Source: Rouxiella sp. WC2420
GTDB lineage: Bacteria > Pseudomonadota > Gammaproteobacteria > Enterobacterales > Enterobacteriaceae
Assembly: GCF_041200025.1 (NCBI RefSeq)
Contig: NZ_CP165628.1
Coordinates: 3,596,001-3,660,000, forward strand
Length of the DNA stretch: 64,000 bases
Direction of reading: 5' to 3'
Shown one piece after another: positions 1 through 64,000 of this stretch (positions are counted from its first letter, which is position 1; each line of letters opens with the position of its first letter). Both the position numbers and the translations under genes were made by a program. The notes beneath the pieces are model-generated. The model searched no databases. It saw only the letters and a list, made by a program, of their open reading frames with translations, and had not been told where the DNA came from.

Positions 1-341
1 TCAATACCTCGTCCTCCGCCCTGATAGGCCTGAGAAGAGAGATCATGACGATCGCCAACCACCCAGGAACCTCGGGCCAGCGCTGGTTTGATTACGTTCT
101 CAACTAACTGAACCCGTGCGGCATACAGCATCAGCACTTCGGCTTTATCTGTAAGCTGCTCACCCTCTATGCCGTTTTTGATTAAATCACGCAGCTTTTC
201 GGCCAGCGGGGTACCGCCCGGCTCACGGGTAAACTGAATATCGGTGATGCCCTGCTCGCGCAGAGTATTTACCACAACGTCTCGCGCAGTGGTTTTACCC
301 GCCCCTTCAAGGCCTTCAATAACGATAAAACTACTTTTCAT
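1..341 (-). CDS. tmk: Thymidylate kinase, N-terminal part (runs off the window)
   Basis: Phosphorylates dTMP to dTDP in the cytoplasm. The reverse strand from the ATG at 341 gives 113 codons open to the window edge. A P-loop (GLEGAGKTT) lies near residues 9-17, and the DR(H/Y) motif of the nucleotide-binding region reads [15 protein letters not shown] near residues 97-111. The start codon lies inside the end of mltG, an 11-base overlap, so the two are probably translationally coupled. The C-terminal half is outside the window. Confidence 0.95.
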
Positions 342-1356
342 TCTTGTTTTTCATCAGGTCGCGATACGCGCGCACTGCCTTGTTATGGCTGTCGAGGTTG
401 GTAGTAAAGGTATGCCCACCCTTGCCATCAGCGACAAAATAAAGAAAATCGGTTTTCGCCGGATGAGCTGCGGCTTCGATAGACGCCTCACTCGGCATCG
501 CAATCGGCGAAGGCGGCAACCCATCAATCACGTAGGTATTATACGGCGTTGCGGTCTCAAGATCCTTCTTGCTGATAGTGCCTTTATAGCTGTCACCCAT
601 GCCGTAAATCACCGTCGGGTCAGTTTGCAGTCGCATACCGATACGCAGGCGATTGATAAACACCGAAGCAACTTCTTTACGTTCATCTTTGATCGCCGTT
701 TCTTTCTCAATGATCGAGGCCATGGTCAGCATGTCGGTTGGCGTTTTGTAAGGCAGCGAAGTATCGCGGTCTTTCCAGATTTGATCGACCGTTTTCTCCA
801 TCCGCTGATGCGAGCGTTTCAGCAGTGACAAATCGCTGGTCCCTGCCGTGTAGGCGTAGGTATCCGGATACAACCAGCCCTCGGCGTTTTTAGCATCTTT
901 CATGCCCAGTGCCGTGGCGATTTCATCGTCGGTTTTACCCGTCAGATCATGCTTAAGATAACCCGCTTTTTGCAACTCTTGCATCCAGTCCTGTAAGCGG
1001 AAACCTTCGACGAAACGAATATTGAACTGTGCTTCTTTGCCACTTTTTAACAGCTCGAGCATTTGACGGACCGTCATACCCTCGGGAAAACGATAGGTGC
1101 CGGCCTTGAATTCGCCCAGCTCAGGTTCAACGCGCAGTAGCCAACCAAACAACGTCGGTGATTTGATCAGCTTTTGTTGATACAGCATATCTTGCAGAAC
1201 CACCCTTCCCGTCCCGGCAGGTAAGGTAAAAATCTTCTCTTTGACTATGTTTAATTTGCGATCGGCAAAACGTTCGACTTTAAGATAGCCAGCAAACGTC
1301 AAGGCCAGCAGAACAATAACAATGATGCCGAAAATTTTGGTTTTTTTATTTTTCAT
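331..1356 (-). CDS. mltG: Endolytic murein transglycosylase MltG (YceG)
   Basis: Inner-membrane lytic transglycosylase that cuts nascent glycan strands and limits their length. A cytoplasmic lysine-rich start is followed by one membrane helix (about residues 8-24), then a periplasmic YceG domain. The catalytic Glu lies in ASIIEKETA, and [10 protein letters not shown] is the other conserved block. I take the ATG at 1356 (MKNKKTK, 341 aa). A TTG 21 bases upstream is open but has no advantage. It lies between pabC and tmk, the usual enterobacterial order. Confidence 0.95.
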
Positions 1357-1387
1357 GATTCTTTCACTTAAATACAAATTAGCTTGT

Positions 1388-2194
1388 TCAACAACAACGT
1401 GGCTGTAAAAACTCGAATAGTTTCGCTGCGGTATAATGCCAGTTTTCTATCTTTCTGACTGGAAGAATTGGCATCAAGGCATTACAAACGACAACTTCTT
1501 CCGCATTTTCCAGCACTCCTCGAGTTTCTCGCACTGTTTCGACGCTAAAGTCGCGTGAATCGTTTAGTATTGAAATAATGTGCTGTCGCATAAGACCATC
1601 AACGCCGGAGTGTGAAAGGTCAGGGGTGAAAACTTTGCTGCCCTTACGCCAGAAGATATTGGCGGCGCAGCACTCAATCAGCATGCCATCGGTATCGTCC
1701 ACTAGCGCTTCGTGTGCCGAGGTAATATCCAGATGCCGACGGATCATCACCTGTTCAAGTCGGTTAAGATGCTTAATTCCGGCCAGCAGAGGATTGCGCG
1801 CCAGTGCGACAGGGCTGGGTGCCAGTTCTATCCCCTGCTGACGCCACCGGTGATAATGCTGCGGATAAGGGCTGAGCGACATAATTCGCGTCGGCCCAAC
1901 GCAGCCTTGGCTGCTGTAACCACGCCCACCCTCGCCACGCGAAAGAATAACTTTAATCACCCCTTCCTGCTGGCAACTGGACGCCGCGCGACGCATTTCA
2001 TCGATTAACACCGGCCAGTCACATTCCGGCATCATCAATCTGGAAACGGCTTGCTGCAAACGGGAAATATGCGCCTCAAGCCGCTGCACCTCGCCGTTTT
2101 TTATCCAGCCGGTGGTAAAACAGCCATCGCCAAACTGCACTGCGCGATCGGCCACTGAAATCACCCGCTGTTCAATCCCGTTAATCCAAAACAT
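1388..2194 (-). CDS. pabC: Aminodeoxychorismate lyase
   Basis: PLP-dependent fold-type IV enzyme that converts 4-amino-4-deoxychorismate to p-aminobenzoate and pyruvate in folate synthesis. It is 268 aa, close to the 269 aa of E. coli PabC. The start MFWINGIE is followed by the fold-IV block VQFGDGCFTTGW. The PLP lysine is in LAGIKHLNRLEQ. It sits 31 bases upstream of mltG and downstream of the fabF terminator, so it may rely on read-through from fabF or on a weak promoter of its own. Confidence 0.94.
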   Translation of the reverse strand: MFWINGIEQRVISVADRAVQFGDGCFTTGWIKNGEVQRLEAHISRLQQAVSRLMMPECDWPVLIDEMRRAASSCQQEGVIKVILSRGEGGRGYSSQGCVGPTRIMSLSPYPQHYHRWRQQGIELAPSPVALARNPLLAGIKHLNRLEQVMIRRHLDITSAHEALVDDTDGMLIECCAANIFWRKGSKVFTPDLSHSGVDGLMRQHIISILNDSRDFSVETVRETRGVLENAEEVVVCNALMPILPVRKIENWHYTAAKLFEFLQPRCC

Positions 2195-2297
2195 CGCTCC
2201 TCTCCTTTTCGGCAGTCAGACTGGCGTATTCGACTCATGGATACCACGAGATCATTCCTACTTTCAATACGGCACAGCACGCCAGGCTACAGACGGC

Positions 2298-2321
2298 AAA
2301 AAGGCCCGGAATCGGGCCTTT
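2298..2321 (-). terminator. Rho-independent terminator after fabF
   Basis: A 9-bp stem (AAAGGCCCG / CGGGCCTTT) with a 4-base loop is followed on the minus strand by a short T run. It begins about 20 bases after the fabF stop and precedes pabC, so it would end or attenuate the fab transcript. Confidence 0.85.
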
Positions 2322-2340
2322 GACTGTGCAAAGCGTTTAA

Positions 2341-3582
2341 TTACAGTTTGCGAAACACCAGAGAAGCATTGGTGCCACCAAATCCGAAAGAGTTACACAG
2401 GGTGTATTCCATGCCCTTAACCTGCCGCGCTTCGTGCGGGACAAAATCAAGATCGCAGCCTTCATCTGGATTATCCAGATTAATGGTTGGCGGAACGGCC
2501 TGGTCACGCAGCGCCAGCACGCTGAAAATCGACTCGACAGCACCGGCTGCACCCAGCAGATGTCCAATCATGGATTTGGTCGAGCTGACCATTACGCGAC
2601 GCGCATCAGCATCGAAAACAGATTTAACTGCTTCAGCTTCAGCCCTGTCACCCGCTGGCGTTGAAGTACCGTGAGCATTGATATAACCCACCTTGGCGGC
2701 GGAAATCCCTGCATCACGCAGCGCATTCTCCATCGATAATGCGGCTCCGGCACCATCATCTGGTGGAGATGTCATGTGATATGCATCGCTGCTCATGCCA
2801 AAACCGACAACTTCGGCATAAATCTTCGCACCGCGCTTTTTAGCGTGTTCGTATTCTTCCAGCACCATGATCCCGGCACCGTCGCCCAGCACGAAACCGT
2901 CGCGGTCTTTATCCCACGGGCGACTTGCGGCCTGAGGATTGTCGTTGCGTTTCGACAGCGCGCGCGCTGCACCGAATCCGCCAATACCCAATGGCGTACA
3001 GGCTTTTTCTGCGCCACCGGCCAGCATCAAATCAGCATCATCATAGGCGATGATGCGCGCGGCATGGCCGATGTTGTGGACGCCTGAGGTACAGGCAGTG
3101 GCAATGGAAATGCTCGGTCCACGTAATCCAAACATGATGCTCAGCTGACCAGCGGTCATGTTTATGATGGTAGAAGGTACGAAAAATGGGCTGACTTTGC
3201 GCGGTCCACCATGGATCAATGCACTGTGGGCTTCTTCGATAAGACCCAGGCCACCAATGCCAGAACCAATCGCGGTACCGATACGCGGCGCATTTTCTTC
3301 GGTGACTTCAAACCCGCTATCACGCATAGCTTGAACACCGGCGGCAATACCGTACTGAATGAAGGGGTCAATCTTGCGAGCGTCTTTGCGCGAGATGTAT
3401 TCATCACAGTTGAAATCTTTGACTAAGCCAGCAAAACGCGTTGCGAATGCACTAGTATCAAAATGGTCGATAGGGCCAATGCCACTCTTACCGGCAAGAA
3501 TAGCGTTCCAGGTGGACTCTACCGTATTGCCGACAGGAGAAAGCATGCCAAGTCCAGTCACAACAACTCGACGTTTAGACAC
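2341..3582 (-). CDS. fabF: 3-oxoacyl-[ACP] synthase II (KAS II)
   Basis: Elongating condensing enzyme that joins malonyl-ACP to acyl-ACP and drives the temperature-dependent C16:1 to C18:1 step. The GTG at 3582 gives [10 protein letters not shown]..., 413 aa, exactly the length of E. coli FabF, and has a strong GGAGG site 6 bases upstream. An ATG 39 bases further up would add an unlikely leader. Catalytic Cys is in TACTSGV, and the two His are in [11 protein letters not shown] and [12 protein letters not shown]. It follows acpP and is separated from it by a terminator. Confidence 0.97.
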
Positions 3583-3619
3583 GTATATCCTCCAGGGAGG
3601 GAAAAAAATACCGTGGGAC

Positions 3620-3652
3620 AAAAAAAACTTAGGCGGTCAATTGACCGCCTAA
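3620..3652 (-). terminator. Strong terminator between acpP and fabF
   Basis: A perfect 24-base palindrome at 3629-3652 (TTAGGCGGTCAA and its complement) is followed on the minus strand by eight Ts. It sits 30 bases after the acpP stop. It probably sets the high acpP to fabF transcript ratio. Confidence 0.9.
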
Positions 3653-3683
3653 CTATCAAAACTTATAAAAAGAAAAGTTTCGA

Positions 3684-3920
3684 TTACGCCTGAGCGTTGT
3701 TGATGAAATCAATAGCTGCCTGAACAGTAGTGATTTTTTCAGCTTCTTCGTCAGGGATCTCGGTATCAAACTCTTCTTCCAGAGCCATAACAAGCTCAAC
3801 GGTGTCGAGAGAATCTGCGCCAAGGTCGTCTACGAAAGATGCAGAGTTAACTACTTCTTCCTGTTTAACACCCAGCTGTTCAACGATGATTTTCTTAACG
3901 CGTTCTTCGATAGTGCTCAT
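3684..3920 (-). CDS. acpP: Acyl carrier protein
   Basis: Small acidic carrier of fatty acyl intermediates, 78 aa as in E. coli. The phosphopantetheine serine is Ser37 in GADSLDTVE. The sequence is nearly identical to enterobacterial AcpP except the C-terminus, which reads INNAQA. An AGGAA ribosome site lies upstream. The 150-base gap up to fabG has room for the separate promoter expected for this very abundant protein. Confidence 0.99.
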
Positions 3921-4072
3921 ACTATTAAATTTCCTATCAAAACTCGCTTTCGCGATGGTTTTCGTAGTGTATAAAATGTTGGAAAAGATGCAACTAAATC
4001 CCGGCTGGTCAAACCACTATTTTGCATTATTTGACTATATTTAAAACCAAATAAGCAGAATCCTAGTGATTA

Positions 4073-4807
4073 TCAGATCATGTACATGCCGCCATTGACA
4101 TGTAAAGTCTCACCAGTGATGTAGCTGGCCTCATCAGAGGCTAAAAATGCAACAGCGCTGGCAATTTCTTTTGCATCGCCCAACCGGTTGGCTGGAACTG
4201 ATGACAAAATGCCTGCACGTTGATCATCTGTCAACGCCCTTGTCATGTCCGTCTCAATAAAGCCAGGAGCCACGACGTTGACAGTAATGCCGCGTGAAGC
4301 AACTTCACGCGCCAAAGACTTGCTAAAACCAATCAAACCGGCTTTAGCCGCCGCGTAGTTCGCCTGCCCTGCGTTACCCATGGTTCCAACAACAGAACCA
4401 ATGGTGATGATTCGGCCAAACCGCTTTTTCATCATAGCCCGCATTACCGCTTTTGACAGCTTAAACACAGAAGTCAGATTAGTATCCAGGATATCCTGCC
4501 ACTCGTCATCTTTCATGCGCATCAGAAGGTTATCACGGGTAATGCCAGCATTATTGACTAAAATGTCAATTTCGCCAAATTCAGCACGAATCGTCGCCAA
4601 TAATTGTTCAATTGACGAAGATTCAGTCACATTGAGAGCGATACCTTTGCCGTTTTCGCCTAAATAGGCGCTGATAGCTTCAGCACCTTGTTCGCTGGTC
4701 GCGGTGCCAATAACACGTGCGCCACCGGCAACCAGTTTCTCTGCAATAGCTCGGCCAATACCCCGGCTTGCGCCAGTGACCAGAGCAATTTTTCCGTCGA
4801 AGCTCAT
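4073..4807 (-). CDS. fabG: 3-oxoacyl-[ACP] reductase
   Basis: NADPH-dependent short-chain dehydrogenase that reduces 3-oxoacyl-ACP. The ATG at 4807 gives MSFDGKIALVTG, 244 aa, the exact family length, with AGAGGA upstream. The cofactor motif is TGASRGIGRA, and the catalytic Ser, Tyr and Lys are in TIGSVVG and NYAAAKAG. An in-frame upstream start inside the fabD-fabG gap is less likely. It lies 13 bases after fabD. Confidence 0.97.
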   Translation of the reverse strand: MSFDGKIALVTGASRGIGRAIAEKLVAGGARVIGTATSEQGAEAISAYLGENGKGIALNVTESSSIEQLLATIRAEFGEIDILVNNAGITRDNLLMRMKDDEWQDILDTNLTSVFKLSKAVMRAMMKKRFGRIITIGSVVGTMGNAGQANYAAAKAGLIGFSKSLAREVASRGITVNVVAPGFIETDMTRALTDDQRAGILSSVPANRLGDAKEIASAVAFLASDEASYITGETLHVNGGMYMI

Positions 4808-4820
4808 TATTATCCTCTTT

Positions 4821-5750
4821 TTATTGTTCAAGCGCCGCTGACAAGCTTGCAGTATCGTTCACTGCAACCGCAGTCAGGGTGTCAACAATACGTTTGGTCA
4901 ATCCAGTCAATACTTTACCCGGACCCACCTCAACTAACTGCTCCACGCCTTGCTGTGCCATGTATTCAACGCTTTCAGTCCAGCGAACCGGATTGTAAAG
5001 CTGACGAATCAGTGCGCTGCGAATTTCTTCGGCAGAAGTCTCAACCTTGACATCTACGTTGTTGACAACGGGATACTGTGGCTGGCTGAAACTGACGTCT
5101 TGTAACGCAACGGCCATTTTATCTGCCGCTGGTTTCATCAATGCACAATGCGAGGGAACGCTAACCGGCAATGGAAGTGCGCGTTTGGCGCCAGCGGCTT
5201 TACATGCTGCGCCAGCACGCTCAACGGCTTCTTTGTTACCCGCAATAACTACCTGGCCCGGAGAGTTAAAGTTTACCGGAGCTACGACCTGGCCCTCGGC
5301 GGACTCTTCACAGGCTTTGGCGATAGAAGCGTTATCCAGACCAATAATGGCGTACATTGCGCCCGTACCCTCAGGAACCGCTTCCTGCATCAGCTTGCCG
5401 CGCAGCTCAACCAGGCTGATTGCCTGTTTGAAATCCAGAACACCGGCACAAACCAACGCAGAATATTCACCCAGGCTGTGACCGGCCATTAATGCTGGCT
5501 CGGTGCCTTTTTCCTGCTGCCAAACGCGCCAGATTGCTACCGACGCCGCCAGCAAGGCAGGCTGAGTTTGCCAGGTCTTGTTTAATTCTTCGACCGGGCC
5601 CTGCTGAACAAGCTGCCACAAATCATAGCCCAGAACTGAAGAAGCTTCAGCAAAGGTCGCTTCTACGATCGGATGCGCGATCGCGAGGTCAGAAAGCATT
5701 CCCAACGCCTGCGAGCCTTGCCCGGGGAAAACTACAGCAATCTTGGTCAT
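4821..5750 (-). CDS. fabD: Malonyl-CoA:ACP transacylase
   Basis: Loads malonate from CoA onto ACP. It is 309 aa, as in E. coli. The nucleophile is the Ser of GHSLGEYSAL (about 92), the catalytic His is in VPSHCALMKPA (about 201), and the N-terminal block is VVFPGQGSQ. It stands in the fabH-fabD-fabG order on one strand. The 100 bases to fabH hold no gene or clear hairpin. Confidence 0.97.
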   Translation of the reverse strand: MTKIAVVFPGQGSQALGMLSDLAIAHPIVEATFAEASSVLGYDLWQLVQQGPVEELNKTWQTQPALLAASVAIWRVWQQEKGTEPALMAGHSLGEYSALVCAGVLDFKQAISLVELRGKLMQEAVPEGTGAMYAIIGLDNASIAKACEESAEGQVVAPVNFNSPGQVVIAGNKEAVERAGAACKAAGAKRALPLPVSVPSHCALMKPAADKMAVALQDVSFSQPQYPVVNNVDVKVETSAEEIRSALIRQLYNPVRWTESVEYMAQQGVEQLVEVGPGKVLTGLTKRIVDTLTAVAVNDTASLSAALEQ

Positions 5751-5850
5751 TTACTTATCCCGTAAAATTTTGCTAATCCGTGAAAACAACAAAGCCCTGT
5801 TGAATCAGCAGCGCTCTGTTGAGTCAAAAATTTGATCAGGTTCGCAAAAA

Positions 5851-6804
5851 TTAGAAACGAACCAATGCAGAGCCCCAGGTGAAACCACCACCAAAGGCCT
5901 CAAGCAGCACTAATTGTCCACGCTGGATGCGTCCATCGCGAACGGCTTCATCAAATGCAGTAGGCACAGACGCCGCTGAAGTATTACCGTGACGATCGAG
6001 GGTCACTACAACTTTATCCATGCCCATGCCCAATTTCTTGGCTGTGGCACTGATAATGCGCAGGTTTGCCTGATGAGGCACTAACCAATCGAGCTGTTCG
6101 CGGTCCATATTATTGGCCTGCAAAGTTTCATCGACGATATGTGCCAGTTCAGTTACAGCTACCTTAAATACTTCATTACCGGCCATTTTGACATAGGCAG
6201 ATTGGTCAGGGGTTTTCTGGTTTGGATATTCCAGACTCAGCAGATTACCGTAATGACCGTCGGCGTGCATGTGAGTAGAAAGGATGCCAGGTTCTTGCGA
6301 ACCGCCCAGCAACACTGCGCCTGCGCCGTCGCCAAACAGAATAACGGTGCCGCGATCGTCTTCATCGAGCTTGCGGGACAACACGTCAGAACCGATAACC
6401 AGCGCATAACGGACGGCTCCCGATTTAACGTATTGATCTGCAACGCTTAACGCATAGGTAAACCCTGCGCAAGCCGCAGCCAGGTCAAACGATGCCGAGT
6501 CTTTGATGCCCAGCAGGTGTTGAATCTGGCAGGCAGAACTCGGGAAGGCGTGGGAAGACGAGGTTGTGGCAACAATGATCAATCCAACGTCGTTTTTATC
6601 GACGCCTGCCATTTCCAGCGCTCTCTCAGCAGCGGTCAGGCCCATTGTGGCTACAGTCTCATCCGGCGCAGCAATGCGACGCTCACGAATACCTGTGCGC
6701 GTTACGATCCACTCGTCCGAGGTTTCAACCATTTTTTCTAAGTCGGCGTTAGTCCGAACTTGTACGGGCAAGTAGCTCCCCGTACCGAGAATCTTTGTAT
6801 ACAT
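5851..6804 (-). CDS. fabH: 3-oxoacyl-[ACP] synthase III (KAS III)
   Basis: Starts fatty acid synthesis by condensing acetyl-CoA with malonyl-ACP. It is 317 aa. The Cys-His-Asn triad is visible: [10 protein letters not shown] (about 112), VPHQANLRI (about 244) and [11 protein letters not shown] (about 274). It begins 6 bases after the plsX stop, so the two are co-translated. Confidence 0.97.
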
Positions 6805-6810
6805 GTACAG

Positions 6811-7857
6811 TCAGTCACTCTTGGGTAATAAAGCCTCAAGGCGCGCGGCAATCCGCTCGGGAACCTGCCGCTGCACCGCCTGAACAGCCTGTTCGATAGC
6901 TACAGCAAACGCCCGCTGATTTGCTCCGCCATGGCTTTTTATCACGATGCCGCGTAATCCTAACAAACTTGCGCCATTATACTGATCGGGGTTTAAATGT
7001 TTGAAATGCTTTGCTAATTTTTTTTGAACTATTCTTTGCAAAGCTGGCCCAAACCATCGCATCCACCAAGACTTCTTGCCATTCTCCCCAGAGGATTTAA
7101 GCAACGACAAAAACATCCTGATCACACCTTCCATAGTTTTCAGTGTGACATTACCGACAAAACCATCACACACCATAACATCAGTTTTACCGGTTAACAG
7201 GTCATTGCCTTCAAGATAGCCGATATAATTGATTACGGGTATGTTTTTTAAAATTGCGGCTGCTTCTCGAATGTTATCAAGCCCCTTGGACTCTTCTTCA
7301 CCGATATTCAGCAGGGCGACACGCGGGTTAACTGTGCCGACAACCTCTTCGGCCATGACCGATCCCATTACGGCGAACTGCACCAGCATACGGCTGTCGC
7401 ATTCGACGTTTGCCCCCAGATCAAGCACCACGGTTTTACCGCGCTGCTGATTCGGCAACACGGTCATTAGCGCCGGGCGCTCAATGCCTTCAAGAGGCTT
7501 TATAACCAATTTTGCCAATCCCATCAATGCACCGGTATTTCCGGCGCTGACGCAGGCCTGTGCCTCGCCGCTTTTAACAAACTCAAGCGCAATGCGCATC
7601 GAGCTGCCACGGCTGGCGCGGAGGGCCTGAGAAACTCGGCTATCATTCGCAATCACTGACTCTGAGGCAATAACTTTTATCCGGTCCAGTAAGGCAGGAT
7701 CGGTTGTAGCCAACAGGGGTGTGATTTCATCGGGATTGCCGACAAGAAGAAGATTGAGTTCAGGATTAGAGGTCAGTGCCTGCAATGAAGCAGGCACTGT
7801 GACGGAAGGACCGAAGTCCCCGCCCATAACGTCTAACGCGATGGTCAGACGTTTCAA
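6811..7857 (-). CDS. plsX: Phosphate acyltransferase
   Basis: Makes acyl-phosphate from acyl-ACP for the PlsY route of phospholipid synthesis; a peripheral membrane enzyme. It is 348 aa. Conserved blocks [35 protein letters not shown] and [11 protein letters not shown] all match PlsX. It lies between rpmF and fabH in the conserved rpmF-plsX-fab operon. Confidence 0.96.
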
Positions 7858-7921
7858 GGTATCGCCTTGCTATTACTTAACAAGTTTAATGTTATCAAGT
7901 AAATAGTTAGCAAGTAAGAAA

Positions 7922-8101
<180 letters not shown>

Positions 8102-8626
8102 TCAATTACTTTTCTTTAAACTTGCTAATACGGAAAACGGATTCGGTTTCTCTGCCTCGGGAGGCAGTTTGCCAAATACCATTTCCGCGTCGGACACTTC
8201 ACAGTGTTCAGATTCATGTACCGGAACGACAGGCAGTGAAAGAATAATTTCGTCTTCAATCATTGCCAGCAGATCAACTTCGCCAAAATCGTCGACTTCA
8301 ATCGGCTCGTACGCTTCCGGTAATGCCTCAGCCTGTTCATCGTTCTTAACAGGACTAAAACAATATGTTGTGTGAACCTGATGCTCGAACGTCTTGCCAC
8401 ATCTCTGACATTCCAGAGTAACGGTGACATCCGACTGACCTTTAATAACGGCCAGACGCTGATTGTCGATATCAAACGACAAAGAGGTTTGAACTTCAGT
8501 ATCCACACTGACTACTGATGCTGCAACACGCGTCACCTGTTCAGCGTCATAGATTCCAATGTAATCTAAACGCTTTTGGGCGGTACGAACGGCATCAACA
8601 GCCAAGGGTAATTTTACTTTTTGCAT
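8102..8626 (-). CDS. yceD: 23S rRNA accumulation protein YceD (DUF177)
   Basis: DUF177 family protein of 174 aa (173 in E. coli), linked to 23S rRNA accumulation. The start is [22 protein letters not shown]-x2-C pair ([10 protein letters not shown]) near residue 75 is followed by the acidic C-terminal half typical of the family. It is the first gene of the rpmF-plsX-fab run, so a promoter should lie in 8627-8767, which it shares with divergent yceF. Confidence 0.92.
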
Positions 8627-8767
8627 AGGGCGCGCATATTAACTTTGTAACGACATAGAGTCAAAGAAAAAGGGCATTTTACTGCTCCTTTCACCAATAT
8701 TCGCTTCCTCAGCGGCGGACAGTTTAAAATGTGTGATTCAATAACGCCATGCTTTGTGAAAAAAATT

Positions 8768-9373
8768 ATGCAAACAATGACCCAAAAAAGGATCCTTCTG
8801 GCCTCTACCTCGGCCTATCGTCGCGCAATCCTTGAAAAAACCACGCTAAAATTCAGCTGCGCCGCGCCAGATATTGATGAAACGCCGCACGAGCAAGAGT
8901 CAGCGGAGGATCTGGTTTGTCGCTTATCTGCGCAAAAGGCGCACGCACTGGCGGCAAATTTCCCCGGCCATCTTATTATTGGATCGGATCAAGTCTGTGT
9001 GATCGATTCAAAGATCCTCGGCAAACCTCACACTTTTGAACGGGCCTGTGCCCAACTCGAGCAGGCAAGTGGCAAAAAGGTGCGATTTTATACCGGCCTG
9101 AGTCTGCTCGACAGTGATAGCGGCAAGGTACAGACGCTTTGCGAAACTTTTGACGTGCATTTTCGTCCTTTAAGTTCGCAAGAAATTGCTGGATATTTAC
9201 AACTGGAACAGCCTTATGACTGTGCTGGCAGCTTTAAATGCGAAGGATTGGGTATCAGCCTGTTCGAAAAACTCGATGGCCGCGATCCGAACACGCTGAT
9301 TGGTCTGCCGCTGATCGCCCTTCTGGCTCTGCTGCGAGAACACGGCATTAATCCACTCAACCAACCGGCATAA
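8768..9373 (+). CDS. yceF: Maf-type nucleotide pyrophosphatase YceF
   Basis: Maf/HAM1-fold house-cleaning pyrophosphatase; E. coli YceF prefers 7-methyl-GTP. The signature [14 protein letters not shown] lies at the N-terminus, followed by [31 protein letters not shown] and [12 protein letters not shown]. Start choice is open: ATG 8768 (201 aa) or ATG 8777 ([10 protein letters not shown], closer to the E. coli length of 194). Neither has a clear Shine-Dalgarno sequence. It is divergent from yceD and convergent with rluC. Confidence 0.92.
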
Positions 9374-9374
9374 A

Positions 9375-9396
9375 AAAAGCGCCCTGCGGCGCTTTT
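9375..9396. terminator. Bidirectional terminator between yceF and rluC
   Basis: A 9-bp stem (AAAAGCGCC / GGCGCTTTT) with loop CTGC has A and T runs on opposite flanks, so it can serve both convergent genes. Confidence 0.85.
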
Positions 9397-9439
9397 GTAT
9401 TCGATTTATCTTGCTGGGCAGGAAATGGCCCGGCTGAAT

Positions 9440-10396
9440 TTATTTAGCGCTTTTACGCAGCTTGATTAAAGCATTACGCAATTTTGGCTCCAGCGGCGCT
9501 TCGATACGCATCGTTTCGCCATTGGCCGGATGCTCAAAACGCAGCGCAGCGGCATGCAGGAACAGGCGATTGATACCGGCACCTGCCAATTGTGCATCAA
9601 ATTCGCGGTCGCCGTAGCGATCGTCAAAAGCGATCGGATGACCAGCATACTGCGTGTGTACACGAATCTGGTGAGTACGTCCGGTAACCGGGCTGGCCTT
9701 TATAAGTGTCGCGAAAGCGTATTTTTCTTCAATTTTAAAGCGCGTCTCGGAAGGTTTACCCTCACTGTTGACACGAACAATACGTTCACCGCTTTGCAAA
9801 ATATTCTTCAGCAGTGGTGCCTGTACAACCTTGCAGTGCGACTGCCACTCGCCGCGAACCAATGCAAGGTAATCTTTTTGCATGGTTTTCATGCGCAATT
9901 GCTCGTGCAGAGAACGCAGCGCGGAACGCTTTTTGGCTACCAGCAGAACGCCGGAAGTATCGCGGTCCAGGCGGTGAACCAGCTCCAGGAAACGCGCATC
10001 GGGACGCAGCGCCCGCAGGCCTTCAATTACGCCAAAACTTAAACCGCTACCGCCGTGAACTGCCGTTCCTGAAGGTTTATTGAGGATCAGCAGATGATCG
10101 TCTTCAAACAGGATGCAGTGTTCCAATGCAGCGACTTTGTCGAGCTTGGCAGAAACCTGACCCTCTTCGCGCTCGGCGACCCGAACCGGAGGAACGCGAA
10201 TCTCGTCACCCGCCAATAATTTATATTCCGGCTTGATTCGCTTTTTGTTAACGCGAACCTCCCCTTTACGCAAAATGCGATAAATCATGCTCTTCGGCAC
10301 ACCTTTAAGGAAAGTGCGCAAAAAGTTGTCAATTCTTTGACCCGCTTCTTCATCGGTAATGGGGATTAATTGTACAGTTGGATTCTCAGTTTTCAT
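9440..10396 (-). CDS. rluC: 23S rRNA pseudouridine 955/2504/2580 synthase
   Basis: RluA-family pseudouridine synthase acting on large-subunit rRNA. It is 318 aa. An S4 RNA-binding domain spans about residues 18-80 (RIDNFLRTFLKGVPKSMIYR region). The catalytic Asp is in VHRLDRDTSGVLL (about 147), with GRTHQIRVH further on. It is divergent from rne, the same arrangement as in E. coli. Confidence 0.95.
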   Translation of the reverse strand: MKTENPTVQLIPITDEEAGQRIDNFLRTFLKGVPKSMIYRILRKGEVRVNKKRIKPEYKLLAGDEIRVPPVRVAEREEGQVSAKLDKVAALEHCILFEDDHLLILNKPSGTAVHGGSGLSFGVIEGLRALRPDARFLELVHRLDRDTSGVLLVAKKRSALRSLHEQLRMKTMQKDYLALVRGEWQSHCKVVQAPLLKNILQSGERIVRVNSEGKPSETRFKIEEKYAFATLIKASPVTGRTHQIRVHTQYAGHPIAFDDRYGDREFDAQLAGAGINRLFLHAAALRFEHPANGETMRIEAPLEPKLRNALIKLRKSAK

Positions 10397-10637
10397 TGGC
10401 CATGATTCTAGATGGTTCTAAATATTAAAGGCGGGGTTCGCGCCGCAGATTTTTCTGTGCTTAACTCTAAGTTTACCAGCAACTGTAGAGGATTACTTGA
10501 AAGCGGCGATTTTTTGGAGAATAAAGGCACGGTAACAGCGTCCAATGGTGCTAAATAAACTTTACCTTCACTTAAAAGTCACCTTGCTATATCAGTGCCA
10601 GCAATGGAATAATGAAGTCACTTCCGCGTTGATTCTC

Positions 10638-11001
10638 TTGAACTTAGGGAAAACGCTGGAATTATAGATTTGCCTGATCGCACAAAAACGCAGCAATGGC
10701 GTAAGACGTAATGTGAAATCAAGCAATTAGCGGGCTGCGGGTTGCAGCTTGGCCGGCAAATGGAATGAGATCTGTCTACTTATAATCAGAGGCTATTCCC
10801 CTACTAAAAGTACTGTTTTCACAAAGCTGTGGTTATTTACCCGGCAAAAGCAGACTTACCGAAATAATGCGCCCCTATGCAGGCGACAACCGGGAGGTTG
10901 ACGACTATGCGAGAAGACTCGGGGCCAACGGTTTATCCGGTCATAGAGGTTATTTTGCCCGCAGTTCTGACAATAATGCAAAAATAACGAGTAAGTTAAA
11001 G
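10638..11001 (+). promoter_or_regulatory. RNase E mRNA 5' leader (rne5-type autoregulatory region)
   Basis: About 600 non-coding bases separate rluC from the rne start. In E. coli a leader of about 360 bases lets RNase E cut its own mRNA. A candidate -35 TTGAAC at 10638-10643 with a TATAGA box near 10663 would give a leader of similar length. The 10870-10965 part is GC-rich and contains complementary tracts (CCGGGAGG, CTCGGGGCC, TCCGG) that could form the regulatory hairpins. The promoter is a guess; the leader role follows from the gene identity. Confidence 0.6.
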
Positions 11002-14000
11002 ATGAAAAGAATGTTGATTAACGCAACTCAGCAAGAAGAGTTGCGCGTTGCTCTTGTAGATGGACAGCGGCTCTACGATCTGGATATTGAAAGTCCTGGG
11101 CATGAGCAGAAAAAAGCCAATATTTACAAAGGTAAAATCACCCGCATAGAACCTAGCCTTGAAGCAGCATTCGTTGATTATGGTGCGGAAAGACATGGTT
11201 TTCTCCCTCTCAAAGAAATCGCCCGCGAATACTTCCCCAGCAATTATTCTTCCCATGGTCGTCCAAACATCAAAGATGTTCTGCGCGAAGGCCAGGAAGT
11301 CATTGTTCAGGTTGATAAAGAAGAACGTGGTAACAAAGGCGCAGCACTGACTACTTTTATCAGTCTGGCCGGCAGCTATTTAGTGTTAATGCCTAATAAT
11401 CCACGTGCCGGGGGTATTTCCCGCCGGATTGAAGGTGATGACCGTACCGAATTAAAAGAAGCTCTGTCTTCTCTGCAACTCCCTGATGGCATGGGTCTCA
11501 TCGTGCGTACCGCCGGTGTAGGCAAGGACGCAGACGCGCTGCAGTGGGACTTGAGCTTCCGTATGAAACACTGGGATGCCATCAAGAAAGCCGCTGAAGG
11601 CCGCCCTGCTCCGTTCCTGATCCATCAAGAAAGCAACGTAATCGTTCGCGCCTTCCGTGACTATCTGCGTCCGGATATCGGCGAAATCCTGATCGACAAC
11701 CCAAAGGTTCTCGAACTGGCAAAAGAGCACATTGCCGCGCTGGGCCGTCCTGATTTCAGCAGCAAAATCAAGCCGTACGTCGGCGAGATCCCGCTGTTCA
11801 GTCACTATCAAATCGAATCGCAGATCGAATCCGCTTTCCAGCGTGAAGTTCGCCTGCCTTCCGGTGGTTCAATCGTTATTGATACTACCGAAGCCCTGAC
11901 GGCTATCGACATCAACTCCGCTCGCGCAACTCGCGGTGGCGATATCGAAGAAACAGCGTTCAATACCAACCTTGAAGCAGCAGAAGAGATTGCTCGTCAG
12001 CTGCGTCTGCGTGACCTCGGCGGCCTGATCGTCATCGACTACATCGATATGACCCCGGTTCGCCACCAGCGTGAAGTTGAAAACCGTCTGCGCGACGCCG
12101 TCCGTCAGGACCGTGCACGTATCCAGATTGGTCGCATTTCCCGCTTTGGCCTGCTGGAAATGTCACGTCAGCGTCTGAGCCCATCTTTGGGTGAATCTAC
12201 CCATCACGTTTGCCCACGCTGTAGCGGCACCGGTACCATCCGTGATAACGAATCCCTTTCTCTGTCTATTCTTCGTCTCATCGAAGAAGAAGCACTGAAA
12301 GAAAATACCAAAGAAGTTCACGCTATCGTGCCAGTGCCGATTGCTTCTTATCTGCTTAACGAAAAACGTGAGTCGGTAAACGCTATCGAGAAGCGTCAGG
12401 GCGGCGTTCGCGCGGTTATCGTGCCAAACGACCAGATGCATACTCCGCACTATCACGTATTGCGCGTGCGCAAGGGTGAAGAGTCTTCAACTCTGAGCTA
12501 CCTGCTTCCTCAGCTGCACGAAGCTGAAATGCTGCAACCTTCTGAAGATCTGCCAGCCGAGCGTAAACGTCCCGAGCAACCGGCTCTGGCGACCTTCGCG
12601 CTGCCAGCAGAAGCGCCTCCGGCAGCCTACGAGCAGCCAGCGGCCGCGGCGCAGCCTGTCCAAACTCGCACTACCTCAGTGAACACCGCACCTGCGGCTT
12701 CGGCTACCGTCGCTAAACCTGGTTTTATGAGCAAACTGTTTGGTGGACTGAAAAATCTGTTTGCCTCAGAGCCTCAGCCTGAAGCGAAACCGGTTGAAGA
12801 AGTTAAGGTCCAGCCGGAAACCGCGGCAGAAACTGAAAATCGCCGTAACAATGAGCGCCGCAATCAGCGTCGTCAGGGCACTCGTCGCGATCGCAACGGT
12901 GAACGTGGTGAACGCGGAGATCGCAACAACAATCGCGATAACCGCGAAAACCGTACCGATAGTCGTAACGAACGTTCTGACCGCACGGAACGCAACGATA
13001 CTCGTACCGATACCCGCGAGCCACGCGAAGATCAGCGGCGCAACCGTCGTAATCAAGAGCCTGTTGTTGCAGAAACCGCAGTTCAGGATGTTGAAAACGC
13101 TGGCGTTCGCGAAGAACAGCAGCCTCGTCGCGAACGTGGCGATCGTTCACGTCGCCGTAATGATGACAAACGCAAAAATCAGCAGGAAGAGAAAGTTGCT
13201 GAAGCAGTTGTCGTTGAAGAAGTTGTAGCAGCACCGGTTGTCGCCGTAGAAGAGCAAGAAGATCGCATGCCTTCTCACCGTCGCCAACGTCGTCCGCTTA
13301 ACCAGAAGATTCGTTTCGAGTCCGCTGAAGTTGACCAGGACGTTGAAGATGCTGCACAGATGCTGATTACCGGCGTTAAACCGGTTGAGCGTCCTGTCGA
13401 GCCAAAAGCCGCAGACGTAAAAGTATCTGATACTGCGCAACCTCTTGAAGTGACTAATGATGCAGATACCGACGATGCGCAGGACAACAACCGTGAAAAC
13501 GGTATGCCACGCCGCTCACGTCGTTCTCCGCGTCACCTGCGCGTCAGCGGCCAACGCCGTCGTCGTTACCGTGATGAACGTTACCCGACTCAGTCGCCGA
13601 TGCCGTTGGCGGGTGCGTTTGTCTCTCCAGAGATGGCGTCTGGTAAAGTGTGGATCTCTTATCCGATAGTGCAGTCTGAACACGTCCAGTCGCAGAACGA
13701 ACAAACTCAGCGCCACGACGAGCCAGTGGTTCAGGCAGCAGTGTTGACTGAGCAGGTTGCCATTGCGCAGGAAAATACTCCAGCCGCGACAGTGATTGCT
13801 CCGGTAACTGAAACTGCTCCGGCAGTGTCGGCACCGATTGCTGAGACTCCAGTCAAGTCAGCTGCCCTGACCTTCGAAGAAGCGCAGCAGGTTATTGAGC
13901 AGGAAGGTGAAGCTATTAAAGCCGAAACTGCAGTAGCCGCTGAACCTCACGTGGTTGAGCCTGCGACTCTGGAAGTCGCTGATGCTGAAATTCCGGCACC

Positions 14001-14532
14001 CACTCCTACTGAGCCAGTTGTTATGGAACCAGTTGTTGTGGAACCAGTTGTTGTGGAGCCAGTGGCGGCTGTTGAACCTGAAGTTGAAGAAGTTATCGCT
14101 TCTCCAGCTACGGTTGAACCAGTAGCTGAAACGGCCCAGCCAGTGGTTGAAGAAGCCAAGCCTCAGGCACAGCCAGAAGAAGCCTCGGCTAAGCTGGAAG
14201 TTGCAGGTATTCAGGCAACTGAAGCTCAGGCACCGGCAATTGAAGTTCCGGCGTCTCCAGCACCGGTTGTCGTGGAGCAGTCTGTCGCTGAGCCAAAAGC
14301 GGTTGAATCCTTTGCAAAAACTGAGGCATCAGGCGATGCACAGCCTCGCTTCAAGCATCATGCGACTGCGCCGATGACAAAAGCCCCGGCTGCCGTCTAC
14401 GTTGCCGAGCCGCCTCGTTTCAGTGACTGGGTTCGCCCAGCCTATGATTTCGATGGTAAAGGTTCTGCCGGCGGTCATGCCGCGGTAACCACTGCGACAG
14501 CTCCGGCAACCAAGCCAGAAATGCCACAGTAA
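11002..14532 (+). CDS. rne: Ribonuclease E
   Basis: Essential endoribonuclease and degradosome scaffold at the inner membrane. The ATG at 11002 gives [15 protein letters not shown], 1176 aa against 1061 in E. coli. In order: S1 domain (about 39-120), the DNase I-like catalytic region with Asp in [13 protein letters not shown] and [13 protein letters not shown], and the zinc link CPRCSGTG (about 404). The C-terminal half is disordered: the membrane helix [16 protein letters not shown], Arg-rich RNA-binding tracts, the [19 protein letters not shown] block of the AR2/enolase region, Pro-Val-Glu repeats, and a C-terminal tail like the PNPase-binding site ([10 protein letters not shown]). The extra length lies in the disordered part. 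Confidence 0.97.
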
Positions 14533-14557
14533 ATCGACGCTAGATTCAAAACTATTA

Positions 14558-14581
14558 AACCCGCCAATGGCGGGTTTTTTT
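14558..14581 (+). terminator. Terminator of rne
   Basis: An 8-bp stem AACCCGCC / GGCGGGTT with loop AAT is followed by a T run, 25 bases after the rne stop. Confidence 0.9.
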
Positions 14582-14600
14582 ATTATCGTATCTCAGGATA

Positions 14601-14888
14601 TCAGGCGAACAGCTTGAGTTTCTTGATTTCAATCTTCTCGAGCTTGCCATCCAGTTGCTTAACAAAGTGTTTAAAATGTTCGCTTGCCTCGTGCTGGGCA
14701 ACCGCTTCATCAGAACGCCAGCGCTCGTAAAAGACAAAGCTGTTGGCATTGTCTATTTCACGATGTAAATCGTATTGCAGGCAACCCAATTCTTCGCGGC
14801 TTGCTGCCACAACGTCCAACAGTGCGTGGGTGACTTCTTCGATGTACTCTGGTTTTACGGTCAGTGGGGCAACGATACGGACTTCCAT
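14601..14888 (-). CDS. ABM-family putative quinol monooxygenase
   Basis: Small antibiotic-biosynthesis-monooxygenase (ferredoxin-like dimeric barrel) protein of the YgiN/LsrG type. The ATG at 14888 gives MEVRIVAPLTVKPE, 95 aa, with AGGAG 8 bases upstream; an in-frame start further up lacks a ribosome site. Family marks include REELGCLQYDLHRE, FVFYERWRSDEA and the helix after HEASEHFKHFV. Substrate is unknown. It is transcribed alone, convergent with rne and divergent from pyrC. Confidence 0.8.
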   Translation of the reverse strand: MEVRIVAPLTVKPEYIEEVTHALLDVVAASREELGCLQYDLHREIDNANSFVFYERWRSDEAVAQHEASEHFKHFVKQLDGKLEKIEIKKLKLFA

Positions 14889-15114
14889 AGATTCAGCTCC
14901 TGTATAATAACTTTCGCTTCTAAGCACCTAGATAATTTAAGAAGGTCTAATAATTACCTTCAACTATGCTCGCCGATTAACACTGATTTCAATGTTAACC
15001 TAACAAACTGATGCATCCTTTACATTTTGCGCTTATCCTTATACCCCGCCGATAATGCTCCCATTACTGCACCTGATTCTAACGTCCTGTCTCTCAATGC
15101 CGGAGTTTTGTAAC

Positions 15115-16164
15115 ATGACCGCAATACCGCAAGTTTTGAAAATACGCCGCCCAGACGACTGGCATATCCACCTTCGCGACGATGCTGTGTTAAATACAGT
15201 ATTGCCGTTTACCAGTGAAGTTTTTGGTCGCGCTATTGTGATGCCAAACCTGACACCGCCAATTACCACGGTTGAAGCTGCGATTGCCTATCGCACTCGT
15301 ATCGAAGCGGCCATTCCGGCGGGACACAAGTTTACCCCGCTGCTGACTTGCTATCTGACCGACTCACTGGATCCCGATGAGCTGTCTCGCGGCTTCGAGC
15401 AGGGGGTATTTACCGCGGCTAAACTGTATCCGGCCAATGCGACCACGAATTCCAGCCACGGTGTGACAAACATTAAAGGCATTTATCCGGTGTTGGAGCG
15501 CATGCAGAAAATTGGCATGCCGTTGCTTATTCATGGAGAAGTGACCCACGCCGATGTTGATATTTTTGACCGTGAAGCGCGTTTCATTGATGAAGTGATG
15601 GACCCTATCCGTCGCCAGTTCCCGCAGCTGAAAATTGTTTTCGAGCACATCACAACTCAGGAAGCGGCGCAGTATGTGCAAAGCGGTAACGAATATTTGG
15701 GCGCGACGATTACTCCACAGCACCTGATGTTCAACCGCAATCATATGCTGGTCGGGGGCGTGCGTCCGCACCTGTTCTGCCTGCCAATCCTCAAACGTAA
15801 CGTACACCAGCAAGCGCTGCGTGAAGTGATTGCCAGCGGTAATAAACGTTTCTTCCTGGGCACTGATTCTGCACCACACGCTAAACATCTGAAAGAGTCC
15901 AGCTGCGGCTGCGCAGGCTGTTTCAACGCTCCTCTGGCGCTATCTGCTTATGCCACTGTGTTTGAAGAGATGAATGCGTTACAGCATTTTGAAGCATTCT
16001 GCTCTGAGAACGGCCCGAACTTCTACGGGTTGCCGCTGAATGAAGGAACCGTTGAGTTGACCCGCACGCCAGTGACTCAGCCTGAAACTATTCCTTTGGG
16101 TAATGATTCCATCGTGCCTTTCCTGGCCGGCCAAACACTGAACTGGAAAGTCACCGCCTGTTAA
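15115..16164 (+). CDS. pyrC: Dihydroorotase
   Basis: Zinc enzyme of pyrimidine synthesis that cyclises carbamoyl aspartate to dihydroorotate. The ATG at 15115 gives [22 protein letters not shown], 349 aa (348 in E. coli), with CGGAG upstream. Metal ligands: the HxH pair in DWHIHLRD, carboxylated Lys in [11 protein letters not shown], His in IHGEVTH and FEHITT, and Asp in LGTDSAPH. The leader holds a pyrimidine-rich stretch (CCCCGCC, 15044-15050) and a CTCC that could pair with the GGAG of the ribosome site. This resembles the start-site-switch control of E. coli pyrC, but I cannot confirm it. Confidence 0.97.
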
Positions 16165-16180
16165 TGGGCACGTAATATCA

Positions 16181-16208
16181 CGGGAAGGCAGCGCCCTTCC
16201 CGTTTTTT
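16181..16208 (+). terminator. Terminator of pyrC
   Basis: An 8-bp stem CGGGAAGG / CCTTCCCG with a 6-base loop is followed by six Ts, 17 bases after the pyrC stop. Confidence 0.92.
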
Positions 16209-16235
16209 AACTCTCCCTCTTGCTCTTCTTAAATT

Positions 16236-16255
16236 AACTGTATATATTCACAGCA
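16236..16255 (+). promoter_or_regulatory. LexA (SOS) box of dinI
   Basis: The core CTGT-N8-ACAG is perfect (CTGTATATATTCACAG at 16238-16253) and lies 24 bases before the dinI start, as expected for an SOS promoter. Confidence 0.9.
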
Positions 16256-16277
16256 TTAATTATACGGAGTGGCAATC

Positions 16278-16532
16278 ATGCGTATTGAAGTCTGCATTGA
16301 CAGGACCAAACCATTGCCGGCAGGCGCACTGGAAGCACTGTCAGGCGAGCTGAGTAAGCGTATCAATAAAAAATTCTCTGACACCGATAATAGCGTGCAC
16401 GTCCGCTATGCCGGTGCCAATAATCTTACAGTGATGGGCGGCTTGAAAACTGATAAAGATCTGATCGAAGAAATATTGCAGGAAACCTGGGAAAGCGCCG
16501 ATGACTGGTTTTCTAATGAAAGCGAATATTAA
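16278..16532 (+). CDS. dinI: DNA damage-inducible protein I
   Basis: Modulates RecA: stabilises RecA filaments and limits UmuD and LexA self-cleavage. The ATG at 16278 gives MRIEVCIDRTKPLPAGAL, 84 aa (81 in E. coli), with a GGAG site. The C-terminal helix ILQETWESADDWF is nearly identical to E. coli DinI. It is under the LexA box at 16236-16255 and sits next to pyrC as in E. coli. Confidence 0.96.
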   Translation: MRIEVCIDRTKPLPAGALEALSGELSKRINKKFSDTDNSVHVRYAGANNLTVMGGLKTDKDLIEEILQETWESADDWFSNESEY

Positions 16533-16582
16533 TCACCCTATAAATTGATAATAACCAGGCTGAATAAGCCAAAAGTAACTTT

Positions 16583-16608
16583 GCCGGGCGTCGCTGTCCG
16601 GCTTTTTT
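16583..16608 (+). terminator. Terminator of dinI
   Basis: Stem GCCGG / CCGGC around a 10-base loop, followed by TTTTTT, about 50 bases after dinI. Confidence 0.8.
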
Positions 16609-16788
16609 ATTTATCGAATGTGCCAAACAACGCCTATAAATTGTACTCAAAAATTTATTTACAACTAAATAAGGGATTTCTATGCCAAATTTATGAGAAA
16701 TGCTTATACTTAATCTGCTCACCAGATAATGAGCCGCATTGATCCTCGTTAGTCACTCACGCTAGTCACTACAAATTAAGGGGTCTAT

Positions 16789-17043
16789 ATGGACAGAAAT
16801 GACGAAGTTATTCAGACACACCCGCTTGTAGGTTGGGATATCAGTACCGTAGATTCTTACGACGCCATGATGATACGTCTTCATTACCTGTCTTCTAAAG
16901 ACCAACCGCCAGAGGATGCTCAGGTAGATAGAACCTTATGGTTAACTACCGACGTTGCCAGGCAACTGATCAATATCCTTGAAGCTGGCATAGAAAAGAT
17001 CGAATCACACGAGTATGAGTATCTTGATCAAAGAAAACATTAA
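16789..17043 (+). CDS. bssS: Biofilm regulator BssS
   Basis: Small cytoplasmic regulator tied to biofilm formation and indole/AI-2 signalling in E. coli. It is 84 aa, the E. coli length. The N-terminal block EVIQTHPLVGWDISTVDSYD and the middle TLWLTTDVARQLINILEAGI are almost identical. AAGGGG lies upstream. It is monocistronic, with a terminator 20 bases downstream, between dinI and solA as in E. coli. Confidence 0.95.
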   Translation: MDRNDEVIQTHPLVGWDISTVDSYDAMMIRLHYLSSKDQPPEDAQVDRTLWLTTDVARQLINILEAGIEKIESHEYEYLDQRKH

Positions 17044-17060
17044 TCAGAAACCTTTAGCCT

Positions 17061-17095
17061 AAGGCACCCGCGAGCACTCTCCGGGTGCCTTTTTT
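17061..17095 (+). terminator. Terminator of bssS
   Basis: A 10-bp stem AAGGCACCCG / CGGGTGCCTT followed by a run of Ts. Confidence 0.93.
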
Positions 17096-17182
17096 AATGC
17101 CTCCTTCTGCCTTGCCATTCGCCCCAATAAATCACTATCATGACCTGTCCCCTTTTATTTTTTGTTGAGGAACCTTTGTCTG

Positions 17183-18298
17183 ATGGATTATGACTTAATT
17201 GTGGTTGGTAGTGGTTCTGTGGGTGCTGCAGCAGGCTTTTATGCCACCCGTGCCGGACTGAAAGTATTGATGATTGACAGCGCAATGCCGCCGCACAAGG
17301 AAGGCAGTCACCACGGTGAGACGCGAATTATCCGTCACGCTTACGGTGAAGGTGCGCGCTACGTGCCTATGGTTTTACGCGCGCAGGCACTGTGGAACGA
17401 ACTAGGTTTCCTGACTGGCGAAGAAATCTTCCGCTCTTGCGGTGTCATCAATATTGGTCCGCAAGGATCAGAGTTTATTGCCAACGTTAAATCCAGCGCA
17501 GTGGAATTCAATCTCAATACTCAATCTCTTAATGCCGATCAAATTCGACATAAATGGCCTCAGCTCAATGTAACTGACGATTACTGCGGCGTATTTGAGC
17601 CGGATTCAGGTTACCTGTATTGCGAAAAAGCGATTTCTGGCTATATCCGACTCGCCAGAGAAGCAGGCTGTGCACAGCTATTTAATTGCCCGGTAGATGC
17701 TATTCGCTATGAAGGTGACACGGCAGTCGTCGTCACCAAAGAGGGTGAGTATCGCGCCCCCAAGCTAGCCTTGACCGCAGGCACCTGGGTGAAAAAATTC
17801 CTGCCGTCTTTGCCAATGACACCAATGCGCAAGGTGTTTGCCTGGCATCAGGCAGATGGCCGCTACAGCGAAGAGAATCACTTCCCGGCATTTACCGTTG
17901 AAACCACCGCGGGCGATCAGTTTTATGGCTTTCCGGCGGTAAAAGACAGCCTGAAGCTTGGCAAACACAATGGCGGACAACCTATTGATTCTCCAGAGCA
18001 ACGCACACCGTTTGGTAGCGTAGCGGAGGACGGCCGAGAAGTTTTCAGTGTCCTGCGTCAATTTTTGCCGGGAGTTGGCGTATGCCTGCACGGTGCATCG
18101 TGTACCTATGACGTGACAGAAGATGAAGATTTCATTGTCGATCGAGTACCTGGTCACAGCAACACGCTGGTTATTTCGGGTTTAAGTGGCCATGGATTTA
18201 AATTCGCCAGCGCATTAGGCGAAACTGTGTCCTTATTCGCGCAGGATCTCCCGCCTAAAACTGACATGACGCCGTTTTCGCTTTCTCGTTTCAAATAA
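17183..18298 (+). CDS. solA: N-methyl-L-tryptophan oxidase
   Basis: Monomeric sarcosine oxidase-family flavoenzyme that oxidatively demethylates N-methyltryptophan. The ATG at 17183 gives [20 protein letters not shown], 371 aa (372 in E. coli). FAD-binding GxGxxG is at the N-terminus. The covalent FAD Cys is in LHGASCTYD (about 307). Active-site blocks [15 protein letters not shown] and [12 protein letters not shown] are kept. Confidence 0.93.
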
Positions 18299-18315
18299 CA
18301 CTACATCAATGATTG

Positions 18316-18350
18316 AATTATTCGCCGATTAATCCATTCGGCGAATAATT
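18316..18350 (+). terminator. Long hairpin after solA
   Basis: A perfect 13-bp stem (AATTATTCGCCGA / TCGGCGAATAATT) with a 9-base loop lies 17 bases after solA. It lacks a clean T run, so it may act as a terminator or as an mRNA-stabilising hairpin. Confidence 0.6.
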
Positions 18351-18404
18351 ATTATGACAAAAATAACCCCCATCTATATTTCGCAATTTTTTTTAAACAG
18401 TTAT

Positions 18405-18460
18405 TTGACATTGCCTATTATTTCGCCCTATTCTGAATTTTCGGGATCACAGGAGTGATC
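18405..18460 (+). promoter_or_regulatory. Promoter and inverted repeat of the LuxR-type gene
   Basis: TTGACA at 18405-18410 is spaced 18 bases from TATTCT at 18429-18434, a good sigma-70 match. An inverted repeat GATCAC-AGGA-GTGATC at 18445-18460 lies around or just after the start point, 35 bases before the gene. It could be an operator or a 5' mRNA hairpin. Confidence 0.55.
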
Positions 18461-18495
18461 GTCTTTTTCTTTTGGCAAATACAACAAGGACGTCA

Positions 18496-19158
18496 ATGAT
18501 GAAAATACTTATCGTAGAGCCGTGTGGATACATGCGTCTAGGTATGCTTTCGGTGTTAACTAAAAATCGTCAAATTGAAGTAGTAGACGTTGACTCATTG
18601 GAAAAAGCGTTAGTTGAAGCGACGAATTTAAAACCTGATATTATTCTGGCAAATATGACTAGCCACTGCCACAGCACTCAAACCAGCTGTAATATTAATA
18701 ATTTTTTAAAGTTAAGAACCACCAGCAGAATTTACTGTTATCTGGATGCCAACTATCCAGAAAGTGATGAACCAATTACTATCGCCGAAAATTTTTTAAT
18801 ACTTAAAAAACAGATGGTTAACTCAATATTACACCGTTTGAATGATTTAGCCTCAACTCGGGCACCATTAAAAATTTGCACCCAACCTTACTCAATCTAC
18901 AGTGATCAAGAGATTTTGGTTATGAATGACTGGATGGCTGAAGTGCCAAATTATCGTATTGCTAAAAAGCTCAATATTAGTGATAGAACGGTTTATGTGC
19001 ATAAACGACATATTACTCAAAAAATTAAAGTCAGAAATCGACTCGAGTTTTGTTTTATTTATAATTTGATCAAATATTTTTATTGGCCAATTAACCCACT
19101 GGCACAAAAGCCAATGAGTCGTCAAACAAAAGCCGATATTTTCTCACTGACTCGATAG
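18496..19158 (+). CDS. LuxR-type regulator, RcsA-like
   Basis: Two-domain regulator of 220 aa. The N-terminal half looks like a receiver fold (MMKILIVEPCGYMRLGMLSVL) but has lost the acidic pocket and phosphoacceptor (ILANMTSH where a receiver has its Asp), as in RcsA-type auxiliary regulators. The C-terminal LuxR helix-turn-helix is in YSDQEILVMNDWM...NYRIAKKLNISDRTVYVHK. The ATG at 18496 has AAGGA upstream. The gene is more AT-rich than solA and proP. Target unknown; it may pair with another LuxR protein such as RcsB. Confidence 0.8.
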   Translation: MMKILIVEPCGYMRLGMLSVLTKNRQIEVVDVDSLEKALVEATNLKPDIILANMTSHCHSTQTSCNINNFLKLRTTSRIYCYLDANYPESDEPITIAENFLILKKQMVNSILHRLNDLASTRAPLKICTQPYSIYSDQEILVMNDWMAEVPNYRIAKKLNISDRTVYVHKRHITQKIKVRNRLEFCFIYNLIKYFYWPINPLAQKPMSRQTKADIFSLTR

Positions 19159-19174
19159 TATTAAACATTATTTT

Positions 19175-19203
19175 AAAAAGGCTACCTTTCGAAGCCTTTT
19201 TAT
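19175..19203. terminator. Terminator after the LuxR-type gene
   Basis: A 9-bp stem AAAAAGGCT / AGCCTTTTT with a 9-base loop. Symmetric A and T flanks suit both the LuxR gene and the convergent transporter gene. Confidence 0.85.
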
Positions 19204-19227
19204 TAAAACTCTTTAAAGCAGCATAGA

Positions 19228-20721
19228 TTAACGAGCTGGAGTGTTATTTACCAAATCGGCTTTTTCTTCATCACGTTTTTTACGACGTAAATGAATTCTC
19301 TTCAACAACTTTTTAGCCTCTTCTTTGTTTTCAACGGCCGGAGCTGAACCCATGAGTGGCCTGCGAGCGCTCTCTTTCAGAGAGAAAACAGTAACAGCAC
19401 CGATGACCGCAGCCCCCATCAGATAATAAGCTGGCACCATCACGTTGCCGGTGGTCGATACCAGCCATGAAGTGACCAGCGGTGTAGTCCCGCCAAACAG
19501 AGATACTGAAATATTAAAACCAATGGCTAATGCGCTATAGCGAGTATTCGTAGTGAACAATGCAGGTAACGCGGCTGGCATGGTTCCGCTAAAGAAAGTG
19601 TGCAACACGCCCAGCAGCATCAGGCCGCAGAATACTCCTGTCATTCCACCGTGGCCAATCAGCATCATAGCCGGGATTGAAAACAGAATAAGTCCACCGG
19701 CTCCGGCCAGCAGGACCGGTTTCCGCCCCAGACGATCGTTCCAGTAACCTAACAGCAGTGTCATCGGCATCATGATAAACATCACCACCATGATAAGCAT
19801 TAGTCCACTAAGTTCACTCAGGCCCAAAACGCTAGTCAAATAACTAGGCATATATGACGTCAGCATATAATTGGAGACGTTAAACAACAGTACCAGCCCA
19901 ATACACTGCAACATTGGACGCCAATACTTACGCAACATTTCCAGCAAGGTTTGCTGTGGTTTGTTGTGCTCAATCTCATCCTGTTTTTCCATATGTTTCT
20001 GGAAAGCAGGGGTTTCCTCAAGCTTTAAACGAATATATAAACCGAACAGGCCCAGCGGCGCAGCAATAAAGAAAGGAATACGCCAACCCCAGGCCAGCAG
20101 CTGCTCGGAGGACATGTAAGCTGTCAAACCGGTGACTAAGCCAGCGCCCAACAGATAGCCGCCCAAGGTGCCGAACTCCAGCCAGCTGCCCATAAATCCA
20201 CGGCGTTTATCGGTTGAGTATTCAGCGATAAATGTCGCCGCTCCACCGTATTCCCCTCCAGTTGAGAAGCCCTGCACCAGACGGGCCACCAGCAGCAAGA
20301 TCGGCGCAGCAAGACCAATACGCTCGTAACTTGGGATCAAACCAATACAAAAAGTCCCGGTGGCCATCATAATCATAGTGAATGCCAACACTTTTTGACG
20401 GCCAATACGGTCGCCAAGAGGTCCGAAGACCATGCCGCCCAATGGTCGCACCAAGAAAGCAGCAGCGAAAGTCGCGAATGTCGCAATCAGCTGCGCCGAG
20501 GCGCTACCGCTGGGAAAGAATACGTGGCCGATGGTGACGGCAAGGAAGCTGTAGACACCAAAATCGAACCATTCCATAGCATTGCCCAATGCCGCAGCAC
20601 CAACGGCGCGATTGAGCATTTTTCGGTCTACAATGGTGATGTCGTCTAGAGTCAGCTCTGGCTTATTACGCTTACGCCAAAATCTGATGTGTGAAGTGTG
20701 AGATTCTGTTGAATCATGCAT
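19228..20721 (-). CDS. ProP-like osmolyte/proton symporter (MFS)
   Basis: Inner-membrane major facilitator of the metabolite:H+ symporter family, 497 aa, about 12 membrane segments. Family blocks NAMEWFDFGVY, PLGGMVFGPLGDRIGRQKVL, LVARLVQGFSTGGEYGGA, RRGFMGSW and WGWRIPFF match ProP/KgtP proteins. The N-terminal leader TLDDITIVDRKML resembles E. coli ProP closely. The C-terminus ends in a short Lys/Arg-rich tail and lacks the long antiparallel coiled coil of E. coli ProP, so its osmotic set-point or substrate may differ. Confidence 0.82.
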   Translation of the reverse strand: MHDSTESHTSHIRFWRKRNKPELTLDDITIVDRKMLNRAVGAAALGNAMEWFDFGVYSFLAVTIGHVFFPSGSASAQLIATFATFAAAFLVRPLGGMVFGPLGDRIGRQKVLAFTMIMMATGTFCIGLIPSYERIGLAAPILLLVARLVQGFSTGGEYGGAATFIAEYSTDKRRGFMGSWLEFGTLGGYLLGAGLVTGLTAYMSSEQLLAWGWRIPFFIAAPLGLFGLYIRLKLEETPAFQKHMEKQDEIEHNKPQQTLLEMLRKYWRPMLQCIGLVLLFNVSNYMLTSYMPSYLTSVLGLSELSGLMLIMVVMFIMMPMTLLLGYWNDRLGRKPVLLAGAGGLILFSIPAMMLIGHGGMTGVFCGLMLLGVLHTFFSGTMPAALPALFTTNTRYSALAIGFNISVSLFGGTTPLVTSWLVSTTGNVMVPAYYLMGAAVIGAVTVFSLKESARRPLMGSAPAVENKEEAKKLLKRIHLRRKKRDEEKADLVNNTPAR

Positions 20722-21255
20722 AAAATAACCTCAGATGTTGCCACTATGACTTTCAGTGCAGCACCATAGCATTCGCTTCCCTGGTCATTTGGTCTATTCA
20801 TTCATGACGAATAAACATGATGCGAAGGCTATGCAGCTGCGTTTATTATTCACTTTTTTTTGTGTTTAAAACGGCATTTAAATCCGGACCGTTTTTTATT
20901 TGAAACACACAAATTTACATATCTTTAACCTATACAAAAAAGAGATATTGATCAAGTTTGCGGTATTTATTGGCATCCATAGCTGCTGTAAACCTGCATC
21001 AATCCAGTAAATAAAAAAATCACAAAAACTTGATTTATAATGTAATTATATAATTTCAGGGTTAAAGAAATTGTCAAAATTTTGATACGCTTCACTAAAG
21101 CATAGTCAGCAAAACCGGGGCTAAGATAAAATTTACACTGATGATAAGTGACATCTCCCTGAAATAAATGAGAGGTAAATACACCACAATATTGGCCTAT
21201 CCTAAGACAATTATTTCGACCCACTCAGCCACATAACAATGAGCCTCTGCAAATT
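20722..21255. promoter_or_regulatory. AT-rich intergenic region between the ProP-like gene and marR
   Basis: 534 bases with no convincing gene. They hold the divergent promoters of the two neighbours. A perfect 12-bp palindrome AATTATATAATT at 21044-21055 is a possible MarR-type operator, and a TATAAT lies just before it (21036-21041). Nothing else is recognisable. Confidence 0.5.
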
Positions 21256-21720
21256 ATGAGCAATAAATTAAATGCTACAGATTCTCTGGAAATCGTTGAG
21301 CTGATGCTGTCCGTCATTCGTCTGATGCGCAAGCAAGTTGATTCGGCGATGTCAGCACAGGGCCTGTCTCTTGCCCGAGGGAAATTACTCTCGATTATCA
21401 GTAATGAAGGAACTTGTCGGCCAGGTGAACTCGCCCAGCAATTACAACAGTCACCCCGCACGATCACCGATGCTATTGATGCGCTGGAAAGAGACGAATT
21501 GTTGGTAAGGAAGCGACATCCAACCGATAGGCGAGCGCAGCTTCTTGAGCTTACAAACCAGGGGATATCAGCACTTGAGGCGGTTCAACAGCCAAAACAC
21601 GAGGCTATAGAGAAAATATTTTCCGAACTGGATAGTGAACAGTTTCATTTGTTTAAAGTAGCGCTCAAAAAAATTGAGGCTACGGCACAGACCCTGGAAG
21701 TTCAGATTTCCAATAGCTAA
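21256..21720 (+). CDS. MarR-family transcriptional regulator
   Basis: Winged-helix dimeric repressor, 154 aa. Recognition region RPGELAQQLQQSPRTITDAIDALER is followed by the wing signature LLVRKRHPTDRRAQLLELT. Flanking helices form the dimer arms. The ligand and target are unknown. The divergent ProP-like gene and the palindrome at 21044-21055 in the shared spacer are plausible targets. Confidence 0.88.
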   Translation: MSNKLNATDSLEIVELMLSVIRLMRKQVDSAMSAQGLSLARGKLLSIISNEGTCRPGELAQQLQQSPRTITDAIDALERDELLVRKRHPTDRRAQLLELTNQGISALEAVQQPKHEAIEKIFSELDSEQFHLFKVALKKIEATAQTLEVQISNS

Positions 21721-21738
21721 TAAATAGATACAAAGGGC

Positions 21739-21768
21739 CAAGCCTGCGGGAAAATATCTGCAGGCTTG
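21739..21768. terminator. Hairpin between marR and trhO
   Basis: A perfect 9-bp stem CAAGCCTGC / GCAGGCTTG in the 65-base gap between convergent genes. There is no T run, so termination is likely but not certain. Confidence 0.5.
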
Positions 21769-21785
21769 ACCCGAGAGACCGCTAA

Positions 21786-22853
21786 TCAATCTTGAGAAGT
21801 GGCATCTTTAGGGGCGGGAATATGCATAGTGGTCTGCAATAATCCTTTGGATTTATTGAAGATTTTATTGCCATTCTCACGGCCGGCACGAAGTGCGCGC
21901 TGCTGCTCAGGAGGCAGCTTCAGCTCGGTTTGGCAAATTTCACTACAGCATCCTTCAAACTTTGCAGCGCAGGCCGGACATTGGATAAACAGCAAATGAC
22001 AGCCGTCGTTCAGGCAGTTAGTGTGATTATCACATTCAGCGCCGCATTGATGACAGTTGGAAATGACGTCGTCTGAAATACGCTCGCCCATACGTTCGTC
22101 AAAGACAAAGTTTTTACCTTTGAATTTAACCGGCAAGCCTTGCTCTTTGGCACGACGTGCGTATTCGATGATCCCACCTTCGACATGATAAACATTTTTA
22201 AAACCGTTATGCAGCATGTAAGCACTTGCTTTCTCGCAGCGGATGCCGCCAGTGCAATACATAACAATTTTCTTGTCTTTATTTTCCTTAAGCATATCAA
22301 CGGCCATAGGCAGCTGATCGCGGAAGGTGTCGGAAGGAACTTCAATCGCCTGGTCAAAGTGCCCCACTTCGTACTCATAGTGGTTACGCATATCGACAAA
22401 CAGAGCGTCCGGATCGTCAATCATCGCATTGACCTGTTCCGCCTTGAGGTATTCACCTACGTTGGAAGGGTCAAAAGTCTCATCATCTATGCCGTCGGCA
22501 ACGATGCGCTCACGAGTTTTGAAACGTAAAACCCAGAACGACTTGCCATCATCTTCCAGTGCAATATTCAAACGAATATTTTCAAAAGCGGGATGACAAG
22601 TAAACAACAGCTGCTTAAAGGCCTCAAATTGGCTTTGCGGCACGCTGATTTGTGCGTTGATGCCTTCTTTGGCCACATAAATGCGGCCAAAAACATTTAA
22701 CTTAACCAATTCGAGGTAGAGTTGGTCACGAAATGCTTTAGGATCATCAAGATGGAAGTATTTGTAAAAAGAAACTGTAGTACGCGGCTCGGTCTCGGCC
22801 AACATGCGCGCTTTCAGTTCCTCGTTAGAAATTCGGTTATGTAACACTGGCAT
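21786..22853 (-). CDS. trhO: tRNA uridine(34) hydroxylase TrhO (YceA)
   Basis: Oxygen-dependent hydroxylation of wobble uridine 34 in tRNA, the first step to 5-(carboxy)methoxyuridine. It is 355 aa. An N-terminal acylphosphatase-like domain ([13 protein letters not shown]) precedes a rhodanese domain with the catalytic Cys in [15 protein letters not shown] Cys-rich tail ([14 protein letters not shown], then [12 protein letters not shown]) probably binds metal. It lies apart from the E. coli neighbours here. Confidence 0.93.
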
Positions 22854-23004
22854 GGTGTACTTTCCTGTCTTTCGTTGAGGCTATTCTAAGCAGAGTAAAA
22901 ATTTAAGCGGCGCTATCATACCTGAAAAAGCCACCAGGATTAAAGCTTCGGTTAACGCAAATTGTGTGCATACTTCATAAACCCAAACTCATTCGAGGTT
23001 CACT

Positions 23005-24102
23005 ATGAGCAAGCTATTTGAAAGTATCAAACTGGGTTCACTGACCTTAGAGAACCGTATCATCATAGCCCCAATGTGCCAGTATTCAGCACAACAAGGT
23101 AAGGCAACCTCTTGGCATCATGCCCACCTTGGTCAACTTTCATTCTCGGGAGCTGGACTGTTGATCCTGGAAGCCACCGCCGTTGAAGCCGTAGGTCGTA
23201 TTTCTCCCCAGGATTTAGGCCTGTGGAATGACGAAACCGAAGAGGCAATGGCGGATCTTGTCACTTCTTTGCGAGAAAACAGTGATATTCCACTGGGTAT
23301 ACAGTTAGGTCATGCCGGGCGTAAAGCTTCTTGCTACGCACCATGGGAAGGTGGAACACAGATCAGTGCAAAACTGGGCGGCTGGCAAACTGTTGCTCCT
23401 TCAGCCATTGGTTTTGCCGACACCGATGCGGCCCCGCAGGCCATGTCTATTGAACGAATAAATGAATTCAAAAAAGCCTTTGTTGAAAGCGCCAAACGCG
23501 CTGACAAGCTGGGCTTTGATCTGATTGAACTTCACGGCGCGCACGGCTATCTGCTGCATCAGTTCCTTTCACCTCTTTCCAACCAGCGCACTGACCAGTA
23601 CGGTGGCTCATTTGAAAACCGTATTCGCCTGCTGCTGGAAATTTATCAGGAGGTTCGTCAAGTCTTCTCCAACAACAAACCGATTGGCGTGCGTATTTCT
23701 GCCAGTGATTGGGTTGAAGGCGGCTGGGACATCGGGCAATCCGTAGAGCTTTCTAAAGTTCTTGAAAAACTGGGTTGTAATTATGTTCACGTTTCAAGCG
23801 GAGGTCTTTCAACTCAGCAGAAGATCCCGGTTGGCCCAAATTACCAGGTACCTTTTGCACAAAGCATTAAACAAGCCGTGGATATGCCAGTCATTGCGGT
23901 AGGCCTGATCACTGAAGCGGAGCAGGCGGAAGCCATTATTGGCACCGGCCAGGCAGATATGGTTGCGTTGGCGCGCGGTATTCTTTATGACCCACGCTGG
24001 CCATGGCACGCTGCCGCCAAACTCGGTGCCAAAGTCAGTGCTCCGAAACAGTATTGGCGCAGTGAACCTCATGCCGTTAAAGGCTTATTTAACGCCAAGT
24101 AA
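23005..24102 (+). CDS. Old yellow enzyme family NADH:flavin oxidoreductase (YqjM/NamA-like)
   Basis: FMN-dependent ene-reductase with a TIM barrel, 365 aa. The YqjM-class Cys is in IAPMCQYSA (about residue 25). The active-site region IELHGAHGYLLHQFLSP and NQRTDQYGGSFENR are typical. The thermophilic-like/YqjM subclass is indicated by the Cys and the short loops. AGGTTCACT precedes the ATG. The physiological substrate is not known. A terminator follows. Confidence 0.9.
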   Translation: MSKLFESIKLGSLTLENRIIIAPMCQYSAQQGKATSWHHAHLGQLSFSGAGLLILEATAVEAVGRISPQDLGLWNDETEEAMADLVTSLRENSDIPLGIQLGHAGRKASCYAPWEGGTQISAKLGGWQTVAPSAIGFADTDAAPQAMSIERINEFKKAFVESAKRADKLGFDLIELHGAHGYLLHQFLSPLSNQRTDQYGGSFENRIRLLLEIYQEVRQVFSNNKPIGVRISASDWVEGGWDIGQSVELSKVLEKLGCNYVHVSSGGLSTQQKIPVGPNYQVPFAQSIKQAVDMPVIAVGLITEAEQAEAIIGTGQADMVALARGILYDPRWPWHAAAKLGAKVSAPKQYWRSEPHAVKGLFNAK

Positions 24103-24130
24103 TCATTAATTCATTAACTATGCGCAACCA

Positions 24131-24161
24131 AAGGACGTCTGTAGTCAGATGTCCTTTTTTT
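24131..24161 (+). terminator. Terminator of the old yellow enzyme gene
   Basis: An 11-bp stem AAGGACGTCTG / CAGATGTCCTT (one G-T pair) with a 4-base loop, then seven Ts. Confidence 0.92.
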
Positions 24162-24632
24162 ATGGCTTATCAGGCCAAGCCACGAATCAGCGACGACCTT
24201 CATTTTAAATAATCAAAGAATGTACCCTAGAAATTGACAAAATCGGGTTCTTTAACAATATTCAAGTCGCAAGCCCCAGGCGGCTCCTGCAATCCCTTGC
24301 AGCGGTAATGCAAAAACCGTGCGGTTCAAAAATGATAAACAAAGGATAAATTTCATTCGTTTTCGCGTGGATTCAGAGTCTAACCCATTGTAAATTATGT
24401 TTTAATGCCTTGGTTTTTCAACTTGATTAAAAAAAATGTCAAAATAAACCCCTTTGCTGAGACAAATTTACCGGCTGTAACAATGTGATATCACATTAAG
24501 CAGGTGTTTACCTCGGCGAGCTGCTAGCAGATTGTTTGGCTTCACGGCGCGTTACCTCATGGGATCCGGTCGCGAATACAGTCTGGACGGAGCTTATATT
24601 TTCCTACTTCAACACTATGACGCAGAGATTTT
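24162..24632 (+). promoter_or_regulatory. Non-coding region upstream of lpxL
   Basis: About 470 bases with no supported gene. An AT-rich stretch (24340-24440) probably holds the lpxL promoter; no box is clear enough to name. The 100 bases before lpxL are GC-richer and may be a structured leader. Confidence 0.4.
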
Positions 24633-25553
24633 ATGACTCAAGTACCTACCTTTAACCGTTCATTATTGCATCCAAGATACTGGCCTACCTGGATGGGTCT
24701 GGGACTGTTGTATTTATTGGTGCTTTTGCCCTATCCAGTTATTTATCGTCTGGGATGCGGTATCGGTCGTTTTTCCATGCGTTTTCTTAAGCGCCGCTCT
24801 ACCATCGCGCAGCGTAATCTTGAGCTATGTTTCCCGGATATGCCGCAAAATCAGCGCGATCAGTTAATAGTAAAAAACTTTGAATCCGTCGGCATGGGAC
24901 TGTTTGAAACGGGAATGGCGTGGTTCTGGCCTGATTGGCGTATCGAACGCTGGTTTAAGGTCAGCGGTCTGGAGCACATTCAGCAGGCTCGTGATAACCA
25001 GCAGGGAGTGCTGTTGATTGGTGTTCACTTTCTGACGCTTGAACTCGGCGCACGCATTTTCGGCATCCACAATCCAGGCATCGGCGTTTATCGTCCACAT
25101 GACAATAAGCTAATGGACTGGATGCAAACCAAAGGCCGTATGCGGTCAAATAAGGCGATGCTCGATCGCAAAGATCTTAAAGGTATGATCCGCAGCCTGA
25201 AGCAGGGCGATATCATCTGGTACGCGCCGGATCACGATTATGGCCCACGGGCCAGCGTGTTCGTGCCTTTCTTTGCGGTTGATAAAGCCGCGACTACTAC
25301 CGGTACCTATCTGCTTGCAAGAATGGGCAAACCGGCAATTATTCCTTTTACACCGCGCCGTTTACCTGGCGGTAAAGGTTATGAACTGCTGCTCCATCCG
25401 GCGGTAGAAAACTTCCCGCTCGATGATGAAGTTGTGGCGGCAACTTATATGAATAAAGTGGTTGAGGACGAAATTAAGCTCGCCCCAGAACAATATATGT
25501 GGCTGCATCGTCGCTTTAAAACCCGTCCTGAAGGCGAGTCTTCACTGTATTAA
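24633..25553 (+). CDS. lpxL: Kdo2-lipid IVA lauroyltransferase
   Basis: Adds the first secondary acyl chain to Kdo2-lipid IVA at the inner membrane. It is 306 aa as in E. coli LpxL (HtrB). One N-terminal membrane helix (about 18-38). The HX4E catalytic motif is HFLTLE in [15 protein letters not shown] (about 132). Further blocks are [10 protein letters not shown] and FVPFF. It is followed by a terminator. Confidence 0.95.
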
Positions 25554-25571
25554 TCCTTTTTTCCATTCTGC

Positions 25572-25610
25572 CCCTCTGGCAATGACAAACCTACTGCCAG
25601 AGGGTTTTGT
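25572..25610 (+). terminator. Terminator of lpxL
   Basis: A perfect 10-bp stem CCCTCTGGCA / TGCCAGAGGG with a 13-base loop, followed by TTTTGTATTT. Confidence 0.85.
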
Positions 25611-25796
25611 ATTTCAACCCTTCTGGTTTGCTAAAACAGTTTTTTTGACAGACTTCATCAAAGTTATCTGATTTCCTCTGAACGAAATGCAGCCAATACT
25701 AAGTCATAATTTCCTGACGTGATTAATCTCTGATTTTTTCATGATTAAAGCTTAAAACGTCGATTGGCTGCTTTCACACTTTTAAAGGACAACACT

Positions 25797-26231
25797 ATGC
25801 TGGCAAAATTGAACACCTGTTTTACTCGGATTACCGATCATCCTGACTTTGGCAAGCTACTGTTACGCCTGACTTTCGGCATCCTGATCCTGTTCCACGG
25901 TGTCGCCAAAATGGAAAATGGTGTGGGTTGGATTGTCCAGATGCTAGGCTCTCACGGCCTGCCGGGCTTTATTGCCTACGGCGCATACATTGGTGAGGTT
26001 ATTGCCCCAATCCTTATTATTCTGGGTATCTTTACTCGCCCTGCGGCTCTGGTAATGTCTTTCAATCTGGTTGTTGCTGTCCTGCTGGTTGTCGGGGGTA
26101 AATTTTTCACCCTCACCGAAGTGGGGGCCTGGGGGCTTGAAGGCGAGGCTCTGTATTTCTTTGGTGGCCTAGTGATTATGTTGCTCGGCAGCGGTCGTTA
26201 CTCGGTGATGAGTAATCCTGCACTGCGTTAA
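25797..26231 (+). CDS. DoxX-family membrane protein
   Basis: Four-helix inner-membrane protein of the DoxX/YphA type, 144 aa from the ATG at 25797 (AAAGGA upstream). Membrane segments include LLLRLTFGILILFHGVAKM and IGEVIAPILIILGIF. The family marks are the early HG, GAYIGEVIAPI and a C-terminal GSGRYS. DoxX proteins are tied to redox or sulfur stress; a precise role cannot be read here. Confidence 0.85.
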   Translation: MLAKLNTCFTRITDHPDFGKLLLRLTFGILILFHGVAKMENGVGWIVQMLGSHGLPGFIAYGAYIGEVIAPILIILGIFTRPAALVMSFNLVVAVLLVVGGKFFTLTEVGAWGLEGEALYFFGGLVIMLLGSGRYSVMSNPALR

Positions 26232-26244
26232 GTTGCAGATTTCA

Positions 26245-26270
26245 CGGGTAACCCAGGTCTGGGTTACCCG
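26245..26270 (+). terminator. Palindromic hairpin after doxX
   Basis: CGGGTAACCCAG and CTGGGTTACCCG form a perfect stem separated by only two bases, 13 bases after the doxX gene. It is followed by GCTTTAAACC, a weak T tract. Confidence 0.65.
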
Positions 26271-26473
26271 GCTTTAAACCTGATTTTGTTGTGATTTTTA
26301 TCTGATATCCTCGCTATTCTCATCTTGATAATCTTATTTAATTTTTCGTAATAAGTTAGTAACACGATTGAAGTGGGTAATAATTCGGCGCATAATTATC
26401 GAGCTAACTCACTATTGTTGTGCTCTGTTTTGCCCTCTTCACAGAGTAAATGGACCTCACTCATTGGTATTTT

Positions 26474-27712
26474 ATGACCTCGGCACCCGCATCGGACCAA
26501 GCACCAGAACCCATTAATTGGAAGCGCAATCTCTTTGTTGCCTGGATCGGCTGTTTTCTCACCGGTGCAGCCTTCAGTCTTATCATGCCCTTCCTGCCGC
26601 TCTATATTGAAACGCTCGGCGTCACAGGTCATGAATCCCTGAACATGTGGTCAGGGCTAGTGTTCAGCATTACTTTCCTGTTTTCTGCCGTTGCCTCGCC
26701 GTTCTGGGGCGGCCTGGCCGATCGCAAAGGGCGCAAAATCATGCTGTTGCGCTCGGCCCTGGGAATGGCCATCGTCATGGCGCTGATGGGAATGGCGCAA
26801 AATATCTGGCAGTTTCTTATCCTGCGTGCACTGCTGGGTTTGCTCGGCGGATTCGTGCCTAATGCCAATGCCCTGATAGCCACTCAAATACCGCGCAATA
26901 AAAGTGGCTGGGCGTTAGGGACTTTATCCACCGGCGCGGTAAGCGGTGCGCTGATTGGTCCATTAGTTGGCGGAATTCTGGCCGATAGTTACGGCCTGCG
27001 ACCGGTATTCTTTATTACCGCGACGGTTTTGTTTATTTGCTTCCTGATGACGCTGTATCTCATCCGCGAGCAATTTGTTCCGGTTAACAAGAAAGATATT
27101 CTTAACCGCAAGCAGGTTTTCGCCTCGCTTAAAGATCCCAAATTAGTGCTGTGCCTGTTTATCACCACCTTAATCATTCAGGTTGCCACCGGCTCGATCG
27201 CGCCAATCCTGACCCTCTACGTCCGTGAACTGGCCGGAAATACCCAAAGTCTGGCATTTATCAGCGGAATGATCGCCTCTGTACCGGGGGTGGCGGCACT
27301 GATAAGCGCGCCGAAATTAGGCAAGTTGGGCGACAGGATTGGACCTGAGAGAATTTTGGTAGCAATGCTTGGAGTGTCGGTGCTGCTGCTTATCCCGATG
27401 GCGTTCGTGCAAAATCCGCTACAGTTGGGGATTCTCAGATTCTTGTTGGGGGCGTGCGATGGCGCATTACTGCCAGCAGTACAAACTTTGCTGATTTATA
27501 ACTGTACTAATCAGGTCGCCGGGCGAGTATTTAGCTATAACCAGTCTTTCCGCGATGTCGGAAACGTAACCGGCCCCTTGCTAGGCGCATCAGTTTCGGC
27601 AGGTTATGGGTTTAGAGCAGTATTTTGCGTCACCGCCTGTGTCGTCTTGTTTAATGCCTGCTACTCCTATTGGAGTTTACAGCGCCGTCCGAGCCAGGCA
27701 ACGGTAGAGTAA
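26474..27712 (+). CDS. mdtG: Multidrug efflux MFS transporter MdtG
   Basis: DHA1 major facilitator, 412 aa (408 in E. coli), 12 membrane segments. E. coli MdtG gives fosfomycin and deoxycholate resistance. Long near-identical runs include [40 protein letters not shown] and [17 protein letters not shown]. The ATG at 26474 is preferred; an ATG 24 bases upstream is open. In E. coli it is a MarA/SoxS/Rob target; I do not see a clear marbox. Confidence 0.94.
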
Positions 27713-27754
27713 GACCTCTGCCCTGCCCCGAATGACGCTGAATGAGTCAAAACG

Positions 27755-28156
27755 CTATTTGTTGCCTTCCGGCTGCGGGCCTCTTGGACCATGCTCATGG
27801 TGCGGGAAGTCCGGGACTTCCATCACAGATACGCGCACTTCATAGTGTTTACCGGCAGTTGGAGCAGGGATCACACCGTTCAACTTTTGCAGCGTATCGG
27901 TGGGATTATCACTGGCAACCGATGCACAGAACAGTTCGCCGCCGTGGCAGAAACCGTGCATTGGCGGAGGCGGCATCATCATCCCCATGGGTGGAAAATG
28001 CGGGCCTTCACCGTGAAACGGCGGCTCATCCTGAGGGTGACTGACAGGCGCATTCTGTGGAGCTTTTTCCGTAGACTCTGCCGCATGGCTTCCCACGCTG
28101 ATTAACGCGGCAATACCACAAAGCGGTAACAAGATACTGCGGGTAGAAATTTTCAT
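27755..28156 (-). CDS. Secreted His/Pro/Met-rich hypothetical protein
   Basis: 133 aa with a Sec signal peptide (MKISTRSILLPLCGIAALIS, cleavage about SHA-AE at 25-26). The mature part is short and rich in Pro, His and Met, with MGMMMPPPPMHGFCHGG and two Cys, then PDFPHHEHGPRGP. Such composition suggests metal binding in the periplasm, but no family is recognised. It is convergent with mdtG and alone. Confidence 0.65.
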   Translation of the reverse strand: MKISTRSILLPLCGIAALISVGSHAAESTEKAPQNAPVSHPQDEPPFHGEGPHFPPMGMMMPPPPMHGFCHGGELFCASVASDNPTDTLQKLNGVIPAPTAGKHYEVRVSVMEVPDFPHHEHGPRGPQPEGNK

Positions 28157-28385
28157 GGCAACGGCCTTATCAAATGAATTCAGGCTTACTTTGAGCCACT
28201 ATTTTCAATGAATAAACCCCGTTTGCTAAACCTTTACCCTATCGCCGCACCCTCTTTGCAAAGCTGAATCTCCATTGACAAAAACGCTTGCAAACTAACC
28301 ATCGATTTTCCTAAAACCTATTGGCAAAACCGTTTTGGAGTTATAGGGTATAGGAATGCTCTAATTAAAGGAAAAATAAAGGATT

Positions 28386-28991
28386 ATGACTTCTGAAAAC
28401 TGGCTGCAAGAAATCACACTACCTGGCAAAACGGTCACGTTAATCCCCCTGCGCAGCGAACACGCCGAGGAACTCGGTAAGGTGTGCGCCGACGGGGAGT
28501 TATGGAAATTGTGGTACACCTCTGTGCCGACTAAAAGCAGCGTTGAGAGTTACATCGCAACAGCGTTAAAAGAGCAGCAGGCCGGAGCTTCTCTGCCATT
28601 TGCGGTAATGCTTAACGCAACTCGGCAGATAGTGGGTACCACGCGTTTTTGCCGCGCAGATAATCAGCATCACCGCGTTGAGATAGGCTTTACCTGGTAT
28701 GCGAAAAGTGTGCAAAAAACCGCAGTCAATACCGAGTGTAAATATCTGCTGTTACAGCATGCGTTTGAACAACTTGCCGCCATTGCGGTGGAATTCAGAA
28801 CCCACTGGCACAATCACACTTCCAGAGCCGCCATTGCGCGCCTCGGCGCCAAGCAGGACGGCGTATTGCGCAATATGCAAAAGGATCCCGACGGTGCCTA
28901 TCGCGATACGGTAATTTTCTCGATTATTGACAGCGAATGGCCAACGGTTAAAAAAAGCCTGAACTTCAAGATGGGTCAATATCCGAGATAA
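28386..28991 (+). CDS. GNAT-family N-acetyltransferase (RimJ/RimL-like)
   Basis: Acetyltransf_3-type protein, 201 aa. The opening KTVTLIPLRSEHAEELGKV, the central IVGTTRFCRADNQHHRVEIGFTW, and the acetyl-CoA region through the helix ECKYLLLQHAFEQ to ARLGAKQDGVLRN follow the RimJ/L pattern. The substrate is unknown. Four bases separate it from the carbamoyltransferase-like gene, so the two are probably co-translated. Confidence 0.83.
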   Translation: MTSENWLQEITLPGKTVTLIPLRSEHAEELGKVCADGELWKLWYTSVPTKSSVESYIATALKEQQAGASLPFAVMLNATRQIVGTTRFCRADNQHHRVEIGFTWYAKSVQKTAVNTECKYLLLQHAFEQLAAIAVEFRTHWHNHTSRAAIARLGAKQDGVLRNMQKDPDGAYRDTVIFSIIDSEWPTVKKSLNFKMGQYPR

Positions 28992-28995
28992 TGTG

Positions 28996-29793
28996 ATGAA
29001 TCTAATAGCGTTAAGTGAACTCAGCGTTGAAAACGTTTATGAGATTTGGCGGTTGGCGGAAGCCCCATTGAAATCCCTAAATTGCAAAGCAGCCTGGTCG
29101 TTCGAAGGAAATGGCATACGAACGCGCACGACCTTTATTCAGGCATTCCAGGAGCTTGAAATCCCTTTTATCGAGCTGCCGAATCTTTTGAAAACAGCTG
29201 AACGCGTGGAGGATCTAGCCGGTTATCTTGACCCCTTTTACAGTCTTTATGTGATTCGAGAAGCAAATCACCAGAGGCTCTCGCAGTTTGCAAAGCACTC
29301 TGCTAAACCGGTGATTAATGCTATGTCCAGTCAGGGACATCCGTGCGAGGTGTTAACCGATGCATTCTGGATTAATAAGTCGATAGGGGCGATAAACCAG
29401 CTGCGTATTTGCCTTTGGGGGCCAACGACTAATGTCTTCCGCTCATGGCACCAGCTGGCTTTAGTCTTGGGTTTACAGCTGACCCATTTCTGCGATCGGC
29501 AATTTCACGATGGATCACAAGGGGTAAAATTTACTTCAACACTCGATTTTAACGCGGATGTTGTGATAACTGACGGTTGGCCTCCAAATTGTGCAACACC
29601 GCTCTCACTCACAGAAGCATTGCTGCAAAAGCTCGGTCGGCCCAAACTCCTGCCCACGCCCCCTTTCACCATCGGACAAGAATTGGATTTTGATCCTCTG
29701 CTCTATGCAAATTTTGCCGGTTATCAGCAAAAGCAGTGGTTATTGCCGGTGCAGAAAGCGATTATTACTCATTGCCTGCAATCCCGTTTATAA
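28996..29793 (+). CDS. Aspartate/ornithine carbamoyltransferase-like protein
   Basis: 265 aa, related to the carbamoyltransferase superfamily. The carbamoyl-phosphate loop (family FExxSTRTR) appears as SFEGNGIRTRTTF with the Ser and first Thr replaced but RTR kept. The HPCQ motif appears as VINAMSSQGHPCEVLTDAF. The second-substrate motif HCLP is replaced by ITDGWPPN, and the protein is about 45-70 residues shorter than true OTCases. It is therefore unlikely to be an ordinary OTCase. The partner is the GNAT gene four bases upstream. Confidence 0.72.
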   Translation: MNLIALSELSVENVYEIWRLAEAPLKSLNCKAAWSFEGNGIRTRTTFIQAFQELEIPFIELPNLLKTAERVEDLAGYLDPFYSLYVIREANHQRLSQFAKHSAKPVINAMSSQGHPCEVLTDAFWINKSIGAINQLRICLWGPTTNVFRSWHQLALVLGLQLTHFCDRQFHDGSQGVKFTSTLDFNADVVITDGWPPNCATPLSLTEALLQKLGRPKLLPTPPFTIGQELDFDPLLYANFAGYQQKQWLLPVQKAIITHCLQSRL

Positions 29794-29854
29794 AGTGAAA
29801 TTCCCGAAAATAGCCCTCGTCCGTTTCCCCATCTTGTAGCGCATACATTGTCCC

Positions 29855-30163
29855 TTAAATCCAATGAGGCGTAAAAGAAGTAGGCTTATAAAGCTGGGTC
29901 AGTCGAGAGGTATCAACAGCTTTTGCAGCAACTTCCAAACTATAGCTCGCTTGTAGCCGCATCCACATTTCAGGAGTGCTTCCTAATACTGCCGCCAGTT
30001 TTATTGCCATCTCTGGTGAAACGGCCGCTTGGCCACTGACTAAACGCTGTGCCGTTGAAGGGGCTATATCAAGCGCACGCGCTAGTTCTCGGATCCCGAC
30101 ACCTAAATCTTCAAGAATGCCTGAGATAATTTCCCCTGGATGGGGGGGATTAAACATAGCCAT
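29855..30163 (-). CDS. HigA-family addiction-module antitoxin (orphan)
   Basis: XRE helix-turn-helix protein of the HigA/VapI type, 102 aa. FNPPHPGEIISGILEDLGVG is the family opening. The helix-turn-helix is IRELARALDIAPSTAQRLVSG, followed by MAIKLAAVLGSTPEMWMRLQ. GAGGA lies 10 bases before the ATG. HigA is normally preceded by the toxin gene higB; the 190 bases upstream have no HigB-like reading frame, so the antitoxin stands alone. Confidence 0.85.
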   Translation of the reverse strand: MAMFNPPHPGEIISGILEDLGVGIRELARALDIAPSTAQRLVSGQAAVSPEMAIKLAAVLGSTPEMWMRLQASYSLEVAAKAVDTSRLTQLYKPTSFTPHWI

Positions 30164-30352
30164 TAGTGATAGTCCTCATCATTTAACAGTGCCCCGCCCT
30201 TCATTACTCAAGTTGAACTAACGCGGTCTTTTAGCTCAATAAATCTCCTACCGAATCGCAAATTAATTTTTTTTATTCCTAATTGTCTGTGAGCCGTAAA
30301 TCTTCAACTATCCTTTCCTAAAAACACTGCAACCTGTGTAAAAGGAGGAAAT

Positions 30353-30757
30353 ATGTCACTGTATGCCACGCTGGAAGAGGCTATAGATGCAGCACGAGAA
30401 GAGTTTCTGGAGAAAAATGCCGAAACTTCAGACGACGAATCACCGTCAGTCAGCCAGCTCAACTTGCAGAAATATATTATGCAAGACGGCGACACCATGT
30501 GGGAAGCCGAGTTCGGTGCCGAGGAAGGCGAAGAGACTCAGGATTTAAGCTTCTTGAGCGGCGAAGCTGCACAGGCAGTTTTTGATGACGATTTTGATAA
30601 GCAAGAATTGCTGGAGGAATGGCAGGACGAGAATACGTTGTATGAATGGGACGAAGGCGAATATCAGCTAGAGCCGCCACTGGATACGGAAGAAGGTGCC
30701 GCCGCGGCTGAAGAATGGGACGATGAAGACGACTATCCAGGACGTGACGTTGATTAA
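30353..30757 (+). CDS. mysB: Acidic protein MysB
   Basis: Very acidic soluble protein, 134 aa (124 in E. coli). E. coli MysB suppresses secretion-defect mutants when overexpressed. Shared blocks are YATLEEAIDAAREEF, LSGEAAQAVFDDDFD, WQDENTLYEWDEGE and QLEPPLDTEEG. AGGAGG lies 6 bases before the ATG. Confidence 0.94.
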   Translation: MSLYATLEEAIDAAREEFLEKNAETSDDESPSVSQLNLQKYIMQDGDTMWEAEFGAEEGEETQDLSFLSGEAAQAVFDDDFDKQELLEEWQDENTLYEWDEGEYQLEPPLDTEEGAAAAEEWDDEDDYPGRDVD

Positions 30758-30766
30758 TTTTGCCAG

Positions 30767-30790
30767 TCAGGCGCGGTTGGCCTGATTTTA
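30767..30790 (+). terminator. Terminator of mysB
   Basis: Stem TCAGGC / GCCTGA with a 7-base loop, followed by TTTTA, placed between mysB and the convergent yceK. Confidence 0.75.
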
Positions 30791-31033
30791 CTCGTACGGC
30801 CCGTGGCGGGCATCAATAGGTAGCATAAAGGTATCTACTATCATCGAAAGCGGAACATCGATGACGGTGACATATCGCCACGGCCCGTCGCGTAAATCCC
30901 ACTGCACGCCCGGATAGTATTGATTATTATGCCCTTGCCCCGGTACTGTACGACTTATAATGCTGCCACAGCCGGATAAAGTAGCCACGGCAACCCCAAG
31001 CACAACTGCCCTTGCGATTACACCCTTGTTCAC
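30788..31033 (-). CDS. yceK: Lipoprotein YceK (DUF1375)
   Basis: 81 aa lipoprotein. A signal peptide ends at the lipobox LSGCGS (Cys about 22). The mature part IISRTVPGQGHNNQYYPGVQ, then WDLRDGPWRYVTVIDVPLS and LPIDARHGPYE, matches E. coli YceK. Function unknown. It lies between mysB and the glucan genes as in E. coli, with an opgB homologue added beyond it. Confidence 0.93.
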   Translation of the reverse strand: MNKGVIARAVVLGVAVATLSGCGSIISRTVPGQGHNNQYYPGVQWDLRDGPWRYVTVIDVPLSMIVDTFMLPIDARHGPYE

Positions 31034-31317
31034 ACCAGAATCCCCTTTTTCTTACCGTTTCTAGTGTTAAGTTTACCACAGCCAAAGCCTCTGCCTGCGT
31101 TAAGCAAACGTAAAACCAATACTGTCATAAGGCTTCACCTTAGATAAGAAAATGCTATAAAATGCGGCGCGATCATTCTGTATAAGAATTGTTTATTAAA
31201 ATTATATTAAGATGAACCGTAAGGGTCCTATTGAATAAGAGTCATCTCCGTTTTAATTAGATGTTTTTTATCAAAGGGTTATTACACCATCGGTTAATTC
31301 CCACTCAAGGAAAGTGC

Positions 31318-33201
31318 ATGGCACTTGAACTCATTTCCGTTTTGTTTTTTATCGCCTCAGTTACCCTCAGTATCTTCAAGGCGAAACGAAATTCCTTTTG
31401 GATCTCCGTGAATTTGTTACTTTCGGCGCTGTTTCTGCTCCTGAGCGCTATCTGGACTGCAAGTAATTACTTCACCGGTGAGGGCGTAAATGACGAGGTG
31501 TTGTTTACCATTACCAATAGTCTGACCGGCGCCGGAGTTGGCAAATATGTTCTCCCGGCAATAGGCCTGATCGTATTTATTTTCCTGATCTTTGGCTTGT
31601 TGACCTGGTTAATTTTACGCAATAAAAACACCGACCGCAGGATCACTTACAATTATGGAGCGCTGCTTTTTGCGCTGCTGGCGATTGGTACTTCGCCCGC
31701 TACGGCCCAGTTGGTCAGTCTGACTACTTCTCAGTATGGCGATGATAAGTCTGATTTTTCCGAAAACTATAAAGACGCGGTCAAGACTATCAACGGCAGC
31801 AAGCCTAATCTGGTGTATATCTTTGGTGAAAGCCTCGAGCGTACTTATTTCGATAATGACTTATTTCCGGACCTGACTCCTGAACTGGGCGCAATAAAGA
31901 AAGAGTCGCTAGACTTCAGTAATACCATTCAGATACCCGGGGCAGAAAACACCGTATCCGGCATGGTTTCGGCCCTGTGCGGCATCCCGCTTTTTGCCCC
32001 TTTTGACAGCAACGCGTCAAGCTCGTTGTCGACCTTTTATCCGCGCAGCGTTTGTCTTGGCGATATCCTGAAAGCTTCTGGTTATACCAACTATTTTTAT
32101 CAGGGCGCGAACCTGGCATTTGCCGGCAAAGAACTATTGCTGTCGACCCACGGCATCGACCATCTCTATGGCTATAACGAGCTTAAGCCGTTAGTCAAAG
32201 ATGCAAATTATAAAAATGAATGGGGCTGGTATGACGATACGATGCTGGACTTCGTTTACAATCGTTTTATCGAGTTGTCTAAAGCCGGTAAACCTTTCTC
32301 ACTGTTCGCGCTGACCGTCGATACTCATCATCCCGACGGTTATATTGATGCGACCTGCAACAGAAAAAGCTATTCCTATGACAACAAGCGCAATCAGTCG
32401 TTAAGCGCCGTTGCCTGTAGTCAGGAACAGGTTGCAAAACTTATCAATAAAATCAAGGCCTCGCCGTATTTCAAAAATACAGTGATTGTGGTGTCTTCTG
32501 ACCATCTGGCAATGAACAACACCGCGTATTCGATTCTGACCAAACAAAATCGTAGAGATCTGTTCTTCGTGCTGCGCGGTACAGGCTCCAATAATCAGGT
32601 CATCAGTCAGAAGAGAACCACGCTGGATAACGGTGCGACCGTGCTGGATGTGATGGGCGGCGACAACTATATCGGACTGGGGCGCAGCAGCCTGACCAGC
32701 GAGTCGCTCGCCAATAACTATCGCGATATCCGTCGTCACGTTTTGCGCTGGAAACCGGCAATTATCAAGATGTGGGATTTTCCGAAAACGATCACCGATT
32801 ATGTACTGCACACCGACAGCAAAATGCTGAACTTCTCCGGCGTGTCGTTCAAATATCCTCTAATCCTGCGGGTTACCGATGGCAGGGTCGACCCGATGTT
32901 TGACGTCTATCTTTCAGCTCCTTTAGAACAACAGCTTTCGAAACTCGACCCGAACGAGAAGTTTGTCTGGGTAGATAGCTGTAGCAAGATGGGCAATATC
33001 TGGGATCCGAAATTGAAAGATGTTAACAACATCTGTGTTGCGACTGGCAGTCTGAATACTCAACCGCATATTGTTGAAGCAGATCGCGATCTTTACCGCA
33101 ACAAGGTGGTTTTCGATGGCTTACCCAAGCTGAATGAGGACACCTTCCACACCACAGTTGAGAAGCTGGCAGCGGTAGAAGATCAGGCTCCGGCCAAGTG
33201 A
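31318..33201 (+). CDS. opgB: OpgB-like phosphoglycerol transferase I
   Basis: Transfers phosphoglycerol from phosphatidylglycerol to periplasmic glucans; sulfatase/LTA-synthase fold. The ATG at 31318 (AAGGA upstream) gives MALELISVLFFIASVTLSIF, 627 aa. Three N-terminal membrane helices, then the periplasmic domain: NLVYIFGESLERTYF, catalytic Thr region PGAENTVSGMVSALCGIPLF, DTHHPDGY and SSDHLAMNN. E. coli OpgB is 763 aa, so this one ends about 135 residues early, lacking the C-terminal beta domain. In E. coli opgB is not beside opgGH; here it is. Confidence 0.88.
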   Translation: MALELISVLFFIASVTLSIFKAKRNSFWISVNLLLSALFLLLSAIWTASNYFTGEGVNDEVLFTITNSLTGAGVGKYVLPAIGLIVFIFLIFGLLTWLILRNKNTDRRITYNYGALLFALLAIGTSPATAQLVSLTTSQYGDDKSDFSENYKDAVKTINGSKPNLVYIFGESLERTYFDNDLFPDLTPELGAIKKESLDFSNTIQIPGAENTVSGMVSALCGIPLFAPFDSNASSSLSTFYPRSVCLGDILKASGYTNYFYQGANLAFAGKELLLSTHGIDHLYGYNELKPLVKDANYKNEWGWYDDTMLDFVYNRFIELSKAGKPFSLFALTVDTHHPDGYIDATCNRKSYSYDNKRNQSLSAVACSQEQVAKLINKIKASPYFKNTVIVVSSDHLAMNNTAYSILTKQNRRDLFFVLRGTGSNNQVISQKRTTLDNGATVLDVMGGDNYIGLGRSSLTSESLANNYRDIRRHVLRWKPAIIKMWDFPKTITDYVLHTDSKMLNFSGVSFKYPLILRVTDGRVDPMFDVYLSAPLEQQLSKLDPNEKFVWVDSCSKMGNIWDPKLKDVNNICVATGSLNTQPHIVEADRDLYRNKVVFDGLPKLNEDTFHTTVEKLAAVEDQAPAK

Positions 33202-33245
33202 GTTAAGGGAGTAAAAAGCCTTCTCTGAAATCTTTTGCGCATAAA

Positions 33246-33284
33246 AAAACGGGCAGTCTGCATCACGCAAACTGCCCGTTTTAT
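33246..33284. terminator. Bidirectional terminator between opgB and opgH
   Basis: A 12-bp stem AAAACGGGCAGT / ACTGCCCGTTTT with an inner TGC/GCA extension and symmetric A/T flanks, between two convergent genes. Confidence 0.92.
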
Positions 33285-33360
33285 TTAGCTCAACCGTCTG
33301 ATTTATGAAGTTAAATGCCGTTGAGAATGGGCTACCGCTTTAACTGGCAACCCAATATTC

Positions 33361-35946
33361 TCAGGCGGTTTTCACTTCCAGCGTTTGCGTTTCAGGGAAG
33401 GCCTGAACGTTACGCGGCAGCTCGCCATAATAGTCTCGCCATTCGTGTAATTCTGGATTGGTCCACACAGCCGAGTGCAGTCTTGCCAGAATCACCGGGT
33501 CACTCAGCAGCACCAGACGATCGGCCTTACCGAGGCTTTTCGGCCCGCTCTGCAAGGCTTTTTCAAGCGTTTGCCGACGACCGTTTTCAATTGTCTGACG
33601 CAGCAGGTGACGCGAAGTCGCCATACCCGTTGCCAGTGCATTGAAAGTCGGGTTGACCACCGCGTGCATAAAGCCATTTTTCAGCATACGTTCGCGGTTA
33701 AGCTTCAGATATTCTTCTGTCGCGATCAACTCACGCGGCGGATCGTACTCTTCTGGGATCAGGAACAGTTTGGCGGCCTTGCTCTTGATACCCAACGTCG
33801 CCCGGCTGGAAAGCACAGACACGATCGGCGAAAGGATCAGCGAGAAGACGATTGGCGCCAACCACCACAGGAAGCGCAGATCAAGCCAGGCCATACCGCT
33901 AGCCCAAACCAGACCCAGCAACAGCTGTGAGCCGTGACGCTTAAATGCTTCGCCCCAAGGGGTGTCATCATCGTCACGCTGCGGTGAGTTCCAGACCACT
34001 TCCCAACCCAGGAACGCACTGACCACAAAAACGGTGTGGAACAGCATACGCACCGGCGCAAGCAGCACAGAGAACAGCATCTCCAGCAGCATCGACAGCA
34101 GCAGACGAATCGCTCCACCGTATTGTTTCGCACCTTTGGCCCAAATCAGCACGATACTCAGCAGCTTAGGCAGGAACAGCAACACCATGGTGGTCGAGAA
34201 CAGCGCGATTGCCAGCTCGGGACGCCACTGCGGCCACACCGGGAACAGCTGGCGCGGTTGCAGGAAGTACTGTGGTTCCATTAGCGTATGTACAACCTGT
34301 AACGCAGTAGACAGTGCCAGGAACATAAACCACAGCGGAGCAGACAGGTAAGACATCACGCCAGTCAGGAACACGGCGCGGTGAACCGGGTGCATGCCTT
34401 TAACCAGGAACAGACGGAAGTTCATCAGGTTACCGTGACACCAGCGGCGGTCGCGTTTCAGCTCGTCCAGCAGGTTTGGCGGCAACTCTTCGTAGCTTCC
34501 CGGCAGGTCATAGGCAATCCACACGCCCCACCCTGCGCGACGCATCAGCGCGGCTTCTACGAAGTCATGCGACAGAATCGAACCAGCAAACGAACCTTCG
34601 CCCGGCAGAGGTGCCAGTGCACAGTGCTCGATAAACGGCTTCACGCGGATGATGGCGTTATGGCCCCAATAGTGCGACTCGCCTAACTGCCAGAAGTGCA
34701 GACCGGCAGTAAACAATGGGCCATAAACGCGTGTTGCAAACTGCTGGCAGCGCGCATACAGCGTATCCATGCCTGACGCTTTTGGCGCAGACTGGATAAT
34801 ACCGGCGTTAGGGTTTGCATCCATCAGTCGTGCCAGACCGGTGAGACATTCACCGCTCATTACGCTGTCGGCATCAAGAATAACCATGTAGGCATATTCT
34901 CCGCCCCAACGACGGCACCAGTCATCGATGTTGCCGCTTTTGCGCTTCACGCGACGACGACGACGACGATAGAAAATGCGCCCGTGGCCGTCGACGTCGC
35001 GGCAGACTTCCATCCACGCCTTTTGCTCGGCCACGCAGATATCCGGATCGTAACTGTCGCTGAGAACGTAAATATCAAACTGGTCGAGATCGCCGGTGGC
35101 TTTTACTGACTCATAGGTCGCTCGCAGACCGGCAAAAACCCGTTCAACGTCTTCGTTACAAATCGGCATAATCAGCGCGGTGCGATTATTGGGATTCAGC
35201 GGCTCGTTACCGGTTGTGGAAGCCGTAATACTGTATTTATCACGCCCCATCATCAGTTGCAGGAAGCCCATCAGCGCAGTCCAGAAACCGGCCGAAACCC
35301 AGCAGAACAGTATCGCAAACAGCACCAGAATTCCGGTCTGCAACACGTACGGCAACAATTGCAGCACGGATTGCAGCAGATCCTGATTGAGCATATCGGA
35401 CGGGTCGATTAACGCCCAGCCCTGATACGGCAGAATGGTTTTCATGTACCAGGTGGCGATGGCGGTTTGCACCAGCATCAGCGCCAGCAAGATATAACGG
35501 CGAATGGAACCTGCTGCGCGCCACCTTTTCTCTGACTCCGGCATTTGAGAAGAAGTGTAGCGGCGGGCAATCGCGCTGCGCCCCATTAGCGTATCCCAGA
35601 AGCGGCCTACCGGGTTGGTACGCCAAATTTCTGGGAACATGCTGGAACGCTTGACTGGCGGCATGGCTTTCACCACGGTACGGCCTTCGTTATCCACGGC
35701 GGATAACGTGCCGTTCTCGTCGGCGTCTGGCCAGCCTTCGCCAATGCGCGCTTTCACCGAAGCAAGTGGCGCCTGTGCGTCAGCGGTTTCAATCGCCACC
35801 GCAGAATCACCGCCGAGGCGGTGATGCAGAGACGTGAAAGCAACATCATCAGCAGCCGGAAGTTGCTGAGTGATATCCCCTTTCTGAGTCTCAGTCAGGG
35901 GCAATGCCTCTACGTACTCTTGAGTAGAATGCGTTGTTTTATTCAT
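33361..35946 (-). CDS. opgH: Glucan glucosyltransferase OpgH
   Basis: Inner-membrane GT2 glycosyltransferase that polymerises the beta-glucan backbone; E. coli OpgH also inhibits FtsZ according to UDP-glucose. It is 861 aa (847 in E. coli). About eight membrane helices flank the cytoplasmic catalytic domain with [21 protein letters not shown] and the RRW of [12 protein letters not shown]. The middle is nearly identical to E. coli; the N-terminal 100 residues diverge. It overlaps opgG by 8 bases, so the two are one operon. Confidence 0.96.
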
Positions 35947-37474
35947 TGGCAGGTAACTGATTGCTCCAGGTTTCGCTCAACGTTTTGTCGCCATTAACCA
36001 GAGAAGCGCGCATTTCAACCGGCTTCTTGGGATCTTTCACTTTCAGACGCAGCGTCAAACGCCAGCCCTTGGTGACAGAATTATAGCGGACAGAATTCTC
36101 AAGCAGATCGGCGTTGTCGCCCATGCTGACCTGAGACGCGACCGGGGTATCCGGTTTCAGTGATTTCAGGGCAGGACCCACGAAATCGACCACGTAGGCA
36201 ATGCTGCCGTCTTGTTCACGCACCAGATTTGACTGCTTGACATCGCCGGCCGAACGCAGGGTCTGTGATACCCAGGAAGAGTCCGGAGAATGCAGCTTGT
36301 CTTCATCACGGGTGAAGTGCAGGCGGTAGCTGATATCAATCGGTTTGCCGGCAGCTGGCAGTTGATCTGGTGTCCAGAAGGCCACGATATTGTCATTGGT
36401 TTCATCCGCAGTCGGGATTTCCACCAGCTCGACCTTACCTTTGCCCCAATCGCCTTTTGGTTCTACCCAGGCGCTTGGACGCAGATCGTAGCGATCGTCG
36501 AGATCTTCATACTCGTGGAAGTTACGACCGCGCTGCAGCAAGCCAAAGCCTTTCGGATTTTCCATAGTGAACTGGCTAACCGACAAGTGCTTCGGATTGT
36601 TCAGCGGACGCCAAATCCACTCACCGTTACCGGCGTGAATCGACAGGCCATCAGAATCATGCAGTGACGGACGATAGTTCATCACGGTTGAAGGCTGGTT
36701 CGGGCCAAACAGGAACATACTGGTCAATGGTGCCAGACCCAGTTTTCCAACCTTGTCACGCAGATAAATCTTGGCCTGGATGTCTACAGAGGCTTCTTTA
36801 CCAGGGTAAACGTCGAGACGATAGGCACCGGTTGCGCGAGGTGAGTCGAGCAGCGCATAGATTACCAGGTGTTTTTCGTCCGGATTAGGACGTTCAATCC
36901 AGAACTCGCGAAAACGTGGGAACTCTTCCCCAGAGGAAAGCGCAGTATCGATTGCCAGACCACGAGCCGACAGGCCGTAGACCTGACCTTTACCTATTAG
37001 ACGGAAATAGCTCGCGCCCAGCACGCTCATAATTTCATCATCTTTATCTGCTTTATTGATTGGATAAAGAACTTTGAAACCAGCGAAACCGAGGTTTTTT
37101 ACCGAGTCAGCGTCGTGTTTAACATTACCGAAATTAAAATAGTCCGGGCTGTACTTGATTTCTTTAACACTGTTTGCGGTCACTTCGTTAATTTTGACCG
37201 GAGTGTCGAAGTACATTCCCTGATGGTAAAACTCAAGCTTGAACGGCGTGTTCAGATTATTCCAATACGCTTTGTCATGATTGAACTGTATTTGTTGGTA
37301 GTCCGCAAATTTCATGTCGCGAAATTGCGATGGCAGATTGGTTTTAGGCGCTTCATAGCCTTTATCAGCCAGCGTTTTAGCTTGCTTGGCGACATCGTCA
37401 ATAGAAAAAGCCCAGGCAGATGATGTGAACAAGGTCATCAACACTGCGGCACTCAGCAAACGGACTTTAGTCAT
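35939..37474 (-). CDS. opgG: Periplasmic glucan biosynthesis protein OpgG
   Basis: Periplasmic protein needed for glucan backbone branching. The ATG at 37474 gives [16 protein letters not shown], 511 aa as in E. coli, with AAAGGG upstream; a longer in-frame start is less likely. The signal peptide is cleaved at SAWA-FSIDD (about 22). Blocks [19 protein letters not shown] and [18 protein letters not shown] match OpgG. First gene of opgGH. Confidence 0.96.
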
Positions 37475-37795
37475 ATCTGGCCCTTTGGAAAAATTTTTAC
37501 CCGGCACGTCCCCTCCTTTAAATGCGCTCAACTCATTTAGTCCATTTTAAGGAATAGTCGGAAATCCGACAACTGAGAGGTGAATGGATCATCACGTTGA
37601 TGAACCGTTTAAGCACATAGTTGTACAAGGATATCAATTCGGAGAAAGTCCCGCTATGGAAACTTGTCTGAGTCTATAGTAGGGTTGCGGCCCGCTACTG
37701 TTGTCGCTTTACAAAAAGCAGACAGTTCTTATTAATGAGTAAATTGATAAGAAAACAAGCGGTGGTCAACGGATATTTTGCTAAAATGGATCATT
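37475..37795. promoter_or_regulatory. Divergent promoter region opgG / opgC
   Basis: 321 bases between two divergent starts, expected to hold the osmotically controlled opgGH promoter and the opgC promoter. I see no gene and no box strong enough to assign. Confidence 0.5.
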
Positions 37796-38983
37796 ATGAA
37801 ACCACAAACTCAACCACGTGAGTTCTTTTTGGACTCCATACGAGCATACTTAATGCTGCTCGGTATTCCATTTCATATATCGTTGATTTATTCCAGTCAT
37901 ATTTGGGCTGTTAACAGCGCGACGCCCTCTGATGGTCTGACAATATTAAACGATACTATTCATGCCTTTCGCATGCAGGTTTTCTTTGTCATTTCAGGCT
38001 ACTTCTCCTACATGCTGTACGAGCGCTACGAGCGCCACAAGTGGCTCAAGGTGCGGCTAGAGCGTGTCGCCATCCCGCTGGCCGCGGCGTTCCCGCTGAT
38101 TACCATCCCGCAGTTGTTCTTCCTGTACTTCTTTACAGACAAGTTCGCAAACTGGGGAACGATGGATTTGTACCAGAAACTTAATATCACCGTTTGGGAA
38201 TTGGTAGCACATTTATGGTTCCTGTTAACTCTGGTTATATTAACCGCCATCTCCTTCTATTTATTCCGGGCATTAAAAGAAAATAAGAATAATCGGATTA
38301 TTAAAATAATTCGCGAGGCTGACTCATTAGGAAAAGTCTCAATATTATTTTTATTTTTCGGATTAATATACGCGGCGTTTAATCGCAGCCTGTATCTTTT
38401 TGCCCCTGAATTGTTAGGTAACGGTGCATTTAACTTTATTGTGATGCAGACGCTTTTTTATCTGCCGTTCTTCTTTATTGGTGCCTGTACCTATAAATTT
38501 GCCAGCTTAAAAAGCATGTTCCTTAAACCCTCGGTTCCTGCCTGTGCGGTTTGTATCTTGCTGTTCGCCGCTTACATGATTAACCAGCATGTAAATACGC
38601 CAGAGCTTTATTCGATGGAGCTGGATGCAATTATTACCAGCCTGCTGGGCATTCTGATGGTCAACGTGGTGTTCTCGTTCAGCCATTACGTGCTGAACTT
38701 CCAGTCGCCGTTCGTCACTTACCTGGTTAATGCATCGCTGTTTGTTTACCTGATTCACCACCCTTTAACGTTGATTTATGGCGCGTTTATTACTCCGCTG
38801 ATCAAAAGTGACTGGTTGGGCTTCTGGTTGGGGCTGGTGTTTGTGTTTGGTATCGCCTTCTTCCTTTATGAGGTGCACAAACGCATTCCATTGCTGCGAT
38901 TCCTGTTCTCAGGCAAATGGCAGTTTATGAAAGAAGATAAAGACGACAAACCTGTTACTGCGGGCAACCAGCAGCAGAGTTAA
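37796..38983 (+). CDS. opgC: Glucan succinyltransferase OpgC
   Basis: Acyltransferase-3 membrane protein that adds succinyl groups to periplasmic glucans. The ATG at 37796 gives MKPQTQPREFFLDSIRAYLM, 395 aa (385 in E. coli), about ten membrane helices. LLGIPFHISLIYSSHIWAVN carries the acyltransferase-3 His, and FRMQVFFVISGYFSYML follows. A TTG 18 bases upstream is open but unlikely. Confidence 0.94.
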   Translation: MKPQTQPREFFLDSIRAYLMLLGIPFHISLIYSSHIWAVNSATPSDGLTILNDTIHAFRMQVFFVISGYFSYMLYERYERHKWLKVRLERVAIPLAAAFPLITIPQLFFLYFFTDKFANWGTMDLYQKLNITVWELVAHLWFLLTLVILTAISFYLFRALKENKNNRIIKIIREADSLGKVSILFLFFGLIYAAFNRSLYLFAPELLGNGAFNFIVMQTLFYLPFFFIGACTYKFASLKSMFLKPSVPACAVCILLFAAYMINQHVNTPELYSMELDAIITSLLGILMVNVVFSFSHYVLNFQSPFVTYLVNASLFVYLIHHPLTLIYGAFITPLIKSDWLGFWLGLVFVFGIAFFLYEVHKRIPLLRFLFSGKWQFMKEDKDDKPVTAGNQQQS

Positions 38984-38994
38984 TCAAGATGACA

Positions 38995-39034
38995 GGCACT
39001 GCGTGGCGGAAGGGTTGAACCGCCGCGCAGTGCC
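38995..39034. terminator. Large hairpin between opgC and emrA-like gene
   Basis: A 15-bp stem GGCACTGCGTGGCGG / CCGCCGCGCAGTGCC with one mismatch lies between convergent genes. No T run follows. Confidence 0.6.
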
Positions 39035-39074
39035 GCTCTTCCCTTCCCGATAAATCAGTTTTCTTCGTTACAAG

Positions 39075-40109
39075 CTATCGGCTATGAATATCAATCGTTG
39101 GCACCACTGACATGCCGACTCTCAGGCGCGACAAATCCTGCTGATTGGCATCGAGCAGAATCTTGACTTCGAGACGCTGCGTGACCTTGGTGTAGTTGCC
39201 GGTCGCATTATCCGGGGTAATAGGCGAGAACGTCACGCCGGTTGCTGGCGCGATGCTGTCTACCGTACCCTTGAAGGTCACATCCGGAACAGCATCGACT
39301 TTGATGCTCACCGTCTGATGTGGCTGAACATGAGCCAACTGAGTTTCCAGATAGTTGGCGACCACATAGGCCTCGCGCACCGGCACTACCGCCAGAACAC
39401 GAGTACCCGCGCTGACATAAGCCCCGACACGCACTGAACGCACCCCCACCACCCCATCAACCGGGGCCTTGATATCGGTATAGGACAGGTTAAGCCGTGC
39501 CTGCTGCAATGCCGTTTGCGCAGAATCAATAGCCGCTTTGGCCTGCGACTGCTCGGCTTTCAAGACATCCAGTTGCCTCTCTGCAGCCTGCACCGCCGCC
39601 ATGTCACTCTGTTGCGAAGCCAGTTTTTGGCGATAGTTGGCATCAGAGTCATCACGCAGATCCAGCGAGGTTGAACCGCTGGCCGACAACGCTTTATAAC
39701 GCTCGGCGCTCTTGCGAGCATAAACCAGACCCGCCGCATCGGCATTGACCACTGCCCGTGCCTGATCGATCGTCGGCCCTTGTTTGGCCACTTGTGCAAC
39801 TAGACTTTGCATCTGCGCCTGCGCCGTTTCCAATGCCGCCTGGGCTGTTTGTACCGCGTTAACGTAATCTCGATCGTCAATCTTGGCCAGCAGCTGCCCC
39901 GCCTTTACCGTTTGATTATCCTCAACCAGCACAGACTGGATGGTGCCGGAAATTCGCGGGGCGACCAGCGTGGAGTCGGCGGATATCACGGCATCATTGG
40001 TGGTTGGCGATGTCTGCCCGGAAATCAGATACCCGCCAACGATGGCCAGTAAAATAATGATAGCGACCACTGCCAGCCATACAGGTTTGATTGAAGATGT
40101 CTTTGACAT
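39075..40109 (-). CDS. EmrA/HlyD-family membrane fusion protein
   Basis: Periplasmic adaptor of a multidrug efflux system, 344 aa. One N-terminal membrane anchor (VWLAVVAIIILLAIVGGYL) is followed by the lipoyl half-motifs (PRISGTIQSVLVEDNQTVKAGQ and the return strand APVDGVVGVRSVRVGAYV) around a long coiled coil rich in Gln and Ala. It lies 54 bases after the MFS gene on the same strand. An outer-membrane channel is not in the cluster. Confidence 0.9.
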   Translation of the reverse strand: MSKTSSIKPVWLAVVAIIILLAIVGGYLISGQTSPTTNDAVISADSTLVAPRISGTIQSVLVEDNQTVKAGQLLAKIDDRDYVNAVQTAQAALETAQAQMQSLVAQVAKQGPTIDQARAVVNADAAGLVYARKSAERYKALSASGSTSLDLRDDSDANYRQKLASQQSDMAAVQAAERQLDVLKAEQSQAKAAIDSAQTALQQARLNLSYTDIKAPVDGVVGVRSVRVGAYVSAGTRVLAVVPVREAYVVANYLETQLAHVQPHQTVSIKVDAVPDVTFKGTVDSIAPATGVTFSPITPDNATGNYTKVTQRLEVKILLDANQQDLSRLRVGMSVVPTIDIHSR

Positions 40110-40163
40110 GGTTCTTTTTCTCTCGATTTTCTTATTGATAGTCTTTAAGCAAAAATGGCGTAG

Positions 40164-41786
40164 TTAGTCTGGTTTCTTGAACAGCGACTGCGGCGGATAA
40201 GTGCGTTTAGGCAAAAAAATGGTTAACAGTGCCAACACAATCGCAATGCCGATAATCATCAGATAACTGTCTGAGATTCCCAAAATTGTGGCCTGTCGTT
40301 TAACCAACGATGAAAATGCGCTTAACGCCTCCGTTGAAACCGCGGATCCGTCTGGATTCAGCGGTGCCAGAAAGGTTCCATCGCCGTCATAAGGCTGGGA
40401 AAGCAGTGAGTTAACGCTACCGGCATGATTTAACAGCACATTAGAGTGAAACTGCTCGCGTTTAGTGGAGAATTCTCCAACCAGCGCGGAGCCCATTACG
40501 CTGCTAAACCCGCGAACCGTGTTGAACATCGCCGAGGCAAAAGGCCCTTCTGGCGGTTGCACTACGCCTGTGGCACCCATCAGTACAGGTAAAATCGCCA
40601 TCGGCTGACCAAAGGCCTGCATCGCCTGCAACCAGTAAAAATTCTGTCTGGCCCATCCCTCAGTGATATGGCTGCCGCCGTAACAGGAGATGCCAATCAG
40701 CGCCAGACCGATAATCAGGATCGCGCGGCTGTCTACCCAGCGAATATTCAATACCGCCGCCACTAGTGGAGCAATGATCAGCTGTGGCAGACCAATCGTC
40801 AGCGCCAATGGGCCGACCTGCACCGCGCGGAAACCCTGCACGCTTTCCATATAACTCGATGGCAGTGCCGAGCCGGAAAGCACCAGCACCATTAATCCGC
40901 CCAGCGTCAACAAGCCGTGACTCAAGTTATGCCGTTTCAGCATCTGCAATTTGAACAGCGGCAGCGGGTGTGACCATTCATTGATAAAGAAGACCAGCAG
41001 TAGCGCAATCGACGACAGCAACATCACCACAATCAGCGGTGAATTCAGCCAGTCGAGCCTCTCGCCCTGTTGCAGAACCAACACCATCAAGGCGATACCG
41101 CTGGTGCCGGTTAGCATGCCCACGATGTCAATCTGCCTGAATCGCTCAAAACGGGAAGGATCTTGAGGAATTCCGTAGCCGATCAGCGTGGCCGCCAGCA
41201 AACATGGCGGGATTACCTGCCAGAATACCCACTGCCAGCCGACAACATCAGTCCAGAATGCCGCCAGCGTGGTGGCAACATTCGGGCCAAAAGTCGCGGT
41301 AAGCACATAGGCGCTGAGGCCGTAGAGCTTGAACTTTGGCGGCAAGAATCGCAGCGCAACGGTCATCAACAACGGCGGCAATGCACCACCAAAAATCCCC
41401 TGTATCACGCGTAGGGCTATAAAAGTGTCGATATTCGGCGAATAAGGCAGCACCGCAGCGACCAGTGAAAAGCCCAGCGAAACGCCAATGGCAAATCGTC
41501 GTAGAGAAAAGGTCATCGCAAACCAGGGAGCCAGCATCATGGCGGCTACCTCAGCAGCCTGATAAGCACCGATTGCCCAACTACCAGGATCACTGCTGAT
41601 ATTGAGCGCGCCCTGTACATCGTCCAATGCGATGTCAGTCACTCGATCATTGAGTCCAGAAAACATCGAGGCTATAAGGACCCCAATCATTCCAATAACC
41701 AGCCTTAAGGTAAAAGGCTGTGGCGCTGGGGGAGGTGGTGCGGCAGGCACGCTTGGGGAACTGACAGGTGTAGTTTGCTGATTCAT
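40164..41786 (-). CDS. EmrB-type DHA2 MFS transporter
   Basis: Fourteen-helix drug:H+ antiporter, 540 aa. The Pro-rich N-terminus (SVPAAPPPPAPQP) is followed by the helix LVIGMIGVLIASMFSGLND. The motif RVIQGIFGGALPPLLMTVALR and the motif-C-like region fit DHA2. It is transcribed first, followed by the adaptor gene, giving an EmrB-EmrA order. A divergent IclR gene likely controls it. Confidence 0.9.
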   Translation of the reverse strand: MNQQTTPVSSPSVPAAPPPPAPQPFTLRLVIGMIGVLIASMFSGLNDRVTDIALDDVQGALNISSDPGSWAIGAYQAAEVAAMMLAPWFAMTFSLRRFAIGVSLGFSLVAAVLPYSPNIDTFIALRVIQGIFGGALPPLLMTVALRFLPPKFKLYGLSAYVLTATFGPNVATTLAAFWTDVVGWQWVFWQVIPPCLLAATLIGYGIPQDPSRFERFRQIDIVGMLTGTSGIALMVLVLQQGERLDWLNSPLIVVMLLSSIALLLVFFINEWSHPLPLFKLQMLKRHNLSHGLLTLGGLMVLVLSGSALPSSYMESVQGFRAVQVGPLALTIGLPQLIIAPLVAAVLNIRWVDSRAILIIGLALIGISCYGGSHITEGWARQNFYWLQAMQAFGQPMAILPVLMGATGVVQPPEGPFASAMFNTVRGFSSVMGSALVGEFSTKREQFHSNVLLNHAGSVNSLLSQPYDGDGTFLAPLNPDGSAVSTEALSAFSSLVKRQATILGISDSYLMIIGIAIVLALLTIFLPKRTYPPQSLFKKPD

Positions 41787-41876
41787 ATATTATTTATTCA
41801 GCTCAACGGCGTTAATAATCATTTTTATACCAGAGGTTGAAAGACAGTAATTGCAAAGATTTGTTAATTATTTAAA

Positions 41877-41936
41877 TGATGCAGTGCATCACTATACGAT
41901 ACACTGACAAGATACTATAATACGGTGCAGTGTATT
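41877..41936. promoter_or_regulatory. Palindromic operator candidates between emrB-like and iclR genes
   Basis: Two related palindromes: TGATGCA-G-TGCATCA at 41877-41891 (7-bp perfect arms) and AATACGGTGCAGTGTATT at 41919-41936 (5-bp perfect outer arms), sharing the core TGCAGTG or its like. A perfect TATAAT at 41916-41921 overlaps the second, so a bound repressor would block transcription. The natural candidate is the IclR protein encoded next door. Confidence 0.6.
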
Positions 41937-42031
41937 GCAATGTGGTTTTTGACGGTTTTAAGTACACACTGGCACTCCATTGATAGGGTATAATCGAGGC
42001 AGGGAAGCGAAAATTTAGAAGGATTGATGCA

Positions 42032-42811
42032 ATGAATAATGAGATTTTAGCGGACGAAGAACGCAGCGGTGGGATACAGGTCATCTCCCGCGCGGCCGCT
42101 ATCCTGAACGCGTTAGGCAGTCATCCTGAGGGTTTGAGCCTGGGCGCAATTGCCAATGAGGTACAGTTACCGCGCTCAACGGTGCAACGAATTGTCGCCG
42201 CGCTGGCAGAAGAAGGCATGGTTCGTACCGAAGGGGCTGGAGGCGTGCGGCTGGGGCCAATGTTACTGCGTCTGGTTTCCACCATTCACACCGACGTCAT
42301 CGCCATTGCCTCGCCCTACTTGCAACAGCTGTGTAATGAAACTGAAGAAACCGTCTCGTTAGGCCGCGCCAGCGGCAGGCAAATATCCAACATTCATTAC
42401 ATTGTCGCCGAGCGTGAACTGCGTGTTGTGCCCAAATTTGGTCTCAACTTGCCCATTTATAGCACCTCTGCCGGGCGCGCCCTGCTCTCGATGAAAAGCA
42501 ATCAAGAAATACGCCAGCTGGTGGGTGAAACGCTGGAGCCTGCTACCAAAAATACGGTGAAAGATATCAGCACGTTACTGACCAAGATTGAACAGGTCAG
42601 GTCCACTGGCATCTCAATGGAAAGTGGCGAAACCGTGTTGGGCGTTTCGACCATGTCGACCGCGATTGAAACTATTCTTGGGCACTATTCCATTTCTGTT
42701 TTGATGCCTACCGAGCGCTTCGGCTCCAGGCAGCAAATCGTCGAGCAGGCCATCTTGCGCTGCAAAGAGTCGCTGATCGGCGAAATTGGCCGACTAAATA
42801 GCGCTAAATAA
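42032..42811 (+). CDS. IclR-family transcriptional regulator
   Basis: 259 aa with an N-terminal winged helix (LSLGAIANEVQLPRSTVQRI, about 36-55) and a C-terminal IclR effector domain (about 90-250) including YSTSAGRALLS. AAGGATTG precedes the ATG. It is divergent from the EmrB/EmrA-like operon and probably represses it and itself. Confidence 0.92.
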   Translation: MNNEILADEERSGGIQVISRAAAILNALGSHPEGLSLGAIANEVQLPRSTVQRIVAALAEEGMVRTEGAGGVRLGPMLLRLVSTIHTDVIAIASPYLQQLCNETEETVSLGRASGRQISNIHYIVAERELRVVPKFGLNLPIYSTSAGRALLSMKSNQEIRQLVGETLEPATKNTVKDISTLLTKIEQVRSTGISMESGETVLGVSTMSTAIETILGHYSISVLMPTERFGSRQQIVEQAILRCKESLIGEIGRLNSAK

Positions 42812-42878
42812 CTTCAATAACGCATTTATAAACAACCAACTCATTTGGTCTTTATATCCCTGAAAAAAGGAACAGGCT

Positions 42879-43325
42879 ATGTTTGATGTGATTATCGTGG
42901 CGGTGGACGGTTCATCGCAAATGCCACAGGTGCTCGCGCTGGCCAGTCAGGTTGCTCAATACGGCTCACCGACTGTGTATGTCACCTGTTGTATCGATGA
43001 ATCTTACGCATTTGCCAATAAGCAAGAACAGCCAGCGGACGTTATTGAGTACCCTGCCGCCACGGCCGAGCAGGATATGGCCACAGCTGTGGTAACCAAC
43101 GCTTTGCGCAAATTGTCTGAAGCAGGCATTAAGGCTCAGGGAAATCTGGTAATAGGATCGGCTGGGGAAACGTTGGTCGCGGAAGCGAAAAGTAAAAATG
43201 CGTCGGTGATTATCATGGGGCATCGCCATTTAACGGCGTTTGGCAGAATGTTTAGCGGTTCGGTGAGTGCCGAGGTAGTGGCCAATGCGCACTGCCCGGT
43301 ATTGGTAGAAGTTCGTGGTAACTAA
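42879..43325 (+). CDS. Universal stress protein (UspA domain)
   Basis: 148 aa single Usp domain. It starts MFDVIIVAVDGSSQMPQVL and ends with the ATP-binding loop MGHRHLTAFGRMFSGSVSAEVV (G-2x-G-9x-G-S/T type) followed by CPVLVE. AAAGGAACAGG lies upstream. It follows the iclR gene by 67 bases on the same strand and may be co-transcribed. No exact Usp subgroup can be assigned. Confidence 0.88.
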   Translation: MFDVIIVAVDGSSQMPQVLALASQVAQYGSPTVYVTCCIDESYAFANKQEQPADVIEYPAATAEQDMATAVVTNALRKLSEAGIKAQGNLVIGSAGETLVAEAKSKNASVIIMGHRHLTAFGRMFSGSVSAEVVANAHCPVLVEVRGN

Positions 43326-43475
43326 CGCTTTATTCTATGGCTTTACAAAGATGTGCCGATCTTGATTTAAAGAAGTACAGAATTGACGTTGGGGATGCCT
43401 TCGCATAGCCAGCGCCAACCCTGTACTAAAAATCTTTATTACTCAATAAATTACTTTACCTGCGGGTTATAGCTG

Positions 43476-43829
43476 TTACCAGCGACCCGGAGGTGGACCA
43501 TCATGCCATCTGCCCGGGCCTTCATGCCATCTGCCCGGAGGTGGGCCACCGTGCCAATGTGGTGGACCTTCACGCCAGTAGTAACCACGTGGCGGCGGCG
43601 GCGGACCAGGGCGATAATAAACCCAACGACCGCCATAATAACGATGCTCTGCCCACCAGCCCGGTGGACGCCAGTCACCGCCATCCCAGTAATAACCACG
43701 ATGATCGCGGGAACCAATATTCAGTGATAAGCCAGGGACATTAACCCCGACCGAGACATTTGCATGTGCTATTGCCGGGATGCCTGACAAGGCGGAAACC
43801 ACGGCGAGCATCAACATTATTTTTTTCAT
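43476..43829 (-). CDS. DUF2502-type secreted Pro/Trp/His-rich protein
   Basis: 117 aa. A Sec signal peptide ends near IAHA-NVS (24). The core LSLNIGSRDHRGYYWDGGDW is like the DUF2502 proteins (E. coli YpeC). The C-terminal third is a low-complexity repeat of GPPPGRWHEGP and GRWHDGPPPGRW. A periplasmic location is likely; function unknown. Single gene with a ribosome site (TGGAGTG) before the ATG. Confidence 0.78.
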   Translation of the reverse strand: MKKIMLMLAVVSALSGIPAIAHANVSVGVNVPGLSLNIGSRDHRGYYWDGGDWRPPGWWAEHRYYGGRWVYYRPGPPPPPRGYYWREGPPHWHGGPPPGRWHEGPGRWHDGPPPGRW

Positions 43830-44098
43830 ATTACACTCCAGGATCTATCCGATCTGATGGGAGTGAGTTTACTCTGGCTATCTAGCTGTTCTATAGGAAT
43901 TTATCCCATTTACCGGCGGCTCACAATTTCCTTACAGTTGCTTCAGCGCAGTTGCAATTGTTACGAATACGTAAGGCTATGGCGCCAAAGAAAAAATTAA
44001 CACCCTGCTTAATAAATTGGATATTTAATCCTCTAAATTTTTCTGGAAATTATTTTTAAAAAAATGCTTGAAAAGAAAAATTGGCAGTTTAAGCCCAC
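43830..44098. other. Non-coding stretch between DUF2502 gene and small CxxC gene
   Basis: 270 bases, AT-rich towards 44000-44095, with no supported gene. It should hold the promoter of the DUF2502 gene. Nothing else recognised. Confidence 0.4.
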
Positions 44099-44119
44099 AA
44101 AAAAACCGCCGAAGCGGTT
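44099..44119 (-). terminator. Terminator of the small CxxC protein gene
   Basis: Stem AACCGC / GCGGTT with a UUCG-type tetraloop, followed on the minus strand by a T run. Confidence 0.88.
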
Positions 44120-44148
44120 CTTTAAATTTTATCTTAATAGATGCTGAA

Positions 44149-44280
44149 TCAGATTTTGCAGCTTTCGCAGTCTGCTTCATCTTCCAAAACTTCCGGTAAG
44201 GCAGACGCCTTTTCGGCGGCTTTCTCTTCAGCAGTTTCCAGCGCAGCATCTATATCAAAATCAAAAATATCGTCACTCAT
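44149..44280 (-). CDS. Small acidic protein with C-terminal CxxC
   Basis: 43 aa from the ATG at 44280 to a TGA at 44149. It begins MSDDIFDFDIDAALETAEEK and ends EDEADCESCKI. A good ribosome site (AAGGTGATAACG) and a terminator 30 bases downstream support a real gene. The acidic helix and terminal Cys pair are the only features. No family recognised. Confidence 0.72.
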   Translation of the reverse strand: MSDDIFDFDIDAALETAEEKAAEKASALPEVLEDEADCESCKI

Positions 44281-44536
44281 CGTTATCACCTTGTTTTAAA
44301 CACCGCGTGTTTTTAATCATTATACTGCCTCCCTGACGTTCAGCGCCTGACAAACAGTGTTTGATAAGTATAAACGACAGCGCGGAACAGATACCATTAA
44401 TCTGTGCTGTCGAAAAGCGTGATAGCACGCTCGCATCTCTAGTACAGCCGCGATTGCACAACAGTTAGCCATTCAAATTTGCGTCTCTCCGAACCAGCAC
44501 CCATAGTTAAGGAGTGCCAAAACAAAGGAGAAAGGT

Positions 44537-44749
44537 ATGACAAGTTCAAATATAAAAGCTTGGGCCAACGTCCGCGAAACCTCTCACGAGATTGCTGAGG
44601 CTATTTTCGAATTGGCGGATAATGACGAGGTACTGGCCCAGAAAATCTGGGAAGAAGGCAATGATGAAGTCTTGCCTGTCGCTTTTGCCAAAACCAAAGA
44701 AGACTATCTGTTTTGGGGCGAAGAGAAGATAGATCGTAAAAACGTCTGA
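44537..44749 (+). CDS. yccJ: YccJ family protein
   Basis: 70 aa (75 in E. coli). Strong match in the blocks [37 protein letters not shown] and [25 protein letters not shown] lies before the ATG. In E. coli it is linked to wrbA; no wrbA is present here. Function unknown. Confidence 0.93.
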
Positions 44750-44794
44750 TTAAGCAACGTCAGTGAAAATTAACGTGCTTGATAAAGCTGTCAG

Positions 44795-44814
44795 GCCCTG
44801 GATTATTCCAGGGC
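44795..44814. terminator. Hairpin after yccJ
   Basis: A 7-bp stem GCCCTGG / CCAGGGC with a 6-base loop lies between yccJ and a convergent gene. It is flanked by AGCTGTC on both sides. No T run. Confidence 0.5.
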
Positions 44815-45075
44815 TTAGCTGTCGAAGCCAAATCCCATCTGATGTGCCCACTCGAAAACCTGCTCTTTATAGACAAAGCGAGGTTCGCAAACGCCCGGCT
44901 GCCCAGGGGTCTGAATCATCACGGCGATACATGGATACGCCACGGGGCGCGCGTCAAAGATAAAATCATCAATTTCCTGGTCGGCAAAGTCAGACGGTTC
45001 ACCGACAACTGATGCCTGGAAAATTTCCTGGATAATCCAGGTACGATACTCAAATTCATTATTCAGAAATTTCAT
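44815..45075 (-). CDS. Hypothetical protein
   Basis: 86 aa, starting MKFLNNEFEYRTWIIQEIF. Acidic, with a few Trp and Phe, and PCIAVMIQTPGQPGVCEP in the middle. No signal peptide or membrane helix. GGAGCGAGTA precedes the ATG. It lies 50 bases after the next gene on the same strand, so the pair may form an operon. No family recognised. Confidence 0.7.
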   Translation of the reverse strand: MKFLNNEFEYRTWIIQEIFQASVVGEPSDFADQEIDDFIFDARPVAYPCIAVMIQTPGQPGVCEPRFVYKEQVFEWAHQMGFGFDS

Positions 45076-45125
45076 TACTCGCTCCTAAACAATTTACTCG
45101 CGCTATCGGTACAGGGCGAAAACGC

Positions 45126-45404
45126 TTAACCGTGCAAACTCTCATCGCCGCCGCAGCAAGAACAGACTTCGACACGAGAAACGTCCATGCTGGCGTCCCC
45201 GTCACAGTCCCATTCGACCCGCAAAGGCTGTCCATTATCGTCTTTCGCGTGAATGTAGCGATCATACCAGGCCGTTTGGCCCTGCATTTCTTCGACGACA
45301 ATGAGTTGATCCCCTGCATAAATCCTGGCTGTAGCATTAGCCGCGACTTTTTCGCCAGCAACGAGTTTATGCAGATGATGAATAGAAAGTTTGATACGTT
45401 CCAC
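45126..45404 (-). CDS. Hypothetical Cys-containing protein
   Basis: 92 aa from a GTG at 45404 that has CAGGAG 6 bases upstream; a longer ATG start at 45440 lacks a ribosome site. It reads VERIKLSIHHLHKLVAGEKV and ends SRVEVCSCCGGDESLHG. The CSCCGG tail could bind metal. No family recognised. First of a two-gene run with 44815-45075. Confidence 0.65.
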   Translation of the reverse strand: MERIKLSIHHLHKLVAGEKVAANATARIYAGDQLIVVEEMQGQTAWYDRYIHAKDDNGQPLRVEWDCDGDASMDVSRVEVCSCCGGDESLHG

Positions 45405-45537
45405 GACGGCTCCTGAGGCTTGCAAAGAACATTTTATCATTTCTTTGCGTACATTTCATTGCATAGTACTTAACCATCAGTTTAACAGAGCCGCCGCAGA
45501 AGAGTCAGAGCAGAAATGAAACTTGTCGCTCTTTTTA

Positions 45538-46041
45538 TCAGGCGATTTTTGAACTTTGTGAAGCAGGCACATGAGATTGATATTGCCTGTCCAGATCGTA
45601 AACATCATAGAAGTCTATCGCACCTTTGTTTTGCACAATACTTTTGACGTGGGATTTGAATCTGCTGTCTACGACCGTGCTTTGCAGTAGGGTATCCACT
45701 GCTTGCGAAGAAATTTCACGGCTGAAAAACCATTCCCCGTTATAGCAAACGCGAAGATCCAGCACGCCAATATCTTCATAACGATAGGTAGGCTTGATTT
45801 CCAGCAGCAGCATCGCGGCCATAAATACCAGAAATAGGGTGAAACCGGCAAACCAGCCCAGCCCCATATAAGGCGAAGCGTACATGACAACACCCACTGC
45901 GATATAACCGACAAACATTGCCAGACACAGCCACGGGTGATGAATAAAGAATTCATTGTTAATACGCGGTTTGCCATCACGGCCTTCGGTACGATTAATG
46001 CGCTCTATTTCACTATTCAGAATACTTTTAACGACATCCAT
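45538..46041 (-). CDS. YlaC-like inner membrane protein
   Basis: 167 aa from the ATG at 46041 (GAGG upstream). Two membrane helices in the middle (WLCLAMFVGYIAVGVVMYA and the following FAGFTLFLVFMAAMLLL) precede YRYEDIGVLDLRVCYNGEWF, which matches E. coli YlaC closely. Function unknown. A longer in-frame start would add 44 residues with no support. Confidence 0.85.
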   Translation of the reverse strand: MDVVKSILNSEIERINRTEGRDGKPRINNEFFIHHPWLCLAMFVGYIAVGVVMYASPYMGLGWFAGFTLFLVFMAAMLLLEIKPTYRYEDIGVLDLRVCYNGEWFFSREISSQAVDTLLQSTVVDSRFKSHVKSIVQNKGAIDFYDVYDLDRQYQSHVPASQSSKIA

Positions 46042-46201
46042 TGAAAACCTCACTACAGTCAGGGCTATACTGCAATTTGATAGCCTGATTTTATCACGCT
46101 GACTGTTATATGACGTAGAGCAGTTCGCACGGTTTATTTGGCTATCTGTTATAGGATTAATCGCAGTTATCACTTAACTCACTGAAGATGAGGAATATAT
46201 T

Positions 46202-46681
46202 GTGGCATTTATGATCCTGGAAAAACCTGCAAAAGTTGTCGCCAGCCACCGCGTGGTCGGACCTTATGAAACTACCATCAAGCAGGGATTCTCAACCCTG
46301 ACACCCTGGGCCGAGGCGAACGAACTCTCGGAGGGAGAATGGCTGACAATATTTTGGGATAACCCGAATACCACCCCACCCGAAGCCTGCCGCGCCGACC
46401 CATCGGTCAGCGTAAATGAGGATTTCAAGCTGGATAATCACAGTGAGGGAATTACGCTACAAACCTTGCCTGCCGGGACTTATGCAGCATTTCATACCAC
46501 TGTCGATGACGACAATTTTGCTCAGGCCTGGAATGATTTCTATAGTATTCATCTCGCCAACAGCGGCTACCGCCCTGATGGCCGAGTATGCTATGAACAG
46601 TATCTCAGCGATGGCCGACAAACCGGAGTATTTGAAGTGGTCTTCTACCAGTCGGTCGAGAAAATTTCCGCCATGCGCTAA
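46202..46681 (+). CDS. SbmC/GyrI-like protein
   Basis: GyrI-like small-molecule-binding domain, 159 aa (157 in E. coli SbmC, a DNA gyrase inhibitor). Order of blocks: VVASHRVVGPYETTIKQGF, WLTIFWDNPNTTPPEACRAD and YRPDGRVCYEQYL. The GTG at 46202 has GAGGA upstream; ATG 46211 is the alternative. No LexA box is visible. Convergent with deoR, with 6 bases between the stops. Confidence 0.83.
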   Translation: MAFMILEKPAKVVASHRVVGPYETTIKQGFSTLTPWAEANELSEGEWLTIFWDNPNTTPPEACRADPSVSVNEDFKLDNHSEGITLQTLPAGTYAAFHTTVDDDNFAQAWNDFYSIHLANSGYRPDGRVCYEQYLSDGRQTGVFEVVFYQSVEKISAMR

Positions 46682-46687
46682 GACTTA

Positions 46688-47455
46688 TTAATAGAGAAGC
46701 CTGATACCTGACTGCCGGCAATAATCGATATATTCTGGCAGCGGTGCGGAATCTGTCACCAGCGCGGTAAATTCATTCAAAGGCGCGATAGAAGCGGGGC
46801 GAACCTGTCCAAACTTGCTGCTATCGGCCACGAGAATTTTCTCGCGCGAACGCTGCATTGCAGGGTGTTTCATGATCAGCTCATCGAAATTAAAACAGCT
46901 GACACCATACTCCAGGCTAATTCCCGCAGCGGAAATAAAAGCCTTATCCGGCAAAGTATTGCTCAGCTCATTGTTGTTGTGCCCAAAAGGAATAAAGACG
47001 CTGTTACTGGCTCGATACTTTCCCCCACACATCATGACTTCACAGTTGGGTTTATCCTGCAAAGCCAAGAAAGTATTAAGCGAATAACAAATGGCACTAA
47101 ATACAAGCTCGTCAGGAATTTGCTCAATAATATAGGGCGTGGTAGTTCCGCAATCAAAGAACACCAGGTCATCATCATTGATTAACTGCGCGGCCAGTTT
47201 TCCCAAATGCTGCTTTTCAGCCACCTGACGAGATTTCTGCTCGCTGACAAAATAGTGCGTTGCCGGACTGTTTTTCGGATCAATAACAATGTAACCGCCG
47301 AGCAGAATTAACGGAGATGCCGCCCCATTGAGGTCACGCCGAACAGTCATTTCCGACACATCAAGCAGCAATGCCGCATCTTTAAGGTGGATCTTGTCAC
47401 TTTTTTTCAAGGCCAGCAGCAATCTTTGTAGCCGATCTTCACGCTTGTTTTCCAT
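46688..47455 (-). CDS. deoR: Deoxyribose operon repressor DeoR
   Basis: 255 aa. N-terminal DeoR helix-turn-helix KIHLKDAALLLDVSEMTVRRDL. The sugar-phosphate-sensing domain starts ILLGGYIVIDP, then FFDCGTTTPYIIEQI and CYSLNTFLALQ. These match E. coli DeoR (252 aa), repressor of the deo nucleoside operon, rather than generic family members. It follows the phosphatase gene on the same strand by about 60 bases. Confidence 0.93.
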   Translation of the reverse strand: MENKREDRLQRLLLALKKSDKIHLKDAALLLDVSEMTVRRDLNGAASPLILLGGYIVIDPKNSPATHYFVSEQKSRQVAEKQHLGKLAAQLINDDDLVFFDCGTTTPYIIEQIPDELVFSAICYSLNTFLALQDKPNCEVMMCGGKYRASNSVFIPFGHNNNELSNTLPDKAFISAAGISLEYGVSCFNFDELIMKHPAMQRSREKILVADSSKFGQVRPASIAPLNEFTALVTDSAPLPEYIDYCRQSGIRLLY

Positions 47456-47516
47456 GATCTATTATTCTCGGGAGATAAAATTCAGTACCGCCTTGTTTCT
47501 GATTAACTCAATAATA

Positions 47517-48170
47517 TCACTGAATTTGTAGTAACGTGAGATGTCCGCCAAATACCGCGCCCGTATCAATATAATACTGATTACCATATTTCTTGATTTC
47601 TTCCACTGGAGTGTGGCCGAAATAAAATCGCTGCGCTCCCGCAATAGTCGATAAATTACCTGCAGCAGACTCGGTTATCCGTTCGCGATTCCATATTACG
47701 GCGTAGTCATCAACGGGTTGCCCACTTATATAAGTGTTCAGCGGATAATCGGCGTGGGCGACGACCGTGAACTGTCCATCGTCTGTAGTGATTTCAATCA
47801 TGTGTGGCAAGTTTGCGGCCTGAATGATGAGCTCCCGAGCGCGCGCTTCCAACGCTGGCGGCAGTTTAAAAAACCAGTCGCCGCCATTTCTCAGCCAGCG
47901 GTCTACATTACGACCTTGCAGCGCATCGATTGCCATTTGCTCATGATTGCCTCTGACACAGGCAAACCACGGTTTCTCCATCAGCTCAAGACATCCGATA
48001 CTGTCTTCACCGCGATCGATAAGATCGCCTACCGAAATCAGCAGATCTTCCCGCGCAGAAAATGCCTGTGACTCCAGCGCCAGATTCAGCTGAGTCAGGC
48101 AGCCGTGAAGATCGCCAACCACAAAAACTTTGCGATACTTACTGCTATCAATATGTTGGGTAAGTGCCAT
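47517..48170 (-). CDS. PphA-like serine/threonine protein phosphatase
   Basis: Metallophosphatase of the PPP family, 217 aa (218 in E. coli PphA). Metal motifs are VVGDLHGCLTQL (GDxHG), ISVGDLIDRGEDS (GDxxDRG) and CVRGNHEQM (RGNHE), then VVAHADYP and FGHTP. Related to the protein that senses misfolded envelope proteins with PrpB in E. coli. Single gene upstream of deoR. Confidence 0.88.
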   Translation of the reverse strand: MALTQHIDSSKYRKVFVVGDLHGCLTQLNLALESQAFSAREDLLISVGDLIDRGEDSIGCLELMEKPWFACVRGNHEQMAIDALQGRNVDRWLRNGGDWFFKLPPALEARARELIIQAANLPHMIEITTDDGQFTVVAHADYPLNTYISGQPVDDYAVIWNRERITESAAGNLSTIAGAQRFYFGHTPVEEIKKYGNQYYIDTGAVFGGHLTLLQIQ

Positions 48171-48380
48171 AATGTTAGATATCCTCTTCGGTTTCTTAAC
48201 ATTACTTTATTCTTAGTTTGAGCTTTGTTACAACGAATGAAAATAAGTCGTGTAAACCATTGATTATGCCCAGTCCTTGAGCATTTAAAAAAACAGATCG
48301 TCTTTTAATCAATTAGCATTAAGGTCTTGACCGCTTTTTGCGCTATACTACCTGCTGGCCCAAATAAAACCGGAGGTTTT

Positions 48381-48653
48381 ATGAGCTCCACCGCAGTTAA
48401 CACTCCTGACGAGTGTCCATTATGCCAAAGTACAACCAAGACCAAAACTTCACTCAACCTGACTGAAAAAGTGGTTAACGTAACCTGCACCACCTGCGGA
48501 CGCTACAGTATTTTCCGCAAAACCGTGCAAGAAATTTCCGTTGATCGAAGCAAGCGCGTTGCTCTGCAAGCCTTCTTCTCAAGCCAGCCAAATTACCATT
48601 TGCCTTTATCACTCAAGGCAATAAGTAATCCTGAACCTGCGGGCGATTTCTAG
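48381..48653 (+). CDS. Small two-Cys-pair protein (putative zinc ribbon)
   Basis: 90 aa from the ATG at 48381, with a perfect CGGAGG 4 bases upstream. CPLC near residue 11-14 and CTTC near residue 35-38 (NVTCTTCGRYSIF) form a likely zinc ribbon; the rest is plain. No family recognised. A small hairpin follows. Confidence 0.72.
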   Translation: MSSTAVNTPDECPLCQSTTKTKTSLNLTEKVVNVTCTTCGRYSIFRKTVQEISVDRSKRVALQAFFSSQPNYHLPLSLKAISNPEPAGDF

Positions 48654-48660
48654 CCCTATA

Positions 48661-48683
48661 AACGCCCTTCGGGGCTGTTTTAT
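48661..48683 (+). terminator. Terminator of the zinc-ribbon gene
   Basis: GCCC-TTCG-GGGC tetraloop hairpin followed by TGTTTTATTT. Confidence 0.75.
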
Positions 48684-48856
48684 TTCCTAATCCTTCACAA
48701 TTTATTCTGTTCATTTTGCTCCTGACCTTGACAAAATTGCGATCTAACTCACATATTTTAACTGTGGGTTCGCGACACTTTTTGCTTTGGCAAAGGTGCG
48801 TCTGCGTTCATAAAGCCATCCCAGGCAATGTGTTAACCCAGGCACAGGAGCGTTTA

Positions 48857-49474
48857 ATGAAGATTCTCAACCGTCATCAAGTTTCAAGAAGAGATTTTTG
48901 CCAGCTGTTGTTACTGGCCTCAGCCATGCCATTGACCGGCTACGCGCAAGACAGTCAGCCGAACGTCAACATCCGCTCACTCACCTTAGATAAAACCGTT
49001 GGCGGCGTGCCCAACGATAAACTTCCTCTATTGATTTACCAACAGGCCGTTCCCAAAAACATCGCCAATACCGATGGCTATCTTACTGATTTATTTGCCC
49101 GCAACGGCTGGCCTGTACAGTGGCGCTATCAGATATTCACCTTCACCCATTATCATTCCAACACCCATGAATTATTGGGCGTCAGCCAGGGTCAGGCAAA
49201 AGTTCAGTTGGGTGGCGCAACCGGCCCGACAGCGACAATCCAGAAGGGTGATGTCATTCTCATACCCGCCGGAGTAGGCCATAAACAGCTTTCCGCCAGC
49301 GCCGATTTTCAAGTATTGGGGGCCTACCCTACTGGATTAAGCCCGGATCTTTATCACGACGATCCTTCCAAGCTCGCCGAAACACGTCAAAACATAGCGC
49401 GGATCGCCATGCCGACTACCGATCCGGTGACCGGAACTCAGGGTGGTATTCGGCAACGTTGGCAACAAAGCTAA
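48857..49474 (+). CDS. Exported YjlB-type cupin
   Basis: 205 aa with a twin-arginine signal (QVSRRDFCQLLLLASAMPL, cleavage near GYA-QDS at 32). The mature part is a cupin like Bacillus YjlB: DLFARNGWPVQWRYQIF, THYHSNTHELLGVSQGQAKV with the metal His/Glu set, and GDVILIPAGVGHKQ. Cupins of this kind are usually cytoplasmic; here export is predicted. ATG 48857 has CAGGAG upstream. First gene of a three-gene run. Confidence 0.82.
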   Translation: MKILNRHQVSRRDFCQLLLLASAMPLTGYAQDSQPNVNIRSLTLDKTVGGVPNDKLPLLIYQQAVPKNIANTDGYLTDLFARNGWPVQWRYQIFTFTHYHSNTHELLGVSQGQAKVQLGGATGPTATIQKGDVILIPAGVGHKQLSASADFQVLGAYPTGLSPDLYHDDPSKLAETRQNIARIAMPTTDPVTGTQGGIRQRWQQS

Positions 49475-49571
49475 GAAAATAAGATAGATACCAAATTGTT
49501 CGATCAAAATGGGACCGGTACCAATAGTTAGTTATTGACCCGTTGTGACGCAATAAATTGAGGAAAAAATC

Positions 49572-50330
49572 ATGTTTTTAAGGAAATTATCAGGTTTTGT
49601 CCAACGCCTGACTCATTTGGCCACTGCGCTACCTTTAGCGTTAATCCTGATATTAACCAGCACAGCAATGCTATCTTCCGAGGCATTGGCCGCGCCGCGT
49701 CCGCTGCATAAAATTGGCATTATTGGCGGCGGTCAGATGGGATCGACATTAGGCAAACTGTGGGTCGATGCTGGCTATCAGGTAATGTTCGCCTCGCGTC
49801 ATCCAGATGAACTGAAATCGCTTGCCAGCTCTTTGGGGCATAACACCCAGGTCGGCACGGTGCAGCAGGCAACCCAGTTTGGCGACGTGGTAGTGATGGC
49901 GGTTCCCTACGGAGCTTTGCCGGGACTGGGCAAAACGCTGGGACCCGCGTTGAAAAATAAAATCGTACTCGATGTCGGTAATCCGTATCCAGGTCGCGAT
50001 GGTCAAACCGCACAAACCGCGCTGAGCATCGGCAGCGGTCGGGCAAGCGCAAAATTCTTGCCCGGCGCTCAAGTCGTCAGGGCCTTTAACTCGATAGCGG
50101 CCAGCACGTTGGCTTCCGATGCCCATCAATCGCCGCTGATTGCCGTACCGTTGGCCGGAGACAGTCACGCCGCCGTTGAAGCGATTTCTACTTTGATTCA
50201 TGCTGCGGGCTTCGTGCCGGTCGTTACCGGTAATCTTGACAGCGCCAAGCTTTTCCAACCCGGATCATCACTGTTCTTACAGGCTTTAAACGAAAAAGAG
50301 CTGCGCGCTAGCCTGGCCAATCCTTCTTGA
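49572..50330 (+). CDS. Exported NADP-binding (F420-reductase-like) protein
   Basis: 252 aa. A long Sec signal peptide (LALILILTSTAMLSSEALA, cleavage about 40) is followed by a Rossmann fold with GIIGGGQMGSTLGKLW, MFASRHPDELKSLA, DVVVMAVPYGAL and VVRAFNSIAAST. These are the marks of COG2085 NADP-binding enzymes. An export signal on a dinucleotide enzyme is odd. Its stop and the next start share TGATG. Confidence 0.82.
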   Translation: MFLRKLSGFVQRLTHLATALPLALILILTSTAMLSSEALAAPRPLHKIGIIGGGQMGSTLGKLWVDAGYQVMFASRHPDELKSLASSLGHNTQVGTVQQATQFGDVVVMAVPYGALPGLGKTLGPALKNKIVLDVGNPYPGRDGQTAQTALSIGSGRASAKFLPGAQVVRAFNSIAASTLASDAHQSPLIAVPLAGDSHAAVEAISTLIHAAGFVPVVTGNLDSAKLFQPGSSLFLQALNEKELRASLANPS

Positions 50331-51661
50331 TGAGGCTGAAAAATAACTTTTTGCATCGCCTTCTTCGGCCAAGGCTTTGGCATAAAGTGGTGCGCGTACG
50401 CCGTGAAGAAATCGCCCCTCTGCTGTGGGGGTGGTTATACGTTTTTTCACTGCTTTGTGCTTACTACATTATCCGACCAATCCGCGATACGATCAGTACC
50501 GTCGCGGGGGCTAATACCCTGCCCTGGTTATTCAGCGCGGTGCTGGTGACGATGCTGCTATTGCAGTGGCCGTATAATTTCCTGACTCAGCGCCTGCCGC
50601 GTGAACGCTTTATTGCCTACAGCTACCATTTCTGTAGCCTGATTCTGCTGCTGTTCGCCGCGCTGTTCTTTCTGCCTGGTGGATTAAATAACCGCTGGGT
50701 TGGTCGGATTTTCTTTATCTGGGTCTCAGTTTTCAATCTATTTGCCGTCTCGGTTTTTTGGGCGCTGATTGTCGATGTCTTTGATACCCGACGAGGAAAG
50801 AGACTGTTTGGATTGCTGGCGGCCGCAGCCACAGTGGGTGCAATAGCCGGTTCTACAGTCACTGCCTTGCTGGCCCGACACCTCTCAACTTCAGCGCTGT
50901 TGGTGCTATCGGCATTGCTGGTGCAGATTTCGGTATTCAGCGCGGTGAGATTATCGCGACGCGGGGCGCAGCTAAAGAAGCCTGCCGAAGAAACTACCGG
51001 CAATATGTTGGTGAACGAAACGGCCAAAAACGTGCTGACACCCCTGTTGGCCGGAATTCGACAAACGATAAAATCTCCTTATTTGCTAGGTATCTGCGGT
51101 TATATTCTGTTTTACTCAGTCACTTCAACCCTGCTTTATTTTCAGCAAGCCAGCATCGTTAGGCAGGCTTTCAGCGATGAAAGTCAGCGTACCGCCTTTT
51201 TTGCCAGCGTCGATCTGGCGATCAATATTCTGACCTTACTCTGTCAGTTGACGGTTACGGGTCGTATCATCTCCCGTTTTGGTACACCTTATACTTTGGC
51301 GCTGCTGCCTTTTATTAGCATCATCGGTTTTGCCTGGCTGGGTTGGGCACCTTCTCTAAGCATTCTGGTTGGATTCACTATTTTACGGCGGGCGGTTAAT
51401 TTTGCTTTGGCTCGACCAAGTCGTGAAATCCTGTTTACCGTAGTCAGCAAGCAGGAAAAATATCATGCAAAGGTGTTTATCGACACCTTGGTTTATCGCA
51501 CCGGTGACCAGATTGGCGCATGGTCCTACCAGGCGCTAAGTGTATTAGGGCTGGCATTAGCGCCGATGGCGATTTTTAGCGTAGCACTGGCCTGTGGGTG
51601 GATGTTACTCAGCTTTTTATTGGGAAAATCTCAGGAAAAGATCAGTTTTAAAAGCCCTTGA
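50330..51661 (+). CDS. Npt1/NTT-like nucleotide transporter family membrane protein
   Basis: 443 aa with 10-12 membrane helices. The block LLCAYYIIRPIRDTISTVAG is the family hallmark of ATP/ADP-translocase (NTT/Npt) relatives. Later VFWALIVDVFDTRRGKRLFG and NFALARPSREILFTVV fit the same group. The start overlaps the preceding stop by one base (TGATG), so translation is coupled. Substrate unproven; free-living bacteria carry such proteins with unknown cargo. Confidence 0.75.
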   Translation: MRLKNNFLHRLLRPRLWHKVVRVRREEIAPLLWGWLYVFSLLCAYYIIRPIRDTISTVAGANTLPWLFSAVLVTMLLLQWPYNFLTQRLPRERFIAYSYHFCSLILLLFAALFFLPGGLNNRWVGRIFFIWVSVFNLFAVSVFWALIVDVFDTRRGKRLFGLLAAAATVGAIAGSTVTALLARHLSTSALLVLSALLVQISVFSAVRLSRRGAQLKKPAEETTGNMLVNETAKNVLTPLLAGIRQTIKSPYLLGICGYILFYSVTSTLLYFQQASIVRQAFSDESQRTAFFASVDLAINILTLLCQLTVTGRIISRFGTPYTLALLPFISIIGFAWLGWAPSLSILVGFTILRRAVNFALARPSREILFTVVSKQEKYHAKVFIDTLVYRTGDQIGAWSYQALSVLGLALAPMAIFSVALACGWMLLSFLLGKSQEKISFKSP

Positions 51662-51917
51662 TTGCTGATGGTTTTTTTAATAAATCACCATTAAACGCCC
51701 GACTTGACGACTTCAACTTTATTTGAATATTTACTGAATGAGTTTTGTGCGAATCGGATAAATACTAGCTTCAGGGATTTGATACAGATACAAAGCTAAT
51801 TATCTCCCAAGATAATTTTAATCAGAATATTCCTCTATTTTTTTACATCTTGAAACCTTATTCCGAATTTAAATCCGGTGATAAAAACTTAGCATGGTGG
51901 AGTTTTTTTAACGGGTA
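51662..51917 (+). other. AT-rich spacer upstream of the sugar-porter MFS gene
   Basis: 256 bases, strongly AT-rich, with no supported gene. It likely holds the promoter of the next gene. No clear operator. Confidence 0.4.
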
Positions 51918-53345
51918 ATGGTACTTATGGAATTCGCACATTCATCGTCTTTATCGCATCAGTCGGCGGCAATTAATGCCCCTGAGCTGATCACCAGGAT
52001 AGACGCCCTGCCCTCATCACCGGGACTGTGGCGCTTTATAATATTGTTGGCAATAGGTGGTTTCTTTGAACTCTACGATCTGTTCCAAACGGCTTATATT
52101 AGCCCGGGATTGATCGCTGAAGGCATTTTCCACACCGGCAGCGCTGGCGTATTTGGTATTTCGGATCAGGCCGCTTTCGCCTCTTCGACCTTCCTCGGCC
52201 TGTTTGTCGGCACCAGCCTTCTGAGTCCGTTGGCCGACAAGTTTGGTCGTCGCCTGACCTTTATGTTTGCCCTGTTGTGGTACAGCTTTTTCACTCTGCT
52301 TATCGTCTTTCAGAACCAGGCCGAATGGATAATTTTCCTGCGCTTTCTGGTCGGTGTTGGCTTGGGTATCGAGCTGGTAACCATCGACACCTATCTGGTT
52401 GAAATGGTGCCTACTCGCCTGCGCAGTAAAGCCTTCGCCTTTTCATTTTTCATCCAGTTTATGTCGGTCCCGGTGGTAGCGCTGATTTCATGGTGGTTCG
52501 TTCCGCATACCTGGTTTGGCCTTACCGGATGGCGCTACGTGTTGTTGGTCAGCGTAGTGTTTTCACTGTTTATCTGGATCGTGCGCAAAAAACTGCCTGA
52601 GTCTCCTCGCTGGCTGTTACAGCATGGCAAAGCTGATAAAGCCCTTGAAGTGCTTGAAGATCTGGAAAAACAGTGTGGAGCAGCGAAGGTAGAACGCCTT
52701 GAGCGTCTGGTGACTCTACATGATGAACAACAGTTCGAGCGTCGCGGAAGATTCAAAGAAATCTGGACGCCACAGTTCCGTTCTCGCACTATTATGCTAA
52801 TGATTTTCAATATATTTCAGGCCATTGGCTTCTTTGGTTTCGGCAACTGGTTACCTGCTCTGCTGGCCGGACAAGGCAGCAGCTTCACCCACAGCCTGTC
52901 TTACTCAATAGTAATCACGCTCGGTTTTCCTCTGGGGTGTCTGATTTCAGTACTCTACGCCGACAAGTTCGAGATCAAGTGGCAGGTAGTGGCAGGCGCG
53001 CTGGGGGTAGTCATTTTTGGTGCGCTATTTGGTCTCCAGCGCAGTCCAATCGGCATGATCTTCTGCGGATTTATGGTCAGCTACTGTAACGCCTGGATGA
53101 CCTATAGTTTCCACTCTTATCAAACCGAGGTGTTCCCGACGCGTATTCGCGTCACTGCCGTTGGCTTCTGCTACTCGTTTAGCCGCCTATCGACAGTGTT
53201 TAGCAGCATTATTATCGGAATGTTTTTGCAATACACCGGCAATATTGGCGTACTGTCGTTTATCGTCGCCAGTATGATCATTGTGGTGTTGGTTATCTCG
53301 ATATTGGGACCGAAAACCAAAGACATAGAGCTAGAAAATATTTGA
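51918..53345 (+). CDS. Sugar-porter-type MFS transporter
   Basis: 475 aa, 12 membrane helices. Motifs LADKFGRRLTF, FLRFLVGVGLGIELVTIDTYL, EMVPTRLRSKAFA, KKLPESPRWLLQHGK and FPTRIRVTAVGFCYS are of the sugar/aromatic-acid porter family. ATG 51918 or 51927 are both possible. The substrate cannot be read. Single gene, convergent with the FUSC genes. Confidence 0.85.
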   Translation: MVLMEFAHSSSLSHQSAAINAPELITRIDALPSSPGLWRFIILLAIGGFFELYDLFQTAYISPGLIAEGIFHTGSAGVFGISDQAAFASSTFLGLFVGTSLLSPLADKFGRRLTFMFALLWYSFFTLLIVFQNQAEWIIFLRFLVGVGLGIELVTIDTYLVEMVPTRLRSKAFAFSFFIQFMSVPVVALISWWFVPHTWFGLTGWRYVLLVSVVFSLFIWIVRKKLPESPRWLLQHGKADKALEVLEDLEKQCGAAKVERLERLVTLHDEQQFERRGRFKEIWTPQFRSRTIMLMIFNIFQAIGFFGFGNWLPALLAGQGSSFTHSLSYSIVITLGFPLGCLISVLYADKFEIKWQVVAGALGVVIFGALFGLQRSPIGMIFCGFMVSYCNAWMTYSFHSYQTEVFPTRIRVTAVGFCYSFSRLSTVFSSIIIGMFLQYTGNIGVLSFIVASMIIVVLVISILGPKTKDIELENI

Positions 53346-53358
53346 TAAAACAGGCAAT

Positions 53359-53387
53359 GCTGCGGACCGAAAACGCAGGTCCGCAGC
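53359..53387. terminator. Hairpin between the MFS gene and FUSC gene
   Basis: A perfect 10-bp stem GCTGCGGACC / GGTCCGCAGC with a 9-base loop between convergent genes. No T run. Confidence 0.6.
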
Positions 53388-53402
53388 AGCGTCAGGCAGG
53401 AT

Positions 53403-55448
53403 TTAAACGGTTGGCCAGCGCTCTGAAGAATAGAGCCACATACGGATATTAAATAGATAAAACAGCGGCATAAATAGATGCATATCGGCCCGACATGCTG
53501 GTTCCAGCTTTAATAACAGCTGATTCAGCTCGCCCAGCAGCGATGGCGGAGGCGCTACGTAAATGTTTTTCAGCCTGCTCTTAATATAATTGTTTATCTC
53601 AAACAGCAGCGCGTCTGTATCAATACCGTTGTTTCTCAACAACTCTTCATGTCTGGCGTAAAAATCAAATACGCTAACGCCAATCCAGATTTCTGTTATC
53701 AGATTGCCCCCCAGGGCCACATTAGGAATAGGGTCCACTTTGATACGCGGCAAAATGATATTAACTTTATCCAGCATTCCCGCCACATATTGCTGACGCC
53801 CCAGCAATGACGATTTATTCATTTTAATTGCCTGGGTGAACTGCAATAGATCTTTTATTCCTCTGCGCAGCGCGCGCTTTGCAGTCCAGGAAGGTCGTTT
53901 ATTACGAATAATTGCCGTAACCAGCACCGCAATAAGAATGCCGACAATGGTAGAGATTGCCGAGTTGATAATCGTCAGTGGATCGGGCCGGAAATCATGG
54001 CTCATGGCCATAAAGCTTGGGATCTGCGTCGAGATAATCAGACCAAAGATATTAGTCGCCGGATTGGCAATGACGAACCCCAAAGCCAGTAGACCCGGCA
54101 CTAAACACATCACTAATGCTTCAAAGCTGGTCGCCGTGGGGATAAGAATCAGGGTATAAATCAGGCTGGCAGCGATGGCGATAATGACCGCCTTGAGGAA
54201 AACCTGCAGCGAGGCAATCGGGCTGTCTTGAGTCGCAAAAAACGAACAGGCAATCGATGCCATCACTGGCGCGGTACCGCCGTGCTTCCAGCCGCTGCCA
54301 ATCCAGAACAGACAGCAAAGCATAGTGACGATAAAAATCGTCAGTGAAGACAGGAAAATCAGTCCTTTATCAGCATGCTTTTTAAATAGCTTAAACTTCG
54401 CAGGGTTCCTTTCATCGCCTAACGCGTTGACTTTTTCTTTTACTGCCAGATAAGCGTGAGCTATACGGATAAAGTTTTGCAGGCGCTCAACCAGGCCGGT
54501 TAACAATAACCCCTCCTCCGCGCTCATCTCTCCACGGATATAGAGATCTTTGATGCTTTCCTGTGAAGCTATCATCTCATCCACCAGCACGGTGGTATCA
54601 CCAAACTGCTGAGGATTATTGAGCCAAATTAGAAAGTGGCTAAAAGTTTCGGCAACAAAATTAGGAAAGGTAATACCGTGATCGCTCAGCAAGATCAGCC
54701 GTTTCTCAATCGCACTCAGGGTCGGGATTAAATAAGAAAGATGCTGATATTGCACCGTCACCATGCGGATTAGTGTACGCGCCGAGTCGCCCTCATAAAC
54801 GCAGTGGGTGATCAACACTTCGACGTTGACCGGATAATTGGCCATCTGGATCAGGATATTTTCATGCTCCAGCGACTTTTCTTTCGACACGCGCGTCAGC
54901 ATGTCCCCGCAAATTTTCTTGGCGCTTTCAAACCAGTTGTTGACGCTATTTTCCAGCAACGTACTCATACGAACCGGGAAAATGATCATATGTACCAAGG
55001 TGCTACAGACGATGGCGACAGCGATTTCTTCAATTCGCGAAATCACCGTATAGGTGATGTCCAACGGGGAGGTGACGTCGGCAAAGCCCATAATCGCCGC
55101 ACTGTATCCTGCCAGCATAAAGACATAACTTTTAGGCGTGCGATCGTGCAGCGAAAGATAAAGGCAGAAAGCAATCCACAGCGAAACGCTTACGCTGAAA
55201 AGCAGCGGATGCTGAACCGTGATCGGATAAATAAAGAAAATAAATGCGCCTCCCAACAGCGTTCCCAAAAGACGAAATACGGACTTTGAGAGCGTCGACG
55301 CGGAGTAAAGCTGAGAGATGATAAAAACTGAGGTCAAGGACCAGGCAGGCTTATCAAGATTAAGTTTTAAAGCGATGTATAAAGCCAGGAATGCAGCAAT
55401 ACAGGTTTTTACCGAGAACAAAAAAGCATTTTTTGTCAGCCACTTCAT
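53403..55448 (-). CDS. FUSC-family (AaeB/YccS-like) membrane protein, copy 1
   Basis: 681 aa. Two bundles of about five membrane helices each, separated by a large cytoplasmic helical region, the FUSC architecture of aromatic-acid exporters. The start is MKWLTKNAFLFSVKTCIAAF. LHDRTPKSYVFMLAGYSAAI and IRNKRPSWTAKRALRRGI are shared with copy 2. It differs from AaeB, and no AaeA adaptor or AaeX is adjacent. Own promoter likely in 55449-55560. Confidence 0.85.
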   Translation of the reverse strand: MKWLTKNAFLFSVKTCIAAFLALYIALKLNLDKPAWSLTSVFIISQLYSASTLSKSVFRLLGTLLGGAFIFFIYPITVQHPLLFSVSVSLWIAFCLYLSLHDRTPKSYVFMLAGYSAAIMGFADVTSPLDITYTVISRIEEIAVAIVCSTLVHMIIFPVRMSTLLENSVNNWFESAKKICGDMLTRVSKEKSLEHENILIQMANYPVNVEVLITHCVYEGDSARTLIRMVTVQYQHLSYLIPTLSAIEKRLILLSDHGITFPNFVAETFSHFLIWLNNPQQFGDTTVLVDEMIASQESIKDLYIRGEMSAEEGLLLTGLVERLQNFIRIAHAYLAVKEKVNALGDERNPAKFKLFKKHADKGLIFLSSLTIFIVTMLCCLFWIGSGWKHGGTAPVMASIACSFFATQDSPIASLQVFLKAVIIAIAASLIYTLILIPTATSFEALVMCLVPGLLALGFVIANPATNIFGLIISTQIPSFMAMSHDFRPDPLTIINSAISTIVGILIAVLVTAIIRNKRPSWTAKRALRRGIKDLLQFTQAIKMNKSSLLGRQQYVAGMLDKVNIILPRIKVDPIPNVALGGNLITEIWIGVSVFDFYARHEELLRNNGIDTDALLFEINNYIKSRLKNIYVAPPPSLLGELNQLLLKLEPACRADMHLFMPLFYLFNIRMWLYSSERWPTV

Positions 55449-55560
55449 TTTTTATTTAAACAAATCACGTAAATTTTAAAGAATTATTTTATACCTCTAA
55501 TAAAGCAGTTATCTTGTTTTGTTTGTAACAAAGATGTTCACAATTATGTATAAATAAAAC

Positions 55561-55584
55561 GAAAAGTCACATTAAAGTGACTTT
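55561..55584 (-). terminator. Terminator of FUSC copy 2
   Basis: Stem AAAGTCAC / GTGACTTT with a 6-base loop, followed on the minus strand by TTCGTTTTATTT, 25 bases after the copy 2 stop. Confidence 0.8.
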
Positions 55585-55609
55585 CCGTTATTAATCTGAA
55601 ACTTAGTGG

Positions 55610-57655
55610 TTATTGTTCAGGCCATCTCTGCGCGGGATACAGCGCCATGCGGATGTTGAACAGATAAAACAATGGGGTATATAACTGCATGTTCGAGCGG
55701 CACAGAAACTCAGTTCGCAACAGCAATTTGTCGAGTTCGTCCAAAAGTGACTGCGGCGGCTTGATATAGATATTTTTTAGCCTTTTTTTATAATAGCGAG
55801 TAATTTCAGCCATTAACGCGTCGCTATCGAGAATATTTTCCCTGAGTAAATCCTGATGACGGGCGTAAAAATCGTAGCAATTGACCCCCAGCCATATCTC
55901 GGTAATCAAATTCCCCCCCAAAGCTACGTCAGGAATTGGGTCGACGGTGTTTCGCGGCAGAATGATATTTATCTTATCGATCATACTGGCCACATACCTC
56001 TGACGCGCCAATAACGATGAGGCATTCATTTTGATTTCAGAGGTAAACTGCAACAGCTCTTTAATACCGCGACGCAGCACACGTTTCGCAGTCCAGGAAG
56101 GCCGTTTGTTACGGATAACCGCCGTCAAAACCACGGCAATCACAATACCGACTACCGTAGAAACCGACGCATTAATGATCGACAGCAAATCAGGTTTAAG
56201 ATTGTGAGTCATACCGATAAAACCCGGGATCTGGGTGGCAACAATTAGCCCAAGGAAGTTGGTTGAGGGGTTGGCAATAACTAAACCCAGGGCAAGAAGA
56301 CCGGGTGCCAGCACAATGATTAACGATTCGAAGTTAATCGCAGGAGGAATTAACAGCCCGACATAAAAGATACTGATGACAATGGCCACCAACACGCCTT
56401 TCAGGAATACTTTCATCGAGCCAACCGGGCTGTCCATCGAAGCAAAGAATGAGCACACCACCGCTCCCATCATCGGCGCGGTAGAGCCATCTTTCCAGCC
56501 GGTGCCTATCCAGAACATGCAACCAATCATGGTGGCAGTAAAAGCGGTAAAACAAGAAAGCAGGATCATGCCACGGTCGGCGTGTTTCCTGATGAGCTTG
56601 ACTTTGTCGCGTTTTCTCTCGGTACCCATGCTGCTGACGCGTTCTTTAGCCCCCATGTAAGACTCGGACAAGCGAATAAAATTCTGCAGACGCTCGAGCA
56701 GGCCAATCAGCAACAGGCCCTCTTCGGCACTGATTTCTTCGCGCTCATATTGTCCCTTGATGCGTTCCTGAGAGGCGCTGATGTCGCTTTCAATCCACTT
56801 GGCTTGCCCGCTTTGCTCCGGACTGTTGAGCCATTGCAGAAAATGATTAAAGGACTCTGCGACATAGTCAGGAAAAACAATCCCCTGCTCCGCCAACAGG
56901 CTGAGGCGTTTTTCAATAGCAGTTAACGTAGGGATTAAATAAGACAGATGTTGGTACTGAGCACTCACTAGCCGAATGAGCTTACGCGCAGAATCGCCTT
57001 CATACACCAAGTGAGTGATCAACGTTTCCACAGACAGTGGATAGTTGGCCATTTGCACCAGAATCTGCGCCCTTTCCGGCGTACTGTCTTTCGATTCGGC
57101 GGTCAATAATTCGTTGCAAAGCTTTTTGGCGCTTTCATACCAATTGCTAACACTACTCTCGAGCAGATTGCGCATGCGCACCGGGAACACCAGCATGTGG
57201 ATCAGACTGCTGCAAATAATGGCAACAGTGATTTCTTCAACACGGGAAATAACGGTGTAGGTTATCCCGAGCGGCGTGGTGACATCGGCAAAGCCCATGA
57301 TTGCGGCACTATAGCCAGCCAACATGAAGATGTAACTTTTGGGCGTGCGATCGTGAAGCGAGAGGAACAGGCAGCAGGCAACCCATAGCGACACGCTGAG
57401 ACTGAAAAGTACAGGATGCTGAACGGTAAGGGGATAGATGATGAAAATAAAAATCCCGCCTAAAACGGTGCCTAAGAAGCGAAAAATCGCTTTAGAAACA
57501 GTGGAGGCTGAATAAAGTTGTGATATGACATAAACCGAAACCATGGCCCAGGCTGGTTTATCGAGGTTAAGTTTAAGCGCAATGTAAAGCGCCAGAAAGG
57601 CCGCAATACAGGTCTTTACGGCAAATAAAATCGCACTTTTTGATAACCATTTCAT
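55610..57655 (-). CDS. FUSC-family (AaeB/YccS-like) membrane protein, copy 2
   Basis: 681 aa, exactly the length of copy 1 and similar along its whole length (for example KTCIAAFLALYIALKLNLDK is identical in both). A tandem duplication is clear. The cytoplasmic middle has diverged more than the membrane parts. Its own terminator separates it from copy 1. Substrate unknown. Confidence 0.85.
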   Translation of the reverse strand: MKWLSKSAILFAVKTCIAAFLALYIALKLNLDKPAWAMVSVYVISQLYSASTVSKAIFRFLGTVLGGIFIFIIYPLTVQHPVLFSLSVSLWVACCLFLSLHDRTPKSYIFMLAGYSAAIMGFADVTTPLGITYTVISRVEEITVAIICSSLIHMLVFPVRMRNLLESSVSNWYESAKKLCNELLTAESKDSTPERAQILVQMANYPLSVETLITHLVYEGDSARKLIRLVSAQYQHLSYLIPTLTAIEKRLSLLAEQGIVFPDYVAESFNHFLQWLNSPEQSGQAKWIESDISASQERIKGQYEREEISAEEGLLLIGLLERLQNFIRLSESYMGAKERVSSMGTERKRDKVKLIRKHADRGMILLSCFTAFTATMIGCMFWIGTGWKDGSTAPMMGAVVCSFFASMDSPVGSMKVFLKGVLVAIVISIFYVGLLIPPAINFESLIIVLAPGLLALGLVIANPSTNFLGLIVATQIPGFIGMTHNLKPDLLSIINASVSTVVGIVIAVVLTAVIRNKRPSWTAKRVLRRGIKELLQFTSEIKMNASSLLARQRYVASMIDKINIILPRNTVDPIPDVALGGNLITEIWLGVNCYDFYARHQDLLRENILDSDALMAEITRYYKKRLKNIYIKPPQSLLDELDKLLLRTEFLCRSNMQLYTPLFYLFNIRMALYPAQRWPEQ

Positions 57656-57773
57656 AGTAGGATCAACAGCTCGCCATTTTCAAAAATGTCATTTTATACC
57701 GATCGGAATAGAACTGCTGCTTTATGATGATTTTAAGTTTGTAACAAAATAATCACAAGTTGAAAAGATTCAA

Positions 57774-57794
57774 CGGGCAGGTCGATGCTGCCCG
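57774..57794 (-). terminator. Hairpin at the end of the lysis operon
   Basis: Stem CGGGCAG / CTGCCCG with a 7-base loop, 30 bases after the Rz1 stop, followed on the minus strand by a T-rich tract (TTGAATCTTTTC). Confidence 0.6.
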
Positions 57795-57825
57795 GCGAAT
57801 ATCCCTTAATAATTAACGGCGCAGG

Positions 57826-58149
57826 CTACTTCTGTCTTGCCTGTTCTATCTGGCGAATGCCATCCAGTTGGGCATTGCAGTTTTGCAAATCAGTCAATAA
57901 AAGCTCGTTCCACACAACAGATGCTCCGTAGTTGAGGGGGTCAGCGGGAGGAGACGACGGCTGACACTGTGCCAGAAGGCTTGCCGGAATTGGTGTTACT
58001 GGAACTTTGACGTACTGCGTTGTAGTGGTTGAGCAGGCTGTCATTAGCGGCAGCAGGAACAGGCACCACAGCGCAGGGCGCCGTTGCAAGCACCGTTTTA
58101 ATAACTGTCTGCCGCTGCTGACTGGCGGTCTGGCTACTTTTCTGTTCAT
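57826..58149 (-). CDS. Phage o-spanin lipoprotein (Rz1-like)
   Basis: Outer-membrane spanin partner, 107 aa. A signal peptide ends at lipobox LMTACS (Cys about 39). The mature part is Pro-rich (VKVPVTPIPASLL, SSPPADP) and is longer than classical Rz1. It starts within the Rz gene in another frame, the arrangement expected for Rz/Rz1 pairs. Confidence 0.8.
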   Translation of the reverse strand: MNRKVARPPVSSGRQLLKRCLQRRPALWCLFLLPLMTACSTTTTQYVKVPVTPIPASLLAQCQPSSPPADPLNYGASVVWNELLLTDLQNCNAQLDGIRQIEQARQK

Positions 58150-58360
58150 TCAGCGTCGCTCCGGCTATCTGGTTGAAAATCCCTACGCTCAGGGCCTGTG
58201 ACTGAGTGATAAACTCGGCCTGCTCCTTTTGTTGGGTCAGTGCAGTCAATGCCGTGGCCTGCGTTAGCGTTTTTCCATAAAAATGAAAGGCAACGGCCAG
58301 CAACAGGCCTATGCAGGCGAGGATCAGCACAGTAGTCATCACCGCAATTTTATTAATCAT
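57941..58360 (-). CDS. Phage i-spanin (Rz-like)
   Basis: 139 aa from the ATG at 58360. One N-terminal membrane helix (TTVLILACIGLLLAVAFHFY) is followed by a helical Gln/Thr-rich periplasmic stretch (LTALTQQKEQAEFITQSQAL) and a Ser-rich tail. The start overlaps the endolysin stop by four bases (ATGA). The Rz1-type gene overlaps its 3' half. Confidence 0.8.
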   Translation of the reverse strand: MINKIAVMTTVLILACIGLLLAVAFHFYGKTLTQATALTALTQQKEQAEFITQSQALSVGIFNQIAGATLNEQKSSQTASQQRQTVIKTVLATAPCAVVPVPAAANDSLLNHYNAVRQSSSNTNSGKPSGTVSAVVSSR

Positions 58361-58851
58361 GATTGCCTCATCAGGCACACTTGCCGGTCGATTTCCCGCC
58401 GGTTTATCAGCCCGCGATTGCGCTGTTTATTCACGTAAACCCACTGGCGCAGGTCATCGCAGGCAGCCTTGGTATCACCGGCATTGAGGTGTCGGAGTAA
58501 AGAAGAGTGTTTAAAAGCGCCGACACCGACGTTGTAGGCGAAGGAATACAGCGCAGCTCGGGTGTAATTATCGATGGGGACTTTGACTGCCGCATCGACG
58601 GCTTTTTTGACCGGCTGCAAGTGTTTTAGCAACAGAGCCTCACACTCCTTGTCCGAGTAATATTTCCCCGGAACAACATCAGCCCCTGTAATACCACTAC
58701 AAACGGTCCATACCCCACCCGCATCGCGATAAGGGGTACTTTTTTGCCCCTCAACGCCCTCCGGCCCGCCAAGTAAGGCAATCACAATAGTTAATGCGGT
58801 AGTGCCGCCCAATTTGACTAATTTGCTTCTCAATGCTGCTGACATAGCCAT
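58357..58851 (-). CDS. Phage SAR endolysin (GH24 lysozyme)
   Basis: Muramidase of 164 aa. The catalytic Glu34, Asp43 and Thr49 have the T4 lysozyme spacing (E-x8-D-x5-T), in VEGQKSTPYRDAGGVWT. A weakly hydrophobic Gly/Ala-rich N-terminus (about 14-29) is a signal-arrest-release segment, so export needs only Sec and depolarisation. Start and holin stop overlap by one base (TGATG). Confidence 0.9.
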   Translation of the reverse strand: MAMSAALRSKLVKLGGTTALTIVIALLGGPEGVEGQKSTPYRDAGGVWTVCSGITGADVVPGKYYSDKECEALLLKHLQPVKKAVDAAVKVPIDNYTRAALYSFAYNVGVGAFKHSSLLRHLNAGDTKAACDDLRQWVYVNKQRNRGLINRREIDRQVCLMRQS

Positions 58852-59156
58852 CAGGAACCTACCTTATTCATCACATCTTTCACCTCTTCGGCGACGCTTG
58901 CGGTATCCACTTCCGTATTATTTTTTCTACCGGCAAGATAGGAACGAAGGATCTCGGTTCTTTTCGAGTCTTCATTTTCGCGGTTTACCAGGGCACGTTT
59001 GTTGTTGCGATAAGAGTTAAAAGATAGCAATGCGCCGAAGATGGCGCAGAACACATAAATCCATTGTTCAGTGGTCAGACCCGCCGCACTAAAGAGTGCA
59101 GTGATCGTGGCCCAAAAATGCGTCCAGAATCCGTCACTTTGTGGGTTCATTTTCAT
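58851..59156 (-). CDS. Phage holin
   Basis: 101 aa from the ATG at 59156, which has GGAGGTGGAG upstream. Two predicted membrane helices (FWTHFWATITALFSAAGL and WIYVFCAIFGALLSFNSY) and a charged C-terminal tail. A second Met two codons on (MKM) gives a possible dual start, as in holin/antiholin pairs. A further upstream start has no ribosome site. First gene of the lysis operon. Confidence 0.8.
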   Translation of the reverse strand: MKMNPQSDGFWTHFWATITALFSAAGLTTEQWIYVFCAIFGALLSFNSYRNNKRALVNRENEDSKRTEILRSYLAGRKNNTEVDTASVAEEVKDVMNKVGS

Positions 59157-59305
59157 AGTCTCCACCTCCAACTGTTGTTGGCTGTGCTCTGTAGTCATAG
59201 TTTCAGCGCCGGAGTCAGTTGCGACATAAAGTCTTGGGAGGTTGATTACTCGGCACTAAAGAGGTAAACAAAAAGGGCCACCGAAGTGACCCTTAGAATG
59301 AAACT

Positions 59306-59327
59306 AAAAACCCTGCCAAAGCAGGGT
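59306..59327 (-). terminator. Terminator between the acidic protein gene and holin
   Basis: Stem ACCCTGC / GCAGGGT with a 4-base loop, followed on the minus strand by TTTTT. A second weaker hairpin (AAGGGCCAC / GTGACCCTT) lies at about 59272-59294. Confidence 0.85.
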
Positions 59328-59365
59328 AAATTTGTTTGTTTAAACTAATCAATTCACCTAGGCGC

Positions 59366-59776
59366 TTAGAAATATTTTTCCTTTAGCGCAACCAGTTCGG
59401 CCTCAGCTTCCTGACCCAAAACTTCAATCCCCTTTTCCACAAACTCTACAAAAGCCTGAGCCTTGGCCTTAAAATCATCCAGGGGTGAACTTGCATCAGC
59501 TTGAGCCAAACTGCTGGCCGATTCGGTATCAGAAGATGATGTATCTGTAGAAGCCGCTGCCAATGCGGCATTGGCAGAAGCTACGTCCGTCACTGGTGTC
59601 ACCGAGGCGGTATCCGCAGCAGTGGCATCTGCCGCAGGTGTCGCATCAGCAACGGTTGCATTTGAAACATTAGGGGCTAATTCACTCATGGTTATTTCCT
59701 CTTCAGTGGTATTTTCATTGGCATTTGCCGGTGTGTAATAAAGGCTTTTCAGCCAGTAGAAAAAACTTTTAAACAT
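59366..59776 (-). CDS. Acidic low-complexity phage protein with two possible starts
   Basis: 136 aa. An aromatic N-terminus (MFKSFFYWLKSLYYTP) leads into a long Ala/Thr/Ser/Asp-rich disordered stretch, then an amphipathic helix (DDFKAKAQAFVEFVEKGIEV). AGAGGTG precedes the first ATG. A second in-frame ATG at 59689 (MSELAPNVSNAT) has its own strong site GAGGAAATAACC, so a 107 aa form is likely. No family recognised. Confidence 0.65.
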   Translation of the reverse strand: MFKSFFYWLKSLYYTPANANENTTEEEITMSELAPNVSNATVADATPAADATAADTASVTPVTDVASANAALAAASTDTSSSDTESASSLAQADASSPLDDFKAKAQAFVEFVEKGIEVLGQEAEAELVALKEKYF

Positions 59777-59807
59777 TCAACATCACCTCTTTTTGAGGTC
59801 TAAACGC

Positions 59808-59832
59808 AAAAAACCCCGCCGAAGCGAGGTTT
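59808..59832 (-). terminator. Terminator after Q, candidate late tR'
   Basis: Stem AAACCCCGC / GCGAGGTTT (one mismatch) with a 4-base loop and a T run on the minus strand, 35 bases after Q. In lambdoid phages the late promoter is just after Q and its transcript meets an intrinsic terminator (tR') that Q overcomes. Position and strand fit. Confidence 0.7.
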
Positions 59833-59866
59833 TACATTCTGGGTTAGCGACGTGACTCAGTAACCA

Positions 59867-60301
59867 CTATTGATAGAGTAAACGGCTTATTGCGGACCGC
59901 GTGAAGATTTCTTTAGGTTCGCGATAAATTTCAACAATCGGGTCCATATCCAGCTTTACATCTAACATTGCCAGACATCCTTCGACGAATCCTTCAGCCA
60001 TTTGAAGCATGATCCGCACCAGTTTTTCATCACGTTTTATAGAGCGGGCAATCGCACGCTTAGGCTGCTTCATGACATAGTGCAGAATAAGCAGCTGATA
60101 TTCTTCAGGCCGCGAAGTCTGGAGGCGCGTGACACAGCCGTCAATTAACAGTCCGTCATCATCGCAGCAGCTGATTCGCGAAGATGAAGGGCGTGGCAAT
60201 AATCCCCGGAAACCGGCAGCCGTTTTCTGCCAATCCAACTGACTGTGATCCGCTGCCGCCCAGCCGCCCCACCGCTCCAGAACTTGTGGTATATCTCTCA
60301 T
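59867..60301 (-). CDS. Phage antitermination protein Q
   Basis: Q-like antiterminator (Phage_antitermQ), 144 aa. RDIPQVLERWGGWAAADHSQ and TAAGFRGLLP are the family marks, then HYVMKQPKRAIARSIKRDEK. It would let RNA polymerase pass the terminator at 59808-59832 to reach the lysis genes on the same strand. The operator array at 60410-60472 is only 110 bases upstream. Confidence 0.85.
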   Translation of the reverse strand: MRDIPQVLERWGGWAAADHSQLDWQKTAAGFRGLLPRPSSSRISCCDDDGLLIDGCVTRLQTSRPEEYQLLILHYVMKQPKRAIARSIKRDEKLVRIMLQMAEGFVEGCLAMLDVKLDMDPIVEIYREPKEIFTRSAISRLLYQ

Positions 60302-60409
60302 AAGATGTCCTCCAAAGATCGCTTATTCATACCTTGCCATTTAGCGGCTGAGTTGATTTCCCAGGTTAAAACATCCATACCCAAGTTCTATTAGCTACGC
60401 ATCACCCTG

Positions 60410-60472
60410 CTAAGTTAACTTAGATTTTATATTCAAACTTAAGTTTGATCAAATAAAACTAAGTTAACTTAG
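60410..60472. promoter_or_regulatory. Triple palindromic operator array (O1-O3)
   Basis: Three palindromes: CTAAGTTAACTTAG at 60410-60423, TCAAACTTAAGTTTGA at 60433-60448, CTAAGTTAACTTAG at 60459-60472. The first and third are identical and all are perfect. Centres are 24 and 25 bases apart, like the three-site operators of lambdoid repressors. The likely ligand is the CI-type protein at 61118. Confidence 0.82.
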
Positions 60473-60913
60473 CAAAAATTAGTGAACATAACTTATGTGA
60501 ATCTGGGAGGTGTCGAGTGAGAAACTGCTGCGCATGAATAAAAATACCGAGGCGAAATCTCTAAAATACTTAGCAATATCAAGAAATAAATAAGAATTGT
60601 GGGTCCAGCCTTAAGAGAACCTAAAGCTAAATTATTGAAATTTTCAGACAGTGAATCTAATGGATAAAATTTGACCTGCCACCGATTTTGGCCAACTGTA
60701 CTACCGATACTCAATAGTTTCTTATATGTACTAATCAATGGCTGAAGTGGCGTAATACATTCCGCTCAGATCAAAAAATATTTTTTCAAATCCCTTGAAT
60801 ACCCAGCATAAAGTGAATGGCCTTAATAAACAGCATGTTAAGCCATCCATAAAGTAATGATATTTTAATTTACGCCATTTGAGTTGCGGCCGCGGCATGC
60901 TTTTTACGGGATT
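60473..60913. other. AT-rich remnant DNA between operators and the Q duplicate
   Basis: About 440 bases with no sound gene. A strong ribosome site (GGGAGGTG, about 60507) precedes a GTG at 60519 that meets a stop after six codons, perhaps the stump of a deleted early gene. Otherwise nothing recognised. Confidence 0.4.
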
Positions 60914-61012
60914 GCTACGTGACTCAGTAACCACTTTTAACAGAGTAAATGGCTTTTTGCGGACCGTGTAAGCTTTTTTGGTTTGCTAAAGTCATCAACA
61001 TAAGTCATACCT
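60914..61012 (-). pseudogene. Second copy of the Q 3' end (remnant)
   Basis: 60914-60985 repeats 59847-59920, the last codons of Q and about 20 bases after its stop. In the Q frame it reads KPKKLTRSAKSHLLC against EPKEIFTRSAISRLLYQ in the intact gene. The non-coding part ACGTGACTCAGTAACCACT is identical in both. Upstream of the remnant the frame meets stops near 61018, so only the C-terminal tail survives. Confidence 0.75.
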
Positions 61013-61041
61013 AAGAATTATTAATCCTTGATCTTCCCAAC

Positions 61042-61079
61042 CTAAGTTAAATTAGCTAGTATGCCTATAGTTAAGTTTT
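61042..61079 (+). promoter_or_regulatory. Operators upstream of the repressor gene (O4, O5)
   Basis: CTAAGTTAAATTAG at 61042-61055 differs from O1 and O3 by one base. A weaker site at about 61066-61079 matches at 8 of 14 positions and is spaced the same 24-25 bases. They lie 40-75 bases before the repressor start, so autoregulation is likely. Confidence 0.7.
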
Positions 61080-61117
61080 ATCATATGCAACGTAGATAAG
61101 ATTGGTGAGAGTAATTT

Positions 61118-61750
61118 ATGGAATCAGTAGGAGCGAGACTAAAAAGACTACGCCGTGTGACTAAAACAACACAAAAAGTCCTCGGTGAATACTGCGGTGT
61201 ATCAGACGTTACGGTGGGCTATTGGGAGAAGGATTTAAACGTTCCTAAAGCAGAGTCACTGTTAAAGCTTGCAAAATACTTTAACACCACTGAAGCTTAT
61301 GTGTTGTATGGTACTGATTTTACAGGCCTTCAGCCGTTGGCAACCAGCGTCAGGAAAATCCCGATACTCTCATGGGTACAAGCTGGGGTGTTTACAGAAT
61401 CGGAATCAAGTGAACTTTTTGAGAGAGCAGAGTACTGGATGGAAACCGGATTACGAGTGTCTTCAGACGCATTCGCTTTAACAGTGCGTGGTGATTCAAT
61501 GACTAATCCATCTGGTCTGCCTAGCATCCCGGAAGGCTCTACTGTGATTGTCGATCCCAATGTCGAAGCCACCAATGGCAAAATTGTTGTCGCTCGTATA
61601 GCCGGTACTAGCGAGGCCACAATGAAAAAGTTAGTCATTGATGGTCCAAACAAATACCTTGTTCCTCTCAATCCGCGCTATGCCAATATTCCGATTTGCG
61701 ACAACTGTGAAATTATTGGTGTCGTTCGCGGAGTGCAGTACGAAATCTAA
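61118..61750 (+). CDS. CI-type phage repressor (XRE + S24 peptidase)
   Basis: 210 aa. N-terminal helix-turn-helix (TQKVLGEYCGVSDVTVGYWE, about 18-37). The S24 self-cleaving domain has the Ala89-Gly90 site in WVQAGVF, catalytic Ser127 in VRGDSMTNP and Lys170 in ATMKKLVIDG. It should be inactivated by RecA during DNA damage. Conserved residues are complete, so it may still work. Confidence 0.92.
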   Translation: MESVGARLKRLRRVTKTTQKVLGEYCGVSDVTVGYWEKDLNVPKAESLLKLAKYFNTTEAYVLYGTDFTGLQPLATSVRKIPILSWVQAGVFTESESSELFERAEYWMETGLRVSSDAFALTVRGDSMTNPSGLPSIPEGSTVIVDPNVEATNGKIVVARIAGTSEATMKKLVIDGPNKYLVPLNPRYANIPICDNCEIIGVVRGVQYEI

Positions 61751-61988
61751 AGAAATTCTGATAGTAAAAAGAGTTGAGGCTAGGCGGCTTTTGCTCTTTT
61801 TTCACCTTCGAAAATTAAGCTAAAGTTTTTAAAATGGAGGGTATATTCATCTTCATTGCGTATAAAATCGCCGAAACTCACTGTAATGAATCTCATCAAG
61901 AGACTTGAACCGCGGGCCTTGCGACTTGAATTATCTGCAATATCAACCATATTCAAAGGGAATTTTACCTTGTTATGAGGAAATACAG
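61751..61988 (+). other. Spacer between repressor and yodC-like gene
   Basis: About 240 AT-rich bases with no supported gene. AAAAGAG...CTCTTTTTT at 61768-61802 could be a loose terminator for the repressor gene. Confidence 0.35.
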
Positions 61989-62171
61989 ATGGCAGAGAAA
62001 TTTGAAGCGGGCGACGTAGTACTGCTTAAATCTGGTGGTCCAAAAATGACTATCGACAGTTACGATCAGGATGATGAAAAATACCGCTGTGAGTGGTTTG
62101 TCGATGGCAAAGTGCAACACCAACTATTCAGAGAGTCTTCACTGGAGAAATACGTTTCACCTGGTTGGTAG
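61989..62171 (+). CDS. YodC-family (DUF2158) protein
   Basis: 60 aa from the ATG at 61989, with TGAGGAAA upstream. VVLLKSGGPKMTIDSYD and CEWFVDGKVQHQLFRESSLE match the YodC/DUF2158 fold, a small protein often found in prophages. Function unknown. Confidence 0.85.
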   Translation: MAEKFEAGDVVLLKSGGPKMTIDSYDQDDEKYRCEWFVDGKVQHQLFRESSLEKYVSPGW

Positions 62172-62341
62172 CCTAGGCAGAATATCAAATATGCATTTAA
62201 TGATTTGATTATTTGAATGCATTCCCTATAAACTAATCACGGCTAAGTCTACCCAAATAATGTATGTGCTTTTGAAAACGCCACTATTGATGGCGTCAAT
62301 ATTCGCTACATGCATTACGTTAACTTTTTAAACTAATACTT

Positions 62342-62572
62342 TTAGTTTAAAAATACAGGTAAGCGTGACAATTCGGTGTTATGAATATACTCATCAAGGA
62401 ATGCCGCCATAACCTTTGCCTGCTCAAGAGTAAGGCCAGTAAACAGCTTTCCTGCAGTGGGAAGCTGAGGTAAATCCTCGATTTGGTAATTGAACCGTAA
62501 ACAGGCGAGTTGTTGGCATTCACAACAATCCAGACTTGATGGAATATAGACAAGCACGTCTTCATTTGACAT
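62342..62572 (-). CDS. Small hypothetical protein
   Basis: 76 aa, MSNEDVLVYIPSSLDCCECQ with three close Cys, then LTLEQAKVMAAFLDEYI. AAAGGAAG lies upstream, supporting a real gene. No family recognised. It is oriented against its neighbours. Confidence 0.6.
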   Translation of the reverse strand: MSNEDVLVYIPSSLDCCECQQLACLRFNYQIEDLPQLPTAGKLFTGLTLEQAKVMAAFLDEYIHNTELSRLPVFLN

Positions 62573-62918
62573 ATATAAACTTCCTTTCTGATTGCATGGA
62601 AAAACCAGACTAACACGCTCCTAATAAGTATTAAATCCTAAAAATCATTCAGCCATCTCAAAATTCATATATCGTTAGCCACTCATTAATTTCAAATAAC
62701 TCTCTTGAATAAGTTAAAGAATTAACTATTAAAGCGAACTATGTATATTTATTTAAATAAATATTCAAAACTTATCGCCAAATTCAAAGCTGGAATTAAC
62801 GCTATTTCCCTAAGTTAAGGAAAAAATTAGCTAAAAACTCACCGTTTTATCTACAAGCAAGTTTTGTATTAAGCATGTCCCCTTATGGGCGTTATTAATC
62901 ATAATGTTATAACTCACA
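62573..62918 (+). other. AT-rich spacer with an operator-like half-site
   Basis: 346 bases with no supported gene. CTAAGTTAAGG at 62810-62820 followed by AATTAGCTA resembles O4 (CTAAGTTAAATTAGCTAG) split by seven extra bases. Otherwise nothing recognised. Confidence 0.4.
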
Positions 62919-63190
62919 ATGCTTTTTTGCGATCTCTTACTGGAGCAAATTGTTGAAGGCTCGCGCGAGCCTTCGCGTGAAACTAACGTGATTGCCGTTC
63001 AGGTCAAGGCGATCAGAACTGCTTTCGGATTGTCACAAAGCGGCTTCGCAAAACTGTTTTCAGTGAGCGTTGATACGTTAAAAACTCGGAGCAAGGCCGG
63101 CGAGAACCCACTGGCCCTGCCAAAGCACTGCTTAGAGCCATTGAGCGCGACCCGCAGCACGTCATCCCCGCCCTGTCAGCCAAAGGCTAA
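62919..63190 (+). pseudogene. Frameshifted HTH antitoxin (HigA/NadS type)
   Basis: The first frame reads AIRTAFGLSQSGFAKLFSVS and VDTLKT, a typical antitoxin helix-turn-helix. The next expected residues appear in the other frame: EQGRREPTGPAKALLRAIER and then DPQHVIPALSAKG ending at 63190. A one-base deletion near 63086 (ACTCGGAGCAA where ACTTGGGAGCAA is expected) explains it. No toxin gene is adjacent. Confidence 0.8.
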
Positions 63191-63287
63191 CTCCGCTTTT
63201 ACGGCAAGTTTTCAATAAAGCATCTTTTTGAATTTCTTTTCAATCAGATGCTTTAAATAAAATCCCTATCTACCTAACAAATTACCT

Positions 63288-63512
63288 CAGGTTTTCTGCG
63301 CAGCTGCTAGGGATGAAGCAAAGGCAAAATTTCCTGAAATTGAATTCGATTTCACCTTTCATGATTTGAGGGCGAAAGACATTTCGGATTTGACCGGAAA
63401 TCTATACAACAAGCAGGCGATTACCGGGCATAAAAATGCATCGCAAACTGCGATTTATGACAGAAAAATGAAGGTCGTTCCTACGGTGGTGACCAATAAT
63501 ATTATGAAATGA
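63288..63512 (+). pseudogene. Tyrosine integrase, C-terminal fragment
   Basis: About 74 codons ending at 63512. Catalytic residues of the C-terminal half are visible: His and Arg in FHDLRAKD, His in ITGHKN and the nucleophile Tyr in AIYDRKM. The N-terminal domains are missing. The fragment ends 90 bases from the 3' end of leuZ and points towards it, the usual place for a phage integrase beside its tRNA target. Confidence 0.88.
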
Positions 63513-63523
63513 TATTATGAAAT
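63499..63523 (+). repeat. Tandem 12-bp direct repeat at the integrase end
   Basis: ATATTATGAAAT occurs at 63499-63510 and 63512-63523, separated by one base, covering the integrase stop. It may be a slipped duplication or arm-type binding sites. Confidence 0.6.
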
Positions 63524-63532
63524 CCCAAAAAC

Positions 63533-63553
63533 AAAAAAACCACCCGAAGGTGG
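63533..63553 (-). terminator. Terminator of the glyW-cysT-leuZ operon
   Basis: Stem CCACC / GGTGG with a UUCG-type loop and a seven-T run on the minus strand, 49 bases after the leuZ 3' end. Confidence 0.88.
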
Positions 63554-63601
63554 CATAACGACATTACTACTTTATGCTTATGATAATACTGTAATTTTCC
63601 A

Positions 63602-63688
63602 TGGTACCCGGGACGAGACTTGAACTCGTACAGCGCGAACGCCGAGGGATTTTAAATCCCTTGTGTCTACCGATTCCACCACCCGGGC
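63602..63688 (-). tRNA. leuZ: tRNA-Leu (anticodon UAA)
   Basis: 87 bases with long variable arm and encoded CCA. The 5' end reads GCCCGGGTGGTGGAATCGGT. Anticodon TAA sits in GGGATTTAAAATCCC. T arm GTTCAAGTC. It matches enterobacterial leuZ and is last in the tRNA operon, next to the prophage. Confidence 0.97.
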
Positions 63689-63699
63689 TCCGGGAAAAT

Positions 63700-63773
63700 T
63701 GGAGGCGCGTTCCGGAGTCGAACCGGACTAGGCGGATTTGCAATCCGCTACATAACCGCTTTGTTAACGCGCC
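63700..63773 (-). tRNA. cysT: tRNA-Cys (anticodon GCA)
   Basis: 74 bases with encoded CCA. The 5' end reads GGCGCGTTAACAAAGCGGTT. The anticodon loop is in CGGATTGCAAATCCG. Acceptor GGCGCGT pairs with ACGCGCC. Confidence 0.97.
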
Positions 63774-63827
63774 TTAATTCTTTACTAATCTTACTGTTAT
63801 ACAGAACTTGATTCTATATATCGAATT

Positions 63828-63903
<76 letters not shown>

Positions 63904-64000
63904 TTTAATCAGAACTTACTGATTTTTTTAACTTATCTTCTGGCTGTTGGCTTGCTGCCTTCCGATGCGTTGCATTCTACTTAGATGACGCGATGAGTCA

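Follow-up and report, generated by a model that had tools for sequence, protein, structure and literature searches.

In lambdoid prophages such as lambda and P22, the early switch consists of CI, OR and Cro, and the late switch consists of Q. In Yersinia entomophaga, release by the T10SS is described as SOS-insensitive (PMC10847048), and the system is reported to be under a PhoB-like regulator (PMC10101115). In Listeria, a tailocin and a prophage with CI-like repressors are described as being under shared control (PMC6872733). We analysed a 64,000-nt stretch of DNA from Rouxiella sp. WC2420, hereinafter designated the window, which contains an islet of phage-type genes. In a literature search, no title or abstract start described this islet.

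The islet has the order CI-OR-Q-(cargo)-holin-lysozyme-Rz/Rz1 and lies between the same host genes in the species that carry it. Its flanks in the window, in Rouxiella silvae (L005, G003) and in a further member of the genus (G005) are FUSC-like genes and tRNA-Leu/Cys/Gly; the host gene names FUSC, pgsA, uvrC and uvrY are our own assignments, made from the sequences. Two adjacent related 681-aa membrane proteins at 53403-57655, which we take to be FUSC-like, lie beside the islet and are present also in G001, G003 and G005. As in a lambdoid immunity region, a multi-site operator adjoins an S24-type CI gene. The islet is probably a non-mobile remnant of a lambdoid prophage in which a CI-controlled pR reads into Q, and which has been kept by selection. 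Its control region comprises the following features.

59273..59327, minus strand: two terminator-like hairpins ahead of the holin gene (hairpin scan)
59810..59833, minus strand: intrinsic-terminator-like hairpin after Q (hairpin scan)
59850..59863, minus strand: TTACTGAGTCACGT, core of a probable Q-dependent late promoter element, directly 3' of Q
59867..60301, minus strand: Q antiterminator, 144 aa (PF06530, 164.4 bits)
60410..60472, no strand: array A, three-site OR-type operator (sites 60410-60423, 60433-60448 and 60459-60472)
60424..60452, minus strand: pR-like promoter facing Q, TTGATC-17-TAAAAT, inside array A, at the same place in R. silvae and aligned relatives
60475..60543, plus strand: probable leftover 5' end of a second CI, adjoining array A (in-register MAFFT alignment)
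60908..60969, minus strand: remnant of a second Q 3' end with late element, 85% identical to 59841-59902
61042..61104, no strand: array B, decayed operator copy preceding CI (repeat of array A, by alignment)
61118..61750, plus strand: CI repressor, 210 aa, HTH and S24 (PF00717, 96.2 bits; PF01381, 33.5 bits)

An earlier note on this DNA had described two identical 14-bp palindromes and a related 16-bp one with centres 24-25 bases apart, and we find exactly this at 60410-60472. Specifically, both outer sites of array A (60410-60423 and 60459-60472) read CTAAGTTAACTTAG, the middle site (60433-60448) reads TCAAACTTAAGTTTGA, and the site centres are spaced by 24 and 25 bp. Array A thus holds three perfect 14-bp palindromes within 63 nt, out of 11 in the whole window; the expectation is 0.098 per 820 nt under a first-order Markov model built on 60301-61120, array sites included. 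With up to one mismatch, the 14-mer occurs genome-wide (host, two contigs) solely at 60410, 60459 and 61042. A near-identical and a weaker site had also been noted ahead of the repressor gene at the same spacing, and both are there: 61042-61055 has one mismatch to the array A 14-mer, and the centre of the weak site 61066-61079 lies 24 bp from its centre. The third position of array B, 61091-61104, reads CGTAGATAAGATTG and is decayed. Because 60410-60467 and 61042-61099 form an ungapped 58-nt repeat with 71% identity, array B looks like array A with a decayed third position.

Among 26 loci of CI relatives analysed, 24 have a CI match at E<=1e-40 (L096 and L097 do not). They comprise four Rouxiella rows (L004, L005, L051 and L052, with L005 and L051 on the same contig) and 20 loci from outside the genus (L006, L007, L018-L026 and L075-L083); low-identity CI relatives (30-38%; L008-L017 and L027-L040) were left out of the array comparison. 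The same array with the same spacing lies directly ahead of CI in 20 of 20 non-Rouxiella relatives examined, many of which are near-identical phages and hence not 20 independent cases. Searched with up to four mismatches to the window 14-mer, the outer sites were located in 19 of these loci, at -85 to -88 and -36 to -39 relative to the start of CI; in the twentieth (L081) they were present in a separate examination. The first divergent ORF is in every case short and Cro-like, with its start 87-110 bp from CI, and the Cro-type ORFs scanned match P22_Cro (4/4). The array of the CI relatives therefore faces a Cro-type ORF in 20/20 loci; the earlier note had stated that the operator of an intact lambdoid phage would face early genes. 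OL-type sites beyond CI are present in Yersinia-type phages; in the window, no site within three mismatches, as for a second operator (OL) past CI, occurs after 61055. Taken together, these comparisons support arrays A and B as the operator (OR) of the islet CI, to which CI is predicted to bind. The possibility that they are sites of another regulator is ruled out by the genome-wide 14-mer search and by the tie of the array to CI in relatives.

R. silvae and G005 each have a single array, placed directly between CI and Q, without Cro; Q is the first divergent ORF, and its start is 211 bp away from that of CI. By eye, no window ORF flanking the arrays resembles Cro. The distance from array A to the start of Q, which lies downstream of it, is 108 bp, close to the 110 bases estimated earlier. 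Array A contains a single promoter-like match, oriented toward Q, and R. silvae has a match at the same place, plus a second one facing CI. The totals of promoter-like matches are not above those of shuffles (4 vs 5.8 in the window, 2 vs 4.3 in R. silvae), so that the argument for the promoter is one of position and conservation.

The arrangement recurs across the genus, sampled here by six genomes that include Serratia sp. M24T3 (L004, G004), which belongs to the same species as the window genome. A CI match at E<=1e-60 is found in four of the six and an islet-type holin in five; by species, the islet is present in 4/5, one of them (G002) seen in part. Contig C8 of G002 begins inside a similar array, with one site and TATTAT (-10 box) before Q, and its neighbouring contig begins in tRNA-Gly; G002 has no CI match at E<=1e-60. 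The remaining genome, G001, has neither a CI nor an islet-type holin match, and other genes occupy the stretch between its FUSC gene and tRNA-Leu. The islet is therefore dispensable. These data support a repressor-to-Q short circuit that is old and common to several Rouxiella species. A recent local deletion is ruled out, because the arrangement occupies the same chromosomal position in other species. The earlier view that a deletion had put Q under the repressor holds insofar as the promoter in array A faces Q, but the deletion is old rather than peculiar to this strain. Similarly, Q and lysis had been thought to be directly under the repressor in a compact layout. Q does face the array, but Q, terminators and a conserved element precede the lysis genes, and a variable cargo slot separates Q from the holin gene.

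The window differs from R. silvae and G005 in having two arrays, and the DNA around them contains remnants of a second unit. The alignment of the CI remnant beside array A is modest, with a local score of 19.0 that was reached by 3/300 shuffles. Left of array B, the Q remnant at 60908-60969 has not kept the hairpin. Elsewhere in 60473-60907, neither a further CI remnant past its first 70 nt nor Q sequence could be aligned better than in shuffles (30/300 and 51/300, respectively). The simplest history, and the best fit to these sequences, would be two CI-OR-Q units, with CI lost from one and most of Q from the other. The five sites had been taken for one split system; two units, one without CI and the other without Q, fit better. 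A single looped operator of five sites is likewise not favoured, because two copies with complementary losses explain both sequence and order better. In the window species, array A and Q would derive from one copy and CI and array B from the other, and CI would act on array A across ~0.6 kb of remnant DNA. The supply of CI in this species is uncertain, because array B, the sole array before CI in the window, has decayed.

Q is the sole PF06530 match in the host genome. The element TTACTGAGTCACGT is kept after Q in all Rouxiella islets. With one mismatch, it is found again at two further places: ahead of the Ig-like gene Ig1 of R. silvae, where a separate hairpin comes next, and behind a Q of 43% identity in G005. 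TTACTGAGTCACGT is probably part of a Q-dependent late promoter, and, judging from Ig1, cargo genes look as if they were able to carry a Q-dependent promoter of their own. The copy of the Q 3' element and the hairpin upstream of Ig1 occupy ~3855-3990 of L005, minus strand. Three terminator-like hairpins on the minus strand precede the holin gene; the scanned 3 kb contains eight on both strands, vs 2.9 +- 1.3 in shuffles.

CI carries QAG at 88, GDSM at 125 and MKK at 169, which we take to be the cleavage site and the Ser/Lys pair of a self-cleaving repressor. A DNA-damage trigger would be expected from its S24 domain. Sequence, synteny, conservation and intact ORFs are what is directly seen for the islet, and from these we infer CI binding, promoter activity, Q action, induction and a benefit of the islet. 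In the proposed mechanism, CI occupies array A and thereby would cover pR, from which transcription would now lead directly to Q. Loss of CI, which is to be expected of an S24 repressor after DNA damage, would allow pR to make Q. Q would then act at the conserved element directly 3' of its own gene and carry polymerase past the terminators, so that the genes for protein A, the holin, the endolysin and the spanins would be transcribed and the cell would lyse. These downstream genes and the distal end of the islet are as follows.

57826..58149, minus strand: Rz1-like spanin, overlapping Rz (PF23793; phrog_3001)
57941..58378, minus strand: Rz-like spanin (phrog_214)
58357..58851, minus strand: endolysin, a phage lysozyme (PF00959, 135.7 bits)
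58851..59198, minus strand: holin (phrog_1350, E 3.3e-19)
59366..59776, minus strand: protein A, 136 aa, in the cargo slot between Q and holin (phrog_22600, unknown function)
63345..63523, plus strand: integrase gene remnant near tRNA-Leu, 68.7% DNA identity to an annotated integrase of Escherichia phage Fostie
63602-63688: tRNA-Leu

The islet thus contains a holin, endolysin and spanin cassette outside a phage. The holin start is likely the ATG-AAA-ATG at 59156, following GGAGGTGGAG, and presumably resembles the dual start of lambda S. A second ATG in the frame of protein A, at 59689, follows a GAGG stretch that resembles a ribosome-binding site, and the hydrophobic N-terminal part of the protein may therefore be optional. 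Unlike a functional prophage, the islet has its integrase only as a remnant, and no structural or tail genes occur among the islet ORFs scanned. Between CI and tRNA-Leu, a small ORF at 61905-62171 matches DUF2158, and a similar stretch is present in M24T3. A search for attachment repeats gave no exact match above 11 nt when the tRNA region was compared with 50001-63500, and none of >=12 nt in L005 or L052.

The integrase remnant, the decayed array B, the Q remnant and the missing phage genes indicate heavy decay, and G001 lacks the islet altogether, as would be expected if the islet were neutral debris, namely a common cryptic prophage whose last genes have not decayed yet. We regard this as unlikely, since CI, Q, holin, lysozyme, Rz and Rz1 are unbroken in several species and combine low dN/dS with large synonymous divergence, and the place and order of the islet are the same across species. 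Specifically, between the window and R. silvae (Nei-Gojobori method), omega is 0.07 for Q, 0.05 for lysozyme and 0.14 for holin, values that strain a neutral reading; it is 0.28 for Rz and 0.30 for Rz1, both distorted by their mutual overlap. For CI, pN is 0.028 and pS 0.78 (dS not computable), and protein A is under weak constraint, with pN of 0.285 and pS of 0.807. Islet dS, where computable, ranges from 0.62 to 2.3, similar to host dS (1.17 for pgsA, 1.86 for uvrC and 0.76 for uvrY), and the islet is therefore about as old as the species split. Part of the low dN/dS could stem from a period of residence in phages or from genes exchanged later.

Between the window and M24T3, array A shows no differences in 67 nt (60408-60474), and array A together with the Q leader no changes in 173 nt. 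This is fewer than in the adjacent spacer, which is the most variable stretch (20/433 changed; p 0.0017), and fewer than in four pooled noncoding and remnant stretches (36/1269; p 0.017). Array B has 5 differences in 58 nt, above array A (p 0.02) and not significantly above islet spacer (p 0.17), and the Q remnant has 1/62 changed. The constancy of array A ahead of Q between strains, together with omega of Q and lysozyme as low as that of functional genes, argues against the idea that only CI was kept, as immunity against related phages, while Q and the lysis genes persist by chance. CI is indeed the best-conserved islet protein (96% vs R. silvae), and phages carrying the same operator exist, but we hold this explanation to be very unlikely.

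Under the mechanism favoured here, several species would have retained the islet by selection, probably for the benefit of something that lysis sets free, and the content of the cargo slot is variable. Between Q and the protein A homologue, R. silvae and G005 encode two Big_1 Ig-like proteins with an A-like C-terminus, and G002 has one smaller Ig-like/A fusion. A tailspike-like protein (phrog_20911) with an N-terminal Big_1 follows Rz1 in G003, G005 and G002, and is constrained between R. silvae and G005 (dN 0.013, dS 0.425). The window islet lacks it, and the only match in that genome is in a tailocin-like locus; homologues elsewhere, in prophages and tailocins, have other N-termini. Relatives of solved structure were not found at E<=0.01. 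In G002 a member of this family adjoins a Wzc-type polysaccharide gene, and the tailspike-like protein may act as a free exopolysaccharide-cutting enzyme, judging from such sequence context. L111, L112 and L113 encode tailspike-like proteins with a signal-like N-terminus, presumably of Tat type, and the L112 copy adjoins a Wzc-type gene.

The presence of Ig-like and tailspike-like proteins in the cassette of the relatives suggests that proteins would be released by lysis. A more tentative reading, somewhat less likely than not, is a bacterial suicide-release system: the genus would have kept CI-OR-Q because DNA damage then makes a fraction of the cells lyse and set free a variable set of proteins, with the Ig-like and tailspike-like proteins as the cargo in R. 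silvae and relatives. Protein A may not be a specific cargo. A-like proteins occur in 8/295 family genomes, and all 11 A-like loci examined, two of them islets, have a lysozyme relative nearby; protein A may therefore be a common phage lysis-region gene. In phage records, neither protein A (by tblastn) nor its R. silvae homologue has a match at E<=0.01.

The tailocin-like locus of the window genome (L067/L119, G000:C1:2.899-2.915 Mb) encodes its own S24 CI, a Q-like protein (phrog_753), a holin, sheath, baseplate and tailspike. Genes related to the islet lysozyme or spanins are absent beside it, in a search that covered endolysins of PF00959 type only, and no repeats were found before its CI. 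Lysis genes of the islet might serve such an element in trans. The locus has CI, a Q-like protein and holin and lacks an islet-like lysozyme or spanin, and all three genomes with the tailocin sheath gene (three of six in the genus) carry the islet. However, the sheath gene is missing from G003 and G005, both of which have the islet, and service in trans seems quite improbable.

Our results suggest that the islet is a phage lysis cassette kept by bacteria, a reused system rather than junk. It shows that a temperate phage can be reduced to very little and still persist as a control circuit, with a single repressor, a single operator, a single antiterminator and a lysis cassette. Were it to function in the way proposed here, it would be a minimal natural system for how phage lysis genes turn into bacterial functions, and it would couple the release of proteins through lysis to DNA damage in a genus of environmental bacteria. 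Like a lambdoid prophage, the islet has a three-site operator over pR, an S24-type repressor, Q, holin, endolysin and Rz/Rz1. Unlike a lambdoid prophage, it lacks Cro at the operator, head and tail genes, and further sites after CI, and its pR reads directly into Q. With the tailocins, such as the Listeria monocin with its CI-like repressor, it shares phage-derived, repressor-controlled lysis kept by the host, and it differs in having no tail genes among the ORFs scanned. With the T10SS it has in common that holin, endolysin and spanins of phage type form a cassette outside a phage, accompanied by other proteins for release. In contrast to the T10SS, the islet keeps the phage repressor, operator and Q and is predicted to respond to DNA damage; were the suicide-release reading true, the islet would amount to a release route resembling the T10SS, under the control of SOS and Q antitermination.
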